Part shown: one piece after another, positions 1 through 55,908 of the stretch | Layout: each line of letters opens with the position of its first letter | How positions within the stretch are numbered: position 1 is the first letter of the stretch | Assembly (NCBI GenBank): GCA_902784965.1 | Contig: CACZWU010000019.1 | Location: 1-55,908 of the forward strand | Origin: an uncultured Bacteroidia bacterium | Lineage (GTDB): Bacteria; Bacteroidota; Bacteroidia; Bacteroidales; UBA932 | Reading direction: 5' to 3' | DNA length: 55,908 bases | Program-made: the position numbers and the translations under genes | The notes under the pieces: generated by a model | What the model was told of the DNA's origin: nothing | The model's input: the letters and a program-made list of their open reading frames with translations, nothing else | Database searches by the model: none

Positions 1-384
1 GCTGCCGGTGCCCGGAGTAAACTGGTTGCGGTTCATGAAGATCATCAGGCCGAGGGCGAGTTCCGCCACGGCGTTGGAGTTCTGGCCCGGGGTGTTCATG
101 GCGACTACGTTGTGCGCGGTACAGGCGGCCAGGTCGAGGTTGTCGAAACCGGCACCGGCGCGTACGACGATCTTCAGCTTTTTGGCTGCCTCGACGACTT
201 CGGCGGTCACCTTGTCGGAGCGGACGATGAGGGCGTCGGCATCGGCGACGGCGGCCAGCAGTTCAGCGGTTTCGGTGTATTTTTCGAGCAGGGCGAGGGT
301 GTGGCCGTTTTCTTCGGCGATCCGGCGGATCCCGTCGACGGCTGCCTTCGCGAAAGGTTTCTGCGTTGCGACTAAAATTTTCAT
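1..384 (-). CDS. serA: D-3-phosphoglycerate dehydrogenase, partial (N-terminal 128 residues)
   Basis: This frame has no stop inside the window and runs off its left edge. It starts MKILVATQKPF and carries the N-terminal part of the 2-hydroxyacid dehydrogenase substrate domain: ADALIVRSDKVT, then VVRAGAGFDNLD, then NTPGQNSNAVAELALGLM, the hinge leading into the NAD-binding domain. The enzyme oxidises 3-phosphoglycerate to 3-phosphohydroxypyruvate, the first step of serine synthesis. It lies downstream of serC on the same strand, whose product catalyses the next step, so the pair is probably one operon interrupted by a 168-bp hairpin-rich spacer. The NAD-binding and catalytic histidine parts lie outside the window. 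Confidence 0.93.
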   Translation of the reverse strand, partial: MKILVATQKPFAKAAVDGIRRIAEENGHTLALLEKYTETAELLAAVADADALIVRSDKVTAEVVEAAKKLKIVVRAGAGFDNLDLAACTAHNVVAMNTPGQNSNAVAELALGLMIFMNRNQFTPGTGS

Positions 385-413
385 ATTGAATGGGATTGAT
401 GGCTTTTTGTCTC

Positions 414-532
414 GGGATATTCCTTTCTGAAACGTCTCGCGAGCGAGACCCCTCCCTAAAATCAGCGAGCTGATTTTGGGCCCCTCCCTCTTACAATGCC
501 GAGGGTGGCATGGTTTCATAAAGGAATATCCC
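414..532. repeat. Hairpin cluster bounded by 13-bp inverted repeats, between serC and serA
   Basis: A perfect 13-bp inverted repeat (gggatattccttt at 414-426, its complement at 520-532) encloses about 93 bp with three hairpins: 434-449 (6-bp stem, loop CGAG), 458-477 (8-bp stem, loop CGAG, extendable to 11 bp) and 496-511 (5-bp stem). Two direct copies of cccctccct (449-457 and 481-489) flank the middle hairpin. No open frame fits. It could be a small non-autonomous repeat element, a processing site or an attenuating structure between two genes of one pathway. No target duplication is visible. Confidence 0.6.
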
Positions 533-552
533 TCGCCTGTAAAGCCATATTA

Positions 553-1626
553 CTATTTGTGAAGTTTTTCGAATTCGCGCATGCAGTCGATCAGGGCCTG
601 GACGGCTTCTTTCGGGCAAGCGTTGTAAATGGAGGCGCGGAAGCCGCCGACGCTGCGGTGGCCCTTGATGCCCACCATGCCACGCTCTTTGGCGAAGGCC
701 ATGAACTCGTCCTGAAGCGCCTCATAGCCCGGAGCCATTACGAAGCACACGTTCATGATCGAACGGTCTTCCTTGGCGGCGGTACCGACGAAGAGCGGGT
801 TGCGGTCGATCTCGTCGTAGAGCATCTGTGCCTTCTCGACGTTGATCTTGTGCATCACCTCGAGGCCACCGATGCCCTTGAGCCACTTGAGGGTCTCGGT
901 CATCACGAAGATCGGGAACACCGGCGGGGTGTTGAACATCGAGCCGCCGTCAATGTGGGTGCGGTAGTCGAGCATCGTCGGGAGGTAGCGGGAGACCTTG
1001 CCGAGGATGTCTTTGCGGATGATGGCGAAGATCACACCGGCGGGGCCCACGTTCTTCTGTGCACCGCCATAGATGAGGGCGTACTTCGAGACGTCGACCG
1101 GACGGCTCATGATGTCACTCGACATGTCGGCGACGAGGTTCACCGGGCAGTCCATGTCGTATTTGATCTCCGTGCCGTAGATCGTGTTGTTGGTGGTGAT
1201 GTGGAAGTAGTCGAGGTCTTTCGGGATCTCATAACCCTTGGGAATGTAGCTGTAGGTCTTGTCGGCCGAGGATGCGATGCAGATGGCATTGCCGATGCCC
1301 TTGGCTTCCTTGAGCGCCTTCTTGGCCCAGACACCCGTCTCCAGGTAGCCGGCCTTGTTCTCGAGCAGGTTCATCGCGACATAGAGGAACTGGAGCGAAG
1401 CGCCGCCGCCCAGGAAGATCACCTCGTAGTTGTCGGGAATGTTGAGGAGCTCCTTCCAGAGTGCGCGGCACTCGTTCATCGTCTCCTCCCACTCTTTCGA
1501 ACGGTGAGAAACAGATATGACCGGCATGCCGGTCCCTTTGAAATCTTGCAATGCAGCGATTGCCGCGTCGATGGCCTGCTGGGGCAGTACGCACGGCCCT
1601 GCGTTGAAATTGTAAGCTTTTTTCAT
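553..1626 (-). CDS. serC: Phosphoserine aminotransferase
   Basis: The 357-residue product matches the family's usual length. It begins [15 protein letters not shown], the typical SerC N-terminus, has [10 protein letters not shown] for phosphate and PLP contacts, and [12 protein letters not shown] with the PLP-binding lysine near residue 190. The C-terminus has [18 protein letters not shown], also typical. It is a cytoplasmic PLP enzyme that transaminates 3-phosphohydroxypyruvate with glutamate to phosphoserine, and may also serve pyridoxine synthesis. A TATATTTG box at 1680-1687 on the same strand gives a leader of about 50 nt. serA follows downstream. Confidence 0.96.
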
Positions 1627-1679
1627 AAAGATATAATAGTGTTAATGGTGTTTTTGTACAAATTCGTAACCGCAATTCG

Positions 1680-1687
1680 CAAATATA
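1680..1687 (-). promoter_or_regulatory. Predicted -7 box of the serC promoter
   Basis: On the minus strand this reads TATATTTG, matching the Bacteroidota -7 consensus TAnnTTTG, and lies 53 bp before the serC start. No good -33 TTG is seen at the usual spacing. Confidence 0.55.
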
Positions 1688-1688
1688 A

Positions 1689-2282
1689 TCAATTTATTTG
1701 ACAAAATGCCAATTGTTTGCGAAACTCTTCAATTTGTGAGAGACGCACCCGGGCCGTGAGGGTGCAGCGCAGGTCGAATGCCTGCTTCGAGGGGGTGATG
1801 TCCATGTCTTTGAGCACTTTCATCACATCGTTCATCTGCAGATAGTCGAAGGTCAGGGTGAAGGTTTCGCCCGCCACTTTCTCGATGATGCTGGCGTTCG
1901 CGATGGCGTCCTGCGTGGCGCTTTTATAGGCCCTGATGAGCCCCGGAACGCCGAGTTTCGTGCCGCCGAAATAGCGCACCACCACCACGAGGATATCGCT
2001 CAGCCCGTTGCTCAGCAGCTGCCCGTGGATGGGCCTTCCCGCCGTAGAGGAGGGCTCTCCGTCGTCGTTCATCCGGTAGGGCTCGCCCGTGAGCCCGAGA
2101 CGCCAGGCGTAGCAGTGGTGCCGGGCGTCGAAATACTCCTTCCGCACCTCTTCGAGCAGCCGCTTGGCCTCTTCTTCCGTTTCCACGGGGTAGGCGAAAG
2201 CCAGAAACTTGCTGCCCAGCTCTTTATAGATGCCCTTGGCAGGTGCGGCGATGGAACGGTAGGTGTCGGAAATTGCATTCAT
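1689..2282 (-). CDS. yigZ: YigZ/IMPACT family protein
   Basis: The 197-residue protein has the UPF0029 signature: SKFLAFAYPV, then the DARHHCYAWRLG block, NDDGEPSSTAGRPI (residues about 75-88) and VVRYFGGTKLGVPGLIRAY. The C-terminal part from about residue 130 fits the DUF1949 ferredoxin-like domain of bacterial YigZ. The family is conserved, probably nucleic-acid binding, and its precise role in bacteria is unsettled. It is transcribed towards serC but serC has its own -7 box in the 62-bp gap, so co-transcription is only possible. A near-consensus TACATTTA lies upstream on the minus strand. Confidence 0.92.
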   Translation of the reverse strand: MNAISDTYRSIAAPAKGIYKELGSKFLAFAYPVETEEEAKRLLEEVRKEYFDARHHCYAWRLGLTGEPYRMNDDGEPSSTAGRPIHGQLLSNGLSDILVVVVRYFGGTKLGVPGLIRAYKSATQDAIANASIIEKVAGETFTLTFDYLQMNDVMKVLKDMDITPSKQAFDLRCTLTARVRLSQIEEFRKQLAFCQIN

Positions 2283-2307
2283 CGAGTAAATGTAAGAAAA
2301 TTTTTGT

Positions 2308-2315
2308 TAAATTTG
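2308..2315 (+). promoter_or_regulatory. Predicted -7 box 4 bp before a start codon
   Basis: TAAATTTG matches TAnnTTTG. Only four bases separate it from the ATG at 2320, so the predicted transcription start falls on or next to the start codon, implying a leaderless mRNA. Confidence 0.5.
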
Positions 2316-2319
2316 TGTT

Positions 2320-2901
2320 ATGGTATATCAATTCAGAGCTACGATTCCCGAAAGCAAGGTCTTTTACCGGGTCTATGAAATCAAGGGCGAAATGACGCTG
2401 TTCCGCTTCAACAGCTACATCACCGACAACCTGGGCTTCTCGCCCGACCAGATGGTGATTTTCGAAGGCTACGACGAGAAAGGGACGCTGTGCAGCGAAT
2501 ATGGCCTCTTCGATACGGGCGACGGTGCCATGGACACGGTCACCTTCGACAAGGTACTCGCACGCGGGGAGAAAGAGCTGCACTTCGTATTCGACCTGCG
2601 GAACGACCGCTTCATCCGCCTGGTCCTTGAAGGGGAGACGGACTATCTTCCGATGCGGGCCTATCCGGCGCTGGTTGAGGAGAAGGGACAGAATCCCGAC
2701 CAGTTCCGCGTACGCTATGAAGAAGAACCGGTCGTGCCCAAGCTGCACCCTGTCCGCGACGACAAGTTCGCCGCGCTCGACGACGAGGATCTCGATGACG
2801 AAGATCTCGACGATCTCGATGACGACGAGGATGAAGACAAGATGTACGATGAGGGGGAGGGAGAGGAACTCTACGACGAGGGCGAAGACAAAACCAGGTA
2901 A
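2320..2901 (+). CDS. pRiA4b ORF-3-like protein with acidic tail
   Basis: The 193-residue product begins MVYQFRATIPESKVFYRVYEI and continues with the beta-rich domain of the plasmid pRiA4b ORF-3 family (residues about 1-140: LFRFNSYITDNLGF, then LFDTGDG, then LHFVFDLRNDRF). From about residue 155 it becomes a highly acidic, low-complexity tail of repeated D-E-D-L units. The family function is not known. It lies 6 bp upstream of miaA, so the two are probably co-transcribed. The tail is likely disordered. Domain call is fairly sure; function is not assigned. Confidence 0.8.
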   Translation: MVYQFRATIPESKVFYRVYEIKGEMTLFRFNSYITDNLGFSPDQMVIFEGYDEKGTLCSEYGLFDTGDGAMDTVTFDKVLARGEKELHFVFDLRNDRFIRLVLEGETDYLPMRAYPALVEEKGQNPDQFRVRYEEEPVVPKLHPVRDDKFAALDDEDLDDEDLDDLDDDEDEDKMYDEGEGEELYDEGEDKTR

Positions 2902-2907
2902 GCCCGC

Positions 2908-3765
2908 ATGCCCACACTGCACGTCATACTGGGACCGACCGCGGTCGGCAAGACCGACTATGCCATCGCCGAGGCGCTCCGCGTCGGCTCGCCGGTCGTT
3001 TCGTGTGACTCTCGCCAGTTCTACCGCGAGATGCGCATCGGCACCGCCCGGCCCGATGCGGCGCAGCTGGCGGCCGTGCGGCACTGTTTCATCGCAGACC
3101 GCAGCGTGACCGAACCCTGTTCGGCGGGCGCTTTCGAACTCGAGGCGCTGGCCTTGCTCGACGACCTTTTCAAGACACACGACACCGTGGTGATGGCCGG
3201 TGGATCGGGGCTGTACATCGACGCCCTTTGCAACGGGCTCGACGATTTCCCGGAAGCGGACGCGGAGCTACGCGCACAGCTGTCACAGCGCCTGCGCGAC
3301 GAGGGCGTGGCCGCGCTTCGCACCGAACTCCGTATCCTCGACCCCGAAAGCTATGCATCCATCGACCCGGCCAACGGCCAGCGCATCGTCCGCGCCCTGG
3401 AAGTGACCATCGCCACGGGCCGCAAATATTCAGACTGGAAGACGCATCCCGCCAAGGAACGCCCTTTCGCCATCGTCAAGACAGGCCTTACGCGGCCCCG
3501 TCCCGAACTCTACGCCCGCATCGACGCCCGCGTCGACCAGATGATGGCGGAAGGCCTCCTCGAAGAAGCCCGCTCGCTGCTCCCGTACCGCGACGCTCCG
3601 GCCCTCAATACCGTGGGATACAAGGAATTATTCGCTTTCTTCGACGGCGCCTATGACCTCCCCGAAGCCGTCCGCCTCATCAAGCGCAACACGCGCCACT
3701 ACGCCAAAAAACAGCTCACCTGGTGGGCGCGCGACCCGGAAATCCATTGGGAGGAGTTGTCGTAA
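2908..3765 (+). CDS. miaA: tRNA dimethylallyltransferase
   Basis: The 285-residue protein starts MPTLHVILGPTAVGKTDYA, with the P-loop GPTAVGKT at residues 9-16, followed by SCDSRQFYREMRIGTARP, the DSRQ motif that binds the tRNA substrate. Further hallmarks are AGGSGLYIDAL and NTVGYKEL. It transfers a dimethylallyl group to N6 of A37 in tRNAs that read codons starting with U. The length is slightly short for the family (about 300) but no motif is missing. It follows the pRiA4b-type gene by 6 bp and converges on the DUF4249 gene with only 7 bp between stops. Confidence 0.96.
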   Translation: MPTLHVILGPTAVGKTDYAIAEALRVGSPVVSCDSRQFYREMRIGTARPDAAQLAAVRHCFIADRSVTEPCSAGAFELEALALLDDLFKTHDTVVMAGGSGLYIDALCNGLDDFPEADAELRAQLSQRLRDEGVAALRTELRILDPESYASIDPANGQRIVRALEVTIATGRKYSDWKTHPAKERPFAIVKTGLTRPRPELYARIDARVDQMMAEGLLEEARSLLPYRDAPALNTVGYKELFAFFDGAYDLPEAVRLIKRNTRHYAKKQLTWWARDPEIHWEELS

Positions 3766-3772
3766 GTCCGGG

Positions 3773-4882
3773 TTACAGATTAATAAACTCCCCGCAGCTC
3801 CAGAGTGTCGTTATCTCGGTGAAGGAGCCGAAAATGCCGGTTCCGCCGCGGATGTTCGAGTAGATGTTGCTGTTGTCGTAGATGCCGACGATGTCGGTGC
3901 CGGTTTCGTGCAGGAGCCGGTACTGCTCCACGGAACGCAGGTAGCGGTCATATTCGTAGTTCGGGATGAGGAAGCGCAGTCGTCCCACATGGCCTTTGGT
4001 CACCCATTCGCATTCCGCCGGGTCGTAGGGATAGCCGATGATGGTATAGTACATATCTTCTACGATATGGTACTGCTCAAATGGAATGAAAAGATCGCTG
4101 TACCCTGCGATATAGCGTCCCTTGAAGTCGCCCGCGAAGCAAAGGGTGTCGCTCATCGCCAGCCTGGGGAAGCGGATATACCGGGCGTGCAGCGGATTCC
4201 CCACCACTTCGGGGAAGGCTTCCAGGATCTCCGGGGTGGCGCAGTGCGTGAAGCTCTGCCCGGTCAGGTTGAAGGCGTCCGCCAGTTCTTCGTGGTTCGA
4301 GGTCAGCTCTTCCTCGATAACCCAGCTGTCCGATGCGTCGGACCAACGCTCCATGTAAACCCAGACCGGATTGTTTGCCTGGATGGAGTAATAGGCTCTC
4401 CACTTCGAAAAAGAATAGTCTTTCCCGTGCAGCCGGAGATAGGCCCAGTCCGTCGTGTCTACGGGTCCGACATGGCGGTAGGAAAGGGTGGGCTTATCGG
4501 GTATGGACGTATAGGCTGACAGCGTATCGCCCCGGGGCAGGAACACCTCCAACTGATAGGAGGACCGCTCTTCCAGCTCGGGAAGCTCCCATTCTCCGTT
4601 CCCCACGGGAACAAAATCGTCCAGGGGCTCGTACACCTTCTTTTGCTCATTCCAGCCGGAGAGGACCACGCGGGCATCGTTGATGCCCCTGAAATCGTCC
4701 GTGCCGGAAGGGGAGACATAGCCCAGAAGCAAGTGCTGCGCACCGTCGGGGGTCAGCAGGCAATGCACCCAGGGGATATCGACGGTCTCACCGGTTTTCA
4801 GGTCGACCGGCTCGTAACAGGAGACCGCCGAAAGCCCGGCCAGCAGGAGCAGAATGGCGGATACGGTTGAAGCGCTTTTCAT
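3773..4882 (-). CDS. DUF4249 family lipoprotein
   Basis: The 369-residue product has a lipoprotein signal, LLAGLSAVSC with lipobox cysteine at residue 22, and a beta-rich body with a region on gratuitously charged strands such as VVLSGWNEQKKV and LEERSSYQLEV, as in DUF4249 proteins. These are found next to TonB-dependent receptors in Bacteroidota and are thought to sit on the cell surface as receptor partners. Its start overlaps the receptor stop by 4 bp (4879-4882), so it is the last gene of the sigma-regulator-receptor-lipoprotein operon. The substrate is unknown. Confidence 0.82.
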   Translation of the reverse strand: MKSASTVSAILLLLAGLSAVSCYEPVDLKTGETVDIPWVHCLLTPDGAQHLLLGYVSPSGTDDFRGINDARVVLSGWNEQKKVYEPLDDFVPVGNGEWELPELEERSSYQLEVFLPRGDTLSAYTSIPDKPTLSYRHVGPVDTTDWAYLRLHGKDYSFSKWRAYYSIQANNPVWVYMERWSDASDSWVIEEELTSNHEELADAFNLTGQSFTHCATPEILEAFPEVVGNPLHARYIRFPRLAMSDTLCFAGDFKGRYIAGYSDLFIPFEQYHIVEDMYYTIIGYPYDPAECEWVTKGHVGRLRFLIPNYEYDRYLRSVEQYRLLHETGTDIVGIYDNSNIYSNIRGGTGIFGSFTEITTLWSCGEFINL

Positions 4883-7224
4883 AATTCAATCGTGTATTTG
4901 AGGCTGGGCATGATGGGGAACAGGGAAACCTGATTCCAGGCCTTCGCGTCGCTGTCGTAGCTGAGCATCGAAGGGTTGTGCCGGTTCAGGACGTTGAAGA
5001 TGCCGAGGGTCAGGCTGTGCCGCAGCGGACGGGCGCTGTCCCGGCCGGTGGTAAAATCGAGCTTATAGCCCAGGTCGAGGCGGATGTAGAGCGGCATCGG
5101 CCAGTTGTTGGGGTGCGTGAAGTAGTCGAGCACCACTTGGCCGTCGGGCATGTAGCCGGGGTACTGGCCGGCCGCGACGGTTTCCCAGTGGCCGCTCTGC
5201 AGCGTGAAGCCGGCGCTGATGCCCTTCCACTGCGCGTTGGCGTTGAGGATGTGGCGCCGGTCGTAACGGGTCGGGAACGGACGGCCTTCGTGGATATAAG
5301 GGAAGGTGCGGTCCGTTTTCGACCAGGTATAGGCCAGGCTCCACTCGGCGCCCGCTTCGGGCAGGAAGCCTTCGTAGAGGAACTCGGCTCCGAAGGACGT
5401 GCCTCCGCCCACCTGTACGTGGTCGCTCCAGCCCTGTGCCGCAGCGGTGAACATCGTCATCGCGTCGGTGTAGTAGACGAGGTTGTCCATCTTCTTGTAA
5501 TAACCGCCGAGGGTCACGGCGTGGCCGCCGAAAGCGGTGAAGATGCCGCCGTACACCTGTCTTGCGCGTTCCGGCAGCAGCAGGCTCGTGCTCGGGACCA
5601 TCAGGTCTAGCGACCAGCCGAGCGGCGTTCCCTCGAGCGTATGGTCGAACTGCGTGCGGTCGTCCCACGTCGCCTCGATGCCGAGACCGCTGATAATCTG
5701 CCATTTGGCCCGGGCGCTGAACTCCCAGGCGAAGCCCTCGTAGCGGTCCTGCGTCCGCTCCGTATTGTTCTTGTAGTAGTTGCCGCGGACGTTGGCCATC
5801 AGGTTCACAGGGCCGAAATTGAATTCCATCTCCAGGAAGCCGCTGGTCAGCGTCGGATGGCTCCGGCTCTCGGTGAACGGCGCGTCCTCGATGATCTTGA
5901 TCTTCGATTCGGAGGTCTTCGCGGCGGCGGGGCTCATCTCGCCGTGCTGGAACCGCAGGCCTTCTGACACGAGGAAACGGCCGTTGAAGAAGCTGTGTTC
6001 CGCCGTCACGCCATAGACCTGCTCGTTGATCTTCGACTGCAACTGCAGGAAACTCTCGTCGCCGCGCACCACGGCCGCGTGCTCCATCCGGTTCTTGAAG
6101 TGATTGTAGGAGATGTCGGCGCGGATCGTCGTCACAGGCAGCGTGAAGCGATAGGACAGATGGCCCACGGCGTTCTCCCAGCCCAGCGTGTACTCCGCGC
6201 CCGGAAAACCGATGGTATAGCCGTCGCGGCTGCCAAAGCCCGAGAGGGTCAGCTCGTGCTGCGGCGCGACCTGCCACTGCGCCTTCAGGTAGAGGTCGCC
6301 GACGCCCAGCCGCAGCGAAGGCATCCTTCCCTGCTTGTCAAAGCCCTTCTTCAGCAGGTTGTACTCCAGCCCGAAGGGCGACCAGCGGCCCGATACCATC
6401 ACTGCCGCCTTGTCTTTCACGATCGGGGCGGTGACCGTAGCGCCTATGAACGTGTTTGAAACCGACGCCTCACCGCCGAATGGGCGGCCCGTCAGACGGG
6501 GCGAATGGAGGGCGACGTGGCTGGCCGTCAAGCCGCCCTGCTCGCCGCCGAAGCCGCCGACACAGAAGTCCATCGTCGCGATGGCGTTGGAAGGCACGGC
6601 CGTGGTCAGGCCCAGCAGATGGCTGAAGCCATATACGCGCACGCCGTCGAGCGTGAAGAGATTGCTGCCGAGGTTGCCGCCGCGGGCGAAGATGGCCGAG
6701 AAGCCTTCGGCGCCCGAGGAAACACCCGGACGCGTCATCGCAAACTTCAGCGGGTCGTTTTCTCCGACGGGACTCAAGACCTTGCCGCGCAGGGCCTTCA
6801 TATCGGTGGTGAAGGTGCCGGGGAGTTGCTCGCCGGGGCGGCGGACCGCCGTCTTGACAGCCGGCGAAATGGTGTCGATCTTCATCGAGGCACGCAGCGT
6901 ATCGGTCCGGGCCGGCAGCGTCTGCTCCGTAGGCGCCTGCGCCGGCCGTTTGACCTTGCCGGGCGTGAGGACCACGTAATCCCGCTTGATCTCCCAGTTG
7001 ATGCCCGTGTTGCGGAACACGGCGGAAAGGTTCTGCCGCAGGCTCAGGCGGGCCTGGACGTGGGTGGGCGCCGGCTGGTCGACGGGCAGACCGGCGTCAT
7101 ACACGAAATGGACGCCGTACAGGCTCTCCATGCGCGCCATCTGCCCGCGCAGCGTCCCTGACGACTGCGCGGAAGCCGTCACCGACAACAGGAACAGTGT
7201 CAGCAGCAGGATCCGGCGCATCAT
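4879..7224 (-). CDS. TonB-dependent receptor with N-terminal STN domain
   Basis: The 781-residue outer-membrane protein has a signal peptide (LLLTLFLLSVTASAQ) and an STN signalling domain at about residues 25-90 (LYGVHFVYDAGL, then FRNTGINWEIKRDYVVL). A plug follows at about 150-240 (MTRPGVSSGAEGFSAIFARG, then TLDGVRVYGFSH), then a beta-barrel ending in aromatic LKYTIEL. STN receptors signal through an inner-membrane regulator to an ECF sigma factor; both are encoded just upstream. It starts 4 bp inside the regulator gene and ends 4 bp inside the DUF4249 gene, which supports translational coupling. The ligand cannot be read from the sequence. Confidence 0.92.
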   Translation of the reverse strand: MMRRILLLTLFLLSVTASAQSSGTLRGQMARMESLYGVHFVYDAGLPVDQPAPTHVQARLSLRQNLSAVFRNTGINWEIKRDYVVLTPGKVKRPAQAPTEQTLPARTDTLRASMKIDTISPAVKTAVRRPGEQLPGTFTTDMKALRGKVLSPVGENDPLKFAMTRPGVSSGAEGFSAIFARGGNLGSNLFTLDGVRVYGFSHLLGLTTAVPSNAIATMDFCVGGFGGEQGGLTASHVALHSPRLTGRPFGGEASVSNTFIGATVTAPIVKDKAAVMVSGRWSPFGLEYNLLKKGFDKQGRMPSLRLGVGDLYLKAQWQVAPQHELTLSGFGSRDGYTIGFPGAEYTLGWENAVGHLSYRFTLPVTTIRADISYNHFKNRMEHAAVVRGDESFLQLQSKINEQVYGVTAEHSFFNGRFLVSEGLRFQHGEMSPAAAKTSESKIKIIEDAPFTESRSHPTLTSGFLEMEFNFGPVNLMANVRGNYYKNNTERTQDRYEGFAWEFSARAKWQIISGLGIEATWDDRTQFDHTLEGTPLGWSLDLMVPSTSLLLPERARQVYGGIFTAFGGHAVTLGGYYKKMDNLVYYTDAMTMFTAAAQGWSDHVQVGGGTSFGAEFLYEGFLPEAGAEWSLAYTWSKTDRTFPYIHEGRPFPTRYDRRHILNANAQWKGISAGFTLQSGHWETVAAGQYPGYMPDGQVVLDYFTHPNNWPMPLYIRLDLGYKLDFTTGRDSARPLRHSLTLGIFNVLNRHNPSMLSYDSDAKAWNQVSLFPIMPSLKYTIEL

Positions 7225-7673
7225 TCGATGGAAATTTTGATGTCCAGCGCTTCCTCGATCAGCGAGACGATGAACGCGACGTCATCGTCCGGGAAGGTAC
7301 CGGTCAGGTGCTTGTCCGTGGCCGGGGCCTTGAGGGTGCAGTGGTAGTACGCGGACAGTTCTTTCAGAACCTGGTCGAGCGGCGCTTCGTTGTAGACAAA
7401 CACGTGCGTCGTGGCGACGTCCGGGTTGAGGACGGCCGGCAGTTCAGCAGGCGCCGGCTCCTGCGCGGCGCGGATCCAGGTGCGGATGCCGTAGCCGGCC
7501 GCGAAGACCAGCGCGATGGAGGCGGCCGCGGCAGCGGCCGTCATCCACCAGCGCCGGCGTGTCGTTCCTGTGTTCGTTTCGTGGAAGCTCGCAATCGCCT
7601 TCCTTGTATCATAATGCCGCTTGTCGTAGCGCCGGGCTACGAAGTCGAGGTCTTTGTCGTTGAATTCCGTCAT
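7221..7673 (-). CDS. Minimal transmembrane sigma regulator (DUF4974-like, no FecR domain)
   Basis: The 150-residue protein has a 40-residue charged N-terminus, one membrane helix (about 43-64, alanine-rich) and a C-terminal domain (about 88-150) like the DUF4974/STN-type tail of Bacteroidota FecR proteins: APLDQVLKELSAYYHC, then LTGTFPDDDVAFIVSLIEEA. A typical FecR anti-sigma factor is near 300 residues with a large periplasmic FecR domain before DUF4974; here that domain is absent. Position between an ECF sigma gene and an STN receptor argues that it passes the receptor signal to the sigma factor. That role is inferred from context. Confidence 0.75.
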   Translation of the reverse strand: MTEFNDKDLDFVARRYDKRHYDTRKAIASFHETNTGTTRRRWWMTAAAAAASIALVFAAGYGIRTWIRAAQEPAPAELPAVLNPDVATTHVFVYNEAPLDQVLKELSAYYHCTLKAPATDKHLTGTFPDDDVAFIVSLIEEALDIKISIE

Positions 7674-7724
7674 AGCAGGATGCTTTTACACCCTTATGAC
7701 GGACGCGGCCTCAAAAGTGACTAC

Positions 7725-8234
7725 TCACCAGAGAAGCATTTTGAAGAAATCCTGTTCTGCGCCGGTCCGGAGCGTATGAAGGGCTTTGGTCAGCTGGTTG
7801 TGGACCGTGCTTTCGGAGATGCCCATCTTTTGCGCGATCTCGGCATACGAGAGCCCGACGCGCTTGTTCAATAAGAGGATTTCGCGCCTGCGCGCGGGGA
7901 GCCGGTCGATGGCCGTCCAGAGCCTCGCCCAGATGAACGAGCGGTCGACCACCTCTTCATCCGGAACGTCTTCCTGCAAATGCTCCAGGTTGACAATCGC
8001 GTCCTGGCCGCTTTTGCGGAGCGCGTCGATGCAGCGGTTGTGTACGATCCGATAGAGATAAGCCTTCGGCGAATCGGGTGCCTGCCCGGCCCTGCTCTTC
8101 TCCCAGAATGTCACAAACGCCCCCTGGACGATATCTTCGACATCGTCGGCATCGCGCAGGTACCGCGCCGCATACAGGCAGAGCGGCCGGTAGTACAGGC
8201 GAAACAGGCTGTCGATGTCTTTCTGGTCCATCAT
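7725..8234 (-). CDS. ECF RNA polymerase sigma factor
   Basis: The 169-residue protein has region 2 (LFRLYYRPLCLYAARYLRD, then DIVQGAFVTFWEK, residues about 10-50) and region 4 (LPARRREILLLNKRVGLSYAEIAQKM, then ISESTVHNQL, about 112-155), the helix-turn-helix that reads the -35-type element. It belongs to the Bacteroidota ECF group linked to FecR-like regulators and TonB receptors. It heads the four-gene minus-strand operon down to position 3773. A TATATTTG box lies 14 bp before its start. The start could also be the second methionine. Confidence 0.94.
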   Translation of the reverse strand: MMDQKDIDSLFRLYYRPLCLYAARYLRDADDVEDIVQGAFVTFWEKSRAGQAPDSPKAYLYRIVHNRCIDALRKSGQDAIVNLEHLQEDVPDEEVVDRSFIWARLWTAIDRLPARRREILLLNKRVGLSYAEIAQKMGISESTVHNQLTKALHTLRTGAEQDFFKMLLW

Positions 8235-8247
8235 AGGAATAGATGCA

Positions 8248-8255
8248 CAAATATA
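8248..8255 (-). promoter_or_regulatory. Predicted -7 box of the sigma/receptor operon
   Basis: Minus-strand TATATTTG, matching TAnnTTTG, ends 13 bp before the ECF sigma start at 8234. It looks like a housekeeping promoter rather than an obvious autoregulated one. Confidence 0.55.
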
Positions 8256-8350
8256 CGAAATGTTGAGTCGTCAGTCTATTTCGCTTCGGGCTCCAGATTT
8301 GCCCGGAGCTCGCTGAATAGGGGGAAGAGGCTCGCCCCAGGCGGGCCCCG

Positions 8351-10564
8351 TTAGTTCCCGACTTCTGACAGGAATTTGATGCGCACCAGGCGGACTTCCT
8401 CTTCGGTGTAGTCACCGCCGAGTTCCTTGAGGGCGTCGGTCACCGAGTCGGTGGCCGCCTCTTCGCGGAAGTAGTCGTAGATGTCGTTCGCCTTGTCTTC
8501 GTCGATGGTCTGGCGGATGTAGTAGTCGATGTTGAGGCGGGTGCCGGAGGCTACGATCGATTCGATCTCCGTGAGCAGTTCCTCGAAGTCCATATCCTTC
8601 GTGCGCGCGATATCTTCGAAGGGAAGCCGACGGTCGATGCTCTGGATGATATAGACCTTGTTGGCCGAACGGTTGACCACCGATTTGACCACGAAATCGT
8701 CGGGACGGATAATGTCGTTTTCTTCCACGTATTTGGCAATCAGCTCGATGACGGGCTTGCCGAATTTGCGTGCCTTGCCCTCGCCCACACCCTGGCAGGC
8801 CTTGAGTTCATCGAGTGTCACCGGATACTGGATAGACATGTCCTCTAGGCTCGGGTCGGTAAAGATGACCCAGGCCGGGAGGTTCATCTTGCGGGAGAGG
8901 TCTTTCCGTACGTCCTTGAGCATGGCCAGCAGCGTCTGGTCGCCGCCACCGCCCGCGTTCTGGCTGTGCTTGCCGGCGCCGATCACGGGCTCGTCGTCAT
9001 CGTCGTCCTCGCCCTCCACGAATTCACGGTCTTCGGTAAGCAGCAGTTCCGTGGGATGCTCGTAGAACGCCTTGCCGGCCGGCGTGACGAGGATCAGGCC
9101 GTAGCGCTCGATATCCTTGTCAAGCAGATGCAGGATCAGGCCCTGGCGGATGACCGCGCTCCAGAAGCGCACGCCCTTGTCGCGGCCGAAACCGAAGAGT
9201 TCGTGGTGATGATGGTTGTACGACTTGATGATCGAGTTGTTCACGCCCGCCAGGATGTTGGCCAGATGGTCGGCCTTGAACGCTTCCGGGAGCGAGAGGA
9301 TGAGCTCGATGACGGTACACATCTCTTCCTGTCCATCGAACTGCTTCTTGGGATAGAGGCAGTTGTCGCACATGCCGCAGTTCGCCTCGGGATAATCCTC
9401 ACCGAAATAGTTCAGCAGGATCTTGCGGCGGCACTGGTTCGACTCGGCATAGGAGACGGTCTCCATAAGCAGCTGCTTGCCGATCTCCTGCTCGGAAATG
9501 GGCTTGCCCTGCATGAATTTCTCCAGCCGGAGAATATCCTTGTAACTGTAGAATGCGATGCACTGGCCTTCCTGCCCGTCGCGGCCTGCGCGGCCCGTCT
9601 CCTGATAATAGCCCTCCAGGCTCTTGGGGATGTCGTAGTGGATGACGAAGCGTACGTCGGGCTTGTCGATACCCATGCCGAAGGCGATGGTGGCCACGAT
9701 CACGTCGACTTCCTCCATCAGGAAGGCATCCTGGTTGTGGGCACGGGTGGCGGCGTCCATGCCGGCGTGGTACGGCAGTGCCTTGATGCCGTTGACGGTC
9801 AGCAGCTGCGCGATCTCCTCCACTTTCTTGCGGCTCAGGCAGTAGATGATGCCGCTCTTGCCGGGATTGTCCTTGATGAACTTGATGATCTCACGCTTGG
9901 GATTCGACTTGTCGCGGATCTCGTAGTAGAGGTTCTCCCGGTTGAACGACGACTTGAACACCTTGGCATCGAGCATGCCGAGGTTCTTCTGGATATCCGA
10001 CTGCACCTTGGGCGTGGCCGTGGCCGTGAGCGCGATGATGGGCGCCCGGCTGATCTGGCCGATGATCTCGCGGATGCGGCGGTATTCCGGGCGGAAGTCA
10101 TGGCCCCATTCGGAGATACAGTGCGCCTCGTCGATGGCGTAGAAAGAAATCTTCAGCTGTTTGAGGAGCTGGATGTTCTCTTCCTTGGTCAGCGACTCCG
10201 GCGCGACGTAGAGCAGTTTGGTGACACCCGAGAGGAGGTCGGCCTTGACTTCGGCGATCTGCGACTTGTTGAGCGAGGAATTCAGGAAATGGGCGATGCC
10301 TTCCTTGTTCTGGATGAAACCGCGGATGGCGTCGACCTGGTTTTTCATCAGGGCGATCAGGGGGGAGATGACGATGGCCGTGCCGGGGAGGCAGAGGGCG
10401 GGCAGCTGATAGCAGAGCGACTTGCCGCCGCCCGTAGGCATCAGCACGAAGGCGTCGCCGCCTCCGATCAGGTGCTTGATGATGTCTTCCTGGTTGCCTT
10501 TGAAGGCGTCCCATCCGAAAAATTCCTTAAGCTTGTCGTGCAGATCTTGCGAAGTAACGTTCAT
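8351..10564 (-). CDS. recQ: ATP-dependent DNA helicase RecQ
   Basis: The 737-residue protein has all RecQ landmarks. The helicase motif I is MPTGGGKSLCYQLPA (P-loop at 45-49), motif II IDEAHCISEWGHDFRPEY, and motif VI QETGRAGRDGQ. A zinc site uses CRRKILLNYFGE and CGMCDNC. RQC winged-helix and HRDC domains follow (VTLDELKACQGVGEGKARKFG) and a helical C-terminal extension of about 110 residues, likely the HTH found in Bacteroidota RecQ. It unwinds DNA in recombination and fork repair. An acidic linker (EGEDDDDDEP) separates RQC and HRDC. It stands alone, divergent from the FKBP gene. Confidence 0.97.
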   Translation of the reverse strand: MNVTSQDLHDKLKEFFGWDAFKGNQEDIIKHLIGGGDAFVLMPTGGGKSLCYQLPALCLPGTAIVISPLIALMKNQVDAIRGFIQNKEGIAHFLNSSLNKSQIAEVKADLLSGVTKLLYVAPESLTKEENIQLLKQLKISFYAIDEAHCISEWGHDFRPEYRRIREIIGQISRAPIIALTATATPKVQSDIQKNLGMLDAKVFKSSFNRENLYYEIRDKSNPKREIIKFIKDNPGKSGIIYCLSRKKVEEIAQLLTVNGIKALPYHAGMDAATRAHNQDAFLMEEVDVIVATIAFGMGIDKPDVRFVIHYDIPKSLEGYYQETGRAGRDGQEGQCIAFYSYKDILRLEKFMQGKPISEQEIGKQLLMETVSYAESNQCRRKILLNYFGEDYPEANCGMCDNCLYPKKQFDGQEEMCTVIELILSLPEAFKADHLANILAGVNNSIIKSYNHHHHELFGFGRDKGVRFWSAVIRQGLILHLLDKDIERYGLILVTPAGKAFYEHPTELLLTEDREFVEGEDDDDDEPVIGAGKHSQNAGGGGDQTLLAMLKDVRKDLSRKMNLPAWVIFTDPSLEDMSIQYPVTLDELKACQGVGEGKARKFGKPVIELIAKYVEENDIIRPDDFVVKSVVNRSANKVYIIQSIDRRLPFEDIARTKDMDFEELLTEIESIVASGTRLNIDYYIRQTIDEDKANDIYDYFREEAATDSVTDALKELGGDYTEEEVRLVRIKFLSEVGN

Positions 10565-10628
10565 ACCACTAAATTACGAAAAAATTTCAGATATCCCATA
10601 GTTTCTGAAAAAAATTTCGAACTTTTGC

Positions 10629-10636
10629 TATCTTTG
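10629..10636 (+). promoter_or_regulatory. Predicted -7 box of the FKBP gene promoter
   Basis: TATCTTTG is an exact TAnnTTTG match 37 bp before the start at 10674, in an AT-rich gap between divergent recQ and this gene. Confidence 0.6.
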
Positions 10637-10673
10637 CGGCTCCAAAAGGGATACGTTTAACAATCAATCACAT

Positions 10674-11396
10674 ATGAAAAAGATCTTTTCCGTCGCAGTC
10701 ATCTGCGCTTTCGCCGCCCTGATGCTTGCATCATGCGACAAGAAAACGGCCGAGGGCTCCCAGCCCGCCGGCATCTCCAAGTCGGACATCGACTCCGTGA
10801 GCTACATGATCGGTTATTCCACCGGTATGCAGATCGTCCAGAGCAACTTCGGTCCGCTGAGCACCAACGCCATCATCAAAGGCATCATCGACGCCAACAA
10901 GGGTGTCGAGGTTGACTATACCACCTTCCAGAACGTGGTGAACGGTTTCATGGAGAAACGCATGGAAGCCGTCGCAACCGAGAATGCTGCCAAGAGCGAA
11001 AAGATGCTGTCCGCCAATGCCAAGAAGAGTGGCGTGATCACCACCGAATCGGGCCTGCAGTACCAGATTGTCCGCGAAGGCGCCGGTGTGAAACCGGGCG
11101 AACGCGACACGGTCGAAGTCAATTACGAGGGCAAGAACCTCGCCGGCAAGGTGTTCGACTCCTCCTACGAGCGCGGTGCCACGGCCAAATTCCCGCTCAA
11201 CGGCGTGATCAAAGGCTGGACCGAAGGCCTGCAGTATGTGGGTGAAGGCGGTGAGATCATGCTTTGGATCCCTGCCGACCTGGCCTATGGCGACCGCAAC
11301 GTCGGTTCCGACATCGGCCCGAACGAGGCCCTCACCTTCAAGGTGGAGCTCATCTCGGTCAGACCCTACGTGGAGCAGCCTGAAACCGAAGAGTAA
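10674..11396 (+). CDS. FKBP-type peptidyl-prolyl isomerase lipoprotein
   Basis: The 240-residue product has a lipoprotein signal (FAALMLASC, cysteine near residue 21). A helical dimerisation part as in FkpA/Mip follows (about 35-115: DSVSYMIGYSTGMQIV). The FKBP domain spans about 125-230: ESGLQYQIVREGAGVKPGE, then VEVNYEGKNLAGKVFDSS, then GWTEGLQYVGEGGEIMLWIP, then LAYGD. It should catalyse proline isomerisation of envelope proteins while anchored to a membrane. A strong stem-loop terminator ends it at 11417-11447. Confidence 0.94.
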   Translation: MKKIFSVAVICAFAALMLASCDKKTAEGSQPAGISKSDIDSVSYMIGYSTGMQIVQSNFGPLSTNAIIKGIIDANKGVEVDYTTFQNVVNGFMEKRMEAVATENAAKSEKMLSANAKKSGVITTESGLQYQIVREGAGVKPGERDTVEVNYEGKNLAGKVFDSSYERGATAKFPLNGVIKGWTEGLQYVGEGGEIMLWIPADLAYGDRNVGSDIGPNEALTFKVELISVRPYVEQPETEE

Positions 11397-11416
11397 TCAG
11401 GATCAAAATGACAAAC

Positions 11417-11447
11417 CGGGGAGCAGAATCAGCGATTCTGCTCCCCG
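11417..11447. terminator. Bidirectional stem-loop terminator between FKBP gene and glnA
   Basis: A perfect 14-bp stem (11417-11430 with 11434-11447) closes a three-base loop, agc. It sits between two converging genes, 20 bp after the FKBP stop and 5 bp after the glnA stop. The T-runs are weak on both sides. Confidence 0.7.
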
Positions 11448-11452
11448 ATCGT

Positions 11453-12955
11453 TTATCCGCAGTAATAGAACTTCCGGACCATCTCAGCCATCTTCTTGGG
11501 ATCGTTGGTGGCTTCGTGGCGGATGTGCTGGTCTTTGAAGGTCTTGAGCTTGGCAATGGTGCCGTCGATGAGGCTGGGGGAGAAGATGCCGTCTTTCTCA
11601 TAGAGGGCACGGTTCTTCTCGAGGCAGAGGGCCGACTCGTGGCAGGAGGCGGGGAGCTGCTCCAGCGAACGGAGGAGCGCCTCGTTCTTCTTGTCGTGGA
11701 TGTTCACGTCGACATAGGTCTTTTCGGCGACTTCCAGGGCGTCGGGCATCTCGAAGCCCGTGCGGGCCGCCGTCACCAGGCCGGCGAGCATGTCGTAGAT
11801 GTCGGCACTGCCGTCGCCGGAACGCATCTCCACGGTCTGCTTGTCGGGAACGACGAAATCTTTCGGATCCTCCAGCGGATTGGCGAGGGCGCACATGCTG
11901 TGGCCGACACTCCAGCCCAGCGGCACGCGCACGAGCACCGAACGGTTGCGGTCGCCCCAGCAGACGCTGGTTGGAGCTTCCTGATGCGGCACCAGCCGGA
12001 AATAGGAGGTCGGGTTGGTGTTGCCGAAGGCGGTCAGCGACGAAGCGAACTTCATGTAGCCCGCGATGGCACGGCGGGCATCGTCGGAGAGCGAACCGTC
12101 CTTGATCATCACCGAACGGTCGCCCTTCATCATCCGGGTGTGGAAATGCAGGCCGCTGCCGGCCTTGCCCGTGGTGATCTTCGGGGCAAAAGTGATGTCG
12201 AGGCCGTATTCATAGGCCAGGGCCCGCAGGATCCATTTGGCCATCAGCAGCTGGTCGGCCGCCGATTCCACGGGATTGACCAGGAACTCGATCTCGTTCT
12301 GCTCGTAGATCTTCCCGTCGAGGGTGAAGTTGCCCACCTCGCAGTGGCCGTACTTGATCTGTCCGCCCACTTCGGCGATGCAGCGGATGGCGTCGGCACG
12401 GAACGCCTCGAACTTGGCAAACGGCGTGGATTCGTGGTAACCGTGCTGGTCTTCGGCCGGGAAGCGGTCGTCATCGTCGGCAACGATGTAGAACTCCAGC
12501 TCGCCCATGGCTTCGAAACGATAGCCAGTGCGCTCCTGGAAGGCCTTGTGGGCCTTGCGGAGCGTGAACTCAGGCGCACTCTCGAGCGGAAGGCCGTCCT
12601 TGGTGAAATAGCTGCAGAGGAAGCCCACGGTAGGAATCTCCTGGAAGGGATCGACATAGGCGGTGCTGAAACGCGGAATCACATAGAGGTCGCTGCTGTC
12701 GGCGGCGATGTAGGGGAAGAGGCTGGAGCCGTCGACCCGCTCGCCGTAGGAAAGGATGGTGTCGAGGTACTGCCGGTTGGTGACCGGGAAGTTGAGGGTC
12801 TTCAGGCGCCCGTCGGCCGCCACATAGCGGAAGTTGACGATGCGGACCTCGTGACGGACGATGTAGTCTTCGAGGTCTTTCTTGGTGAAGTCCTTCGGTT
12901 CCTTTCCGATGGCCTGGACCAGTGGATTGATGTTATATTCGCAGAATTGGCTCAT
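11453..12955 (-). CDS. glnA: Glutamine synthetase, type I-like
   Basis: From the ATG at 12955 the product is 500 residues and begins MSQFCEYNINPLV. Catalytic-fold motifs are present: GELEFYIVADDD (first metal glutamate), HCEVGNFTLDGK, GSGLHFHTRMM (ATP-site histidine), and LVRVPLGW with VEMRSGDGSADIY near the C-terminus. It condenses glutamate and ammonia with ATP. A longer frame reaches 13033 but passes over the minus-strand TATCTTTG box at 12985-12992, so 12955 is the supported start. The usual adenylylation loop is not clearly recognisable. It is divergent from the ABC exporter gene. Confidence 0.93.
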   Translation of the reverse strand: MSQFCEYNINPLVQAIGKEPKDFTKKDLEDYIVRHEVRIVNFRYVAADGRLKTLNFPVTNRQYLDTILSYGERVDGSSLFPYIAADSSDLYVIPRFSTAYVDPFQEIPTVGFLCSYFTKDGLPLESAPEFTLRKAHKAFQERTGYRFEAMGELEFYIVADDDDRFPAEDQHGYHESTPFAKFEAFRADAIRCIAEVGGQIKYGHCEVGNFTLDGKIYEQNEIEFLVNPVESAADQLLMAKWILRALAYEYGLDITFAPKITTGKAGSGLHFHTRMMKGDRSVMIKDGSLSDDARRAIAGYMKFASSLTAFGNTNPTSYFRLVPHQEAPTSVCWGDRNRSVLVRVPLGWSVGHSMCALANPLEDPKDFVVPDKQTVEMRSGDGSADIYDMLAGLVTAARTGFEMPDALEVAEKTYVDVNIHDKKNEALLRSLEQLPASCHESALCLEKNRALYEKDGIFSPSLIDGTIAKLKTFKDQHIRHEATNDPKKMAEMVRKFYYCG

Positions 12956-12984
12956 AATTGCTAATAATTTGTTACATATTCTTA

Positions 12985-12992
12985 CAAAGATA
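12985..12992 (-). promoter_or_regulatory. Predicted -7 box of the glnA promoter
   Basis: Minus-strand TATCTTTG, 29 bp before the glnA start. Its -33 region would fall on the opposite promoter's -7 box at 13014-13021. Confidence 0.6.
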
Positions 12993-13013
12993 AGTGAAAA
13001 ATTCGAAAATTCG

Positions 13014-13021
13014 TATCTTTG
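13014..13021 (+). promoter_or_regulatory. Predicted -7 box of the ABC exporter promoter
   Basis: TATCTTTG, 17 bp before the ATG at 13039. It lies back-to-back with the glnA box, 21 bp apart, so the two promoters overlap. Confidence 0.6.
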
Positions 13022-13038
13022 CGGCACAAGCAAGCGCC

Positions 13039-14859
<1,821 letters not shown>

Positions 14860-14868
14860 CATACGCTT

Positions 14869-16489
14869 ATGGCAAAGAAACCCTCCAGGAAACGCTCCCT
14901 CAACGTCCTCCTTGAAGAATCGTTCAAGAAGAACTGGGACCGTCCCGCCCTTTCGAACTATAACCAGATAACCTTATATTATAAAGATGTAGCCCGCAAG
15001 ATTGCCGAGCTGCATCTCTTTTTCGAAGCCTGCGGCCTCAAGCCGGGTGACCGGGTGGCCGTCTGCTCGAAGAACCAGGCCAACTGGGGCGTGGCCTACC
15101 TGGCCGCGATGACCTACGGGGCCGTGGTGGTGCCCATCCTCCATGAATTCCAGCCCGCCAACCTGCGGCATCTGGTGTCCCACTCCGAGTCGCGCATCTT
15201 CTTCGTGGGCGACACCATCTGGAACGGTCTTTCCGAGTTGGACCTCCCCGGCGTGGAAGTGGTGATCAACCTCAACGACTTCCAGGTGGTCCGCTCCCTC
15301 AATCCCGTGGCATCCGCGGCGATGGAGGGGATGGAAGCCCGGATGAAGGAACGCTATCCGAATGGATTCTCCGCTGCCGACATCCACTATTTCGTGGATT
15401 CGCCCAACGAACTGGCGCTCATCAGCTACACCTCCGGTACCTCCGGCTTCTCGAAGGGCGTGATGATTCCCTACGGGGCTCTGGTGTCGAACATCCAGTT
15501 CGCCCATGAGGCCGAGCCGCAGATGGACTGCAATTCCCGGATGGTGTCGATGCTGCCGACGGCACATATGTACGGCATGATCTTCGAGTTTCTCTTCGAA
15601 ATGACCCTCGGCGCCCACGTGTTCTTCCTGACGCGCCTCCCCAGCCCGAAAGTGATCCTGGAAGCGATGGCATCGGTCAAGCCCGATACCATCATCGCCG
15701 TGCCGATGATCATCGAAAAGATTTACAAGAGCATGCTGCTGCCCTTCATTAGCAAGAAACGCATTAAGCTGATGCTCAATATGCCGGTTCTCGACAAGAT
15801 GGTCAAGAACAAGATCCGAGATAACCTGATACAGGCCTTCGGCGGCAAGTTCGGCGAGGTCATCATCGGCGGCGCTCCGTTCAACCGGGAGGCGGAAGCT
15901 TTCTTCAAGCGTATCAACTTCCCCTTCACCATTGGCTACGGCATGACCGAATGCGCCCCCATCATCACCTATGTTCACTGGGACAAGACCAAGCTCTATT
16001 CCTGCGGCAAGGCGGCGCCCCGGATGCGCATCAAGATCGATTCCGAAGATCCCAAGAAGATTCCCGGAGAAGTGCTGGTCAAGGGAGACAACGTATTCTT
16101 GGGCTACTACAAGCGTGGTCGACGGAGACGGCTACCTTTATCTGCGCGGCCGCTGCAAGAGCATGATTCTGGGCCCTTCCGGACAGAACATCTACCCCGA
16201 GGAGATCGAGAGCATCCTCAACAACATGCCCTATGTGGTGGAATCGCTGGTCATCGAAGACGATTTCAAGCTGGTGGCCCTGATTTACCCCGATTTTGAA
16301 CAGGCGGAAGAAGACGGCCTGGACCGCGAGCAGCTGCAGGAGAAGCTCTGTGAGGACATGGCGCTGGCCAACCTGGAGCTCGACCAGTATTGCAAGCTGA
16401 GCCGGGTGGAGATCGTGGACCAGGAGTTCGAGAAGACCCCCAAGCGCAGCATCAAGCGCTATCTGTATCAACGAGGAGTAAACGCATAA
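14869..16489 (+). pseudogene. Long-chain acyl-CoA synthetase-like AMP ligase, broken by an internal deletion
   Basis: The first frame (from MAKKPSRKRS) carries the AMP-binding fold: ISYTSGTSGFSKG near residue 185, then GYGMTECAPI, up to VFLGYYK at 16113. Immediately after, homology resumes one frame over with VVDGDGYLYLRGRCKSMIL, then GQNIYPEEIE, to the end at 16489. In relatives about 20 residues with the TGD motif, whose aspartate binds the ribose of ATP, lie between these points. They are missing, so neither frameshifting nor restart would rebuild an active enzyme. The intact gene would activate fatty acids with ATP and CoA. It sits between the exporter and dCMP deaminase in one operon. 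A sequencing or assembly error remains possible. Confidence 0.82.
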
Positions 16490-16493
16490 CGGA

Positions 16494-16913
16494 ATGGAAG
16501 ACAAAGACAGGAAATTCGACAGGCGTTACCTGGAGATGGCAGAAGTGTGGGCGAAGAATTCGTACTGCACGCGCCGGCAGGTGGGCGCTCTCCTGGTCAA
16601 GGACCGGATGATCATATCGGACGGATACAATGGCACGCCCGCGGGCTTCGAGAATGTGTGCGAAGACGAAAACGGGGTGACCAAGCCCTATGTGCTGCAC
16701 GCTGAGGCCAACGCCATCACGAAGGTGGCCAAGAGCCACAACAGCAGCGAGGGTGCGACCCTTTATATTACCGACTCTCCCTGCATGGAGTGCGCCAAGC
16801 TGATTATCCAGGCTGGCATCAAAAGGGTGGTCTACGCCCGGGAATACCGGATCATCGATGGCGTGGACCTGTTGCGCAGGGTAGGCATCGAGGTTGAAAA
16901 AATAGAACCGTAA
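16494..16913 (+). CDS. Deoxycytidylate (dCMP) deaminase family protein
   Basis: The 139-residue zinc enzyme shows the cytidine/dCMP deaminase motifs: HAEANAITK (zinc histidine and catalytic glutamate, near residue 70) and SPCMECAKLI (two zinc cysteines, near 100). NGTPAGFENVC is typical of dCMP deaminases, also called ComEB family. It should deaminate dCMP to dUMP for thymidylate synthesis in the cytoplasm. It begins 4 bp after the broken ligase and its stop overlaps the next start (TAATG), so it is translated together with the protease gene. Confidence 0.93.
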   Translation: MEDKDRKFDRRYLEMAEVWAKNSYCTRRQVGALLVKDRMIISDGYNGTPAGFENVCEDENGVTKPYVLHAEANAITKVAKSHNSSEGATLYITDSPCMECAKLIIQAGIKRVVYAREYRIIDGVDLLRRVGIEVEKIEP

Positions 16914-18499
16914 TGGAAGAAAAGACGAAGAAGACCCTGACCACCATCGGATGGTGGGTGGTCCTGGTATTGCTTGTAGTGCTGATCGTCCGGCTCTGGA
17001 CCGGCGGCCGCAAGAATGAGGTAAGGATTCCGGAAGGCGACTGGGCCAAGCTGATGCTGGTGCTCGAGACCGTGAACCGCGATTATGTCGATCCCATCGA
17101 CCAGAAATCGGTGACCGAGGAAATCCTGCCCGGTATCATGGCGCAGCTCGACCCGCATTCGGTGTATCTGCCGCCCATGGAGCTGCAGGAGGCGGAAGAA
17201 GACCTCCAGGGAGGTTTCGACGGCATCGGCATCCAGTTTTCCGTGCCCAACGACACCGCCGTGGTGTCGCACGTGATCGTGGGCGGTCCTTCCGAGAAGG
17301 CCGGCCTGCTCTCGGGCGACCGCATCATCCAGGTTGACGACAAGGTAATTGCTGGTACGCACACTCCCCAGGATTCGATGGTGCGGCTGATGAAGGGGAA
17401 GCGCGGCACGAAGGTGGACATCCACGTGCAGCGTGAAGGCGTGGCCGATCCCATCGTCTTCACCATTACACGCGGGACCATCCCCGTCAACAGCGTGGAC
17501 GTGGCCTTTATGCTCGACGATACCACCGGTTTCATCAAGCTTTCGAAATTCTCCCGCACCACCTATCTGGAGTTCCTCAAGGCAGCGCTGGCCCTCCGGG
17601 AGCAGGGGATGCGGCGGCTGGTCTTCGACCTGCGCGACAACACGGGCGGTTATCTCGACCAGGCGCTGATGCTCTCCAATGAATTCCTCGAGAAGGGCGA
17701 CCTGATCGTCTATATGGAAGGCCGCAACCGGCCCCGCAACGACGTCTATGCTGACGGCCGGGGCAGTTGCCGCGACATTGCACTGGCCGTGCTGATCAAC
17801 GAAGGCTCGGCTTCTTCCAGCGAGATTTTCGCCGGTGCCATGCAGGACAACGACCGGGCCACGCTCTACGGCCTGCGTTCCTTCGGCAAGGGTCTGGTGC
17901 AGGAACCGCTCTTCTTCAACGACGGGTCGGGTATCCGGCTCACGGTGGCGCGCTACCACACGCCGTCGGGCCGCTGTATCCAGAAGCCTTATAGTGACGA
18001 TTATGGCTATGACATCTACGAGCGCTATCTCCATGGCGAGATGACGAGCGTCGACAGCATCAAGGTCAACGACTCGCTGAAGTTCGAGACCCGGGGCGGA
18101 CGCACCGTTTACGGCGGGGGCGGCATCATCCCCGACGTGTTCGTGCCCCTCGACACCACGCGCTACACCGAGTATCTGGGCCAGTGCAACCGGCAGAGCC
18201 TCCAGGCCAAGTTTGCCAACCAGGTAGCCGACCGCAACCGGGCCCGCCTGCGCGAGATCCACGACCTGCCCACGCTCAACCGTTTCCTCGACGGGCTGAA
18301 CCTCAAGCGGGATTTCATCGCCTTCACGACGGCAGCCGGCGTGGTGCCCACCGATGAGGAGTGGGCCATTTCGGGCGACCTGATCCTGGTCCAGCTGCGG
18401 GCGCTCATCGGTCGTAACACGCCGATGAATGACGAGGCGTTCTACCCGATCTACCTGACGACCGACAACGTGGTTGCGGCCGCCATGAACAACGGATAA
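16913..18499 (+). CDS. S41 family C-terminal processing peptidase
   Basis: The 528-residue protein has one N-terminal membrane helix (about 13-31) and then a periplasmic body. The PDZ domain lies at about 90-175 (GFDGIGIQFSVPND, then GGPSEKAGLLSGDRIIQVDD). The catalytic serine is in NEGSASSSEIFAGAMQDN near residue 305, and the catalytic lysine in LRSFGKGLVQEP. Like other CtpA/Prc proteins it cleaves proteins from their C-terminus. A 120-residue C-terminal extension after the core is common in Bacteroidota. It overlaps the deaminase gene by one base. Confidence 0.95.
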   Translation: MEEKTKKTLTTIGWWVVLVLLVVLIVRLWTGGRKNEVRIPEGDWAKLMLVLETVNRDYVDPIDQKSVTEEILPGIMAQLDPHSVYLPPMELQEAEEDLQGGFDGIGIQFSVPNDTAVVSHVIVGGPSEKAGLLSGDRIIQVDDKVIAGTHTPQDSMVRLMKGKRGTKVDIHVQREGVADPIVFTITRGTIPVNSVDVAFMLDDTTGFIKLSKFSRTTYLEFLKAALALREQGMRRLVFDLRDNTGGYLDQALMLSNEFLEKGDLIVYMEGRNRPRNDVYADGRGSCRDIALAVLINEGSASSSEIFAGAMQDNDRATLYGLRSFGKGLVQEPLFFNDGSGIRLTVARYHTPSGRCIQKPYSDDYGYDIYERYLHGEMTSVDSIKVNDSLKFETRGGRTVYGGGGIIPDVFVPLDTTRYTEYLGQCNRQSLQAKFANQVADRNRARLREIHDLPTLNRFLDGLNLKRDFIAFTTAAGVVPTDEEWAISGDLILVQLRALIGRNTPMNDEAFYPIYLTTDNVVAAAMNNG

Positions 18500-18559
18500 G
18501 ATGAAACTTTTTTGGATTTTGTCCGTATAATTATTGTTTTCTCGCATAAAATCTAAAAA

Positions 18560-19609
18560 ATGAAACTTTCTCAATTCGGTTTTGAACTTCCGCAGGATCT
18601 GATAGCCAAATATCCTTCCCCGGAACGGGATGAATGCCGCCTGATGGTGGTCCACAAGGATACGGGTGAGATCGAACACCGGATTTTCAAGGATATCATC
18701 GAATATGCGGCGCCGCATGACCTCTTCGTCTTCAACGATGCGAAGGTGTTTCCGGCGCGGATGAGCGGAAACAAGGAGAAGACGGGCGCTGAGATCGACG
18801 TCTTCCTGCTCCGCGAGCTCAACCGTGAGCAGCGGCTCTGGGACGTGCTGGTCGACCCCGCCCGCAAGATCCGTATTGGTAACAAGCTCTATTTCGGCGA
18901 GAACGACAGCCTCGTGGCCGAGGTCATCGACAATACCACTTCGCGGGGGCGCACGCTGCGCTTCCTCTTCGACGGCACCTACGACGAGTTCCGCCAGACC
19001 CTCTACCAGATGGGCTCTCTGCCTGTTCCGAAGTGGATTCGTCCCCACGCGGAAGAGATTGACAAAGAGCGCTTCCAGACCATTTTTGCTACGAAGGAAG
19101 GTGCGGTGGCCTGTCCTGCTGCCGGCTTGCATTTCAGCAAGATCCTCTTCAAGAAAATGGAGATCCATGACATTGAGCGTGCCTTCCTGACCCTGTACAT
19201 GGGCAACGCCCATTTCCACAACGTGGACGTGGAAGATCTGTCGAAGCACAAGATGGATTCGGAGCAGTACTCGATCTCCGAGGAGACGGCTGCGCAGGTC
19301 AATGCAGCCAAAGGCCGTGGCAGCAAGGTGTTTGCGGTGGGCATCACGGTGGTGCGGGCGCTGGAGACCTATGTGACGACCAAGAAGGAGATCCGCGCTT
19401 TCGATGGCTGGACCAACAAGTTCATCTTCCCGCCGTACCAGTTCTCGATTCCCGACGCGATGGTCACCAACTTCCACCTGCCCTACAGCACGATGCTGAT
19501 GAACGCCGCTGCCTTCGGCGGCTACGACCACGTGATGAACGCCTACAAAGTCGCCATCGACGAAAAATATCAGTTCGGCACCTATGGCGATGCCATGTTA
19601 ATTATTTGA
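18560..19609 (+). CDS. queA: S-adenosylmethionine:tRNA ribosyltransferase-isomerase
   Basis: The 349-residue enzyme begins MKLSQFGFELPQDLIAKYPS and has the QueA landmarks HDLFVFNDAKVFPAR, ACPAAGLHFSK-like (VACPAAGLHFSKILF) and TNFHLPYSTMLMNAAAFGG near the C-terminus. It transfers and isomerises the ribosyl group of SAM onto preQ1 in tRNA, giving epoxyqueuosine. The 60-bp upstream gap is AT-rich without a clear TAnnTTTG box; it contains a 9-codon open frame at 18501-18530 that also starts MKL. No other queuosine gene is near. Confidence 0.96.
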   Translation: MKLSQFGFELPQDLIAKYPSPERDECRLMVVHKDTGEIEHRIFKDIIEYAAPHDLFVFNDAKVFPARMSGNKEKTGAEIDVFLLRELNREQRLWDVLVDPARKIRIGNKLYFGENDSLVAEVIDNTTSRGRTLRFLFDGTYDEFRQTLYQMGSLPVPKWIRPHAEEIDKERFQTIFATKEGAVACPAAGLHFSKILFKKMEIHDIERAFLTLYMGNAHFHNVDVEDLSKHKMDSEQYSISEETAAQVNAAKGRGSKVFAVGITVVRALETYVTTKKEIRAFDGWTNKFIFPPYQFSIPDAMVTNFHLPYSTMLMNAAAFGGYDHVMNAYKVAIDEKYQFGTYGDAMLII

Positions 19610-19696
19610 TTTAAATCAATATTTCTTCCTGGGAAGGATATTGCTTTTCTGCGGGCGCCCTGACGGTCGGACTTCGTATCTTGCGGCAAAAAAGAT

Positions 19697-20803
19697 ATGG
19701 AGTCCGACCGCCTCGTTTATCTGTGTGCGCTGAGCAAAGTCTTTGCGTACCGCTGCGCCATCGGCCGTCAGCTGATGGACGCCTTCGGCGGCCCGGAGGC
19801 CCTTTTCAAGACCCCGCGCCGCGACCTTTCCGAACTGCTCCATCATGGAGAATCCCTGCTCGACCAGCTCTTCGACCCCGCCCTGCTCGACTGGGCCGCC
19901 GACGAAGTATCCTGGGCCCGCAACTATGACATCCACCTGCTGAGTTGCGACGATCCCGCCTATCCCCGCCGCCTGACTGCCTGCAGCGACGCCCCGTTGA
20001 TGCTCTATTATAAGGGAACGGCCGACTTGAACGCCGACCGGTCCCTGGCCGTCGTAGGCACGCGCAAGGCCAGCTGGTATGGCCGCGAAAGCTGTCGAAG
20101 AATCGTGGGCCGCCTGGGTGAATTGCGGGAGAAACCGCTGATCGTCAGTGGAATGGCCCTGGGAATCGATGGCAGTGCCCATGCTGCCGCGCTGGAAGCC
20201 GGTTTGCCCACCATCGGCGTGCTGCCCGGCGGACTCGACGAAATCTATCCCCGCCAGCACCGCGAACTGGCCCGCCGGACCCTGGCGTCCGGCGCCCTGG
20301 TCACCGACTTTGCCCGTGGTACCCAGCCCGTCGCCCACACCTTCCTGCGCCGCAACCGGATCATCGCCGGCATGGCCGACGCCACCCTGCTGGTGGAATC
20401 TTTCAACAAGGGCGGCGGCCTGATCACCGCTTTGCTGGCAGCCTCCTACCAGCGGGAGGTCTTTGCCGTGCCAGGCCGCATGACGGATGCTTCTTTCGAA
20501 GGCTGCAACCAACTCATCGCCCGGCGCGAAGCCACGCTCGTGGCCGATGCCGACGCCATCCCCCTGGCCATGGGCTGGATCTCCGCCCGGCAGCAGAAGG
20601 CCCGGGTTTCGCTGTTCCGGCCCGACGACCCGCCGGAGCGGCGTGAAGTCCTGCGCTGCCTGCAGGACCGCGCCCCACTGGCCGCCGAAGAGCTGGCCGC
20701 CTGCACGCATCTCGACGCTCGCGTGGTGAACCTGCTGCTGCTCGAGCTCGAAATGGAGGGCCGCGTAGTGGCCGACGGAAACAAATTTTTCTTAACTTTG
20801 TAA
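19697..20803 (+). CDS. dprA: DNA-processing protein DprA
   Basis: The 368-residue protein carries the Rossmann-like DprA/Smf domain: LAVVGTRKASWYGRE, SGMALGIDGSAHAAALEAG, GVLPGGLDEIYPRQH, then RNRIIAGMADATLLVE and VFAVPGRM. A C-terminal winged helix (about 310-368, LAAEELAACTHLDARVV) is also present. DprA loads RecA on incoming single-stranded DNA during transformation. The helix-hairpin-helix expected at the N-terminus is degenerate. An imperfect -7 box TATCTTGC is found just upstream, and a box for tatD lies within its last codons. Confidence 0.95.
   Translation: MESDRLVYLCALSKVFAYRCAIGRQLMDAFGGPEALFKTPRRDLSELLHHGESLLDQLFDPALLDWAADEVSWARNYDIHLLSCDDPAYPRRLTACSDAPLMLYYKGTADLNADRSLAVVGTRKASWYGRESCRRIVGRLGELREKPLIVSGMALGIDGSAHAAALEAGLPTIGVLPGGLDEIYPRQHRELARRTLASGALVTDFARGTQPVAHTFLRRNRIIAGMADATLLVESFNKGGGLITALLAASYQREVFAVPGRMTDASFEGCNQLIARREATLVADADAIPLAMGWISARQQKARVSLFRPDDPPERREVLRCLQDRAPLAAEELAACTHLDARVVNLLLLELEMEGRVVADGNKFFLTL
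20793..20800 (+). promoter_or_regulatory. Predicted -7 box inside the end of dprA, 5 bp before tatD
   Basis: TAACTTTG matches TAnnTTTG and ends five bases before the tatD ATG at 20806. If used, the tatD message would be leaderless. Confidence 0.45.
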
Positions 20804-20805
20804 GA

Positions 20806-21573
20806 ATGTTGACCGATACCCACTGCCACCTTTACGACGAAGCTTTCCGCGACGATTTCGACGCGGTGCTCTCCCGTGCCCGGGAGGCAGGCGTGGAAGC
20901 GTACGTGATGCCAGGCATCGACCGCGCCAGCTACGATGCACTCGTGGCGGTGGCCGATGCGCTGCCCGGCTTCGCCTTTCCCTGCATCGGCCTGCATCCG
21001 ACCTCGGTGGGGGAGGACTGGCAGGAGGAACTCGATTTCGTGAAGCAGCATCTCGACGGGCGGCGCTGGTATGCCGTCGGTGAGATCGGTCTCGATGAAT
21101 ACTGGTCGAAAGACCATGTGAAACAGCAGATGCGCGTGCTTGCCGAACAGGTCTGCATGGCCGCGGAGCGCGATATGCCGGTCATCATCCATCTGCGGGA
21201 GGCCACCGACGATTTCCTGCGGGTGATGGAAGACCTCCGGGGCGTGACGTTCCGGGGCGTGATGCATGCGTGGTCGGGCAGCTATGAGATGTATCGCCGG
21301 CTGCTCGGGATGGCCGATTTCAAGTTCGGCATCGGCGGCGTGGTGACCTACAAGAACGCCGGCGTGGCCGTCGCGCTCGAGAAGATGTCGCTCGACGACA
21401 TCGTGCTCGAGACCGACTGCCCCTGGCTGACCCCCGTGCCTTACCGTGGGAAGCGCAATGAACCCGCGTATGTACGGCTGGTGGCCGAGAAAGTGGCACA
21501 GATCAAAGGACTGACGCCCGCGGAAGTGGCCGCCGTGACGACGGCCAGCGCGCGCAGGCTCTTCAATTTATAG
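20806..21573 (+). CDS. tatD: TatD family metal-dependent hydrolase
   Basis: The 255-residue TIM-barrel protein starts MLTDTHCHLYDEAF, the first HxH metal pair. It continues with IGLHPTSV, the metal glutamate in AVGEIGLDEYW, PVIIHLREA, GVMHAWSGSYEMY and VLETDCPWLTP, all in the usual order. Members are 3'-5' exonucleases or D-aminoacyl-tRNA-related hydrolases; the exact substrate cannot be told. It starts 2 bp after dprA and is followed 5 bp later by ansA, so these genes may share transcripts. Confidence 0.93.
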   Translation: MLTDTHCHLYDEAFRDDFDAVLSRAREAGVEAYVMPGIDRASYDALVAVADALPGFAFPCIGLHPTSVGEDWQEELDFVKQHLDGRRWYAVGEIGLDEYWSKDHVKQQMRVLAEQVCMAAERDMPVIIHLREATDDFLRVMEDLRGVTFRGVMHAWSGSYEMYRRLLGMADFKFGIGGVVTYKNAGVAVALEKMSLDDIVLETDCPWLTPVPYRGKRNEPAYVRLVAEKVAQIKGLTPAEVAAVTTASARRLFNL

Positions 21574-21578
21574 ACACG

Positions 21579-22607
21579 ATGGACCGAAAGATTCTCCTTA
21601 TCTACACGGGCGGCACCATCGGGATGAAGATCGATCCCGAAACGCAGCTGCTCAAACCCTTCGACTTTACCCAGATCACCCGGGAGGTTCCCGAACTCAA
21701 GAAGTTCGGCTACCTCATCGATTCCCTTTCGTTCGACCCGGTCATCGACTCTTCGGACGTGAATCCGGCCTTCTGGATCAAGCTGGCCAGCATCATCAAG
21801 GCCAATTACGATTTCTACGACGGATTCGTGGTGCTCCATGGCACCGATACGATGGCCTATTCCGCGTCGGCGATGAGCTTCATGCTGGAAAACGTGGAGA
21901 AACCCGTGATCTTCACAGGCAGCCAGCTGCCCATCGGCATGCTCCGTACCGACGGCAAGGAGAACCTGATCTCCTCCATCCAGCTGGCGGCCGAGCAGGA
22001 CGAAGCGGGACATCCGCATATCTGCGAGGTGTGCATCTATTTCGACAGCCAGCTCTTCCGCGGCAACCGCACCTCCAAGTACAGCGCCGAGAATTTCAGC
22101 GCCTTCCGTTCACCCAACTATCCGACCCTGGCCGAGGTGGGTATCCATGTCCGCTACAACGACGCCGCCATCTACCATCCCCGCCGCTGGGGGCGGCCGT
22201 TGCGCCTGCATACGGAACTCGACACCCGGGTGGCTGTGCTGAAGATCTTCCCGGGCATCACCGAGCCCCTGGTCAAGGCCGTCCTTTCGACGCCCGGACT
22301 GCGGGCGGTGGTCCTGGAGACCTACGGCTCCGGCAATTCGCTGTCGGATCCCTGGTTTCTGGCCGCGCTGGCCGGATTTACCCGCGCCGGCGGCGTGATC
22401 GTCAACGTCACCCAGTGCCAGGCGGGGGCGGTGGATATGTGCGCTTATGCCAACGGGGATATCCTCAAGCAGGCCGGATTGGTGAGCGGAAAAGACATCA
22501 CCACGGAAGCCGCTGTGACAAAATTATTTGTTCTCTTGGGTCAATACGCTGACAATAAGAAAGTTATCGAAAAATTCGAAATCGGGGTGAGTGGAGAAAT
22601 TTCTTAG
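21579..22607 (+). CDS. ansA: Type I L-asparaginase
   Basis: The 342-residue protein begins MDRKILLIYTGGTIGM, with the first catalytic threonine in TGGTIG, and has VVLHGTDTMAYSASA for the second threonine-aspartate pair. GSQLPIGMLRTDGKEN and LETYGSGNS are also typical of cytoplasmic type I enzymes. It hydrolyses asparagine to aspartate and ammonia. No signal peptide is present. It follows tatD by 5 bp and is followed by a GC-rich hairpin at 22651-22676. Confidence 0.94.
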   Translation: MDRKILLIYTGGTIGMKIDPETQLLKPFDFTQITREVPELKKFGYLIDSLSFDPVIDSSDVNPAFWIKLASIIKANYDFYDGFVVLHGTDTMAYSASAMSFMLENVEKPVIFTGSQLPIGMLRTDGKENLISSIQLAAEQDEAGHPHICEVCIYFDSQLFRGNRTSKYSAENFSAFRSPNYPTLAEVGIHVRYNDAAIYHPRRWGRPLRLHTELDTRVAVLKIFPGITEPLVKAVLSTPGLRAVVLETYGSGNSLSDPWFLAALAGFTRAGGVIVNVTQCQAGAVDMCAYANGDILKQAGLVSGKDITTEAAVTKLFVLLGQYADNKKVIEKFEIGVSGEIS

Positions 22608-22650
22608 GATATAGTGATACTTTCCAAAAAAATTATTAAATTGCAAAGAA

Positions 22651-22676
22651 TTTTCGGGGGGCATATACCCCCAAAA
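22651..22676. terminator. Stem-loop in the ansA-exbB gap, possible terminator
   Basis: A stem of five G:C pairs (22656-22660 with 22668-22672), extended by four T:A pairs past a one-base bulge, closes a 7-base loop. It is flanked by A- and T-rich sequence. The remaining 129-bp gap is AT-rich and has no exact TAnnTTTG box before exbB. Confidence 0.45.
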
Positions 22677-22736
22677 ATCCGGTTAAAAGACTATAACTAT
22701 TTAAATTACAGTGTTTAATAATTAATTAAAAAACCT

Positions 22737-23531
22737 ATGAAAAAAATTTTCATGTTTTTGGCAGTCATTGGTCTCCTGACCATTTCTGCTGAGTACCAGA
22801 AGACTTTTGCACAGGATCAGGCTGCCGAGCAGACTGAAGCCGTGGCACAAGCCAACGACGAGGTTGTCGATCCGTTCGCCGCTGCGCCCAACGACACCCC
22901 GATCCACCAGCAGCTGAAGAAGCTCTTCATCGAAGGTGGTGCCACCTTCATGGCACTTGTGCTGTTGTGCCTTATCCTCGGTCTGGCCATCGCCATCGCG
23001 AAGATCATCACCCTGAGTATCGCCCAGAACAACAACCAGAAGCTTCTCAACCAGATTGAAGGCTGCCTCAAGAACGAAGGTGTCGACAAAGCTTTCGAGC
23101 TCTGCAAGAACACCCCGGGCCCGGTGGCACGTATCTTCACCCAGGGCCTCCTCCGCGTGAAAGACGGCCAGGGCATTGAGAAAGCTGAGAAATCGGTGGT
23201 CGAATACGGCTCCGTCGAGATGGGTAAACTCGAGAAAGGCCTCTCCTGGATCGGTCTGTTCATCGGTATCGCTCCGCAGTTGGGCTTCATGGGTACTGTG
23301 TTGGGTCTGATCCAGGCCTTCGATGCCATCGAGGTCGCCGGTGATATCAGCCCGGCCCTTGTGGCAGGTGGTATGAAAGTGGCTCTGATCACCACCGTCG
23401 GTGGTCTGGTCGTCGCCATCATCCTCCAGCTCTTCTACAACTACATCATTTCCAAGATTGACACGATCGTCGTGGACATGGAAGACTCTTCCATCTCGCT
23501 CGTGGACATGCTCGTCAAATACAGCAAATAA
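22737..23531 (+). CDS. exbB: MotA/TolQ/ExbB proton channel protein
   Basis: The 264-residue product has an N-terminal hydrophobic, possibly cleaved, segment followed by an acidic linker, then three membrane helices (about 65-95, 175-205 and 215-245). The channel core is GLSWIGLFIGIAPQLGFMGTVLGLI and then MKVALITTVGGLVVAIILQ. With ExbD it uses the proton gradient to power TonB. It heads a four-gene cluster with a small membrane protein and two ExbD proteins, the usual Bacteroidota arrangement. Confidence 0.94.
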   Translation: MKKIFMFLAVIGLLTISAEYQKTFAQDQAAEQTEAVAQANDEVVDPFAAAPNDTPIHQQLKKLFIEGGATFMALVLLCLILGLAIAIAKIITLSIAQNNNQKLLNQIEGCLKNEGVDKAFELCKNTPGPVARIFTQGLLRVKDGQGIEKAEKSVVEYGSVEMGKLEKGLSWIGLFIGIAPQLGFMGTVLGLIQAFDAIEVAGDISPALVAGGMKVALITTVGGLVVAIILQLFYNYIISKIDTIVVDMEDSSISLVDMLVKYSK

Positions 23532-23558
23532 TAACAAATACAACAATTGAGTTTTGTT

Positions 23559-24002
23559 ATGGAAGCTAACGAAAAAAAAGAGACCCGGCCCTGGAAAATT
23601 CTGGAGTTGATCCTCTTCGTCGTGTCGTTGGTGCTTTTTGCCATTGTCTTCACCCAGAATCCGAAGACCGTTGAGGCAGCTACCGGTTCCCTCGATACGT
23701 ACCTCTACTGGATCTACTTCCTGGTTTGCCTTGCGCTCTGCGTCACGCTGCTGTTTCCGCTTGTGGGTGCGTTCAAGAGCAAGAAGAAACTTCTGCGCCT
23801 GATCATCCTCATTCTGGCGGTCGTCGTGATTGTCGGCGGCGCCTGGCTGCTTGCTCCCGGTACGCCTATCGAAACGAAGGCGGCTGTCCAGGATGGCGAC
23901 TTCAAGTTTGCCGATACGATGCTGTTTATTACTTACCTGATGGTCATTGGCGCCGTCGTGGCACTCTGCTGGAGCGCTGTCCGCAAGGCCGTCAAAAAAT
24001 AA
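23559..24002 (+). CDS. Small membrane protein of the exb cluster
   Basis: From the ATG at 23559 the product is 147 residues with four predicted membrane helices (about 11-31, 45-68, 78-98 and 117-140) and a basic C-terminus. I do not recognise a named domain. Its fixed place between exbB and exbD suggests an accessory part of the proton motor, which is inference only. An in-frame TTG four codons earlier is a less likely start. Confidence 0.8.
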   Translation: MEANEKKETRPWKILELILFVVSLVLFAIVFTQNPKTVEAATGSLDTYLYWIYFLVCLALCVTLLFPLVGAFKSKKKLLRLIILILAVVVIVGGAWLLAPGTPIETKAAVQDGDFKFADTMLFITYLMVIGAVVALCWSAVRKAVKK

Positions 24003-24013
24003 GTGACTGAAGT

Positions 24014-24592
24014 ATGGCTAAGAAAAAGGTTCCTGAAATCAACGGCTCATCTATGGCGGATATTGCGTTCATCGCGCTGATATTCTTCTTGATGGTGACC
24101 ACGATGGACAAGGAGGAGGGTATCTCCCGTCTCCTTCCGCCCATCCCTCCGGAAGATCAGAAGATGGAGGACTTGAAGGTCAATCGTCGGAATATCATCC
24201 AGGTGAAGATCAATTCCAACGATAGATTGTTGGCCGGCAGTCAACCGATGGATGTCAGCCAGCTGAAGGACAAGATCAAAGAATTTATGACCAACCCTTA
24301 CGACGACCCGAACCTTCCTGAGAAGGAAATCCAGGATATTCCGGGTCTCGGACCGGTTCCCGTTTCGAAAGGTGTCATTTCCCTGCAGAACGACCGCGGT
24401 ACCACGTACCAGGCCTACATCACCGTCCAGAACGAGCTGATCAAGGCCATCAACGAACTCCGCGACGACTTCTCGGTGAAGACCTTCGGCAAGAAGTATT
24501 CGAAACTGAATGAGGAGCAGCAGGAGATGGTCCGCAAGGCCATCCCGCAGAAGATCTCCGAGGCGGAACCGAAGGACGTCAAAAAGAAATAG
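24014..24592 (+). CDS. exbD: ExbD/TolR family protein (first copy)
   Basis: The 192-residue protein has a short N-terminus and one membrane helix (about 16-34, ADIAFIALIFFLMVTTM) with the conserved aspartate that takes part in proton transfer. A periplasmic domain follows with an insertion around residues 95-125 rich in proline (DDPNLPEKEIQDIPGLG). It is somewhat longer than typical ExbD (about 140). It lies 11 bp after the small membrane protein and 11 bp before the second exbD. Confidence 0.92.
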   Translation: MAKKKVPEINGSSMADIAFIALIFFLMVTTMDKEEGISRLLPPIPPEDQKMEDLKVNRRNIIQVKINSNDRLLAGSQPMDVSQLKDKIKEFMTNPYDDPNLPEKEIQDIPGLGPVPVSKGVISLQNDRGTTYQAYITVQNELIKAINELRDDFSVKTFGKKYSKLNEEQQEMVRKAIPQKISEAEPKDVKKK

Positions 24593-24603
24593 GAGAATTC
24601 AGT

Positions 24604-25086
24604 ATGGCTAAATTCATCAAAGAAAACAAGGGTGAACTTCCGCAGATGAACACCTCGTCCCTCCCGGACATCGTGTTTATCATCCTGATGTTCTTCATGG
24701 TGTGTACCTCCATGCGTCAGAATGAGACGAAGGTTCGCGTCACCACGCCGATGGCGACGGAGATTGCGAAACTCGACCGGAAAGACCTTGCTACCTATAT
24801 CTATATTGGAACGCCTTCGCAGCAGTACCAGAAAGAGTACGGTACGGATTCCCGTATCCAGCTCAACGACGTCATCGTGAAGGACAACAGCGACCTGAGC
24901 CCGATCCGCGACTTCATCGCAGCCGAGCGTGAGAAAATCTCCGAGGTCGACCGTCCGTTCATGCAGGTCAACATCAAAGCCGATAAGGACACCCGTATGG
25001 GTATCATCACCGACGTGAAGCAAGAGCTCCGTCGCTGCTCGGCCCTGAAGATCATGTATGGCGCCCGAAAAGGTACGCAGAAATAG
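24604..25086 (+). CDS. exbD: ExbD/TolR family protein (second copy)
   Basis: The 160-residue paralogue of the preceding protein begins MAKFIKENKGELPQMNTSS and has the membrane helix LPDIVFIILMFFMVCTS with its conserved aspartate. The periplasmic part ends near MGIITDVKQELRRCSALKIMYGARK. Two different ExbD proteins probably mix in one ExbB-ExbD motor, or serve different TonB proteins. The cluster ends at the terminator 25102-25132. Confidence 0.92.
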   Translation: MAKFIKENKGELPQMNTSSLPDIVFIILMFFMVCTSMRQNETKVRVTTPMATEIAKLDRKDLATYIYIGTPSQQYQKEYGTDSRIQLNDVIVKDNSDLSPIRDFIAAEREKISEVDRPFMQVNIKADKDTRMGIITDVKQELRRCSALKIMYGARKGTQK

Positions 25087-25101
25087 CGAACGCTTGAACT
25101 G

Positions 25102-25132
25102 AAGAGAGGGTGGTTTCGTGCCACCCTTTCTT
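25102..25132 (+). terminator. Intrinsic terminator of the exb cluster
   Basis: A 12-bp stem (25102-25113 with 25121-25132, one G:T pair) with a 7-base loop is followed by a T-rich run, 16 bp after the second exbD stop. Confidence 0.8.
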
Positions 25133-25152
25133 TTATCTATTCAACAATTGAC

Positions 25153-26373
25153 ATGAAGAAAATCATCCATACCCTGGCAGCGGCCATCCTGCTATTGATG
25201 GCGGTTTCGTGCACGAAGCAGGAACCCACGGCGAAGTATGTCTTTTATTTCATCGGCGACGGAATGGGCTTCACCCATGTGGCCGCCGCGGAGGCCTATC
25301 TGGCCCAGGAACGCGGCGTCATCGGCATGGATCCGCTCTGCTTCACGCAGTTTCCGGTGATGGGCGAGGCCACGACCTTCTCGGCCAGCAACATCATCAC
25401 CGACTCCTCGGCGGCCGGAACCGCCCTGGCGACTGGAGAGAAAACCAACAACGGCATGCTGTGCATCGCGCCCGATTCCACGACCATCCTGACGCCGATC
25501 TCGGTCAAGATCCATGATGCCGGCTTCAGCGTGGGCGTGATGTCCACCACGCCGATTAACCATGCCACGCCGGCCGCTTTCTTCGGCCACAACATCAAGC
25601 GTGGTAACTACTATGAGATTGGCAAGGAACTTCCCGGCGCCGGCTTCGAGTTCTTTGCCGGTGGCGGCCTCTACCATCCGAAAGGAAAAGAAGGCGATGC
25701 GGAAATCGCGGTCTGGGACATGATTCCCGAAGGTGACTATACGCTGGCCTGTGGTTATGAGGATTTTCTGGCCAAGAAGGATGCTGATCGCATCGTGCTG
25801 ATCAACAAGGAGGGATCCGAAGATTGCTGCCCGTATGCCCTCGGTCGTCCTGAAGGCGCCCTGACGCTGCCGCAGATCGTCGATGCCGCCATCACCGTAC
25901 TGGAGCGCAATCCCAAGGGATTCTTCCTGATGGCCGAAGGCGGCCTGATCGACTGGGCTGCACACAGCCAGGACCTGGCAGGCACCATCTTCGAGGTCCT
26001 CGACTTCGACAATGCCATCGCTGTGGCGAACGCTTTCTATGAACGTCATCCCGACGAGACCCTGATCGTCGTGACCGCCGACCACGAGACCGGCGGCCTC
26101 GCGCTGGGTCGCAAAGGATACACCTACGACTTGACTGTGATCGACGACATCAAGAATGCGACGGCTTCGACCAGCGTGGAGGAATATATGGACAGCCCGA
26201 AGGCCATTGACAGCGTCAACGCGAAAGCCCGTGTCGGCTGGACCACGTTATCGCATTGTGGCGGTCCGGTTCCGGTCTGGGCCAAAGGTGTGGGTGCTGC
26301 CCGCTTTGCCGGCCGGCAGGACAACACCGATATCCCCAAGAAAATCTGCGCCGCCATGGGCGTGCAATTCTAA
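25153..26373 (+). CDS. Alkaline phosphatase lipoprotein
   Basis: The 406-residue product has a lipoprotein signal (LLLMAVSC, cysteine near 20). The alkaline phosphatase core follows: FYFIGDGMGFTHV (metal aspartate), IITDSSAAGTALATG (serine nucleophile), STTPINHATPAAF, AEGGLIDWAAHSQD and VTADHETGGLALG (metal ligands), and THSGG-like LSHCGGPVPVWAKG at the end. It should release phosphate from esters at the cell envelope. It begins right after the exb terminator and is 9 bp from the next hydrolase gene. Confidence 0.94.
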   Translation: MKKIIHTLAAAILLLMAVSCTKQEPTAKYVFYFIGDGMGFTHVAAAEAYLAQERGVIGMDPLCFTQFPVMGEATTFSASNIITDSSAAGTALATGEKTNNGMLCIAPDSTTILTPISVKIHDAGFSVGVMSTTPINHATPAAFFGHNIKRGNYYEIGKELPGAGFEFFAGGGLYHPKGKEGDAEIAVWDMIPEGDYTLACGYEDFLAKKDADRIVLINKEGSEDCCPYALGRPEGALTLPQIVDAAITVLERNPKGFFLMAEGGLIDWAAHSQDLAGTIFEVLDFDNAIAVANAFYERHPDETLIVVTADHETGGLALGRKGYTYDLTVIDDIKNATASTSVEEYMDSPKAIDSVNAKARVGWTTLSHCGGPVPVWAKGVGAARFAGRQDNTDIPKKICAAMGVQF

Positions 26374-26382
26374 ACGGATGCG

Positions 26383-27867
26383 ATGAAACGCTTCCTCACC
26401 CTCTGTCTGACCGTGCTGCTGGCAGTTCCTGCTTTTTCGCAGGAGCTGCCTAAGCGCGAGTTTCGCGGCGCCTGGCTTCACATCGTGGGCAACCAGCAGA
26501 TCAAGACGATGTCGCGCGAACAGATCCAGCAGTGGTTCACCGCCACGCTCGACAGCCTGGCGGCGATGGGCTGCAACGCCGTGATCTTCCAGGTGCGGCC
26601 CCAGGCCGATGCCTTCTATGCTTCCGAACTGGAACCCTGGACCCGTTTCCTGACCGGTGAGCAGGGGGTCGCCCCCGATCCCTTCTGGGATCCGCTGCAG
26701 TTCATGATCGAACAATGCCATGCGCGCGGCATGGAGCTGCACGCCTGGCTCAACCCCTATCGGGTGACCTCCAACGACCAGGAGCAGCTGTGTCCCGACC
26801 ATCTTTATTTCAAAAAGCCGGAGATCTTCCGGCGCTATGGGAAGCAACTCTATTTCGACCCGGGTGAGCCGGAGGCCATCGCCCATACGGTCCGGGTCAT
26901 CGCCGACATCGTCGATCGCTACGATGTCGACGCCATTCATTTTGACGACTATTTCTACCCGTATCCCGTCGCCTTCGAGGAGTTCCACGACGATGACTCT
27001 TTCGTCCGGTATGGTGCCGGACAAGGCTTCGAATACTGGCAGAAGAACGACTGGCGCCGCCACAACGTGGAGACGCTCATCCACCAGGTGAACGATACCA
27101 TCAAGGCCATCAAGCCCTGGGTCCGATTTGGCATCTCGCCGTTCGGCATCCACCGCAACAAGAAAGACACCCCCGACGGCAGTGGCAGCGATACTAACGG
27201 GCTCTCGAATTACGAGCAGCTCTTCGCCGATGTGCCGGCCTGGGCCGAGAAGGGCTACATCGACTACATTGTTCCGCAACTCTACTGGCGGATCGGCTAC
27301 CCGGCTGCCGACTACGATGTGCTCATCCACTGGTGGAACGACAAGGATTACAGGGGGCAGCTCTATATCGGGCAGAGCATCTCGACGTTCAACGCGCCCG
27401 ATCTCGACAATCCGGCCATCACGCAGACTGCCCGCAAGATGCGGTTGGTGCGCGAACTGCCGAATGTCGACGGCAATGTCTGGTGGCCCGGCTGGTCGCT
27501 GGTGGGCTCCGCGCTGCAGGATACGCTGCGGACCATCTACCAGAAAGACATGGCACTGATTCCGGCCTATACCGACATCGATGCCGTGGCTCCCGCGCCG
27601 GTAACCGGGCTGAAGGCCTCCGCAAAGGGCCTCTCCTGGAAGCCCGTGGAGACCGATGACGTGCTGCAGCAGCCACATTTCTATGTGGTGTACCGTTTCG
27701 ACGCCGGAGAGGCAGTCGATCTCTCGCGCAGCAGTGCCATCGTCAAGATTACCCGTGACACGCACTATAAACCTGCTGAGAAACGGAACGGACAGCATCA
27801 GTATGTGGTGACCGTCGTCGACAAGTGCTGGAACGAGAGTGAAGCTTCGAATACGATCAAATGGTAA
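26383..27867 (+). CDS. Glycoside hydrolase family 10-like secreted protein (GHL10/DUF187)
   Basis: The 494-residue protein has a signal peptide ([12 protein letters not shown]) and a TIM-barrel that begins [16 protein letters not shown] and includes [40 protein letters not shown] and [12 protein letters not shown], the hallmarks of GHL10. A fibronectin-like tail (about 400-494) follows. Members act on cell-wall or surface glycans; the substrate here is not known. It follows the phosphatase gene by 9 bp and precedes asnS by 10 bp. Confidence 0.9.
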
Positions 27868-27877
27868 CGATATAACA

Positions 27878-29257
27878 ATGAAACGAATCAAGGATTATTT
27901 GAGCGGACAGCCCGCGCAGGACATTGTGGTGAAGGGATGGGTCCGCACCAAACGTGGCAACAAGAATGTGGCGTTCATCGCCCTGAATGACGGTTCGACC
28001 ATCAATAATATTCAGGTAGTGTGCGACTTGCAAAAGTTTGACGAGTCGCTGATGAAGCAGGTCACCACGGGTGCCTGCCTCTGCGTGAAGGGCGACCTGG
28101 TCCCCTCGCTGGGCAGCGGCCAGGCTATGGAAGTGCAGGCCAAAGAGATCGAGGTCTACGGTACGGCCGACGTCGATACCTATCCGCTGCAGAAGAAGGG
28201 CCACAGCATGGAGTTCCTGCGTGAGATTGCGCACCTGCGTCCCCGCACCAATACTTTCGGTGCCGTGCTCCGCATCCGTCACGCGATGGCTTTTGCCATC
28301 CACAAATTCTTCAACGACAGGGGATTCGTCTATCTCCATACGCCGCTTATCACGGCCAGTGACTGCGAAGGTGCCGGCGAGATGTTCCAGGTCACGACCC
28401 TTGACCTCGACAATCTGCCGCGTACGGAAGACGGCAAGATTGACTATAGCCAGGACTTTTTCGGCCGCCAGACTTCCCTGACGGTGAGCGGTCAGCTCGA
28501 GGGTGAGCTGGGTGCCATGGCCCTGGGACAGATCTATACCTTCGGCCCGACTTTCCGCGCCGAGAACTCCAATACGCCGCGCCACCTGGCCGAGTTCTGG
28601 ATGGTGGAGCCTGAGATGGCCTTCTACGACGTGAACGACCTGATGGACCTCGAAGAAGAATTCATCAAATACCTGGTGCAGTACGCCCTCGACAACTGCC
28701 AGGACGACCTGGCCTTCCTCAACAAGATGATCGACCCCGAACTCATCGAGCGGCTCAAGAGTGTGGTATCGACCGACTTCGTCCGCCTGACCTATACCGA
28801 GGGTATCAAGATTCTCGAGGCCAGTGGCCAGAAGTTCGAGTTCCCGGTGGCCTGGGGCGTTGACCTGCAGAGCGAGCATGAGCGCTACCTCGTGGAGAAG
28901 CATTTCGGCAAGCCGGTGATCCTGACCGACTACCCGAAAGACATCAAGGCCTTCTACATGAAGCAGAACGACGACGGCAAGACGGTCCGCGGCACTGACG
29001 TGCTCTTCCCGAAGATCGGTGAGATCATCGGCGGCAGCGAGCGCGAAGCTTCGCTCGAAAAGCTCAACCGGCGCATCGAAGAGTTGCACATGGACACCAC
29101 CAACCTCTGGTGGTATATCGACACCCGTCGCTTCGGTACCTGCCCGCACAGCGGTTTCGGCCTCGGTTTCGAGCGCCTGCTGCTCTTCGTTACGGGCATG
29201 AGCAACATCCGCGACGTGATCCCGTTCCCGCGTACGCCCAAGACGGCAGAATTCTAA
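27878..29257 (+). CDS. asnS: Asparaginyl-tRNA synthetase
   Basis: From the ATG at 27878 (MKRIKDYL) the product is 459 residues. The N-terminal OB fold binds the anticodon ([20 protein letters not shown]). The class II core has motif 1 around [12 protein letters not shown], motif 2 [21 protein letters not shown] and motif 3 [30 protein letters not shown] and [13 protein letters not shown] are typical of AsnRS rather than AspRS. It charges tRNA-Asn with asparagine. A longer frame starts at 27839 but lies inside the preceding gene. Confidence 0.97.
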
Positions 29258-29284
29258 AACTTACGCATACTTAAACGAAAAACT

Positions 29285-29911
29285 ATGTTGGTTATTGGCA
29301 TCGCAGGGGGCTCCGGCTCCGGCAAGACAACGGTTGTCAAGGAGATCGCGCGCAGGATGCATCCCCAGGAAAACGTGGTGGTCATCCCGCAGGACTCCTA
29401 TTATAAAGACCAGGGACATCTTCCCATGGAGGAGCGCCAGGCCCTGAACTTTGACCACCCCGATTCCATCGACTGGAAATTGCTGGTGGCCCAGCTCCGC
29501 GAACTCAAGAACGGAAAGGCCATCGACCAGCCCACCTATTCCTATCTTACCTGTACCCGGCAGGAGGAGACGGTACACGTCGAGCCGGCCGACATCATCA
29601 TCGTCGAAGGCATCCTCATCTTCACCTGCAAAGAGTTGATGAAGGAACTAGACATCAAGGTGTTCGTCGATGCCGACGATGACGACCGGCTGATGCGGGT
29701 CATCACGCGCGACATCGTGGAGCGGGGCAAGAACGTGGAGTGGGTGATCGACCGCTACACCAAGACGGTCAAGCCGATGTACCTGCAGTTCATCGCGCCG
29801 AGCAAGCGCTATGCCGATATCATCGTTCCGCAGGGCGGACACAACAAGGTGGCCATCAACGTGTTGCTCTCGGGTATCAAGAAGATGGCCCGGGAAAAGG
29901 AGCAGGAGTAA
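29285..29911 (+). CDS. udk: Uridine kinase
   Basis: The 208-residue product starts MLVIGIAGGSGSGKTTV with the P-loop at residues 8-15, and has IPQDSYYKDQ, FDHPDSIDW and VEGILIFTCKEL, the substrate and lid motifs of Udk. It phosphorylates uridine and cytidine in pyrimidine salvage. It follows asnS by 27 bp and its stop touches the start of the TonB-like gene. Confidence 0.96.
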   Translation: MLVIGIAGGSGSGKTTVVKEIARRMHPQENVVVIPQDSYYKDQGHLPMEERQALNFDHPDSIDWKLLVAQLRELKNGKAIDQPTYSYLTCTRQEETVHVEPADIIIVEGILIFTCKELMKELDIKVFVDADDDDRLMRVITRDIVERGKNVEWVIDRYTKTVKPMYLQFIAPSKRYADIIVPQGGHNKVAINVLLSGIKKMAREKEQE

Positions 29912-30646
29912 ATGAAGTTTTGGGGCGGCAAAAACAAGGAAGACCGGGTCGGATTCTATACGACCCTGATTTTCCATTTGGCCGTCCTGATTGTCCTGCT
30001 GGTGGTTTCCATCGGCAAGGTGGCTTCGACCGAGAACACCTTCGTGCTCGATTTTACGAAGCAGGAGGAACTTGAGCGCCTGCAGCGGGAGGTGGAACTC
30101 CAGGAGCAGGTAGCACGCAACCTCGAAGACCAGCTGGCCAGGCAGCCGCAGCAGCGCATCCGCAACGTGGCGGTCGATGCAGGCAGCAAGCTGAAGGACG
30201 ACCGTTTCAAGAATCCGGCGGAGGTCTACGACGAAGCCAAGGAATTGCAGCGCAAGCTCGACGCTTCCAAGCGCGATGCCCTGGCTCAGAAAGCGGCCGA
30301 AGAAGCCGTAGACCTTAACCGGGAGCAGAAAGGGGAGGAATCGAACGAACCTGCGCCGGCATTCCAGGGGCCGTCGGTCATCTCATACGAGCTGGAGGGC
30401 CGTAAAGCCCTGAGTCTGCCTGTACCAGCCTACAAGGGCTACGGGGCGGGCGACGTGCTGGTCGACATCCAGGTCAATCCGGCGGGCCGCGTGACGGCCG
30501 CCAAGGTGCGGGCAGACGGCTCGTCCGCCGACGCCTCGCTCCATTCGTTTGCTATCGATGCGGCCAAGCGTTCCCGCTTTTCCGCCTCTTCCGACGCGGC
30601 CAAATCCCAGGCCGGTTGGATCCTATATCGTTTTATCGCACAATAA
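29912..30646 (+). CDS. TonB-like membrane protein with coiled coil
   Basis: The 244-residue protein has one membrane helix (about 17-39), a long charged helical region with predicted coiled coil (about 45-85, ELERLQREVELQEQ), and a C-terminal domain (about 155-244: LVDIQVNPAGRVTAAKVRADG) resembling the TonB C-terminal fold. The usual proline-rich linker of TonB is absent. It may be a TonB/TolA-type linker between the inner membrane and the envelope. It starts directly after udk and is 6 bp from the symporter gene. Confidence 0.7.
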   Translation: MKFWGGKNKEDRVGFYTTLIFHLAVLIVLLVVSIGKVASTENTFVLDFTKQEELERLQREVELQEQVARNLEDQLARQPQQRIRNVAVDAGSKLKDDRFKNPAEVYDEAKELQRKLDASKRDALAQKAAEEAVDLNREQKGEESNEPAPAFQGPSVISYELEGRKALSLPVPAYKGYGAGDVLVDIQVNPAGRVTAAKVRADGSSADASLHSFAIDAAKRSRFSASSDAAKSQAGWILYRFIAQ

Positions 30647-30652
30647 TCCTAT

Positions 30653-31609
30653 ATGAAACCTGAAATCGAAGCGGCCATAGATGCCATTAATGTCACCCTG
30701 AATGTGGGTGGAATGAACACCATCAACATTGTCCTCGCCTTCGTGATGTACGGCGTGGCGCTCGGCATCAAGCCGAGGATGTTCGTCGACGTGTTCAAGA
30801 ACCCCAAATCCGTGATCCTGGGCGTCTGTTGCCAGCTCGTCCTGTTGCCCTTGCTTACGTTCCTGCTGGCCCTGTTGATGGATTCGATGGGTTGGATTTC
30901 ATGGACGATGGCCCTCGGCATGATCCTGGTGGCTTCCTGCCCCGGCGGCAACATCTCCAATTTCATCAGTTCGCTCTCGAAGGCGAACATCGAGCTGTCT
31001 GTCTGCCTGACGGCCATCAGCACGGCCCTGGCCGTCCTGATGACGCCGTTCAATTTCTGGCTGTACGGAAATCTGTTCCTGCGCTTTGCCTCGGTACACG
31101 GGGAAGTCCCGTATCTGGTGATACCGCTCTGGGATGTCTTCAAGACGATCTTTATCCTGCTGGGCATTCCTTTGACGCTCGGCATCCTGACTTCCCATTA
31201 CCTGCCGAAGCTGGCCGAGAAGATGAAGAAGCCGTTCCAGTGGGTGAGCATCCTCTTCTTCCTGGCGATGGTGATCCTTTCGTTCATGGGCAATTTGGAG
31301 GCCTTCCTCAAGTGCATCAAGTATATCTTCGTGATCGTGCTGATCCACAACCTGCTGGCACTCAGTACGGGCTTCAGCGTGGCTTCGATCTTCCGGCTGC
31401 CGCGCCGCGACCGCCGCACGCTGACCATTGAGACGGGCATCCAGAATTCCGGCCTCGGCCTGGTGCTGCTGCTCGGCACACCGATTTTCGCCGCCCTGCC
31501 GCCCCACGGCGGCATGCTGGTGATCACGGCCTGGTGGGGTGTGTGGCACATCGTTTCCGGCCTGACCGTCGCCGCCTTCTTCAACCGTTCGAAGAAGCCG
31601 CTGGATTAA
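30653..31609 (+). CDS. Bile acid:sodium symporter family (BASS) transporter
   Basis: The 318-residue protein has about nine to ten membrane helices across its length. It carries CPGGNISNFISSLSKANIELSV-type sequence, of which SCPGGNISN is the family sodium-site motif, and the second half has ETGIQNSGLGLVLL with the conserved glutamate and asparagine. It should move an organic anion with sodium; the substrate is not known. A hairpin at 31629-31648 follows the stop and probably ends this transcript. Confidence 0.9.
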   Translation: MKPEIEAAIDAINVTLNVGGMNTINIVLAFVMYGVALGIKPRMFVDVFKNPKSVILGVCCQLVLLPLLTFLLALLMDSMGWISWTMALGMILVASCPGGNISNFISSLSKANIELSVCLTAISTALAVLMTPFNFWLYGNLFLRFASVHGEVPYLVIPLWDVFKTIFILLGIPLTLGILTSHYLPKLAEKMKKPFQWVSILFFLAMVILSFMGNLEAFLKCIKYIFVIVLIHNLLALSTGFSVASIFRLPRRDRRTLTIETGIQNSGLGLVLLLGTPIFAALPPHGGMLVITAWWGVWHIVSGLTVAAFFNRSKKPLD

Positions 31610-31628
31610 TTTCATGCGGGAATGTTTG

Positions 31629-31648
31629 CGGGTTTGCCGAAAAACCCG
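31629..31648 (+). terminator. Stem-loop after the symporter gene
   Basis: A 7-bp stem (31629-31635 with 31642-31648) is followed by tatttt. The same T-rich bases, TATTTTCG at 31649-31656 with TTTG at 31625-31628, could form the tRNA promoter. Confidence 0.5.
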
Positions 31649-31666
31649 TATTTTCGTGCCCGCTTT

Positions 31667-31739
31667 GGGGTATTAGCTCAGTTGGTAGAGCGATAGGTTC
31701 GCAATCTATAGGTCAGGGGTTCGAATCCCCTATACTCCA
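31667..31739 (+). tRNA. tRNA-Ala (anticodon CGC)
   Basis: The 73-nt gene folds as a full cloverleaf: a 7-bp acceptor stem, a D arm with GCTC/GAGC, a 5-bp anticodon stem with loop TTCGCAA (anticodon CGC at loop positions 34-36), a 5-base variable loop and a T arm with TTCGAAT. The acceptor stem has the G3:U70 pair (31669 with 31736), the main identity element of alanine tRNA. The 3' CCA is not encoded. A likely promoter is TTTG at 31625-31628 with TATTTTCG at 31649-31656, 20 bp apart. Confidence 0.95.
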
Positions 31740-31829
31740 CGATCCATGATCAGCTCTTTACCATAAAGGCCCGTTTCTTTTTTAACTTTTTTCTGTTTTT
31801 GGCGACCTTTATACGTAAACCGAATCATC

Positions 31830-32633
31830 ATGAAAATCTTGTTTATTGTTTTATCCCTGCTGGGTGCTGCCGCACCGGGCTTCGGACGGCCGCATGCGGA
31901 GGGTAAACCCGCATCTTCCGATACTATCGTCCAGTATATGGTCGATTTCCAGCGGGTCGACGATTTCGACGGATCGCTGTTGCTGGGAAAACAGGTCTCT
32001 TCGTATGAGGTGGATACGGTCATAACAGCCAACGGTGTCATCCTTCGCCACAATATCGTGACCGTAGGGGCCAAACCCGTGAATCCCGTGATCGTGCTCG
32101 ACGGGAAAGTGGTCTCCAAGCGAAGATTCGAGAAGCTGGATCCCGCATCCATTGAAAGCATCACCATCGTCAAAAACGGAAGCGTAGAGATGGTCAAGCA
32201 GTATCCGGGTTGGGAGAACGGGGTCATCCTGGTGGAAACCAAGCCGCTCGTACCCATCGACAGGACGCAGGACAAACGTGTCCAGATTGGATATGGTGTG
32301 GCGCACAAGGACGACCTTACCTATTCGGTGGGATCAATCAAGCCGGGTGAGAATGCGTTCTACCGGGATATTTATGAGTATCTGCGGGGCAGGGTGGCCG
32401 GCGTCCAGGTGGTGGGCAAATCCATCCGCATCCGTGGGGTCAACTCCATGTACAGTTCCGAAGATCCGCTCATCCTCGTTGACGGAAGTGAGATCGACGA
32501 TGTCAGCGTCATCAACCCGCAGGACATCTATTCGATTGATGTACTGAAAGATGCCTCCGCTTCCATCTACGGCATCAAGGGTGCGAACGGCGTGATCCTC
32601 ATCACGACCAAGTCGGGCCGGACGTCGAAATAG
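31830..32633 (+). CDS. Barrel-less protein with two plug-like segments
   Basis: The 267-residue product has a signal peptide (MKILFIVLSLLGAAAPGFG). Residues about 85-140 resemble a short plug repeat (VIVLDGKVVSKRRFEKLDP, then IESITIVKN), and 175-267 match a SusC-type plug: YLRGRVAGVQVVG, IRIRGVNSMYS, PLILVDGSEIDD, then IDVLKDASASIYGIKG and GVILITTKSG. The barrel that normally follows is absent; the protein ends right after the plug. Such plug-only proteins appear in Bacteroidota but their role is open. It is 12 bp upstream of an ECF sigma gene, so it may serve in envelope signalling. Confidence 0.75.
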   Translation: MKILFIVLSLLGAAAPGFGRPHAEGKPASSDTIVQYMVDFQRVDDFDGSLLLGKQVSSYEVDTVITANGVILRHNIVTVGAKPVNPVIVLDGKVVSKRRFEKLDPASIESITIVKNGSVEMVKQYPGWENGVILVETKPLVPIDRTQDKRVQIGYGVAHKDDLTYSVGSIKPGENAFYRDIYEYLRGRVAGVQVVGKSIRIRGVNSMYSSEDPLILVDGSEIDDVSVINPQDIYSIDVLKDASASIYGIKGANGVILITTKSGRTSK

Positions 32634-32645
32634 CTGGCCACGGCA

Positions 32646-33146
32646 ATGACCGCACAGGAATTCGACCTTTTCGCTACGCGGATCCGGGGGAAACTGACCG
32701 CCATGGCGGGACGTTTCGTCCGGATATCCGGCATGGCGGAAGAGGCCGAAGACTTTGTGCAGGAAGCGTTGACCACCCTTTGGCGGATGCTGGAGAAGGG
32801 CTATCCGGTCCGCGATGCCGAAGCGATGGCCGTCCGCATTACGAAGATCCGCTGCATCGACCACTACCGGCGGCAGCACCTGCACAGGCAGCCGCTTCAG
32901 GAAGATCGGATGGAGGGCGCTTTGCCGGCTACGCAGGGGATCGAGCAGTCGGAAGCGGAAAGACTCCGGACTCGGCTCTTCGCGCGGCTGTCGCCTTCCG
33001 ACCGGACGCTATTGACGCTACGGGGCGAGGAAGGCCTCTCGCTCGACGAGATTGCGGCGGCGACGGGCCGGCCCAAGGGCAGTATCAAAGCGGCGTTGTC
33101 CATGGCCCGGAAGCAATTGTTGACTTATTTGAAAGAAGAAAGGTAA
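32646..33146 (+). CDS. ECF RNA polymerase sigma factor
   Basis: The 166-residue protein has sigma region 2 (about 10-50: EEAEDFVQEALTTLWRML) and region 4 (about 112-160: LSPSDRTLLTLRGEEGLSL, then DEIAAATGRPKGSIKAALSMA). The basic stretch HYRRQHLHRQPLQ links them. It is followed within 3 bp by a membrane protein that is the likely anti-sigma factor, and preceded by the plug-only gene. Confidence 0.92.
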   Translation: MTAQEFDLFATRIRGKLTAMAGRFVRISGMAEEAEDFVQEALTTLWRMLEKGYPVRDAEAMAVRITKIRCIDHYRRQHLHRQPLQEDRMEGALPATQGIEQSEAERLRTRLFARLSPSDRTLLTLRGEEGLSLDEIAAATGRPKGSIKAALSMARKQLLTYLKEER

Positions 33147-33148
33147 AG

Positions 33149-33715
33149 ATGGATAAAGATACAAGGAAGGCCTTGTTGGCCAAGTATTTGGAGGCCGAAA
33201 CGACCTGGGAGGAGGAGCTGACGCTCCGGGATTGGTTTGCTGCGCATCCTGCCGATGAAGACGAGCGGGAAGTGGCGATGCTGATCGAAATGACCGTTCC
33301 GGGTGCTGCGGAGTCCGCGGATTCGGACGCGGCGGTAGCCGCGTTCGACCGGATGATGGCCGAGGCGGAAGCATCCGGACGGACGGAAGGGACTGAGCGG
33401 CCCCGCAGGCGGCAAGTTTTGCGCTGGGCCGCTGGCTTGGCCGCTGCTGCAGTGCTCGCCGGCCTGGTTTTGCTGTTTCGGCCCCGTCCCGAAACGGCGC
33501 CGGTGTTGACGCCGGTCCAGATTGCGGAATGCATCCAGCAGATGATGTTGCTGGAGATGGGGGATATCGAATCGATCGTGGCCACGCCTTCCGGCGACCG
33601 CGCCTTCCTGACCGTGTATCTGCGGGATGGCAGTACCTGTGCGTACATCCTGTCCTATAATGGAGAAGACGGTACCGCCTCTCTGCTGGCCTGCAGCACT
33701 GACGATCCCTCCTGA
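33149..33715 (+). CDS. Single-pass membrane protein, likely anti-sigma factor
   Basis: From the ATG at 33149 the product is 188 residues: an acidic cytoplasmic part (1-85; ETTWEEELTLRDWFAAHPAD), one membrane helix (about 93-110, AAGLAAAAVLAGLVLLF) and a small periplasmic domain. No named domain is recognised. Pairing with the ECF gene 3 bp upstream suggests it holds the sigma factor; this is inferred from position and topology. The same frame is open further upstream but lies inside the sigma gene. Confidence 0.75.
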   Translation: MDKDTRKALLAKYLEAETTWEEELTLRDWFAAHPADEDEREVAMLIEMTVPGAAESADSDAAVAAFDRMMAEAEASGRTEGTERPRRRQVLRWAAGLAAAAVLAGLVLLFRPRPETAPVLTPVQIAECIQQMMLLEMGDIESIVATPSGDRAFLTVYLRDGSTCAYILSYNGEDGTASLLACSTDDPS

Positions 33716-33763
33716 CCGACTACGCCGCTTGGTCCGTTTCGCGTCCGGAAAATGAAAATTCCG

Positions 33764-33771
33764 TATCTTTG
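33764..33771 (+). promoter_or_regulatory. Predicted -7 box 5 bp before a start codon
   Basis: TATCTTTG matches TAnnTTTG, and five bases separate it from the ATG at 33777, so the message is predicted to be leaderless or nearly so. Confidence 0.55.
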
Positions 33772-33776
33772 TCGTT

Positions 33777-35075
33777 ATGAAACGGGCTATTATTCTCCTC
33801 ATTTTTTGCATTTTTCAGGGAGTGCAGGCACTGACAGCCAGCGCCCAGCCGGAGCGGGATATCTGGCACATCGTCACGACTGTCGGCGAAGATGCCGCTT
33901 CCCAGGTTACTGTCAATTATCATTGTAGCCTTTGCTGCAGCTATGTCCTGTACACGCAGGCGGCTGACACGGCGTTTGCCGAAGCAAAAAAGGTCTGGCC
34001 GGTTTGCCAGCGCTGGAGCAGCCAGGGCATCCGGAACACCGCCCCCGGCTCCACCTTCTACACGCAGGAAAGATATGTCTGCTATGCGCCCCTTACCGGG
34101 CTGGAGGCAGACACGCCCTACCGCTTCAAGATTGTTTCAGAAGGCGCGGAGTCCGATGTCCGCCTTTTCCGGACCGCTGGCACGACAAGTAGCTGGAATT
34201 TCGTGGCTTTCACCGATTTCCAGCACCGGGAGAATCCGGTTACACTGCCCCTGGTCCAGATGATGAAGGAAATCGCCGGGGACCCTGCCTTGATGATCTG
34301 CAGCGGCGATATGGTCGACGTGGCCGGGAACGAATACGAATGGACCTACTTGCTCGACAACGACATCTTCCGGGACTTCGTCTACGCGGCCTCGCCCGGC
34401 GACCACGCCTACTGGGCTTCCGACAAGGTGGACGGGCACTATCCGCAATACGACTACGCCTACACCTTCAACCGTCTCTTCCACTTCCCCCAGAACGGCG
34501 CACCGGACAGCCGGAACACCAGCTATTGGTTCCGTTACAACAATGTCCTTTTCGTGGCGCTCGATATGCACAACTCCGACACCGCTTCTGGCCCCCGCTT
34601 CAAGGATGAAGTCCGGTGGCTCGGGGAGACGCTCGACCGGCTGGCCGGGAGTTACCAGTATCTGGTGGTCTTTGAACACAAGTCTATCTTTGGTTCGGAA
34701 ATCGTGGATTCCGCCGTGGCCCGGAACCTGCGGCCGCAGTGGGCGCCTGTTTTTCAGAAATATCGGGTGGACCTGGTGTTGAGCGGTCACGACCACATCT
34801 ATTCCCGGACCTTTGCGCTCGACGGCGATCAGCCGACAGAAGACCCTGAAGCCGGAACTTTCTATCTGGACATGGGTTCCAGCGGCGACAAGCGCCGCCC
34901 GCTGGACCGTTCCCTGACGGAAAGTCCCCGCCATACCAAGGTCCTCGATCTCAAAGAATTGGATATGAGCTGCGCCTGCAATGTCGAAGTCGACGGCACC
35001 TGTCTGAAAGTGACGGTCTACGACCAGCACCGGCAGGTCGTGGACCGCTTCGTCATCCCGCGCAAGCAACGCTGA
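33777..35075 (+). CDS. Secreted metallophosphoesterase (purple acid phosphatase-like)
   Basis: The 432-residue protein has a signal peptide (MKRAIILLIFCIFQGVQALTA, cut near 25), a fibronectin-like N-terminal domain (about 30-135) and a calcineurin-type phosphoesterase domain: FVAFTDFQHRE, ICSGDMVDVAGNEYEW, and SGHDHIYSR near residue 337. Where relatives have GNH(D/E), this one reads SPGDHAYW, so the usual metal-bridging asparagine is replaced by aspartate. It should hydrolyse a phosphate ester outside the cell. The gene has its own promoter box and stands alone between the anti-sigma gene and the HUH gene. Confidence 0.85.
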   Translation: MKRAIILLIFCIFQGVQALTASAQPERDIWHIVTTVGEDAASQVTVNYHCSLCCSYVLYTQAADTAFAEAKKVWPVCQRWSSQGIRNTAPGSTFYTQERYVCYAPLTGLEADTPYRFKIVSEGAESDVRLFRTAGTTSSWNFVAFTDFQHRENPVTLPLVQMMKEIAGDPALMICSGDMVDVAGNEYEWTYLLDNDIFRDFVYAASPGDHAYWASDKVDGHYPQYDYAYTFNRLFHFPQNGAPDSRNTSYWFRYNNVLFVALDMHNSDTASGPRFKDEVRWLGETLDRLAGSYQYLVVFEHKSIFGSEIVDSAVARNLRPQWAPVFQKYRVDLVLSGHDHIYSRTFALDGDQPTEDPEAGTFYLDMGSSGDKRRPLDRSLTESPRHTKVLDLKELDMSCACNVEVDGTCLKVTVYDQHRQVVDRFVIPRKQR

Positions 35076-35088
35076 ACACGCTATGGCT

Positions 35089-36027
35089 TCATTTCAGGCA
35101 GAGGCAACGACGGAGTTGCGCATCGGTCGTCCTTTTCTTTCGGGATCGCCACAGATTCTTTTCGATAAGGTCGTATAGAAAGGCGCGCTGGGAAGTGGAA
35201 ACTTCATATATCGTCTTTCCTTTGCAATATTTTGGCAAGCAGGTCTCATCGATCAGGCTGCATAGCTCCAGATCGGATATCCAGACGGGATCGTGTTTCC
35301 CGTTTTCATTTCGAAGAAGCCTTTCAAGATCCATGTCCGGCGTTCCCTGCTCAATCAGCTCCAGCGTGATAAGCGGCGAAGAAGAAGGCTCTTCTTTCTG
35401 GTCCCGGAGGGACATCTCATCTCCTATCTTGTTCATTTGAAAGATAAAGTTCCGCGGGGTTCCATAGAAGGATTCCACCTGAGCCACGTCCAGAATGTCT
35501 TCCCTCAGCAGGAGGCCGGAAACATCCATGCGGTAATGATGCGGAATGTCTACGCCTTTCGGCAGATACTTGTAGCGCTCCGTGTCAGGCATCAATGACT
35601 TGGAATGCGTTTTTCCCAACTGCCGTGCGAAGAAGGCATTCGCCGAACAATGAGGATAGCCGAACGGAGTCGGGGAAATACCGTGATGGAGCCCCTGCCG
35701 ATTGACATAATTGAGCGCCGCCATCGTATGATGAAATCCGTCTACATGCAGAATGAAGCCCTGGCGCTCAGCCAGCCGACCCCGCCGCTTGTACTTGGCA
35801 TTGAAAAAGCGTGCATATGCATAGCGATACCGACGGATCACTTCTTCCGGTGCATCCGTTTGCGCCAAAGAATGGAGATGGGTTGAGGGAAATCCGTCGG
35901 CCAGCAAGCGGGAATCAGTTTCCAGCGATGCCAGCGCCAGGCAGTTGAAGCCGCGTATCAGATCGGCTTCGCTTCGGAACAATACTTCGTCGTGGGAGGA
36001 CAGAGAAATGTGATAGGTCTTTCTCAT
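35089..36027 (-). CDS. REP-associated tyrosine transposase-like (Y1/HUH) protein
   Basis: From the ATG at 36027 (MRKTYHISL) the product is 312 residues. Residues 1-125 fit the Y1 transposase fold of RAYT proteins: FRSEADLIRGFNCLALAS, the metal-binding HUH motif H50-L-H52 in STHLHSLAQT, and a tyrosine at 107 in AALNYVNRQGLHHG, matching the family's YI-NP-type motif. The remaining 190 residues are longer than in typical RAYTs, rich in charged residues, and end in RKKRTTDAQLRRCL. RAYTs cut and move short palindromic repeats as single strands. No second copy or flanking ends are seen, so it looks domesticated. Two palindromic repeats lie 1.5 and 9.3 kb away. A longer frame opens at 36090. Confidence 0.75.
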   Translation of the reverse strand: MRKTYHISLSSHDEVLFRSEADLIRGFNCLALASLETDSRLLADGFPSTHLHSLAQTDAPEEVIRRYRYAYARFFNAKYKRRGRLAERQGFILHVDGFHHTMAALNYVNRQGLHHGISPTPFGYPHCSANAFFARQLGKTHSKSLMPDTERYKYLPKGVDIPHHYRMDVSGLLLREDILDVAQVESFYGTPRNFIFQMNKIGDEMSLRDQKEEPSSSPLITLELIEQGTPDMDLERLLRNENGKHDPVWISDLELCSLIDETCLPKYCKGKTIYEVSTSQRAFLYDLIEKNLWRSRKKRTTDAQLRRCLCLK

Positions 36028-36167
36028 GGCATTTCTTTTTCTGGTTACACAAATCTTTCGCACAATTCGTCCGCCGCGTTCTTCCGCCACAGCAGAAATG
36101 CTTGTTACGAAGGTAGGGAGTTTTTCGCAAAATCAAAAAGAAATATAAATGCGGCTCATCTTTAATG

Positions 36168-36175
36168 TATCTTTG
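36168..36175 (+). promoter_or_regulatory. Predicted -7 box of the thioredoxin-like lipoprotein gene
   Basis: TATCTTTG, exact consensus, 31 bp before the start at 36207. The 179-bp gap from the divergent HUH gene is otherwise AT-rich and shows no repeat copy. Confidence 0.6.
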
Positions 36176-36206
36176 TTGTTAGAAAACAAGAATAGTATAT
36201 TAGTAT

Positions 36207-37487
36207 ATGCTCAAGCACGCAATTCTCTTAATGCTGGCCGCCATCTTTCTGGCGGGCTGCCGGGGCGGTTCAAGCGAGGCCGTTTCGGATTCGGACGCTT
36301 TGCCCGTTGAACGGGAGCAGTTCATGACCGATTGTCCGATTTCCGGGACGAAGGTCACGAAAGACTATTCCAAAGTATATGTCTACCGGCCGGACCAGTC
36401 CTGGTTCCGGGATGAGCCGGTCGCGACCTTCAAGATGAAGAAGGGCAACTTTGAGGGCACGGTTCGGCTGGATTCGACGCTGGTCTATGAACTGGTGTTC
36501 TCGGTACCTGGATCCGGTATGGCCCAGGTCCGGCCTTTCGTGCCGACGGCGAAAGGCATCCGGATCATCGGACCGGTAGAATTTGGCGAGGTCATAGAAC
36601 TGGTCTCCGACACGCCTGAAAACGACAACTTCAATCGTTATTCGCTTATCAGCCACAGCATGGATCCGCTCTCCGGGCCCGTCGAAGAGCGATTCATGGC
36701 GTTGATGGAAAAGAAAGCTCTGTATACCGATGCGGTCTACGCCCTGATGGCAGAAGAAGACACTGCATCGCGGGAGCGTCGCGTGGAAATCTGGGCGGAG
36801 ACGGACAAGTTGAAGACGTTGGATGAGAGTTACACCGAAGCGGGCCTGGCCGTCAAGCGGGAGTTGGATGCCCTCAATGCCGCGAAGGACAGCCTGCAGG
36901 GTGCGTATCTGTTGGAGCATCCCATGATCAGTTCCTTCTACCTGCTTTACCAGAATTTGCGGTCTGCGTTTGTCTCCAAGAAGGATTTGCAGCCTTGGAT
37001 CGACCTGTACGACCACACCTATGCAGACAAGTTCCCCGATCATCCCTATCATTCGATCATCCTTTCGCTGACCGGCAACCAGGTGGGCGATTCCTTCCGG
37101 GATTTCACACTGCCTGATGCAGAAGGCGTGCAGCATAAGCTTTCCGATCTGACCGCCGGCAAACTGGCCGTGGTCGATTTCTGGGCCTCCTGGTGCGGCT
37201 CCTGCCGGATCAGAAGCAAGGCACTCATTCCCGTTTACGAGAAATATGCAGGAGCAGACTTTACGATGGTCGGCGTGGCACTGGAATTCAAGAACGACGC
37301 GGCCTGGCGCAAGGCCCTTAAAAGGGACGGCTATCCCTGGACCAGTCTCGTTGCCATCGATGCCGTTCCCTCCCTCAAAGCCAACCACGCCAAGGCCTTC
37401 CTGCTCGACCGCGACGGCACCATCCTGGCCATCGACCCTACTGTAGAGGAATTGGACTCCCTGCTGCAGGAAAAACTGCTGCGTTAA
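36207..37487 (+). CDS. TlpA-like thioredoxin lipoprotein (with DUF4369-type N-terminus)
   Basis: The 426-residue product has a lipobox (FLAGC, cysteine 18), a beta-rich N-terminal domain (about 40-140, KVYVYRPDQSWFRD) resembling DUF4369, a helical middle and a TlpA/ResA-like thioredoxin domain (about 290-426). The redox motif WCGSC is in VVDFWASWCGSCRIRS, and the cis-proline is in DAVPSLKANH. It should reduce or exchange disulfides in the envelope. It has its own promoter. A second thioredoxin-fold lipoprotein lies downstream, beyond a palindromic repeat. Confidence 0.88.
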   Translation: MLKHAILLMLAAIFLAGCRGGSSEAVSDSDALPVEREQFMTDCPISGTKVTKDYSKVYVYRPDQSWFRDEPVATFKMKKGNFEGTVRLDSTLVYELVFSVPGSGMAQVRPFVPTAKGIRIIGPVEFGEVIELVSDTPENDNFNRYSLISHSMDPLSGPVEERFMALMEKKALYTDAVYALMAEEDTASRERRVEIWAETDKLKTLDESYTEAGLAVKRELDALNAAKDSLQGAYLLEHPMISSFYLLYQNLRSAFVSKKDLQPWIDLYDHTYADKFPDHPYHSIILSLTGNQVGDSFRDFTLPDAEGVQHKLSDLTAGKLAVVDFWASWCGSCRIRSKALIPVYEKYAGADFTMVGVALEFKNDAAWRKALKRDGYPWTSLVAIDAVPSLKANHAKAFLLDRDGTILAIDPTVEELDSLLQEKLLR

Positions 37488-37499
37488 CTATTCAATGAG

Positions 37500-37649
37500 T
37501 CTCTGCGCCGTGGGGTCTGCCGCGAAAGGCATCCAGGCGCCGCTTTTTCCCTTTCGCGGAGGTATTTCCGGGAAAAATGCCCGATTCCGTGACGCGAAAG
37601 GGATGAGATAGATGAACCGTCCCTTTCGTGACGAGGAAATGGGATGAAG
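37500..37649 (+). repeat. Palindromic intergenic repeat, copy A
   Basis: These 150 bp align without gaps, at 123 of 150 positions (82%), to the complement of 45361-45510. The copy holds three hairpins: 37520-37529 with 37550-37559 (10 bp, perfect), 37562-37567 with 37575-37580 (6 bp, 7-base loop) and 37593-37603 with 37620-37630 (11 bp, one G:T). The core word cgcgaaagg and its complement recur in alternation. It starts 12 bp after a stop codon. No coding constraint is visible. Confidence 0.85.
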
Positions 37650-37702
37650 GCTCTTCCGCATGATTACTATAATTTTTAGTTGTTAAACTAAATCTTTTAG
37701 TA

Positions 37703-37710
37703 TATCTTTG
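37703..37710 (+). promoter_or_regulatory. Predicted -7 box of the cysteine-free thioredoxin-fold gene
   Basis: TATCTTTG, exact consensus, 14 bp before the ATG at 37725, in an AT-rich region directly after repeat copy A. Confidence 0.6.
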
Positions 37711-37724
37711 CAAAAAGATTTCTC

Positions 37725-38567
37725 ATGCAAATACACGCAAAGATAGAAGCGGCTGTCCTGCTGCTGGTTTGTCTGGTCATGTGCGCCAGCTGCGGCCAAA
37801 AGGCACACGAAAAGCCCTGGATCAACACGGAAGACGAATACAACGCGGCCTTGAAGGAACTGGATGAAAGGCAGATAAGCATCTTCCGACAGCGACTGCC
37901 GGACAAGGAGGAAAACCGCCTGTTCCGGGAGCTGGGTGAAGAAAGCATGCAACTGGCCGTGAAACACGCCCCCACATCGCCTTCAGCCCTTGCCGCCGTT
38001 ACCGACAACTGCGTCCGCATACCCCGCGAACAGGTGCGGGAAGTGTACAATGCGCTGAATCCCGGCATGAAGAAAACCAACTTGGGCAAATCCTTCAAGG
38101 CCTACATCGATACAAAAGGGGTTCTGGTGGGAGATCCGCTGCCACATTTTGACGGAGTGGGCATGGATGGCAAGCCTTTCGACTGGTCGGTGACCGATGG
38201 AAAGCGTGTTCTTCTGATCTACGAGGGATGGGGCTATCTCAAACGCAGCACGCATTTCTGGTTCAAGGATCTGCTGGCCGCGACCGATCGCGACAGTCTG
38301 GCCGTGGTCGCTTATGTTTACGCCAGCTCTCCGGCTGAGCTGCAGCAGCGGGTCAAGTCCTTCCAGCTGGAACCCTATCTGGTGATTTCCGACCTGAAAG
38401 GAAAGGAAGGTCCGCTCGACAGGAAGATGGGCATCCACGGCATTCCAACCTATTATTACACAGACCGCAACGGCATCGTGCGCCGGGTCATGAGCGGTTT
38501 CCAGGAGGAACTGTTTACCTATTATACCGGCCTATCTCCGGAGTGGGGAGAGAACTGGACGGAATAA
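37725..38567 (+). CDS. Thioredoxin-fold lipoprotein lacking the redox cysteines
   Basis: The 280-residue product has a lipoprotein-type signal (LLVCLVMCASC) and a C-terminal domain (about 135-265) of TlpA/AhpC-like fold: VGDPLPHFDGVGMDGKPFDW, RVLLIYEGWGYLKRS, then GIHGIPTYYYTDRNGIVRR with the cis-proline. Where the CxxC would follow WGY, the sequence has no cysteine, so disulfide chemistry is unlikely. It may be a structural or binding homologue. It has its own promoter, and the large barrel protein follows after 38 bp. Confidence 0.75.
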   Translation: MQIHAKIEAAVLLLVCLVMCASCGQKAHEKPWINTEDEYNAALKELDERQISIFRQRLPDKEENRLFRELGEESMQLAVKHAPTSPSALAAVTDNCVRIPREQVREVYNALNPGMKKTNLGKSFKAYIDTKGVLVGDPLPHFDGVGMDGKPFDWSVTDGKRVLLIYEGWGYLKRSTHFWFKDLLAATDRDSLAVVAYVYASSPAELQQRVKSFQLEPYLVISDLKGKEGPLDRKMGIHGIPTYYYTDRNGIVRRVMSGFQEELFTYYTGLSPEWGENWTE

Positions 38568-38605
38568 AAGGAATAACTTTTGCAGGCATCGTGCGTCCTT
38601 ACTTC

Positions 38606-41581
38606 ATGATGAAACGTATTTTTATTCTTCTATGCTGCCTGCTGGCCACGACGGCAGCCCGGGCCCAGTTCATTCCCGGAAGTCTTTTTGAGCGGAACCA
38701 GGGTTCCGTCATCGTCAAGGCGCTGGAAACCGGTACCGACAAACCGATTCCCTATGCGTCTGCCTACCTGACGGCCAAGAACGACACCCTCATTACCAAT
38801 TTTACCCTGACCGACACCACCGGTCGGGCACGCATCGAGAAAGTGACGCGCGGCACCTACATCCTGACCATCGAGATGCTGGGTTACAGGACCTACAACA
38901 AGGAGTGCTATTTCTCCTTTGACTGGGACAGGGATTCCGTGGACCTGGGCATCGTCCATATGTCGGAAGATGCCGAGATGCTCGACGCCGCCCACGTGTC
39001 GGCCATCGGCAACCCCATCGAAATCAAGCAGGACACCATCATCTTCAATGCTTCGTCTTTCATCATGGGTGAGAACTCGATGCTGGAAGACCTGCTCAAG
39101 CGGATGCCGGGCATGGAGGTGTCGAAAGACGGCACAGTGAAGTACAACGGCCAGGCCATCGACAAGATTACTGTCGGCGGCAAGACCTTCTTCTTTGATG
39201 ACCCGAAGATGGCCCTCAAGAACCTGCCGGCCAAGGTGGTGGACAAGGTAAAGATCATCGACAAGGCCAGCGACTCCGAACAATTTACGGGCGTAGCCAC
39301 CGAACGGGAGAAGGTGATGGACCTGGAATTCAAGCAGGAATTCAAGAAAGGCTGGTTCGGCAACGCGACGGCCGGTGCCGGCACGACGGTCGCCGGCGAC
39401 CGCAAGGACGAGATGGTGGACAACCGCGGCTTCCTCTATACGGGCAACGTGATGGCTTCCGGCTACAACGAGAAAGACCAGATCACCCTGGTGGGCGGCG
39501 CCTACAACGCGCCGATCGATGAGAACGGCGCTGTCGTATTTGTAATGTACGACGATTCAGGCGACGACTCGAGGATATACCTTGGCAGCGGTGCCGGCGG
39601 CATCCAGACCTACGCCCAGGCTGGCGCCAACTACAATACCACGCGCATTAAGGGGCTGGAGAGTACGGCAGCGGCCAACTACAACCATTCTTTCAAGGAT
39701 TCGCGCAGCCGGTCGGAGCGGTTGACCTTCCAACAAAGCGGCAGCGATATCTATACGAATACCGAGAACAAGAACTTCACGACGAACGACAACGTGAAGG
39801 TCAATCTCGAACTCAAGAACACCGAACGGGAGAAGTTCCTCTTCTCCTTCTCGCCGACCTTCCGCTATGCCGGCGGAAAGACGGAAGCCTATAATGACAA
39901 CAGCTCCAAGCAGAAGGACAGCGGGCAGCGGCTCAACAGCGCCTCCTCCAGTAACTATGCCGAGTCCAAGCAGTTCTCGCACAATGCCTCCTATTCGTTC
40001 GGCATCAAGGAACTGGGCGGCAACAAGGACCGCAGCCTGACCCTTTCGGGCAATTACAGCCTCTCGGATTACGATGCTGACAGCCGCGAGTTCTCGCAGA
40101 CCTTCCTGCAGGATCCCACGACGCCCGTGACCCGCGACCTCTTCTATGTGACCGATAATCGCAACTACAGCGGAAACCTCCGACTGTCGTACAATGAGCC
40201 CATCGCGGAGCGCTGGACGTTGTCGGTCAATGTCAACAGTTCCGGCTCCTGGCGCAACAACGGCAAGGATGCCTACGGCCGCTCTGCCGGCACGCCGGGT
40301 TTCAATCCCTCTGTCATCGACAAGAAGGACTACACGCAGCACAACGACTACTATTCATCCTATACGAAGAACACATATGTCTATTTCAACGAGAGCGTAC
40401 AGTTCCAATACAAGAAGGACCGGACCTCCCTGCAGATGGGCGCGCAGTTGCAGGAGACCCTCAACGAGACACGCGCCAAATCACTGGGCAAGGAGACCGA
40501 AACCGGACTGGGCGAGTGGCTCTTCGACTGGAACCCGTATCTCAACTTCCGGTGGATGAAACAGCAGAACAGTTTCAACTTCTCTTACAACGGCCGGTCC
40601 TCCCGGCCCTCGGCTGCCAGCCAGCTTCCCGTGCTCGACATCTCCGTGCCGACCCGGCTCACCCTCGGCAACATCTATCTGAAACCATCGTATCGCCACA
40701 GCGCCAACGGAAACATCTACCTCAACAACCCGCAGAAACAGATGAGCGCCAGCCTCTACGTGTACTTGAACATGTACCAGCGACAGATGGTCACGGCCAG
40801 CTGGTTCGATGACGACGGCATCCAGTACAGCATTCCGGTCAACTCGGCCAAGCCGTCGTTCTCGGCATCGGTCTATTCCGGTGGGGAACTACCGCTGACC
40901 AAGGACAAGCGGCTTTCACTGGAGCTCGGCTTTTCCCTTTCGGGCACCCGCTCCATCAGCTACCAAAACACTCGGCAGCTGGAAGGACTGGTTGTTGAAA
41001 CTTTCGACTACAATCGTTTCATGGCTGACTTTTGGGGCGACGGAACCGGAGACCGCTTCTATTCCGGCAAGAGCGGTTTCGGCGAAAGCATCACCAATAG
41101 TCTGACGCTCTCTCCGCGTCTCGGATTTCAGTATCGGGGCGACCAACTCAATGTCTATCTGGAAGGCGAAACCGACTATCAGTCGGCGCACTATTCGCTC
41201 GACAGCAAGGCGGATACGAAGACCTGGGACAGCCGCATCGAATTCGACCTGGAATGGGAGTCCAAGAACGGCTGGGAGATAGAGACGTTCATGTACTACC
41301 GTTTCTTCAACGGTTACCCGGAAGGATACAACCTGCCGTACTTCATGTGGGAAGCCGGCATTGTCAAGAACATCAAGCAGTTCTCCATCGGCTTCCACGT
41401 CAGCGACATCCTGAACAGTACGCGCAACACGCGCCACATCACGACCGAGAACTACGTCGAAGATTCGATGTACAACCAGCTGGGGCGCCACTTCTTCATT
41501 ACCTTGAAGTGGAATTTCGGCAAGCTGAACGCCGCCCAGAGCCGCAAGGCCAACCAGGCTGCGATGAACATGATGTTCTAG
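38606..41581 (+). CDS. Outer membrane beta-barrel receptor-like protein
   Basis: From the MM at 38606 the product is 991 residues, with a signal peptide (FILLCCLLATTAARAQ). A carboxypeptidase-regulatory-like domain (about 30-115: SVIVKALETGTDKPIPYAS) precedes a plug-like region (about 150-235: LLKRMPGMEVSKDGTVKYN, then ITVGGKTFFFDDPK), followed by a long barrel of the outer-membrane beta-barrel (CarboxypepD_reg plus OMP) family. A canonical TonB box and SusC features are not seen. It may import or anchor envelope material. The previous gene ends 38 bp upstream and a TAACTTTTG-like box lies in the gap. Confidence 0.85.
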   Translation: MMKRIFILLCCLLATTAARAQFIPGSLFERNQGSVIVKALETGTDKPIPYASAYLTAKNDTLITNFTLTDTTGRARIEKVTRGTYILTIEMLGYRTYNKECYFSFDWDRDSVDLGIVHMSEDAEMLDAAHVSAIGNPIEIKQDTIIFNASSFIMGENSMLEDLLKRMPGMEVSKDGTVKYNGQAIDKITVGGKTFFFDDPKMALKNLPAKVVDKVKIIDKASDSEQFTGVATEREKVMDLEFKQEFKKGWFGNATAGAGTTVAGDRKDEMVDNRGFLYTGNVMASGYNEKDQITLVGGAYNAPIDENGAVVFVMYDDSGDDSRIYLGSGAGGIQTYAQAGANYNTTRIKGLESTAAANYNHSFKDSRSRSERLTFQQSGSDIYTNTENKNFTTNDNVKVNLELKNTEREKFLFSFSPTFRYAGGKTEAYNDNSSKQKDSGQRLNSASSSNYAESKQFSHNASYSFGIKELGGNKDRSLTLSGNYSLSDYDADSREFSQTFLQDPTTPVTRDLFYVTDNRNYSGNLRLSYNEPIAERWTLSVNVNSSGSWRNNGKDAYGRSAGTPGFNPSVIDKKDYTQHNDYYSSYTKNTYVYFNESVQFQYKKDRTSLQMGAQLQETLNETRAKSLGKETETGLGEWLFDWNPYLNFRWMKQQNSFNFSYNGRSSRPSAASQLPVLDISVPTRLTLGNIYLKPSYRHSANGNIYLNNPQKQMSASLYVYLNMYQRQMVTASWFDDDGIQYSIPVNSAKPSFSASVYSGGELPLTKDKRLSLELGFSLSGTRSISYQNTRQLEGLVVETFDYNRFMADFWGDGTGDRFYSGKSGFGESITNSLTLSPRLGFQYRGDQLNVYLEGETDYQSAHYSLDSKADTKTWDSRIEFDLEWESKNGWEIETFMYYRFFNGYPEGYNLPYFMWEAGIVKNIKQFSIGFHVSDILNSTRNTRHITTENYVEDSMYNQLGRHFFITLKWNFGKLNAAQSRKANQAAMNMMF

Positions 41582-41593
41582 CGATAAGAATGA

Positions 41594-42421
41594 TTACTCT
41601 GCCGCAATCACGTCGTTGAATGTGCGGAAACCGTAGCCACGGGCTTTCAGTGTATCGATGATTTCGCCCAGGTGGTTGTACGGCCGCTCGACATCCTGTT
41701 TTTCGGGATAGTTCATGGCGTGGATCAGCAGGATGATGCCGTTCAGGCCTTCGGCCTCCTCGATTTCCCACAGACGGGCGAGCATCTGGTCGATGGTCTT
41801 GTACGCTTCCATGTCGGGCGTCGTCCAGTCGAGGTCGAAGATCGGGCCTTCCGAGGGATTGAGCAGCTTGTAGCCCAGCGCTTCCATATTCTCGCGCGAC
41901 TCCGCGTTGCAGCTTTCGTAGGGCGGAATCATCCAGCAGTACTGCTTTTTTTCCAGGCCGAAACGGTTCAGTTGTTCCTCCATCCGGGCGAAATCCCGGG
42001 CAAGCGAGTCGGCGCTGACCAGCGTCTGGCCATTCTCGCACAGCACCAGATGGGCAAAGGAATGGGACGAGAGATAATGCCCTTCGTCGATAATCCTTCG
42101 GATGGGCTCCTGGTACTGCGGCTGCACGAAGCACACGCCGGTCGGGAAGAACGAACCCTTCACGCCTTTCTCCTTCAGGGTATTCAGCACGGGGACAACA
42201 CCGTCGAAATTCTCAAAGCGGCCGTTGTCATTTTCGCTATAATGTGCCGTAAAGACCAGATAGACATTCTTTTCGTCGGGATTCACGCGGCGGACGATGC
42301 CGACGTCGTCTTTGACGAAAACAGGTTCCTGGGCGGTGGCGGCCTTTTTGTCGCAACCCGTCAGAAGCGCGAGGGCGAGCGTCAGGCCCGCAACAAACAG
42401 AAAGGAAAAAGAGTGATGCAT
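41594..42421 (-). CDS. Polysaccharide deacetylase family lipoprotein
   Basis: From the ATG at 42421 (MHHSFSFL) the product is 275 residues, with lipobox LLTGC. The NodB-like fold is seen in FTAHYSENDNGRFENFDG, FFPTGVCFV, the metal-histidine motif SSHSFAHLVL (H-S-F-A-H) and IPPYESCN. The first motif differs from the classic TFDDG, as in a Bacteroidota subfamily. It should remove acyl groups from a cell-wall or surface sugar. A minus-strand box TAAATTTG at 42448-42455 excludes the longer start at 42478. It converges on the barrel gene. Confidence 0.82.
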   Translation of the reverse strand: MHHSFSFLFVAGLTLALALLTGCDKKAATAQEPVFVKDDVGIVRRVNPDEKNVYLVFTAHYSENDNGRFENFDGVVPVLNTLKEKGVKGSFFPTGVCFVQPQYQEPIRRIIDEGHYLSSHSFAHLVLCENGQTLVSADSLARDFARMEEQLNRFGLEKKQYCWMIPPYESCNAESRENMEALGYKLLNPSEGPIFDLDWTTPDMEAYKTIDQMLARLWEIEEAEGLNGIILLIHAMNYPEKQDVERPYNHLGEIIDTLKARGYGFRTFNDVIAAE

Positions 42422-42447
42422 GGTCGGATGAAAGAAACGTCTTTTCA

Positions 42448-42455
42448 CAAATTTA
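42448..42455 (-). promoter_or_regulatory. Predicted -7 box of the deacetylase gene
   Basis: Minus-strand TAAATTTG, 26 bp before the start at 42421. Confidence 0.55.
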
Positions 42456-42549
42456 CGAAAAATCGAAAATTTTTCCAACCTTTATGGTCGATATTCCGTC
42501 TAACAGATGAAACCGCCCGGAAAAGCGGCGGAAAGTTGAACCATTTAAA

Positions 42550-42557
42550 TAGATTTG
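42550..42557 (+). promoter_or_regulatory. Predicted -7 box 2 bp before a start codon
   Basis: TAGATTTG matches TAnnTTTG and is separated by only two bases from the ATG at 42560, so transcription should start at or just inside the codon. Confidence 0.45.
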
Positions 42558-42559
42558 TC

Positions 42560-43003
42560 ATGAATATCTGGGTTACTTTTGTCCTTCCGGTTTTACTCTG
42601 TGTCGTCCTTCCCGTAATGGTCGTCTGGCTGGTCCTCCGTGCAAGGCAGCACTCCATCGACAAAAAGGCTGAAATCATGCTGAAGGCCATCGAGTCGGGC
42701 ACTCCCATCGACCCGGAGTACTTCAAGCCGAAGGAAAACAACAAGTCCATCAAGAAGGACCTGCTTGAAAAACTCAACGGTGCGTGCATCACCGGACTGA
42801 TGGGTGTCGCTTTCCTCACCCTGGGTATCATCCGGACCATCAACCCCTCTTTCGGCGGTGGGATGTTTATGAATCAGTGGTGGCTCCCTGCCGGAGGAAT
42901 CCTCCTCGCCGTAGGAATCGGCCTGTTCATCTCCTACTTCGCTGGCAAGAAGATGTTGGCCAAAGAGATGGAGGCGGAAGAGAAACAACTCGAAAACAAA
43001 TAG
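42560..43003 (+). CDS. DUF6249-type membrane protein
   Basis: The 147-residue product has an N-terminal membrane helix (about 4-26), a cytoplasmic linker with IESGTPIDPEYFKPKE, and two more helices (about 74-92 and 104-125), then a charged tail. The GTPIDPEYF-type motif and topology fit DUF6249 proteins, which sit next to ECF sigma genes in Bacteroidota. It is 3 bp upstream of the sigma gene. Function unknown; regulatory partnership is inferred. Confidence 0.78.
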   Translation: MNIWVTFVLPVLLCVVLPVMVVWLVLRARQHSIDKKAEIMLKAIESGTPIDPEYFKPKENNKSIKKDLLEKLNGACITGLMGVAFLTLGIIRTINPSFGGGMFMNQWWLPAGGILLAVGIGLFISYFAGKKMLAKEMEAEEKQLENK

Positions 43004-43006
43004 CGA

Positions 43007-43492
43007 ATGACGCAGGAACGCTTCATCACGCTGGTCAAAGCGGAGCAGGAGTCTTTGAGAAGGTTCCTGCTTGCGCTGTGCAGTGGTGACGCCGCCCTGG
43101 CCGACGACATTGCCCAGGAAGCGCTGGTGCGGGCATACGTGGCGTCCGGATCTTTCCGGGGCCTTTCGAAATTCAGCACCTGGCTCTTCCGGATCGCCTA
43201 CAACTGCTATATCGACCATACCCGGCGGGTCCGGCCGGAACAGGTTCCGCTGGAAGACCGGGCAGCGTTGCGGGTCCCGTCGGACGATGCTTCTGACGCA
43301 TCTTTCCGTTACCAGGCACTTTACCAGGCGCTGGACCGCCTGCCCGAAAAGGAAAAAGCGGTCATCGCCCTGTTCTATTTCGAAGACCGGAGTATCCGTG
43401 AGATGGCCGACATCCTGCAGATGCCTTCCGGCACCATCAAGTATCATCTCTCCATGGGGAGAAACCACCTGAAAGCCTGTATCCGTTTATGA
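43007..43492 (+). CDS. ECF RNA polymerase sigma factor
   Basis: The 161-residue product has region 2 (about 20-60: LADDIAQEALVRAYVASGSF, then FSTWLFRIAYNCYIDH) and region 4 (about 105-155: LPEKEKAVIALFYFEDRSI, then MADILQMPSGTIKYHLSMG). It overlaps the following membrane-protein gene by 4 bp and sits between two membrane-protein genes that probably set its activity. Confidence 0.94.
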   Translation: MTQERFITLVKAEQESLRRFLLALCSGDAALADDIAQEALVRAYVASGSFRGLSKFSTWLFRIAYNCYIDHTRRVRPEQVPLEDRAALRVPSDDASDASFRYQALYQALDRLPEKEKAVIALFYFEDRSIREMADILQMPSGTIKYHLSMGRNHLKACIRL

Positions 43493-43866
43493 AAGAGCCA
43501 TCCATAGAAGAATTCCTGCGCGAGAACAAACCTGTCGTTCCCGATGATCCCACTTTTATTTTGGAAACGCGTCGGCGGATGGCCGAAGTGGAAGGCATCA
43601 AGGGAGAAGTGGACCGTCAGCGCCGATATGGGCGTACCGTTCTGATCATCACATTGGTCGTCGGCGTGGTTATCGGAGCATTGGCCACGGCCCTCGCGTT
43701 CCTGTTCCCCATCGAGCCGGCCCGGTTGACGGGCGAAAGTTTCTGGGAAGGTGTCCGCCTTTTCCTCGATGGCTGGAAATATATCCTGATGCCCGCCGTC
43801 GCCGTCAGCGCCATCCTTCTCGGCCTGCTGCTGGCCCGCGACCGCCGCTCCGCCGAACTGCTGTAA
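43489..43866 (+). CDS. Small membrane protein following ECF sigma (DUF5056-like)
   Basis: The 125-residue product begins MKEPSIEEFLRENKPVVPDD and has two membrane helices (about 50-70 and 95-115). The N-terminal EFLRENKP motif with a following two-helix part fits DUF5056-type proteins that accompany ECF sigma factors. It starts 4 bp inside the sigma gene, hence coupled translation and a probable anti-sigma role, which is inferred. Confidence 0.72.
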   Translation: MKEPSIEEFLRENKPVVPDDPTFILETRRRMAEVEGIKGEVDRQRRYGRTVLIITLVVGVVIGALATALAFLFPIEPARLTGESFWEGVRLFLDGWKYILMPAVAVSAILLGLLLARDRRSAELL

Positions 43867-43880
43867 TTGCCAGGCTGCCG

Positions 43881-45239
43881 CTACTTCTCGATGCGACGGA
43901 AGACGATGGGCAGGACGCTGTAGTCGGCAGCCCTGACGGTCCAGCCTTCGATCTCCAGTTTGTCGCCGCCGCCGTAGAGTTTCGCCTTCATTCCCTTGCC
44001 TTGGGGAACCGGCTGGGACACGAAGTGATATCTAAAGTCTCCGCTGGTCCAGAAGCCGTCGTCAATCGTGAAGCCCGTATCGTATTTGTAAATGGTCAGT
44101 TCCAGATTCTCGCCCTGTACGCTGTCGACCGTATAGGCGAACGACTGCATGAACGACTGGTCCTGGAGTTGGTATCCCGTACCGTCGGCCCGGAACACCC
44201 AGTGATAAGTGTGCTTGCCGAAGACCATTGCAGCGCCGTCGCAGTTGCCCGACCAGCGGCCTACGATGGGAGTCTGTTTGCTTTTTTGGGGCCGGCCGTA
44301 CTTCGGGGAACCCGTCTTGCCGTCATAGGGATCGGAAACCAGCCTGTACCAGGGATAGGTGACGTAGGCAAAATAGCGGTCGAACACCCGGTTGAAACCG
44401 TCGCGCGTGCGCGCCGTATACTCGATGGTGTCGCCGGCCGCGAAGAAGCACTTGTAGTAGTAGCCCTGATAGGTACTGCCTTCAGACTCCTGCTTCAGGT
44501 AATCGGTCATCTTATAGGTGAATGGATCTAGGGCCATTTCCTGCGTGCCGTCGCGATAGGTCTTGATACTGCGCAGATAGCCCGTCCCGTCCTTTTCGAA
44601 CTGGCAGATCTCCGTGATGCTGAAAGGCAGGTCGGCATAGAGGGGCACCTGGTCGTCGATGCCGGTGCCCGTGACGCCCACGTCGTGGTGCAGGTGCCGC
44701 CAGTCGGTCTGCCAGGTCCCCACCAGGAGATTGGGCGCGCCATCCGCACTCCTTACCACCTCTACGTCGATCAGCAGGATGCAGCAGATGTCACTGGCTT
44801 CCTGAAGAAACTGCATGTACTCCGTCATGGAAGCGAAAGCCACCCTTTCGCCTGACTTCCTGTAGACGCCGGTGTTCTCGTCCATGAACAAACAGAGCAG
44901 ATGATAGATCTCCTCGCCTTTCCACTTCATCCGATAGACCTGGGTCTGCGCAGAAAGGGCCCAGTTCTTGACCGTCTCCTTCAGTCCTTCGGGCAGGTTA
45001 TCGAAAGACGTGTGCTGCACGGGCACCGCTTTGCCCTGATATCCCACCATGTCGTACTGGGACGTGATGTCGATGAGCCGGAGCGTCATCTGGCGGTTCT
45101 CCACAAAAAAGGTTCCGATGAGTTCCGTGCCTTCCTCCGGCACATAGTCTTCGTCCAGCGAATCGGCTGTCGTGCAGGCGGCTGTCAACAGGACCACGCA
45201 AGCCACCCAAATCTTCAGATATCGTTTCATTTTCATCAT
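43881..45239 (-). CDS. Large lipoprotein with two lipocalin-like segments
   Basis: The 452-residue product has a lipobox (LLTAAC, cysteine near 22). Two stretches look like internal repeats of a lipocalin-like unit: LVGTWQTDWRHLHH with later GTGYLRSIKTY (about residues 170-220), and IVGRWSGNCDGAAM with later ADGTGYQLQD (about 325-365). I recognise no named family. It is likely on a membrane surface facing the outside. The start may be any of three early methionines. It stands alone, converging on the DUF5056-type gene, with repeat copy B in the gap upstream. Confidence 0.72.
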   Translation of the reverse strand: MMKMKRYLKIWVACVVLLTAACTTADSLDEDYVPEEGTELIGTFFVENRQMTLRLIDITSQYDMVGYQGKAVPVQHTSFDNLPEGLKETVKNWALSAQTQVYRMKWKGEEIYHLLCLFMDENTGVYRKSGERVAFASMTEYMQFLQEASDICCILLIDVEVVRSADGAPNLLVGTWQTDWRHLHHDVGVTGTGIDDQVPLYADLPFSITEICQFEKDGTGYLRSIKTYRDGTQEMALDPFTYKMTDYLKQESEGSTYQGYYYKCFFAAGDTIEYTARTRDGFNRVFDRYFAYVTYPWYRLVSDPYDGKTGSPKYGRPQKSKQTPIVGRWSGNCDGAAMVFGKHTYHWVFRADGTGYQLQDQSFMQSFAYTVDSVQGENLELTIYKYDTGFTIDDGFWTSGDFRYHFVSQPVPQGKGMKAKLYGGGDKLEIEGWTVRAADYSVLPIVFRRIEK

Positions 45240-45360
45240 CTGTGTTTCTTTCTACTAAATGCCGAAATCTGAAATCATTGCGTCGATTCTTTCCCTTTTT
45301 GCGCCGTTCTCCTGGGCACGAGACGTTCGAGACTTAGCTTTGCTGCCAGGCCTTCGCTGT

Positions 45361-45510
45361 CTTGATCTCATTTCCCTGCCGCGAGAGGGACGTTTCATCT
45401 ATCTCGTCCCTTTCGTGTCAAGAAATCGGGCGTTTACCCCGGAAACGCTGCCGCGAAAGGGAAGAAGCGGCACCCGCATGCCTTTCGTGACAGACCCAAC
45501 GGCGCAGGGA
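45361..45510 (-). repeat. Palindromic intergenic repeat, copy B
   Basis: This is the inverted copy of 37500-37649 (82% identical over 150 ungapped bases). The central stem (45430-45435 with 45443-45448) keeps its 6-bp length and 7-base loop although its bases changed, including one G:C to A:T pair swap and one C:G to T:G change against copy A. Outer arms again use cgcgaaagg and its complement. The 287-bp gap 45240-45526 holds this repeat and little else; an open plus-strand frame crosses it but shows no protein-level conservation with copy A. Confidence 0.85.
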
Positions 45511-45526
45511 GGATGGGGCGGAGCGG

Positions 45527-46723
45527 CTATTCTTCCATAAACAACTCGCCTTTCAGGATTTCGATGCTCTTTTTGGCGAATTCATAGCCGCGGGAGCCGG
45601 GACGGGCGACCTTGAGGTATTTCTCGTAGTATTCGATGGCCGGCTTGTATTGTTTCTGGACCTCGTAGCAGTAGGCGATGGAGGAGAGGGCCTGGATGAA
45701 AGAAGGATTATACCGGTAGGCTTCCTTGTAGTGGACGATGGCCTTGTCAAATTGGCCGGACTTGTACTCGCCCACGGCGTATTGCTGATGGATGCGCGAA
45801 ACCAGGGAGGAATCGGGCTGGATCATGGAAGTTGTCTTGTCGAGCCAGGGACGGACCTCTTCGTCGAACGGTCTGACGGCCTCTGTCTTGACGGCGGCGA
45901 TGGTCCACGCCAGGTTCGCATCGCTCGAATCGATGGCCCAGGCCTTCAGTAATTCCCGCTCAGCCGCGTATATCACATTCGTATGCCAGAGACTCTGGCC
46001 GAGATAGTAGTGGAGCGGATAATTGTCGGCGCCCAGGTCTTCCAGATGCTGGAAGACGACATACGAAGAATCGTATTCGCTCTTCAGGTAGAAGGCCAGA
46101 CCCCGGATGGGCAGAATCGTGAAGTTGTCCGGATCGGAGGCCAGATAGTCTCCGGTCAGGGACAGGACGTCATCGTACTGCTTGTCGGCCAGCAGGATAT
46201 TTGCTGCCTTGCTCACCACGGTTTCATTCTGCGGCTGGAGCGATAGTGCGTGCCGATAATAGACCAGGGCGGAGTCGCTCCGCATGGCCAGGTTGAAGGC
46301 GTCGCCCGTGAGCGCGGCTATGGCCGGGATGGAATCCTGTGCCAGAATCCTCTGCCCAAAGGACGCACTGGCAGGATAGTCTTTCATTCGGAAGGCAATC
46401 TGCATCTGCTTGATCCGGTAGAGCAGGTTGTCCGGCGCCCGCAAGGAGAGCAGCTGATAGGTACCGGCGGCCGATGCGTACTCCCCGGCGATGAAATGGC
46501 AGTCGGCGAGCTCGGCGAGCACTTCCTCATCGAAAGCCTCCGGCGTCACGAATTCTGACAGGTGCTCAATGGCTGCATCGGTCTTGAAGATGCTCTTCAG
46601 GTAGCGCGCTTCAGCAAGCGCCTCCCGGCGTGCGGCGAGCGAATCCGCCGCCGGCTGTGCCACCGCCGCAACGCCCAGCGTCGCGGCAGAGAGCACAAGC
46701 AGCAGACAGCGAATCCGTTTCAT
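45527..46723 (-). CDS. Tetratricopeptide repeat protein
   Basis: From the ATG at 46723 (MKRIRCLL) the product is 398 residues with a signal peptide (LLLVLSAATLGVAAVAQ). Helical TPR units run through most of it, e.g. LADCHFIAGEYASAAGTYQ, YYRHALSLQPQNETVVSK, AIVHYKEAYRYNPSFIQ and AIEYYEKYLKVARP. It is probably periplasmic and protein-binding. It starts 4 bp inside the TonB gene and is the last gene of the blaI-M56-tonB-TPR operon. Confidence 0.9.
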   Translation of the reverse strand: MKRIRCLLLVLSAATLGVAAVAQPAADSLAARREALAEARYLKSIFKTDAAIEHLSEFVTPEAFDEEVLAELADCHFIAGEYASAAGTYQLLSLRAPDNLLYRIKQMQIAFRMKDYPASASFGQRILAQDSIPAIAALTGDAFNLAMRSDSALVYYRHALSLQPQNETVVSKAANILLADKQYDDVLSLTGDYLASDPDNFTILPIRGLAFYLKSEYDSSYVVFQHLEDLGADNYPLHYYLGQSLWHTNVIYAAERELLKAWAIDSSDANLAWTIAAVKTEAVRPFDEEVRPWLDKTTSMIQPDSSLVSRIHQQYAVGEYKSGQFDKAIVHYKEAYRYNPSFIQALSSIAYCYEVQKQYKPAIEYYEKYLKVARPGSRGYEFAKKSIEILKGELFMEE

Positions 46724-47256
46724 TTGGTTAACTGAAAGACAACAGGGAAGTTGTAGACCACGCGGGTCGGCTCGCCCAGGACAGTGCCGGGAGTCCACTT
46801 CGGTGACTCGGAGACAATTCTTACCGCTTCATCGTCGAGCAGCGGATGAACGCCGCGGAGTACTTTCACACCCGTGACGCTGCCGTCTTTCTCGACGGTA
46901 AACTGGAGCGTGACACGGCCCTGAAGGCCCTTTTGCTTTGCCTCGGGCGGATAATGGAGGCGCTGGTTCACCCAGAAGGAGAATTGATTCGCGTCCCCAC
47001 CTTCGAATTTGGGCTTGGTCTCGACCAGGACGAAGGGGATGGCTTCGCTCTCGTCTGCCGGCTCCGCCTGGGTTTCCGGTTCGGCCGCCGGGGTTTCTAC
47101 AGTGGGCTTTCCTTGTTCGCTGACTGTCGGTTCCGTCAGTTCTTCAGTTTCATTGGAAGTACATTCTGCCAGCAGCAGCGTGGTGGCGGCCAGCAGCGGG
47201 ATGAGCAGCACCAGGAAGAATTTCTTCCAGGCTGCCTTTGAGGTGGCTTGCATCAT
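46720..47256 (-). CDS. TonB C-terminal domain protein, split from an M56-TonB fusion
   Basis: From the ATG at 47256 the product is about 178 residues: a short basic start, one hydrophobic segment (FFLVLLIPLLAATTLLLA), a linker rich in proline, glutamate and threonine, and a TonB C-terminal domain (about 85-178: VNQRLHYPPEAKQKGLQG, then TLQFTVEKDGSVTGV). The frame continues upstream of the ATG as KSFNHAQLKNRITM, which in relatives belongs to the end of the M56 protease. The start codon lies in ATGATG, which also holds the protease's TGA. It would link the protease signal to TonB-type envelope functions. Confidence 0.82.
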   Translation of the reverse strand: MMQATSKAAWKKFFLVLLIPLLAATTLLLAECTSNETEELTEPTVSEQGKPTVETPAAEPETQAEPADESEAIPFVLVETKPKFEGGDANQFSFWVNQRLHYPPEAKQKGLQGRVTLQFTVEKDGSVTGVKVLRGVHPLLDDEAVRIVSESPKWTPGTVLGEPTRVVYNFPVVFQLTK

Positions 47257-47993
47257 CGTAATACGGTTTTTGAGTTGGGCGTGATTGAAGCTTTTTTCAC
47301 GAGTAATAATTGGTATTGCGTTGCATCGATGCCTTGGTTGAGAACGAAGTCGTCGGCTTCGTATTCGTGGAGCAGTTTGAGTTCGGTCCGGCAGATCCAC
47401 ACCAGCGGATTGAACCACTGGAGGACGGTCAGGAGCGAAGAAAGCAGCAGGTCCACGGAGTGGCCGCAGCGGACATGTGCCCGTTCGTGGGTCAGGATGG
47501 CGGGATAGCGTGCAAAGTCGCCACGCCAGACGACGATGTGCCGCATCCAGCTGTAGGAGGGCGTTTCCTGATCTGCCAGATGGAGGATATAGTCTTCGTG
47601 CTTTTCGCCGGGGTTTCGGCGGAGCATCCGGAACATGCTGCCGTAGGAATGGACATAGAAGGCGCATGTCGCCAGCGCACCGGCGGCATAGAGAGCCAAC
47701 AGGAGAATCTGCCACAGGGGCATGTCCGGAACGGCTGCTTCACTTGTTTCGACGAGCGGGGTTTCGACGTTGTACGCAACGACAAAGACCGGCTCGATCC
47801 ATTGGGAATAAAGGGTCGGAGACGGGAGCCGTACCGGAATCAGCGGCAGCAGCAGGCACAGCATGCTGCCGGCCAGCAGCACGATCCGGTTGAAGCGGAA
47901 CCATCCGCTGCGGCGCATCACCAGCAGGAAGAAAGCGTCGAATACGGCCAGCAGCAGGGTGCTCTTCAACAAATATAAGAGAAAGGTATTCAT
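47253..47993 (-). CDS. M56 (BlaR1-type) membrane metalloprotease, split from its TonB domain
   Basis: The 246-residue product has four membrane helices and the zinc protease motif HERAH in ILTHERAHVRCGHSVD near residue 160, with HEYEADDFVL downstream as the further ligand region. BlaR1-type proteins cut the BlaI repressor. Near the end, QYQLLLVKK is followed by ASITPNSKTVLR and a stop; relatives continue in frame with SFNH-LK-RITMM, which is found here in the next frame. An A6 run at 47292-47297 marks the shift. It starts 4 bp inside blaI. A single-base sequencing error would restore the fusion. Confidence 0.85.
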   Translation of the reverse strand: MNTFLLYLLKSTLLLAVFDAFFLLVMRRSGWFRFNRIVLLAGSMLCLLLPLIPVRLPSPTLYSQWIEPVFVVAYNVETPLVETSEAAVPDMPLWQILLLALYAAGALATCAFYVHSYGSMFRMLRRNPGEKHEDYILHLADQETPSYSWMRHIVVWRGDFARYPAILTHERAHVRCGHSVDLLLSSLLTVLQWFNPLVWICRTELKLLHEYEADDFVLNQGIDATQYQLLLVKKASITPNSKTVLR

Positions 47994-48355
47994 TTTCGCT
48001 GCTGGTTTTCGATTTGGGCGATCAGCGCCTTGAGTTCTTCAAGATCCATCTTGTCTTCCTCTACGAATCGGGAGACCACGCTCGCATAAGAATTGGCGTA
48101 GAACTTCTCGACCGTGTCGGAAATCACCTGGTCGGCAAAGCCGCGCTCATCCACCAGGGCGTAGTAGCGATAGGCATTGGCGAACTTCTCGCGGCCGACA
48201 TACCCTTTCTCCTCCAGGAATCCGACCTGGGTGGCGACGGTGTTGTAGTGCGGTTTCGGATCCGGATAATGCTTGAGCAGGTCCTGGATGAACATCGGCC
48301 CATAGGCCCAGAACATCCGCAGGATCTCGTCTTCTTTTGCAGTCAGTTTCTCCAT
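47990..48355 (-). CDS. BlaI/MecI/CopY family transcriptional repressor
   Basis: From the ATG at 48355 (MEKLTAKEDEILRMFW) the product is 121 residues, the normal BlaI size. The winged helix spans about 1-80 (PHYNTVATQVGFLEEKGYVGRE is the recognition part) and a dimerisation helix follows. It should repress its own operon, with relief when the M56 protease cuts it. A TATCTTTG box lies 31 bp before the start. It overlaps the M56 gene by 4 bp. A longer frame to 48460 crosses the promoter and is rejected. Confidence 0.93.
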   Translation of the reverse strand: MEKLTAKEDEILRMFWAYGPMFIQDLLKHYPDPKPHYNTVATQVGFLEEKGYVGREKFANAYRYYALVDERGFADQVISDTVEKFYANSYASVVSRFVEEDKMDLEELKALIAQIENQQRK

Positions 48356-48385
48356 TTTTGCTTCTTTACGGGATAATCCCCACTG

Positions 48386-48393
48386 CAAAGATA
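48386..48393 (-). promoter_or_regulatory. Predicted -7 box of the blaI operon
   Basis: Minus-strand TATCTTTG, 30 bp before the blaI start. It is the likely site of BlaI autorepression, though no clear dyad operator is seen. Confidence 0.55.
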
Positions 48394-48481
48394 ATACTTT
48401 TTTCTTAATTCCTAATATTTTTCGGAGAAAAACGAAAAAAAGACGGAAAAAAGGGATCAAACGAAGGAAAGGCGGGCGCCG

Positions 48482-49402
48482 TTACCGGCTGCGGATCCAG
48501 GCGAGTGCTTCTTCCAGCGGCTTGTCCGTGACGACGTCAGGTTCGATAGGATCATCGCAGAAGATTTCGCCGGTGCGGGCTACGTCGCAGCTGATTGTCA
48601 AGACGAGCTTCGAGCCGTCGGGCATCGGGTAGGGCTTGTTGGCGGAGGCGTAGCCGGCGGTTGGTGCACCGAATGTGCGGGTGTTCTTCAAACCTCTGAA
48701 ACAGAGTAATGTGGCTTCGCCGGAACTGGCGGTATTCTCGTCTGTCAGCAGAGCGACGGGGCAGATGATCAGCATCTGTTCCCGCAGGTCGAGACTTTGC
48801 AGGACAAAGAGTTTGGTGATGGGCGTCGAGAACTTGCGGCTTTTGAATCGCAGGATCGTGTCGTCGGGCAGGAAGCGGTGGATGGCCGCAATCATCGGAT
48901 ACATATTGCCGCCTGTGTTGCCGCGCAGATCGATGACGACGCCTTTCAGCGTACCGGCTTCCGGCGTTCCTTCCTCAGGAAGGGCGTCAAGCACGGTGCG
49001 TGCGTATCGCTGGTTCTCGTCTTTTGTCTGGCCGCTGAATTCCGGAATCGTGATCAGCAGGATGCCGTCTTCACGAAGTGTCACGGAAGGTGCGGTCTCC
49101 TTGTCTTCAGCCGCTGATTGTTGCTGTCGCTCAACTGTATATATGAAGGAGTGCTTGCCTCCGGCCACTTTCAGGGCCTGGCGGCAGACATCGTATGCTT
49201 CGTCCATGGTGGCGGGATTGGCGGCCAAAGCGTCAGCGCGCGCCGCCTCCCAGGCCGGTCCTTCCGCGAATAGTCCGTGCTTGTTCATTAGTTTCACGGC
49301 TTTCTTGACATAGTTTTGTTCCGGCGTTCCGCAGCCGGCGAGCAACACGCTGGCTATCGCCAGCAGCAGGATGCTCCCAAAGACAGAGGAAAGGTGCTTC
49401 AT
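48482..49402 (-). CDS. S41 family peptidase lipoprotein
   Basis: The 306-residue product has a lipobox (VLLAGC, cysteine near 24). The S41 core follows (about 105-300): ILLITIPEFSGQTK, GVVIDLRGNTGGNMYPM, the serine in LTDENTASSGEATL, and GAPTAGYASANKPYPMPDG, as in tricorn-like S41 members without PDZ. Here the CtpA lysine motif is absent and the G-T-A-G-type motif takes its place. It is an envelope protease of unknown target. The gene stands alone, divergent from the GH20 pseudogene, with an imperfect TATCTTGC box upstream. Confidence 0.86.
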   Translation of the reverse strand: MKHLSSVFGSILLLAIASVLLAGCGTPEQNYVKKAVKLMNKHGLFAEGPAWEAARADALAANPATMDEAYDVCRQALKVAGGKHSFIYTVERQQQSAAEDKETAPSVTLREDGILLITIPEFSGQTKDENQRYARTVLDALPEEGTPEAGTLKGVVIDLRGNTGGNMYPMIAAIHRFLPDDTILRFKSRKFSTPITKLFVLQSLDLREQMLIICPVALLTDENTASSGEATLLCFRGLKNTRTFGAPTAGYASANKPYPMPDGSKLVLTISCDVARTGEIFCDDPIEPDVVTDKPLEEALAWIRSR

Positions 49403-49474
49403 ACGCGAATTTTCGGCAAGATAATCATTTTCGGACGAAAATATTTATCTTTACCCATCAAAGCTGTTCTGACC

Positions 49475-50495
49475 ATGAAACAACTCCCGCTGGCCTTGCT
49501 GGCCTTCTCGCTGCTCCTGCTCTTTCCCTCCTGCCGTCATTCCGGAAAAGAAGCGGTAGGGGAGCCGCTGCCGGTACGCGGCCTTGCCATCGAGGCTCCC
49601 AAGCCGGACGGCCTCGACCCTTTCCTGACCTTCATCGAAGAAGAACTTGTCCCGGCCCATTTCAACCTGCTGATTCTCCGGGTAGACTGGAACTACGCCT
49701 ATGAGACACATCCCGAGCTCCGCGACCCGAATCCCCTGACGCGGGACGACGTGAAGCGCATCGTGGCGCTCTGCCGCCAGCACGGCATCCGCCTGGTGCC
49801 GCAGATCAACCTGCTGGGCCATCAGTCCTGGGCCAAGCAGACCCACGCGCTCCTGCGCGAATACCCCCAGTTCGACGAGAACCCTTCCGTCAAGACGGAA
49901 AACTATACCGAATGGCCCAACCCCGACCGGCTCTACTGCAAGAGCTACTGCCCGCTGCACCCTGAGGTCCATGATGTCGTGTTTGCCGTGGTCGATGAGG
50001 TCTGCGACGCGTTCGAGGCCGATGCGTTCCACGCCGGCATGGACGAAGTATTCTACCTGGGCGAGGCGGAATGTCCCCGTTGCCACGACAAGGACAAGGC
50101 CGACCTCTTCGCGGGCGAAGTGACCCGGATCCACGACCATGCTCATCGACGGTCGCACCACCGGCATTGGCGAGTGGGAAGCCAGTTTCAACGACACCTG
50201 GCCGGCCATCGACCGTATCCCCCAGGACGTGTTCATCTGCGACTGGCACTATGAGCGGGCCGACCTGACAGCCGTCTATTTCGCGCTCAAGGGCTTTCCG
50301 GTCGCTTCGTGCGGCTACCGGAATCCCGCGGTCTGCCTGCAGCAGATCGACGACCAGTTCCGCTTCCGGGCCCAGTCCACGCCCGAAGTCGCGGCCCGCT
50401 TCCAAGGCTACATCCATACCATCTGGTCGTTTTTAGCCTTTTGGGCAAATTTTCTTGCATTTACAGGTATTATCACTACCTTTGCCTCCGTATGA
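49475..50495 (+). pseudogene. Family 20-like glycoside hydrolase, frameshifted and truncated
   Basis: The first frame starts MKQLPLALLAFSLL with a lipoprotein signal (FPSC) and carries the TIM barrel: FNLLILRVDWNYAYE, then IRLVPQINLLGHQSW, and the catalytic pair in DAFHAGMDEVFYLGE. After TRIHDH near 50136 homology resumes one frame over at MLIDGRTTGIGEWEAS and runs to about 50430, then loses similarity at IHTIWS. About 10-15 residues seem missing at the shift. The C-terminus is cut short where the his promoter begins. Once it probably removed hexosamines. A weak TATCTTTA box lies at 49446-49453. Confidence 0.75.
50455..50484 (+). promoter_or_regulatory. Promoter of the his operon
   Basis: TTG at 50455-50457 and TACCTTTG at 50477-50484, 19 bases apart, form the best complete -33/-7 pair in the window. 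The box ends 7 bp before the leader peptide ATG. Confidence 0.75.
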
Positions 50496-50545
50496 GCAGA
50501 ACGTTCAACAACAAGCACCATCATCACCTTGTCTTGGAAAGATAG
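50492..50545 (+). CDS. His operon leader peptide
   Basis: A 17-codon open frame encodes MSRTFNNKHHHHLVLER, with four histidine codons in a row at 50516-50527. It starts 7 bp after the promoter box and is followed by a terminator just ahead of hisG. Such runs are the mark of attenuation leader peptides, where low charged tRNA-His stalls the ribosome. A stalled ribosome would leave 50544-50550 free to pair with 50601-50607; one that reaches the stop codon at 50543-50545 would cover it. Confidence 0.88.
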   Translation: MSRTFNNKHHHHLVLER

Positions 50546-50595
50546 GGCGGATCCTTGTTGTACGGTACATACAGATACTTTATTAGGAATTGATG

Positions 50596-50629
50596 AAGAC
50601 CTGCCCTCCCTGAAGGCAGGTCTTTTTTT
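50596..50629 (+). terminator. Attenuator of the his operon
   Basis: A 10-bp stem (50596-50605 with 50615-50624) with a 9-base loop is followed by a T run to 50629, then hisG. The 5' arm can instead pair with 50544-50550 at the leader stop codon (AGGGCGG with CTGCCCT, 7 pairs, one G:U), which would act as antiterminator. Confidence 0.85.
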
Positions 50630-50647
50630 ATGCATGAACCAACAGAA

Positions 50648-51499
50648 ATGATCAGAATCGCCATCCAGTCCAAGGGACGGCTCAACGAAGAAAGCCTCTC
50701 CCTGCTGCAGGACATCGGCATCGAAGTGGATGCCCCCAAACGGAAACTGCTGTCCAAGTCGCAGACTTTTCCCATAGAAGCCCTATATCTCCGTGACGAC
50801 GATATTCCCCGCGTCGTGTCGGGTGGTTCGGCCACCCTGGGCATTGTGGGTCTCAACGAGATTGAAGAGAAAGGGGCCGATGTCACCATCCTGTGCCGTC
50901 TCGGTTTCGGCACCTGCCGGCTGAGCCTGGCTGTGCCGAAAGGGGAGTCCTGCGACGGACTCGGCTGGTTCTCCGGCAAACGCATCGCCACCTCTTATCC
51001 GAATATCCTGCGCAAGTACTTGGATGAGAAAGGGATCGATGCAAAAATCGAAGTTATCACCGGCTCTGTGGAGATTGCGCCGGCCGTTGGGATCGCCGAT
51101 GCGATCTTCGACATCGTTTCTTCGGGAAGCACTCTGATCGCCAATGGCTTGCGGGAAGTGGAGACTGTCTTTGAATCGGAAGCCGTGTTGATTGCCCGGC
51201 GCGACCTGGATGCGGAGGAACAGGCGCTGATCGACGACCTGCTGTTCCGGATCGAGTCGGAAACCGTCAGCCGTGGCAAGAAATACCTGTTGATGAACCT
51301 GCCCCAGTCGTCGCTCGACGAGGCCATCCGCATCCTGCCGGCCATGCGCAGCCCCACGGTGATGCCCCTGGCTTCGCCCGGCTGGTGCTCGCTGCACTCG
51401 GTGATCGACGCCGCCGACCTTTGGACCAAGGTCCGCCAGCTCAAGGCCATCGGGGCGGAAGGAATCCTGGTGATGGACGTAGACAAAATCATACTATGA
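50648..51499 (+). CDS. hisG: ATP phosphoribosyltransferase, long form
   Basis: From the ATG at 50648 (MIRIAIQSKGRL) the product is 283 residues, the long HisG form with a C-terminal PII-like regulatory domain (about 210-283; PQSSLDEAIRILPAMRSPTV). Motifs include KSQTFPIEALYLRDDDIPRVV-type substrate loop (YLRDDDIPRVV), ATSYPNILRKYL and EIAPAVGIADAIFDIVSSG. It joins ATP and PRPP, the first and feedback-controlled step of histidine synthesis. An upstream ATG at 50630 overlaps the terminator T-run and is not favoured. Confidence 0.96.
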   Translation: MIRIAIQSKGRLNEESLSLLQDIGIEVDAPKRKLLSKSQTFPIEALYLRDDDIPRVVSGGSATLGIVGLNEIEEKGADVTILCRLGFGTCRLSLAVPKGESCDGLGWFSGKRIATSYPNILRKYLDEKGIDAKIEVITGSVEIAPAVGIADAIFDIVSSGSTLIANGLREVETVFESEAVLIARRDLDAEEQALIDDLLFRIESETVSRGKKYLLMNLPQSSLDEAIRILPAMRSPTVMPLASPGWCSLHSVIDAADLWTKVRQLKAIGAEGILVMDVDKIIL

Positions 51500-52773
51500 G
51501 AATCATCGAGAATCCGCCGCGGTCGTCCTGGAAGGACCTGGCCCGGCGACAGGGCGTTGATTATGAAGGTATCTGCCCGCGCGTCCAGGCCATTCTGGAT
51601 GCCGTGGAGGCGGAAGGCGACGCTGCGCTGGAGCGTTTGATGCGCGACATCGACGGGGTGTCCGCCCCGCTGGAAGTGACGGAGGCCGAGATCGATGTGG
51701 CCTGCGGACAGGTTGCCGTCGAGGTGCGGGAGGCCATCCGTGTGGCCAAAGCCCATATCGAAGCGTTTCACCAGGCCCAACTGCCCCGGGAGATACGGGT
51801 GGAGACGGCTCCCGGCGTGCTCTGCATCCAGCGTCCGGTGCCCATCCGCCGTGTGGGCCTCTACATTCCCGGCGGCAGTGCCCCGCTCTTCTCGACCGTG
51901 CTGATGCTTGCCGTCCCTGCCGCTCTGGCGGGCTGTGGGGAGCGCATCCTCTGCACTCCCTGCGGAAAATCGGGCGCGGTAGCGCCGGAAGTCCTGCTGG
52001 CGGCCCGGGAGTGCGGCGTGACGCGGATCTTCCGCATCGGCGGCGCCCAGGCAGTGGCAGCGATGGCTTTCGGCACGGAAACCATCCCCCGGGTCGACAA
52101 GATCTTCGGCCCGGGCAATCCCTATGTCACGCTCGCCAAACAGCTGGTCAGCGGGCGAAACACGGCTATCGACATGCCGGCCGGTCCGTCGGAAGTGATG
52201 GTGCTGGCCGATGCGGGTACGCCTGCCGCGTTCGTGGCTGCCGACCTGCTCTCGCAGGCCGAGCATGGCGCCGACAGCACCGCCGTACTGGTTTGTACCC
52301 GGAAAGACGATGCCGTCGCCGTGCTGCAGGAAGTGGAGCGGCAGCGGCAGACGCTCCCGCGCCAGACCCAGGTGGAGGGAGCGCTTGCGCACAGTTTTGC
52401 CGTCGTGCTGCCCGACCGCGACAGTGCCGTGGAGTTCGCCGAAGCCTATGCCCCGGAACATCTGATCATCGCCATGGAACGGGCCGGCGAGCTTGCAGAT
52501 CGCATTTCAGCTGCCGGCAGTGTGTTCATCGGCCCCTGGAGCCCGGAAAGTGCGGGCGACTATGCTTCGGGGACGAACCATACGCTGCCGACCAGCGGCT
52601 GGGCACGCTCCTGCAGCGGAGTCAACCTCGACAGTTTTATGCGGAAGATGACCTTGCAGGGACTCTCCCGCAAAGGCCTGGCCGCGCTGTCACAGGCCAT
52701 CGTCCCCATGGCACGTGCGGAAGGCCTGGAAGCACACGCGCGGGCCGTCACCCTCAGAATGGAAAGAGAATGA
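51496..52773 (+). CDS. hisD: Histidinol dehydrogenase
   Basis: The 425-residue enzyme has VGLYIPGGSAPLFSTVLML, RIGGAQAVAAMAFGTETIP, VDKIFGPGNPYVTLAK, DMPAGPSEVMVLAD and the metal/catalytic AYAPEHLIIAM and SGTNHTLPTSGWA segments. It oxidises histidinol to histidine in two NAD-dependent steps. It starts 4 bp inside hisG and ends 4 bp inside hisC, so translation is coupled. Confidence 0.97.
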   Translation: MRIIENPPRSSWKDLARRQGVDYEGICPRVQAILDAVEAEGDAALERLMRDIDGVSAPLEVTEAEIDVACGQVAVEVREAIRVAKAHIEAFHQAQLPREIRVETAPGVLCIQRPVPIRRVGLYIPGGSAPLFSTVLMLAVPAALAGCGERILCTPCGKSGAVAPEVLLAARECGVTRIFRIGGAQAVAAMAFGTETIPRVDKIFGPGNPYVTLAKQLVSGRNTAIDMPAGPSEVMVLADAGTPAAFVAADLLSQAEHGADSTAVLVCTRKDDAVAVLQEVERQRQTLPRQTQVEGALAHSFAVVLPDRDSAVEFAEAYAPEHLIIAMERAGELADRISAAGSVFIGPWSPESAGDYASGTNHTLPTSGWARSCSGVNLDSFMRKMTLQGLSRKGLAALSQAIVPMARAEGLEAHARAVTLRMERE

Positions 52774-53801
52774 GCAGCATCACCCCCCTTGTCAGGCCCA
52801 ACATCGCGGCACTGGCCCCGTACTCGACCGCGCGGGATGAATATGACGGTCCGATCGGCGTCTTCCTGGATGCCAACGAGAGTCCTTACGGCAGCGGTTA
52901 CAACCGCTATCCCGATCCGCATCAGGCCGCATTGAAAGCCCGGATCGGCGGACTGAAAGGCATTCCGACGGAGAACCTTTTTCTCGGGAACGGCAGTGAC
53001 GAGGCCATCGACCTGGTGTTCCGGATTTTTTGTGTGCCCGGGCAGGACAATGCCGTGATCATCGCCCCCAGTTACGGGATGTATGGCGTCGCTGCGGCCA
53101 CAAACGACGTAGCCGTCCATCCCGTCCGGCTGGAAGCCGATTTCTCCCTCGATACGGAGAAGCTGCTGGGGGCCTGCAACGCGCAGACCAAGCTGGTCTT
53201 CCTTTGCTCGCCGAACAATCCTTCGGGCAACGCCTTTCCGCGGGCGCAGTTGCTGGAGATCTGCGACCGCTTCCGCGGCGTGGTGGTCGTCGACGAGGCC
53301 TATGCCGATTTCTCGGGACAGGGGAGCCTGGTCCCCGAGGCCCTCGTCCGGGAGAACCTTGTCGTTCTGCAGACGCTCTCCAAGGCCCATGCGATGGCCG
53401 GCCTCCGCATCGGGATGGCCATCGCCAGTACCGAGATCATCCGCCTGATGTCGCGGGTCAAATATCCCTACAACCTCAGCCGGGCGGCCATGGAGCAGGC
53501 CCTCCTGTTGCTCGACCATCGCATCGACGAAGAAGTCGTTACCCTGGTCCGGGAACGGGAGCGGCTGGCTGCCGCCCTGCCGGCTTTTCCCTTCATCCGG
53601 CAGGTGTTCCCGAGCGACGCCAACTTTCTCCTGGTGCGGGTGGACGATGCCGATGCCCTGTATGCCTGGTTGCTCGACCAGGGCATCATCGTCCGGAACC
53701 GCTCGCATGTGCCCGGTTGTGAATCGTGCCTCAGGATGACGGTCGGCCTGCCGGCGGAAAACGATGCTCTCTTGAACGCGCTTGAAAACTATCCGATATG
53801 A
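52770..53801 (+). CDS. hisC: Histidinol-phosphate aminotransferase
   Basis: The 343-residue class I/II aminotransferase has ANESPYGSGYNRYPDPH, LFLGNGSDEAIDLVFRI, CSPNNPSGN, VVVDEAYADFSG and the PLP lysine in LQTLSKAHAMAGLRIG. It turns imidazole-acetol phosphate into histidinol phosphate. The start ATG at 52770 overlaps the hisD stop (ATGA); the stop overlaps hisB the same way. Confidence 0.97.
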   Translation: MSSITPLVRPNIAALAPYSTARDEYDGPIGVFLDANESPYGSGYNRYPDPHQAALKARIGGLKGIPTENLFLGNGSDEAIDLVFRIFCVPGQDNAVIIAPSYGMYGVAAATNDVAVHPVRLEADFSLDTEKLLGACNAQTKLVFLCSPNNPSGNAFPRAQLLEICDRFRGVVVVDEAYADFSGQGSLVPEALVRENLVVLQTLSKAHAMAGLRIGMAIASTEIIRLMSRVKYPYNLSRAAMEQALLLLDHRIDEEVVTLVRERERLAAALPAFPFIRQVFPSDANFLLVRVDDADALYAWLLDQGIIVRNRSHVPGCESCLRMTVGLPAENDALLNALENYPI

Positions 53802-54865
53802 AACCTATGAAAAAAGCCCTCTTCATCGACCGCGACGGGACGATCCTCGTGGAACCCGCCGACGAACAGATCGATTCCCTGGAGAAGTTTGCCTTCGTCC
53901 CCGGTGCGATCTCCGGCCTGAAGTCCCTTTCCGGACTGGACTACGAACTCGTTCTGGTCTCGAACCAGGACGGCCTCGGTACGCCCTCGTTCCCGGAAGA
54001 GACCTTCTGGCCCTGCCAAAACTTGATGCTCCAGACCCTGGAAGGCGAAGGCGTCGTTTTCGACGATATCCTGATCGACCGGTCGTTTCCGGAAGACAAC
54101 GCTCCCACCCGGAAACCCAAGACGGGCATGTTCGGCGCTTATCTGGGCGGAGGCTACGACCTGGCACAGTGCTATGTGATTGGCGACCGGGACAGCGATG
54201 GACAACTGGCGGAAAACCTGGGAGCCCGGGTGCTCCGGGTGGGGCCGATGTCCTGGCCGGAGATCGCCGAGACGGTCCGGTGCAGTTCCCGGCAAGTGAC
54301 CCTGTCCCGCAAGACCCGTGAAACGGATATCACGCTGACACTCGATCTCGATGGGAAGGGGCCCGGAGGCATTGATACGGGCCTGCGCTTCTTCGACCAT
54401 ATGCTCGGGCAGATTCCGCATCACGGCGGCGTAAGCCTGGCCCTTTCCTGCCAGGGGGACCTGGATGTCGATGAACATCATACGATGGAAGATGTAGGCC
54501 TGGTCCTGGGTGCTGCCATTGGGAAGGCCCTGGGTGACAAGCGGGGACTGGAGCGCTATGGTTTCGTCCTTCCGATGGATGAGAGCAAAGCGCTGGTGCT
54601 CCTGGATTTCGGGGGCCGTCCCGACCTGGTCTGGAAGGTCCGGTTCACCCGGGAGTACATCGGCGACACCCCGACCGAGATGTTTCCCCATTTCTTCCGC
54701 TCCTTATGCTCCGAAGCGCGCTGCAACCTCCGCATCGAAGCGGAGGGGGAGAACAACCATCACCTGGCGGAGGCCGTGTTCAAGGCCTTTGCCCGGGCGC
54801 TGCGCCAAGCCGTCCGGCGCAATGTTTTCGACGGCGCATTGCCTTCTTCGAAAGGATCGCTATGA
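53798..54865 (+). CDS. hisB: Bifunctional histidinol-phosphatase/imidazoleglycerol-phosphate dehydratase
   Basis: The 355-residue fusion has an N-terminal HAD phosphatase (about 1-160): ALFIDRDGTILVEP, LVSNQDGLGT, TRKPKTGMF and VIGDRDSDGQL. The C-terminal dehydratase (about 165-355) has FFDHMLGQIPHHGG, DEHHTMEDVGL and ENNHHLAEA. The zinc-loop cysteines of E. coli HisB-N are not present near FPEDNAPTRKP. It catalyses two separate steps of the pathway. Starts and stops overlap its neighbours by 4 bp. Confidence 0.96.
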   Translation: MKPMKKALFIDRDGTILVEPADEQIDSLEKFAFVPGAISGLKSLSGLDYELVLVSNQDGLGTPSFPEETFWPCQNLMLQTLEGEGVVFDDILIDRSFPEDNAPTRKPKTGMFGAYLGGGYDLAQCYVIGDRDSDGQLAENLGARVLRVGPMSWPEIAETVRCSSRQVTLSRKTRETDITLTLDLDGKGPGGIDTGLRFFDHMLGQIPHHGGVSLALSCQGDLDVDEHHTMEDVGLVLGAAIGKALGDKRGLERYGFVLPMDESKALVLLDFGGRPDLVWKVRFTREYIGDTPTEMFPHFFRSLCSEARCNLRIEAEGENNHHLAEAVFKAFARALRQAVRRNVFDGALPSSKGSL

Positions 54866-55452
54866 TTGCCGTCATCGACTATGAAATGGGCAACCTCCGT
54901 TCGCTGGAGAACGCCCTGGGCCGTCTGGGGGCGGAATGCCTCGTGACGGCCGATCCGGCGGTCATCCGCCGGGCCGACCGCGTCATCCTGCCGGGTGTCG
55001 GACATGCTGGAGAGGCGATGGACAAATTGGTGCAACGGGGCCTTCCCGCTGTCATCCGCTCGCTCCGCCAGCCCGTACTGGGCATCTGCGTGGGGATGCA
55101 GGTTCTCTGCCGGGACAGCGAAGAGTCGCCGGGAAAGGCATGCGTGGGCATTTTCGATGCACACGTACGCCGTTTTGATCCCAGTCCGGCCTGCAAGGTT
55201 CCGCATATGGGCTGGAATGAGTTGGGAAACCGCGAGGGGAAGCTGCTTCGGGGCCTGGATCCGCATCCCTATGTTTACTTCGTCCATTCCTATTATGCCG
55301 GCCTGTGCCCGGATACCGTGGCGACCTGTCGCTATGGCACGGTGCTGTTCAGCGCGGCGCTGCGCTATGAAAACTTCTACGGCACGCAGTTCCATCCGGA
55401 AAAGAGCGGGTCCGTGGGAGAAAGGATCCTTCAAAATTTCCTGGAACTATGA
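54862..55452 (+). CDS. hisH: Imidazole glycerol phosphate synthase, glutaminase subunit
   Basis: The 196-residue class I amidotransferase begins MIAVIDYEMGNLRSLENAL, has the nucleophile cysteine in LGICVGMQVLC, and the His-Glu pair in FYGTQFHPEKSG. It provides ammonia to HisF, whose gene should lie to the right of the window. It overlaps both hisB and hisA by 4 bp. Confidence 0.97.
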   Translation: MIAVIDYEMGNLRSLENALGRLGAECLVTADPAVIRRADRVILPGVGHAGEAMDKLVQRGLPAVIRSLRQPVLGICVGMQVLCRDSEESPGKACVGIFDAHVRRFDPSPACKVPHMGWNELGNREGKLLRGLDPHPYVYFVHSYYAGLCPDTVATCRYGTVLFSAALRYENFYGTQFHPEKSGSVGERILQNFLEL

Positions 55453-55908
55453 TCGAGATCATCCCCGCCATCGACATCATCGGTGGCAAATGTACGCGTC
55501 TGACCCAAGGGGATTACGCCACGCAGAAAGACTACGGGGGCGATCCGGCTGAATGGGCCCGGATTTATGCGGACTGTGGGTTCCGCCGCCTCCACCTTGT
55601 GGACCTGGAAGGCGCCCGGGCCTCTGCCCCGAAGAATCTCCGGACCCTGGAAACCATTGCCTCCCTCGGGCTCCTGACGCTCGAATGGGGTGGGGGGATC
55701 AAGGATGACGCTGCGCTGGCCGCCGTTTGGAGTGCGGGTGCCGACCAGGCCATCATCGGCAGTATCGCGGCCCGGAATCCCGAGCGTATGCTCGCTTGGC
55801 TGCATGCTTTTGGCAAACGCATCATCCTGGGTGCGGACGTCCGGGACGGCAGGGTTGCCGTGAGCGGCTGGCTGGAAGACAGTGGCCTGGGCCTGGATGA
55901 GTTGGTCG
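55449..55908 (+). CDS. hisA: Phosphoribosylformimino-5-aminoimidazole carboxamide ribotide isomerase, partial
   Basis: The frame begins [23 protein letters not shown], of which [10 protein letters not shown] holds the catalytic aspartate, and includes LHLVDLEGA and [12 protein letters not shown] with the phosphate-binding loop, then [12 protein letters not shown]. It is cut by the right edge after 153 codons. It isomerises ProFAR in the histidine pathway; hisF and hisIE would be expected next. Confidence 0.95.
   Translation, partial: [153 protein letters not shown]

Follow-up and report, generated by a model that had tools for sequence, protein, structure and literature searches.

The window, which is the whole stretch of 55,908 nt that was analysed, is contig C19 of a 1.87-Mb genome assembled in 59 contigs (78% complete). 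Its minus strand encodes a 312-aa RAYT-like protein of the Y1 HUH kind, read from an ATG at 36027 (a GTG start further upstream would give 333 aa); on the side of the gene start lie a thioredoxin-like lipoprotein gene and two copies of a palindromic element. The features are collected in Table 1.

Table 1. Features of the window. Positions count from its first letter; residue numbers refer to the 312-aa protein. R1 is the covariance model of the element.
Feature	Position	Strand	Basis
RAYT-like Y1 HUH protein gene	35089..36027	(-)	ORF listing, homologues
Predicted Y1/HUH catalytic domain, residues 1-118	35674..36027	(-)	AlphaFold2 and Foldseek; edge set by hand
HUH motif H50-L-H52	35872..35880	(-)	conservation in 41 copies
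Catalytic Tyr107 and presumed metal ligand Gln111 (Y---Q)	35695..35709	(-)	conservation
Candidate stem-specificity segment, residues 66-95, between HUH and Tyr	35743..35832	(-)	sliding-window partial Mantel
C-terminal part, residues 119-312, mostly helical	35092..35673	(-)	AlphaFold2; ends in conserved Q304, R307, C308
Thioredoxin-like lipoprotein gene (name from sequence reading)	36207..37487	(+)	adjoins RAYT gene in window and in genome G023
Element copy 1, 127-nt core, two hairpins (~37590-37633, ~37518-37561)	37512..37638	(-)	R1 105.1 bits; in R1 building set
Element copy 2, 127-nt core, two hairpins (~45377-45420, ~45449-45492)	45372..45498	(+)	R1 113.3 bits; in R1 building set
tRNA-Ala (CGC) gene	31667-31740		

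A sequence-only reading of this DNA had placed an HUH pair at H50 and H52 and a tyrosine at 107; these were read in the protein as T49-H50-L51-H52 and Y107-V-N-R-Q111, with Q111 presumed, by analogy with IS200-type transposases, to be a metal ligand. Loss of the histidines or the tyrosine in close homologues, named by that reading as evidence against itself, was not found, the residues being kept in nearly all. Among 41 copies (the window included) H50, Y107 and Q111 are each present in 41 and H52 in 40; among 79 loci from GTDB contigs, a set overlapping the 41 copies, H50 and Y107 are present in 79, H52 in 78 and Q111 in 75, the other 4 having N. AlphaFold2 run with 31 sequences gave a model with mean pLDDT 89.4 and pTM 0.89, in which the N-terminal part runs strand, helix, strand, HUH strand, helix, strand and Tyr helix. 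The top Foldseek match in the PDB was 4er8_A, the structure of a RAYT in complex with a REP hairpin (E 2.1e-4; TM by target 0.70); ranks 2 to 29 were taken by Y1 transposases, among them IS608, ISDra2 and one from Sulfolobus. By fold the protein is predicted to be a Y1 HUH nuclease. Sequence profiles gave no such indication: Pfam and NCBIfam had zero matches to the 312-aa protein even at E 10, and the Y1_Tnp HMM (PF01797), by which the earlier reading expected to recognize the protein, failed to detect it at that threshold. No family member exceeded the PF01797 cut-off, 1 of 31 scoring at all (E 0.081), and searches of the protein or its profile against Pfam, NCBIfam, PHROGs and PDB sequences returned nothing usable. 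The locus reveals a branch of Y1 proteins invisible to Pfam and NCBIfam.

The extra C-terminal part, put at about 190 residues from the sequence, is present and measures 194 residues; Q304, R307 and C308 are each kept in 41 of 41 copies. Folding of this half, also suggested earlier, was carried out and the part modelled alone reached pLDDT 62; at this low model confidence no PDB fold matched at E<=0.001, nor was a Pfam domain found in it. To label this part a helix-turn-helix would be guesswork.

The repeat arms in the window (37500-37649 and 45361-45510) are 150 nt long, inverted and 82% alike. Both copies reported by the sequence-only reading are real, and its distances of 1.5 and 9.3 kb measure 1.48 and 9.34 kb from the gene start; the description as a single palindrome gave way to a 127-nt core of two similar hairpins. 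The element consists of two hairpins of one palindrome placed 72 nt apart, with a repeat unit of 72 nt. For its structure we used alignment A1, built on 71 of 73 elements (two from L072 and L076, shorter than the core, were left out). Within the two local hairpins 85.7% of cells are paired (71 elements, 70 distinct), all 28 stem pairs show changes on both sides, and the covariation score was 0.652 observed versus 0.209 for shuffles and 0.07-0.15 for slid partners; two other covariation measures gave no clear gain over shuffles (both-side-change pairs 25/500, further pair types 318/500). The alternative, nested pairing into one long hairpin accounts for 86.6% of cells with a score of 0.681, and the two pairings score alike because all four arms share one palindrome. 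The folding energy of a single element is not outstanding (z -1.4 to -2.3). As in REPINs and BIMEs, each unit holds two REPs able to pair as a long hairpin, and tandem arrays occur: one in genome G010 (contig C23, L223:4738-5404) has 9.3 units of 72 nt with one hairpin each. A 55-nt form of the element also occurs (127 minus 72). A GTAG/CGTC foot tag was looked for and not found, with GTAG in 2, GTGG in 9 and CGTC in 3 of the 71 elements versus 9.7, 13.0 and 12.8 in shuffled ones. ORFs are avoided: less than 30% overlap with a long ORF was seen for 39 of 62 elements, versus 9.5% of 3100 random places.

The palindrome of the window's clade is CGAAAGGG, and those of other clades are CCACAGAATG, CGACAGGA, CGACACAGA, GCGACGCAGACG, GGACGCTC and others. 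Because stems differ between paralogues, a plain DNA search undercounts the element and the covariance model is needed. The genome-wide count proposed by the earlier reading gave 2 copies by plain search, both in the window, and the model added to these: one further element, with a different stem, lies on contig C34 among the matches listed, which are part of the 9 both-strand matches counted in this genome. This element (L222:1406-1531) has a CCACAGAATG-type stem, and no gene of that clade was found in the genome (78% complete).

Matches to the protein at E<=0.01 were found in 31 of 61 genomes searched, and homologues at least 46% identical in 16, all within the window's genus. From 44 rows at the latter level 41 were taken with their neighbourhoods (16 genomes), the 3 left out being fragments; 10 of the 41 were dropped before protein alignment A2 (near-identical or truncated copies, plus L070 and L096). 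In GTDB r220 contigs a relative is encoded by 120 stretches, and 79 loci were retained; their sources are MAGs of uncultured Bacteroidales or Bacteroidia, with ruminant stomachs the origin of many and horse faeces of two. Complete copies have 311-343 aa, no internal stop occurs in any listed homologue row, and up to 7 close homologues were taken from one genome. Paralogues of the same genome are deeply diverged, with a mean protein distance of 0.45 (56 pairs). An apparent excess of the genes at contig ends did not hold up (6 against an expected 3.8; p 0.18). Among 11 pairs compared, the dN/dS ratio was 0.07-0.16 in the 8 whose dS exceeded 0.1, and between the window gene and the G023 copy it was 0.08; it was 0.30-0.77 in the three closest pairs (dS under 0.03), which have few changes. 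By these ratios the gene is under purifying selection. That agrees in part with the earlier suggestion of a domesticated RAYT-repeat pair, a term that fits less well with several paralogues per genome and with a segment moved or flipped between species.

Other proteins of this general kind are encoded in the window's genome. A 317-aa distant paralogue on contig C16 (L004:1375-2328) scores 15.4 bits with Y1_Tnp, below cut-off, and a flanking repeat looked for there was not found. Two further Y1_Tnp proteins of 319 and 305 aa (L001:309-1268 on C26 and L002:1393-2310 on C13; ~27 bits each) each have unrelated palindromic repeats of their own in their flanks; the arrangement may thus extend beyond the family of the 312-aa protein.

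We examined how regularly gene and element occur together. By R1 an element lies within 2 kb of the gene in 41 of 41 homologues (16 genomes), downstream in 39 (median 46 nt after the stop), upstream in 32 (median 172 nt before the start) and on both sides in 30, a detection that is partly circular because most of those elements built R1. Self-comparison of the flanks likewise found repeated or palindromic elements near most genes. The window locus is atypical in having no adjacent downstream element. R1 matched 69 of the 79 GTDB loci (gene plus up to 3 kb each side) at E<=0.01; for loci from assemblies outside model building the figure was 29 of 39, and the other 10 carry beside the gene their own repeats of different sequence, found by self-comparison and palindromic in nine (at L147 the upstream and downstream repeats are weakly alike), while L174 has only a 72-nt-spaced downstream repeat.

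Across the 61 genomes, elements (E<=1e-3) were found in 19, none of them outside the window's genus. Within it they occur in all 16 genomes that have a close homologue and in 3 of the other 21; among 24 genomes of other families the count was 0. The contrast inside the genus gives a Fisher value of 9e-8, with genomes counted as independent of kinship. At most 57 candidates were scored per genome, with stricter filters, so that zeros could hide weak matches; five zero genomes were rechecked and were still zero. The survey counts are both-strand matches and not copy numbers, and since most elements score on both strands the places are fewer; where any occurred, they ranged from 3 (G008) to 107 (G010). 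The gene-free genus genomes with elements are G003 (78% complete, with two of its elements 38 and 105 nt from a contig end), G008 (65% complete) and G012. The last, 92% complete and with 20 both-strand matches of its own stem type, has a distant kin gene alone (E 2.5e-13) and is a real exception to the co-occurrence. G012 also carries an 86-nt doublet with GGAGACCTG palindromes on both sides of a 27%-identical paralogue (L026), the two sides being 94% alike. G025 and G035, with genes 33-39% identical, gave no R1 match; in the flanks of one copy from each, similar repeats lie on either side of L023 and a tandem repeat precedes L022. Many elements are not accompanied by a gene. The link between gene and repeat, drawn earlier from proximity, is now well supported by the 41 neighbourhoods and the genome contrast; repeats equally common in genomes lacking the gene, which would have spoken against it, were not seen, and a pair particular to this lineage agrees with the empty result outside the genus.

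Protein distance and stem distance were correlated (Mantel r 0.61; 0 of 2000 permutations as high), as were protein and loop distances (0.63) and, less so, spacer distances (0.36). Stem distance averaged 0.52 between paralogues of the same genome, with a smallest value of 0.29 (56 pairs), so no two genes taken from one of these incomplete genomes share a near-identical palindrome; between genomes it was 0.50 for distant proteins and 0.17 for close ones (48 pairs). By these distances the palindromes track protein clade rather than genome. Relatedness inflates tests of the Mantel type, and co-inheritance of a gene with its flanks predicts part of the matching. Residues 66-95 track the stems beyond whole-protein distance (partial Mantel 0.399, 0/1000 family-wise; 32 genes, 8 of 40 being left out as partial or near-duplicate), and, taken whole, the catalytic and C-terminal halves follow the stems to about the same degree (partial 0.24 and 0.23; 38 genes, 2 of 40 left out on the same grounds). 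Passages of PMC8266576 report that the stem is contacted in E. coli TnpA-REP by helix alpha3, which binds DNA, and by the region that follows it; by analogy this part may correspond to residues 66-95.

Gene order around the elements was compared between genomes. Between G028 (contig C50) and G017 (contig C88) a 4.7-kb gene-bearing segment is inverted relative to both flanks, with one edge ~50 nt from the upstream element and the other edge without an R1 match. Between G010 and G002 an element-to-element stretch around the gene lies in the opposite orientation to both matched neighbours, with its edges at elements; more than one event is indicated because one neighbouring segment lies 2.7 kb off in G002. 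Compared with G017 and G028, the gene in G010 is flipped relative to the single available flank, ~2.4 kb from the element in G010. The location of the RAYT gene with its neighbour differs between the window and G023, with breaks in or next to elements (window ~37.6 and 45.3 kb; L084 5.9, 8.5 and 18.5 kb) and others away from them (window ~35.05 and 48.44 kb); in G023 the RAYT gene and the thioredoxin-like lipoprotein gene lie between two direct elements. The compared contigs are MAG contigs, so misassembly at repeats could have produced some of these differences.

Empty sites were sought between G033 and G036, which are ~98% alike. No clean one was found among 59 element rows (24 from G033, 35 from G036): both flanks were found for 37, of which 23 had occupied-site spacing within 10 nt and the other 14 had indels or look spurious, and 22 had no flank pair, partly since only stretches of each genome were compared. 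A short gap at L191:6327 was rejected as an empty site, R1 finding an element there in G036, and a 20-kb synteny search was of no help. Lacking a clean empty site in this pair, the comparison does not demonstrate recent transposition. The 5 homologue pairs at least 97% identical with both flanks available keep their context, all of them G033 versus G036, and many pairs near 75% identity share no flank. In one place G033 (C4, L197:12290-L198:2094) has ~9.7 kb extra, with an element at both ends, where G036 (C29, L215:14053-14179) has one element.

We consider it probable that the protein is a single-strand nuclease of the RAYT (TnpA-REP) kind, with the 127-nt element, a REPIN/BIME-like doublet, as its cognate substrate. 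The protein would bind the hairpins in single-stranded DNA, such as the lagging-strand template, and read the stem mainly through the region between HUH and Tyr; Tyr107 would cut beside the hairpin, with the metal held by H50, H52 and Q111, and the ends would be rejoined, which would copy elements, extend them by 72 nt at a time and in some cases make them the edges of rearrangements in nearby DNA. Such rearrangements would then be the work of the protein rather than of ordinary recombination. As each paralogue keeps its own palindrome, we propose that several separate systems coexist in one genome. Counting against this reading are the elements of G012 without a close gene, the few elements in the window's genome and the absence of an adjacent downstream one.

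On another reading, the HUH protein and its matched elements would be a device for inverting or moving segments, in which single-strand cuts at paired hairpins flip or relocate whatever lies between elements (the gene for the protein and at times neighbours), with several separate protein-palindrome pairs per genome; if true, the device would stand as the HUH counterpart to site-specific inversion switches, and we think it unlikely. Quite unlikely, in our estimate, is a transposase-derived, sequence-specific DNA-binding regulator that no longer cuts, with elements serving as operators or terminators and the wider copies as a small regulon. The long C-terminal extension with its conserved end, the elements close to both gene ends, their small number in the window's genome and the purifying selection would suit a regulator; the catalytic H, H and Y are almost always kept, which is unexpected if cutting was lost, and the 72-nt array, the rearrangements near elements and the lack of a recognised DNA-binding domain also argue otherwise. 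That gene and flanking elements form a composite or IS200-like transposon moving as a unit would account for elements on both sides in 30 of 41 loci, for the different placement in the window and G023 and for the ~75%-identity pairs without a shared flank, but it is very unlikely given the deep divergence of same-genome copies, the kept context of the closest pairs and the many gene-free elements. Recombination between 127-nt repeats would give inversions and deletions without any protein, but it is barely credible that the elements are ordinary intergenic palindromes lying near the gene by chance and rearranged through RecA, given the 41/41 association, stems that follow protein clade and not genome, no match outside the genus and a catalytic-domain segment that tracks the stems.

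The family bears on how RAYTs choose their palindromes and on why bacteria keep RAYTs. Here one genus has dozens of diverged proteins, each beside its own palindrome, with up to seven examined per genome; the relatives of an uncultured gut bacterium thereby offer a natural set of likely enzyme-target pairs from which rules of recognition might be drawn. Given both-sided changes in the stems, tracked by a 30-residue segment, a recognition code and the separation between systems become testable by swaps.

Comparison with known systems was made against passages of Quentin et al. 2018 (PMC6006769) and of PMC8266576. As in RAYT/TnpA-REP systems with REP, BIME or REPIN (groups 2 and 3), we find a predicted Y1 HUH fold with one Tyr (4er8 nearest), bordering palindromes that are also present elsewhere in the genome, doublets, arrays and a palindrome matched to the protein. 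They differ in that the present family has Y---Q, 311-343 aa, a fixed 72-nt spacing, no GTAG/CGTC tag, up to 7 close homologues from one genome and tens of elements, versus the hundreds given for groups 2 and 3 in the passages. The tyrosine motifs described there are Y---NP for class 2 (TnpA-REP), Y---Q for class 1 and a Q-type motif for class 3; the window's YVNRQ lacks the class-2 signature. PMC8266576 describes a given tnpA-REP as mostly single-copy, without evidence that it moves, and reports that hosts of group 3 frequently carry several REPtrons; the presence of several systems in one genome is thus not new in itself.

Among the subclasses described in the passages of PMC6006769, subclass 2.6 (Bertels group 5) shares Bacteroidetes hosts and atypical structures near the gene without GT[AG]G, whereas it has a median of 179 aa, NH[LIV]H and YIH[QN]NP, and the present family THxH, YVNRQ and the 190-residue C-terminal part. 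Class 3 shares the Q-type Tyr motif and the atypical flanking structures and is likewise REPtron-like, with a median of 178 aa, NHVH, a CnGA foot and hosts in Planctomycetes, Acidobacteria and Proteobacteria. Subclass 2.1/TIRYT (Bertels group 1) also has a long C-terminal extension after Y1; there it carries HTH or DnaA_C-like domains with no REP nearby, whereas here palindromes are present and the extension has no recognised domain. IS200/IS605 TnpA (IS608, ISDra2) shares Y---Q, the Y1 fold and hairpins beside the gene; its copies are given as near-identical (99.4% mean identity), and recent copies of that sort were not found here, where paralogues are diverged and many elements are gene-free. 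The combination of Y---Q, THxH, a long C-terminal part and untagged doublets was not found described in titles and abstract starts of the open-licence literature. With this combination of features and that search result, we suggest that the family works in a RAYT-REPIN-like manner and forms a separate branch, outside the published subclasses compared, as these are described in the passages cited.
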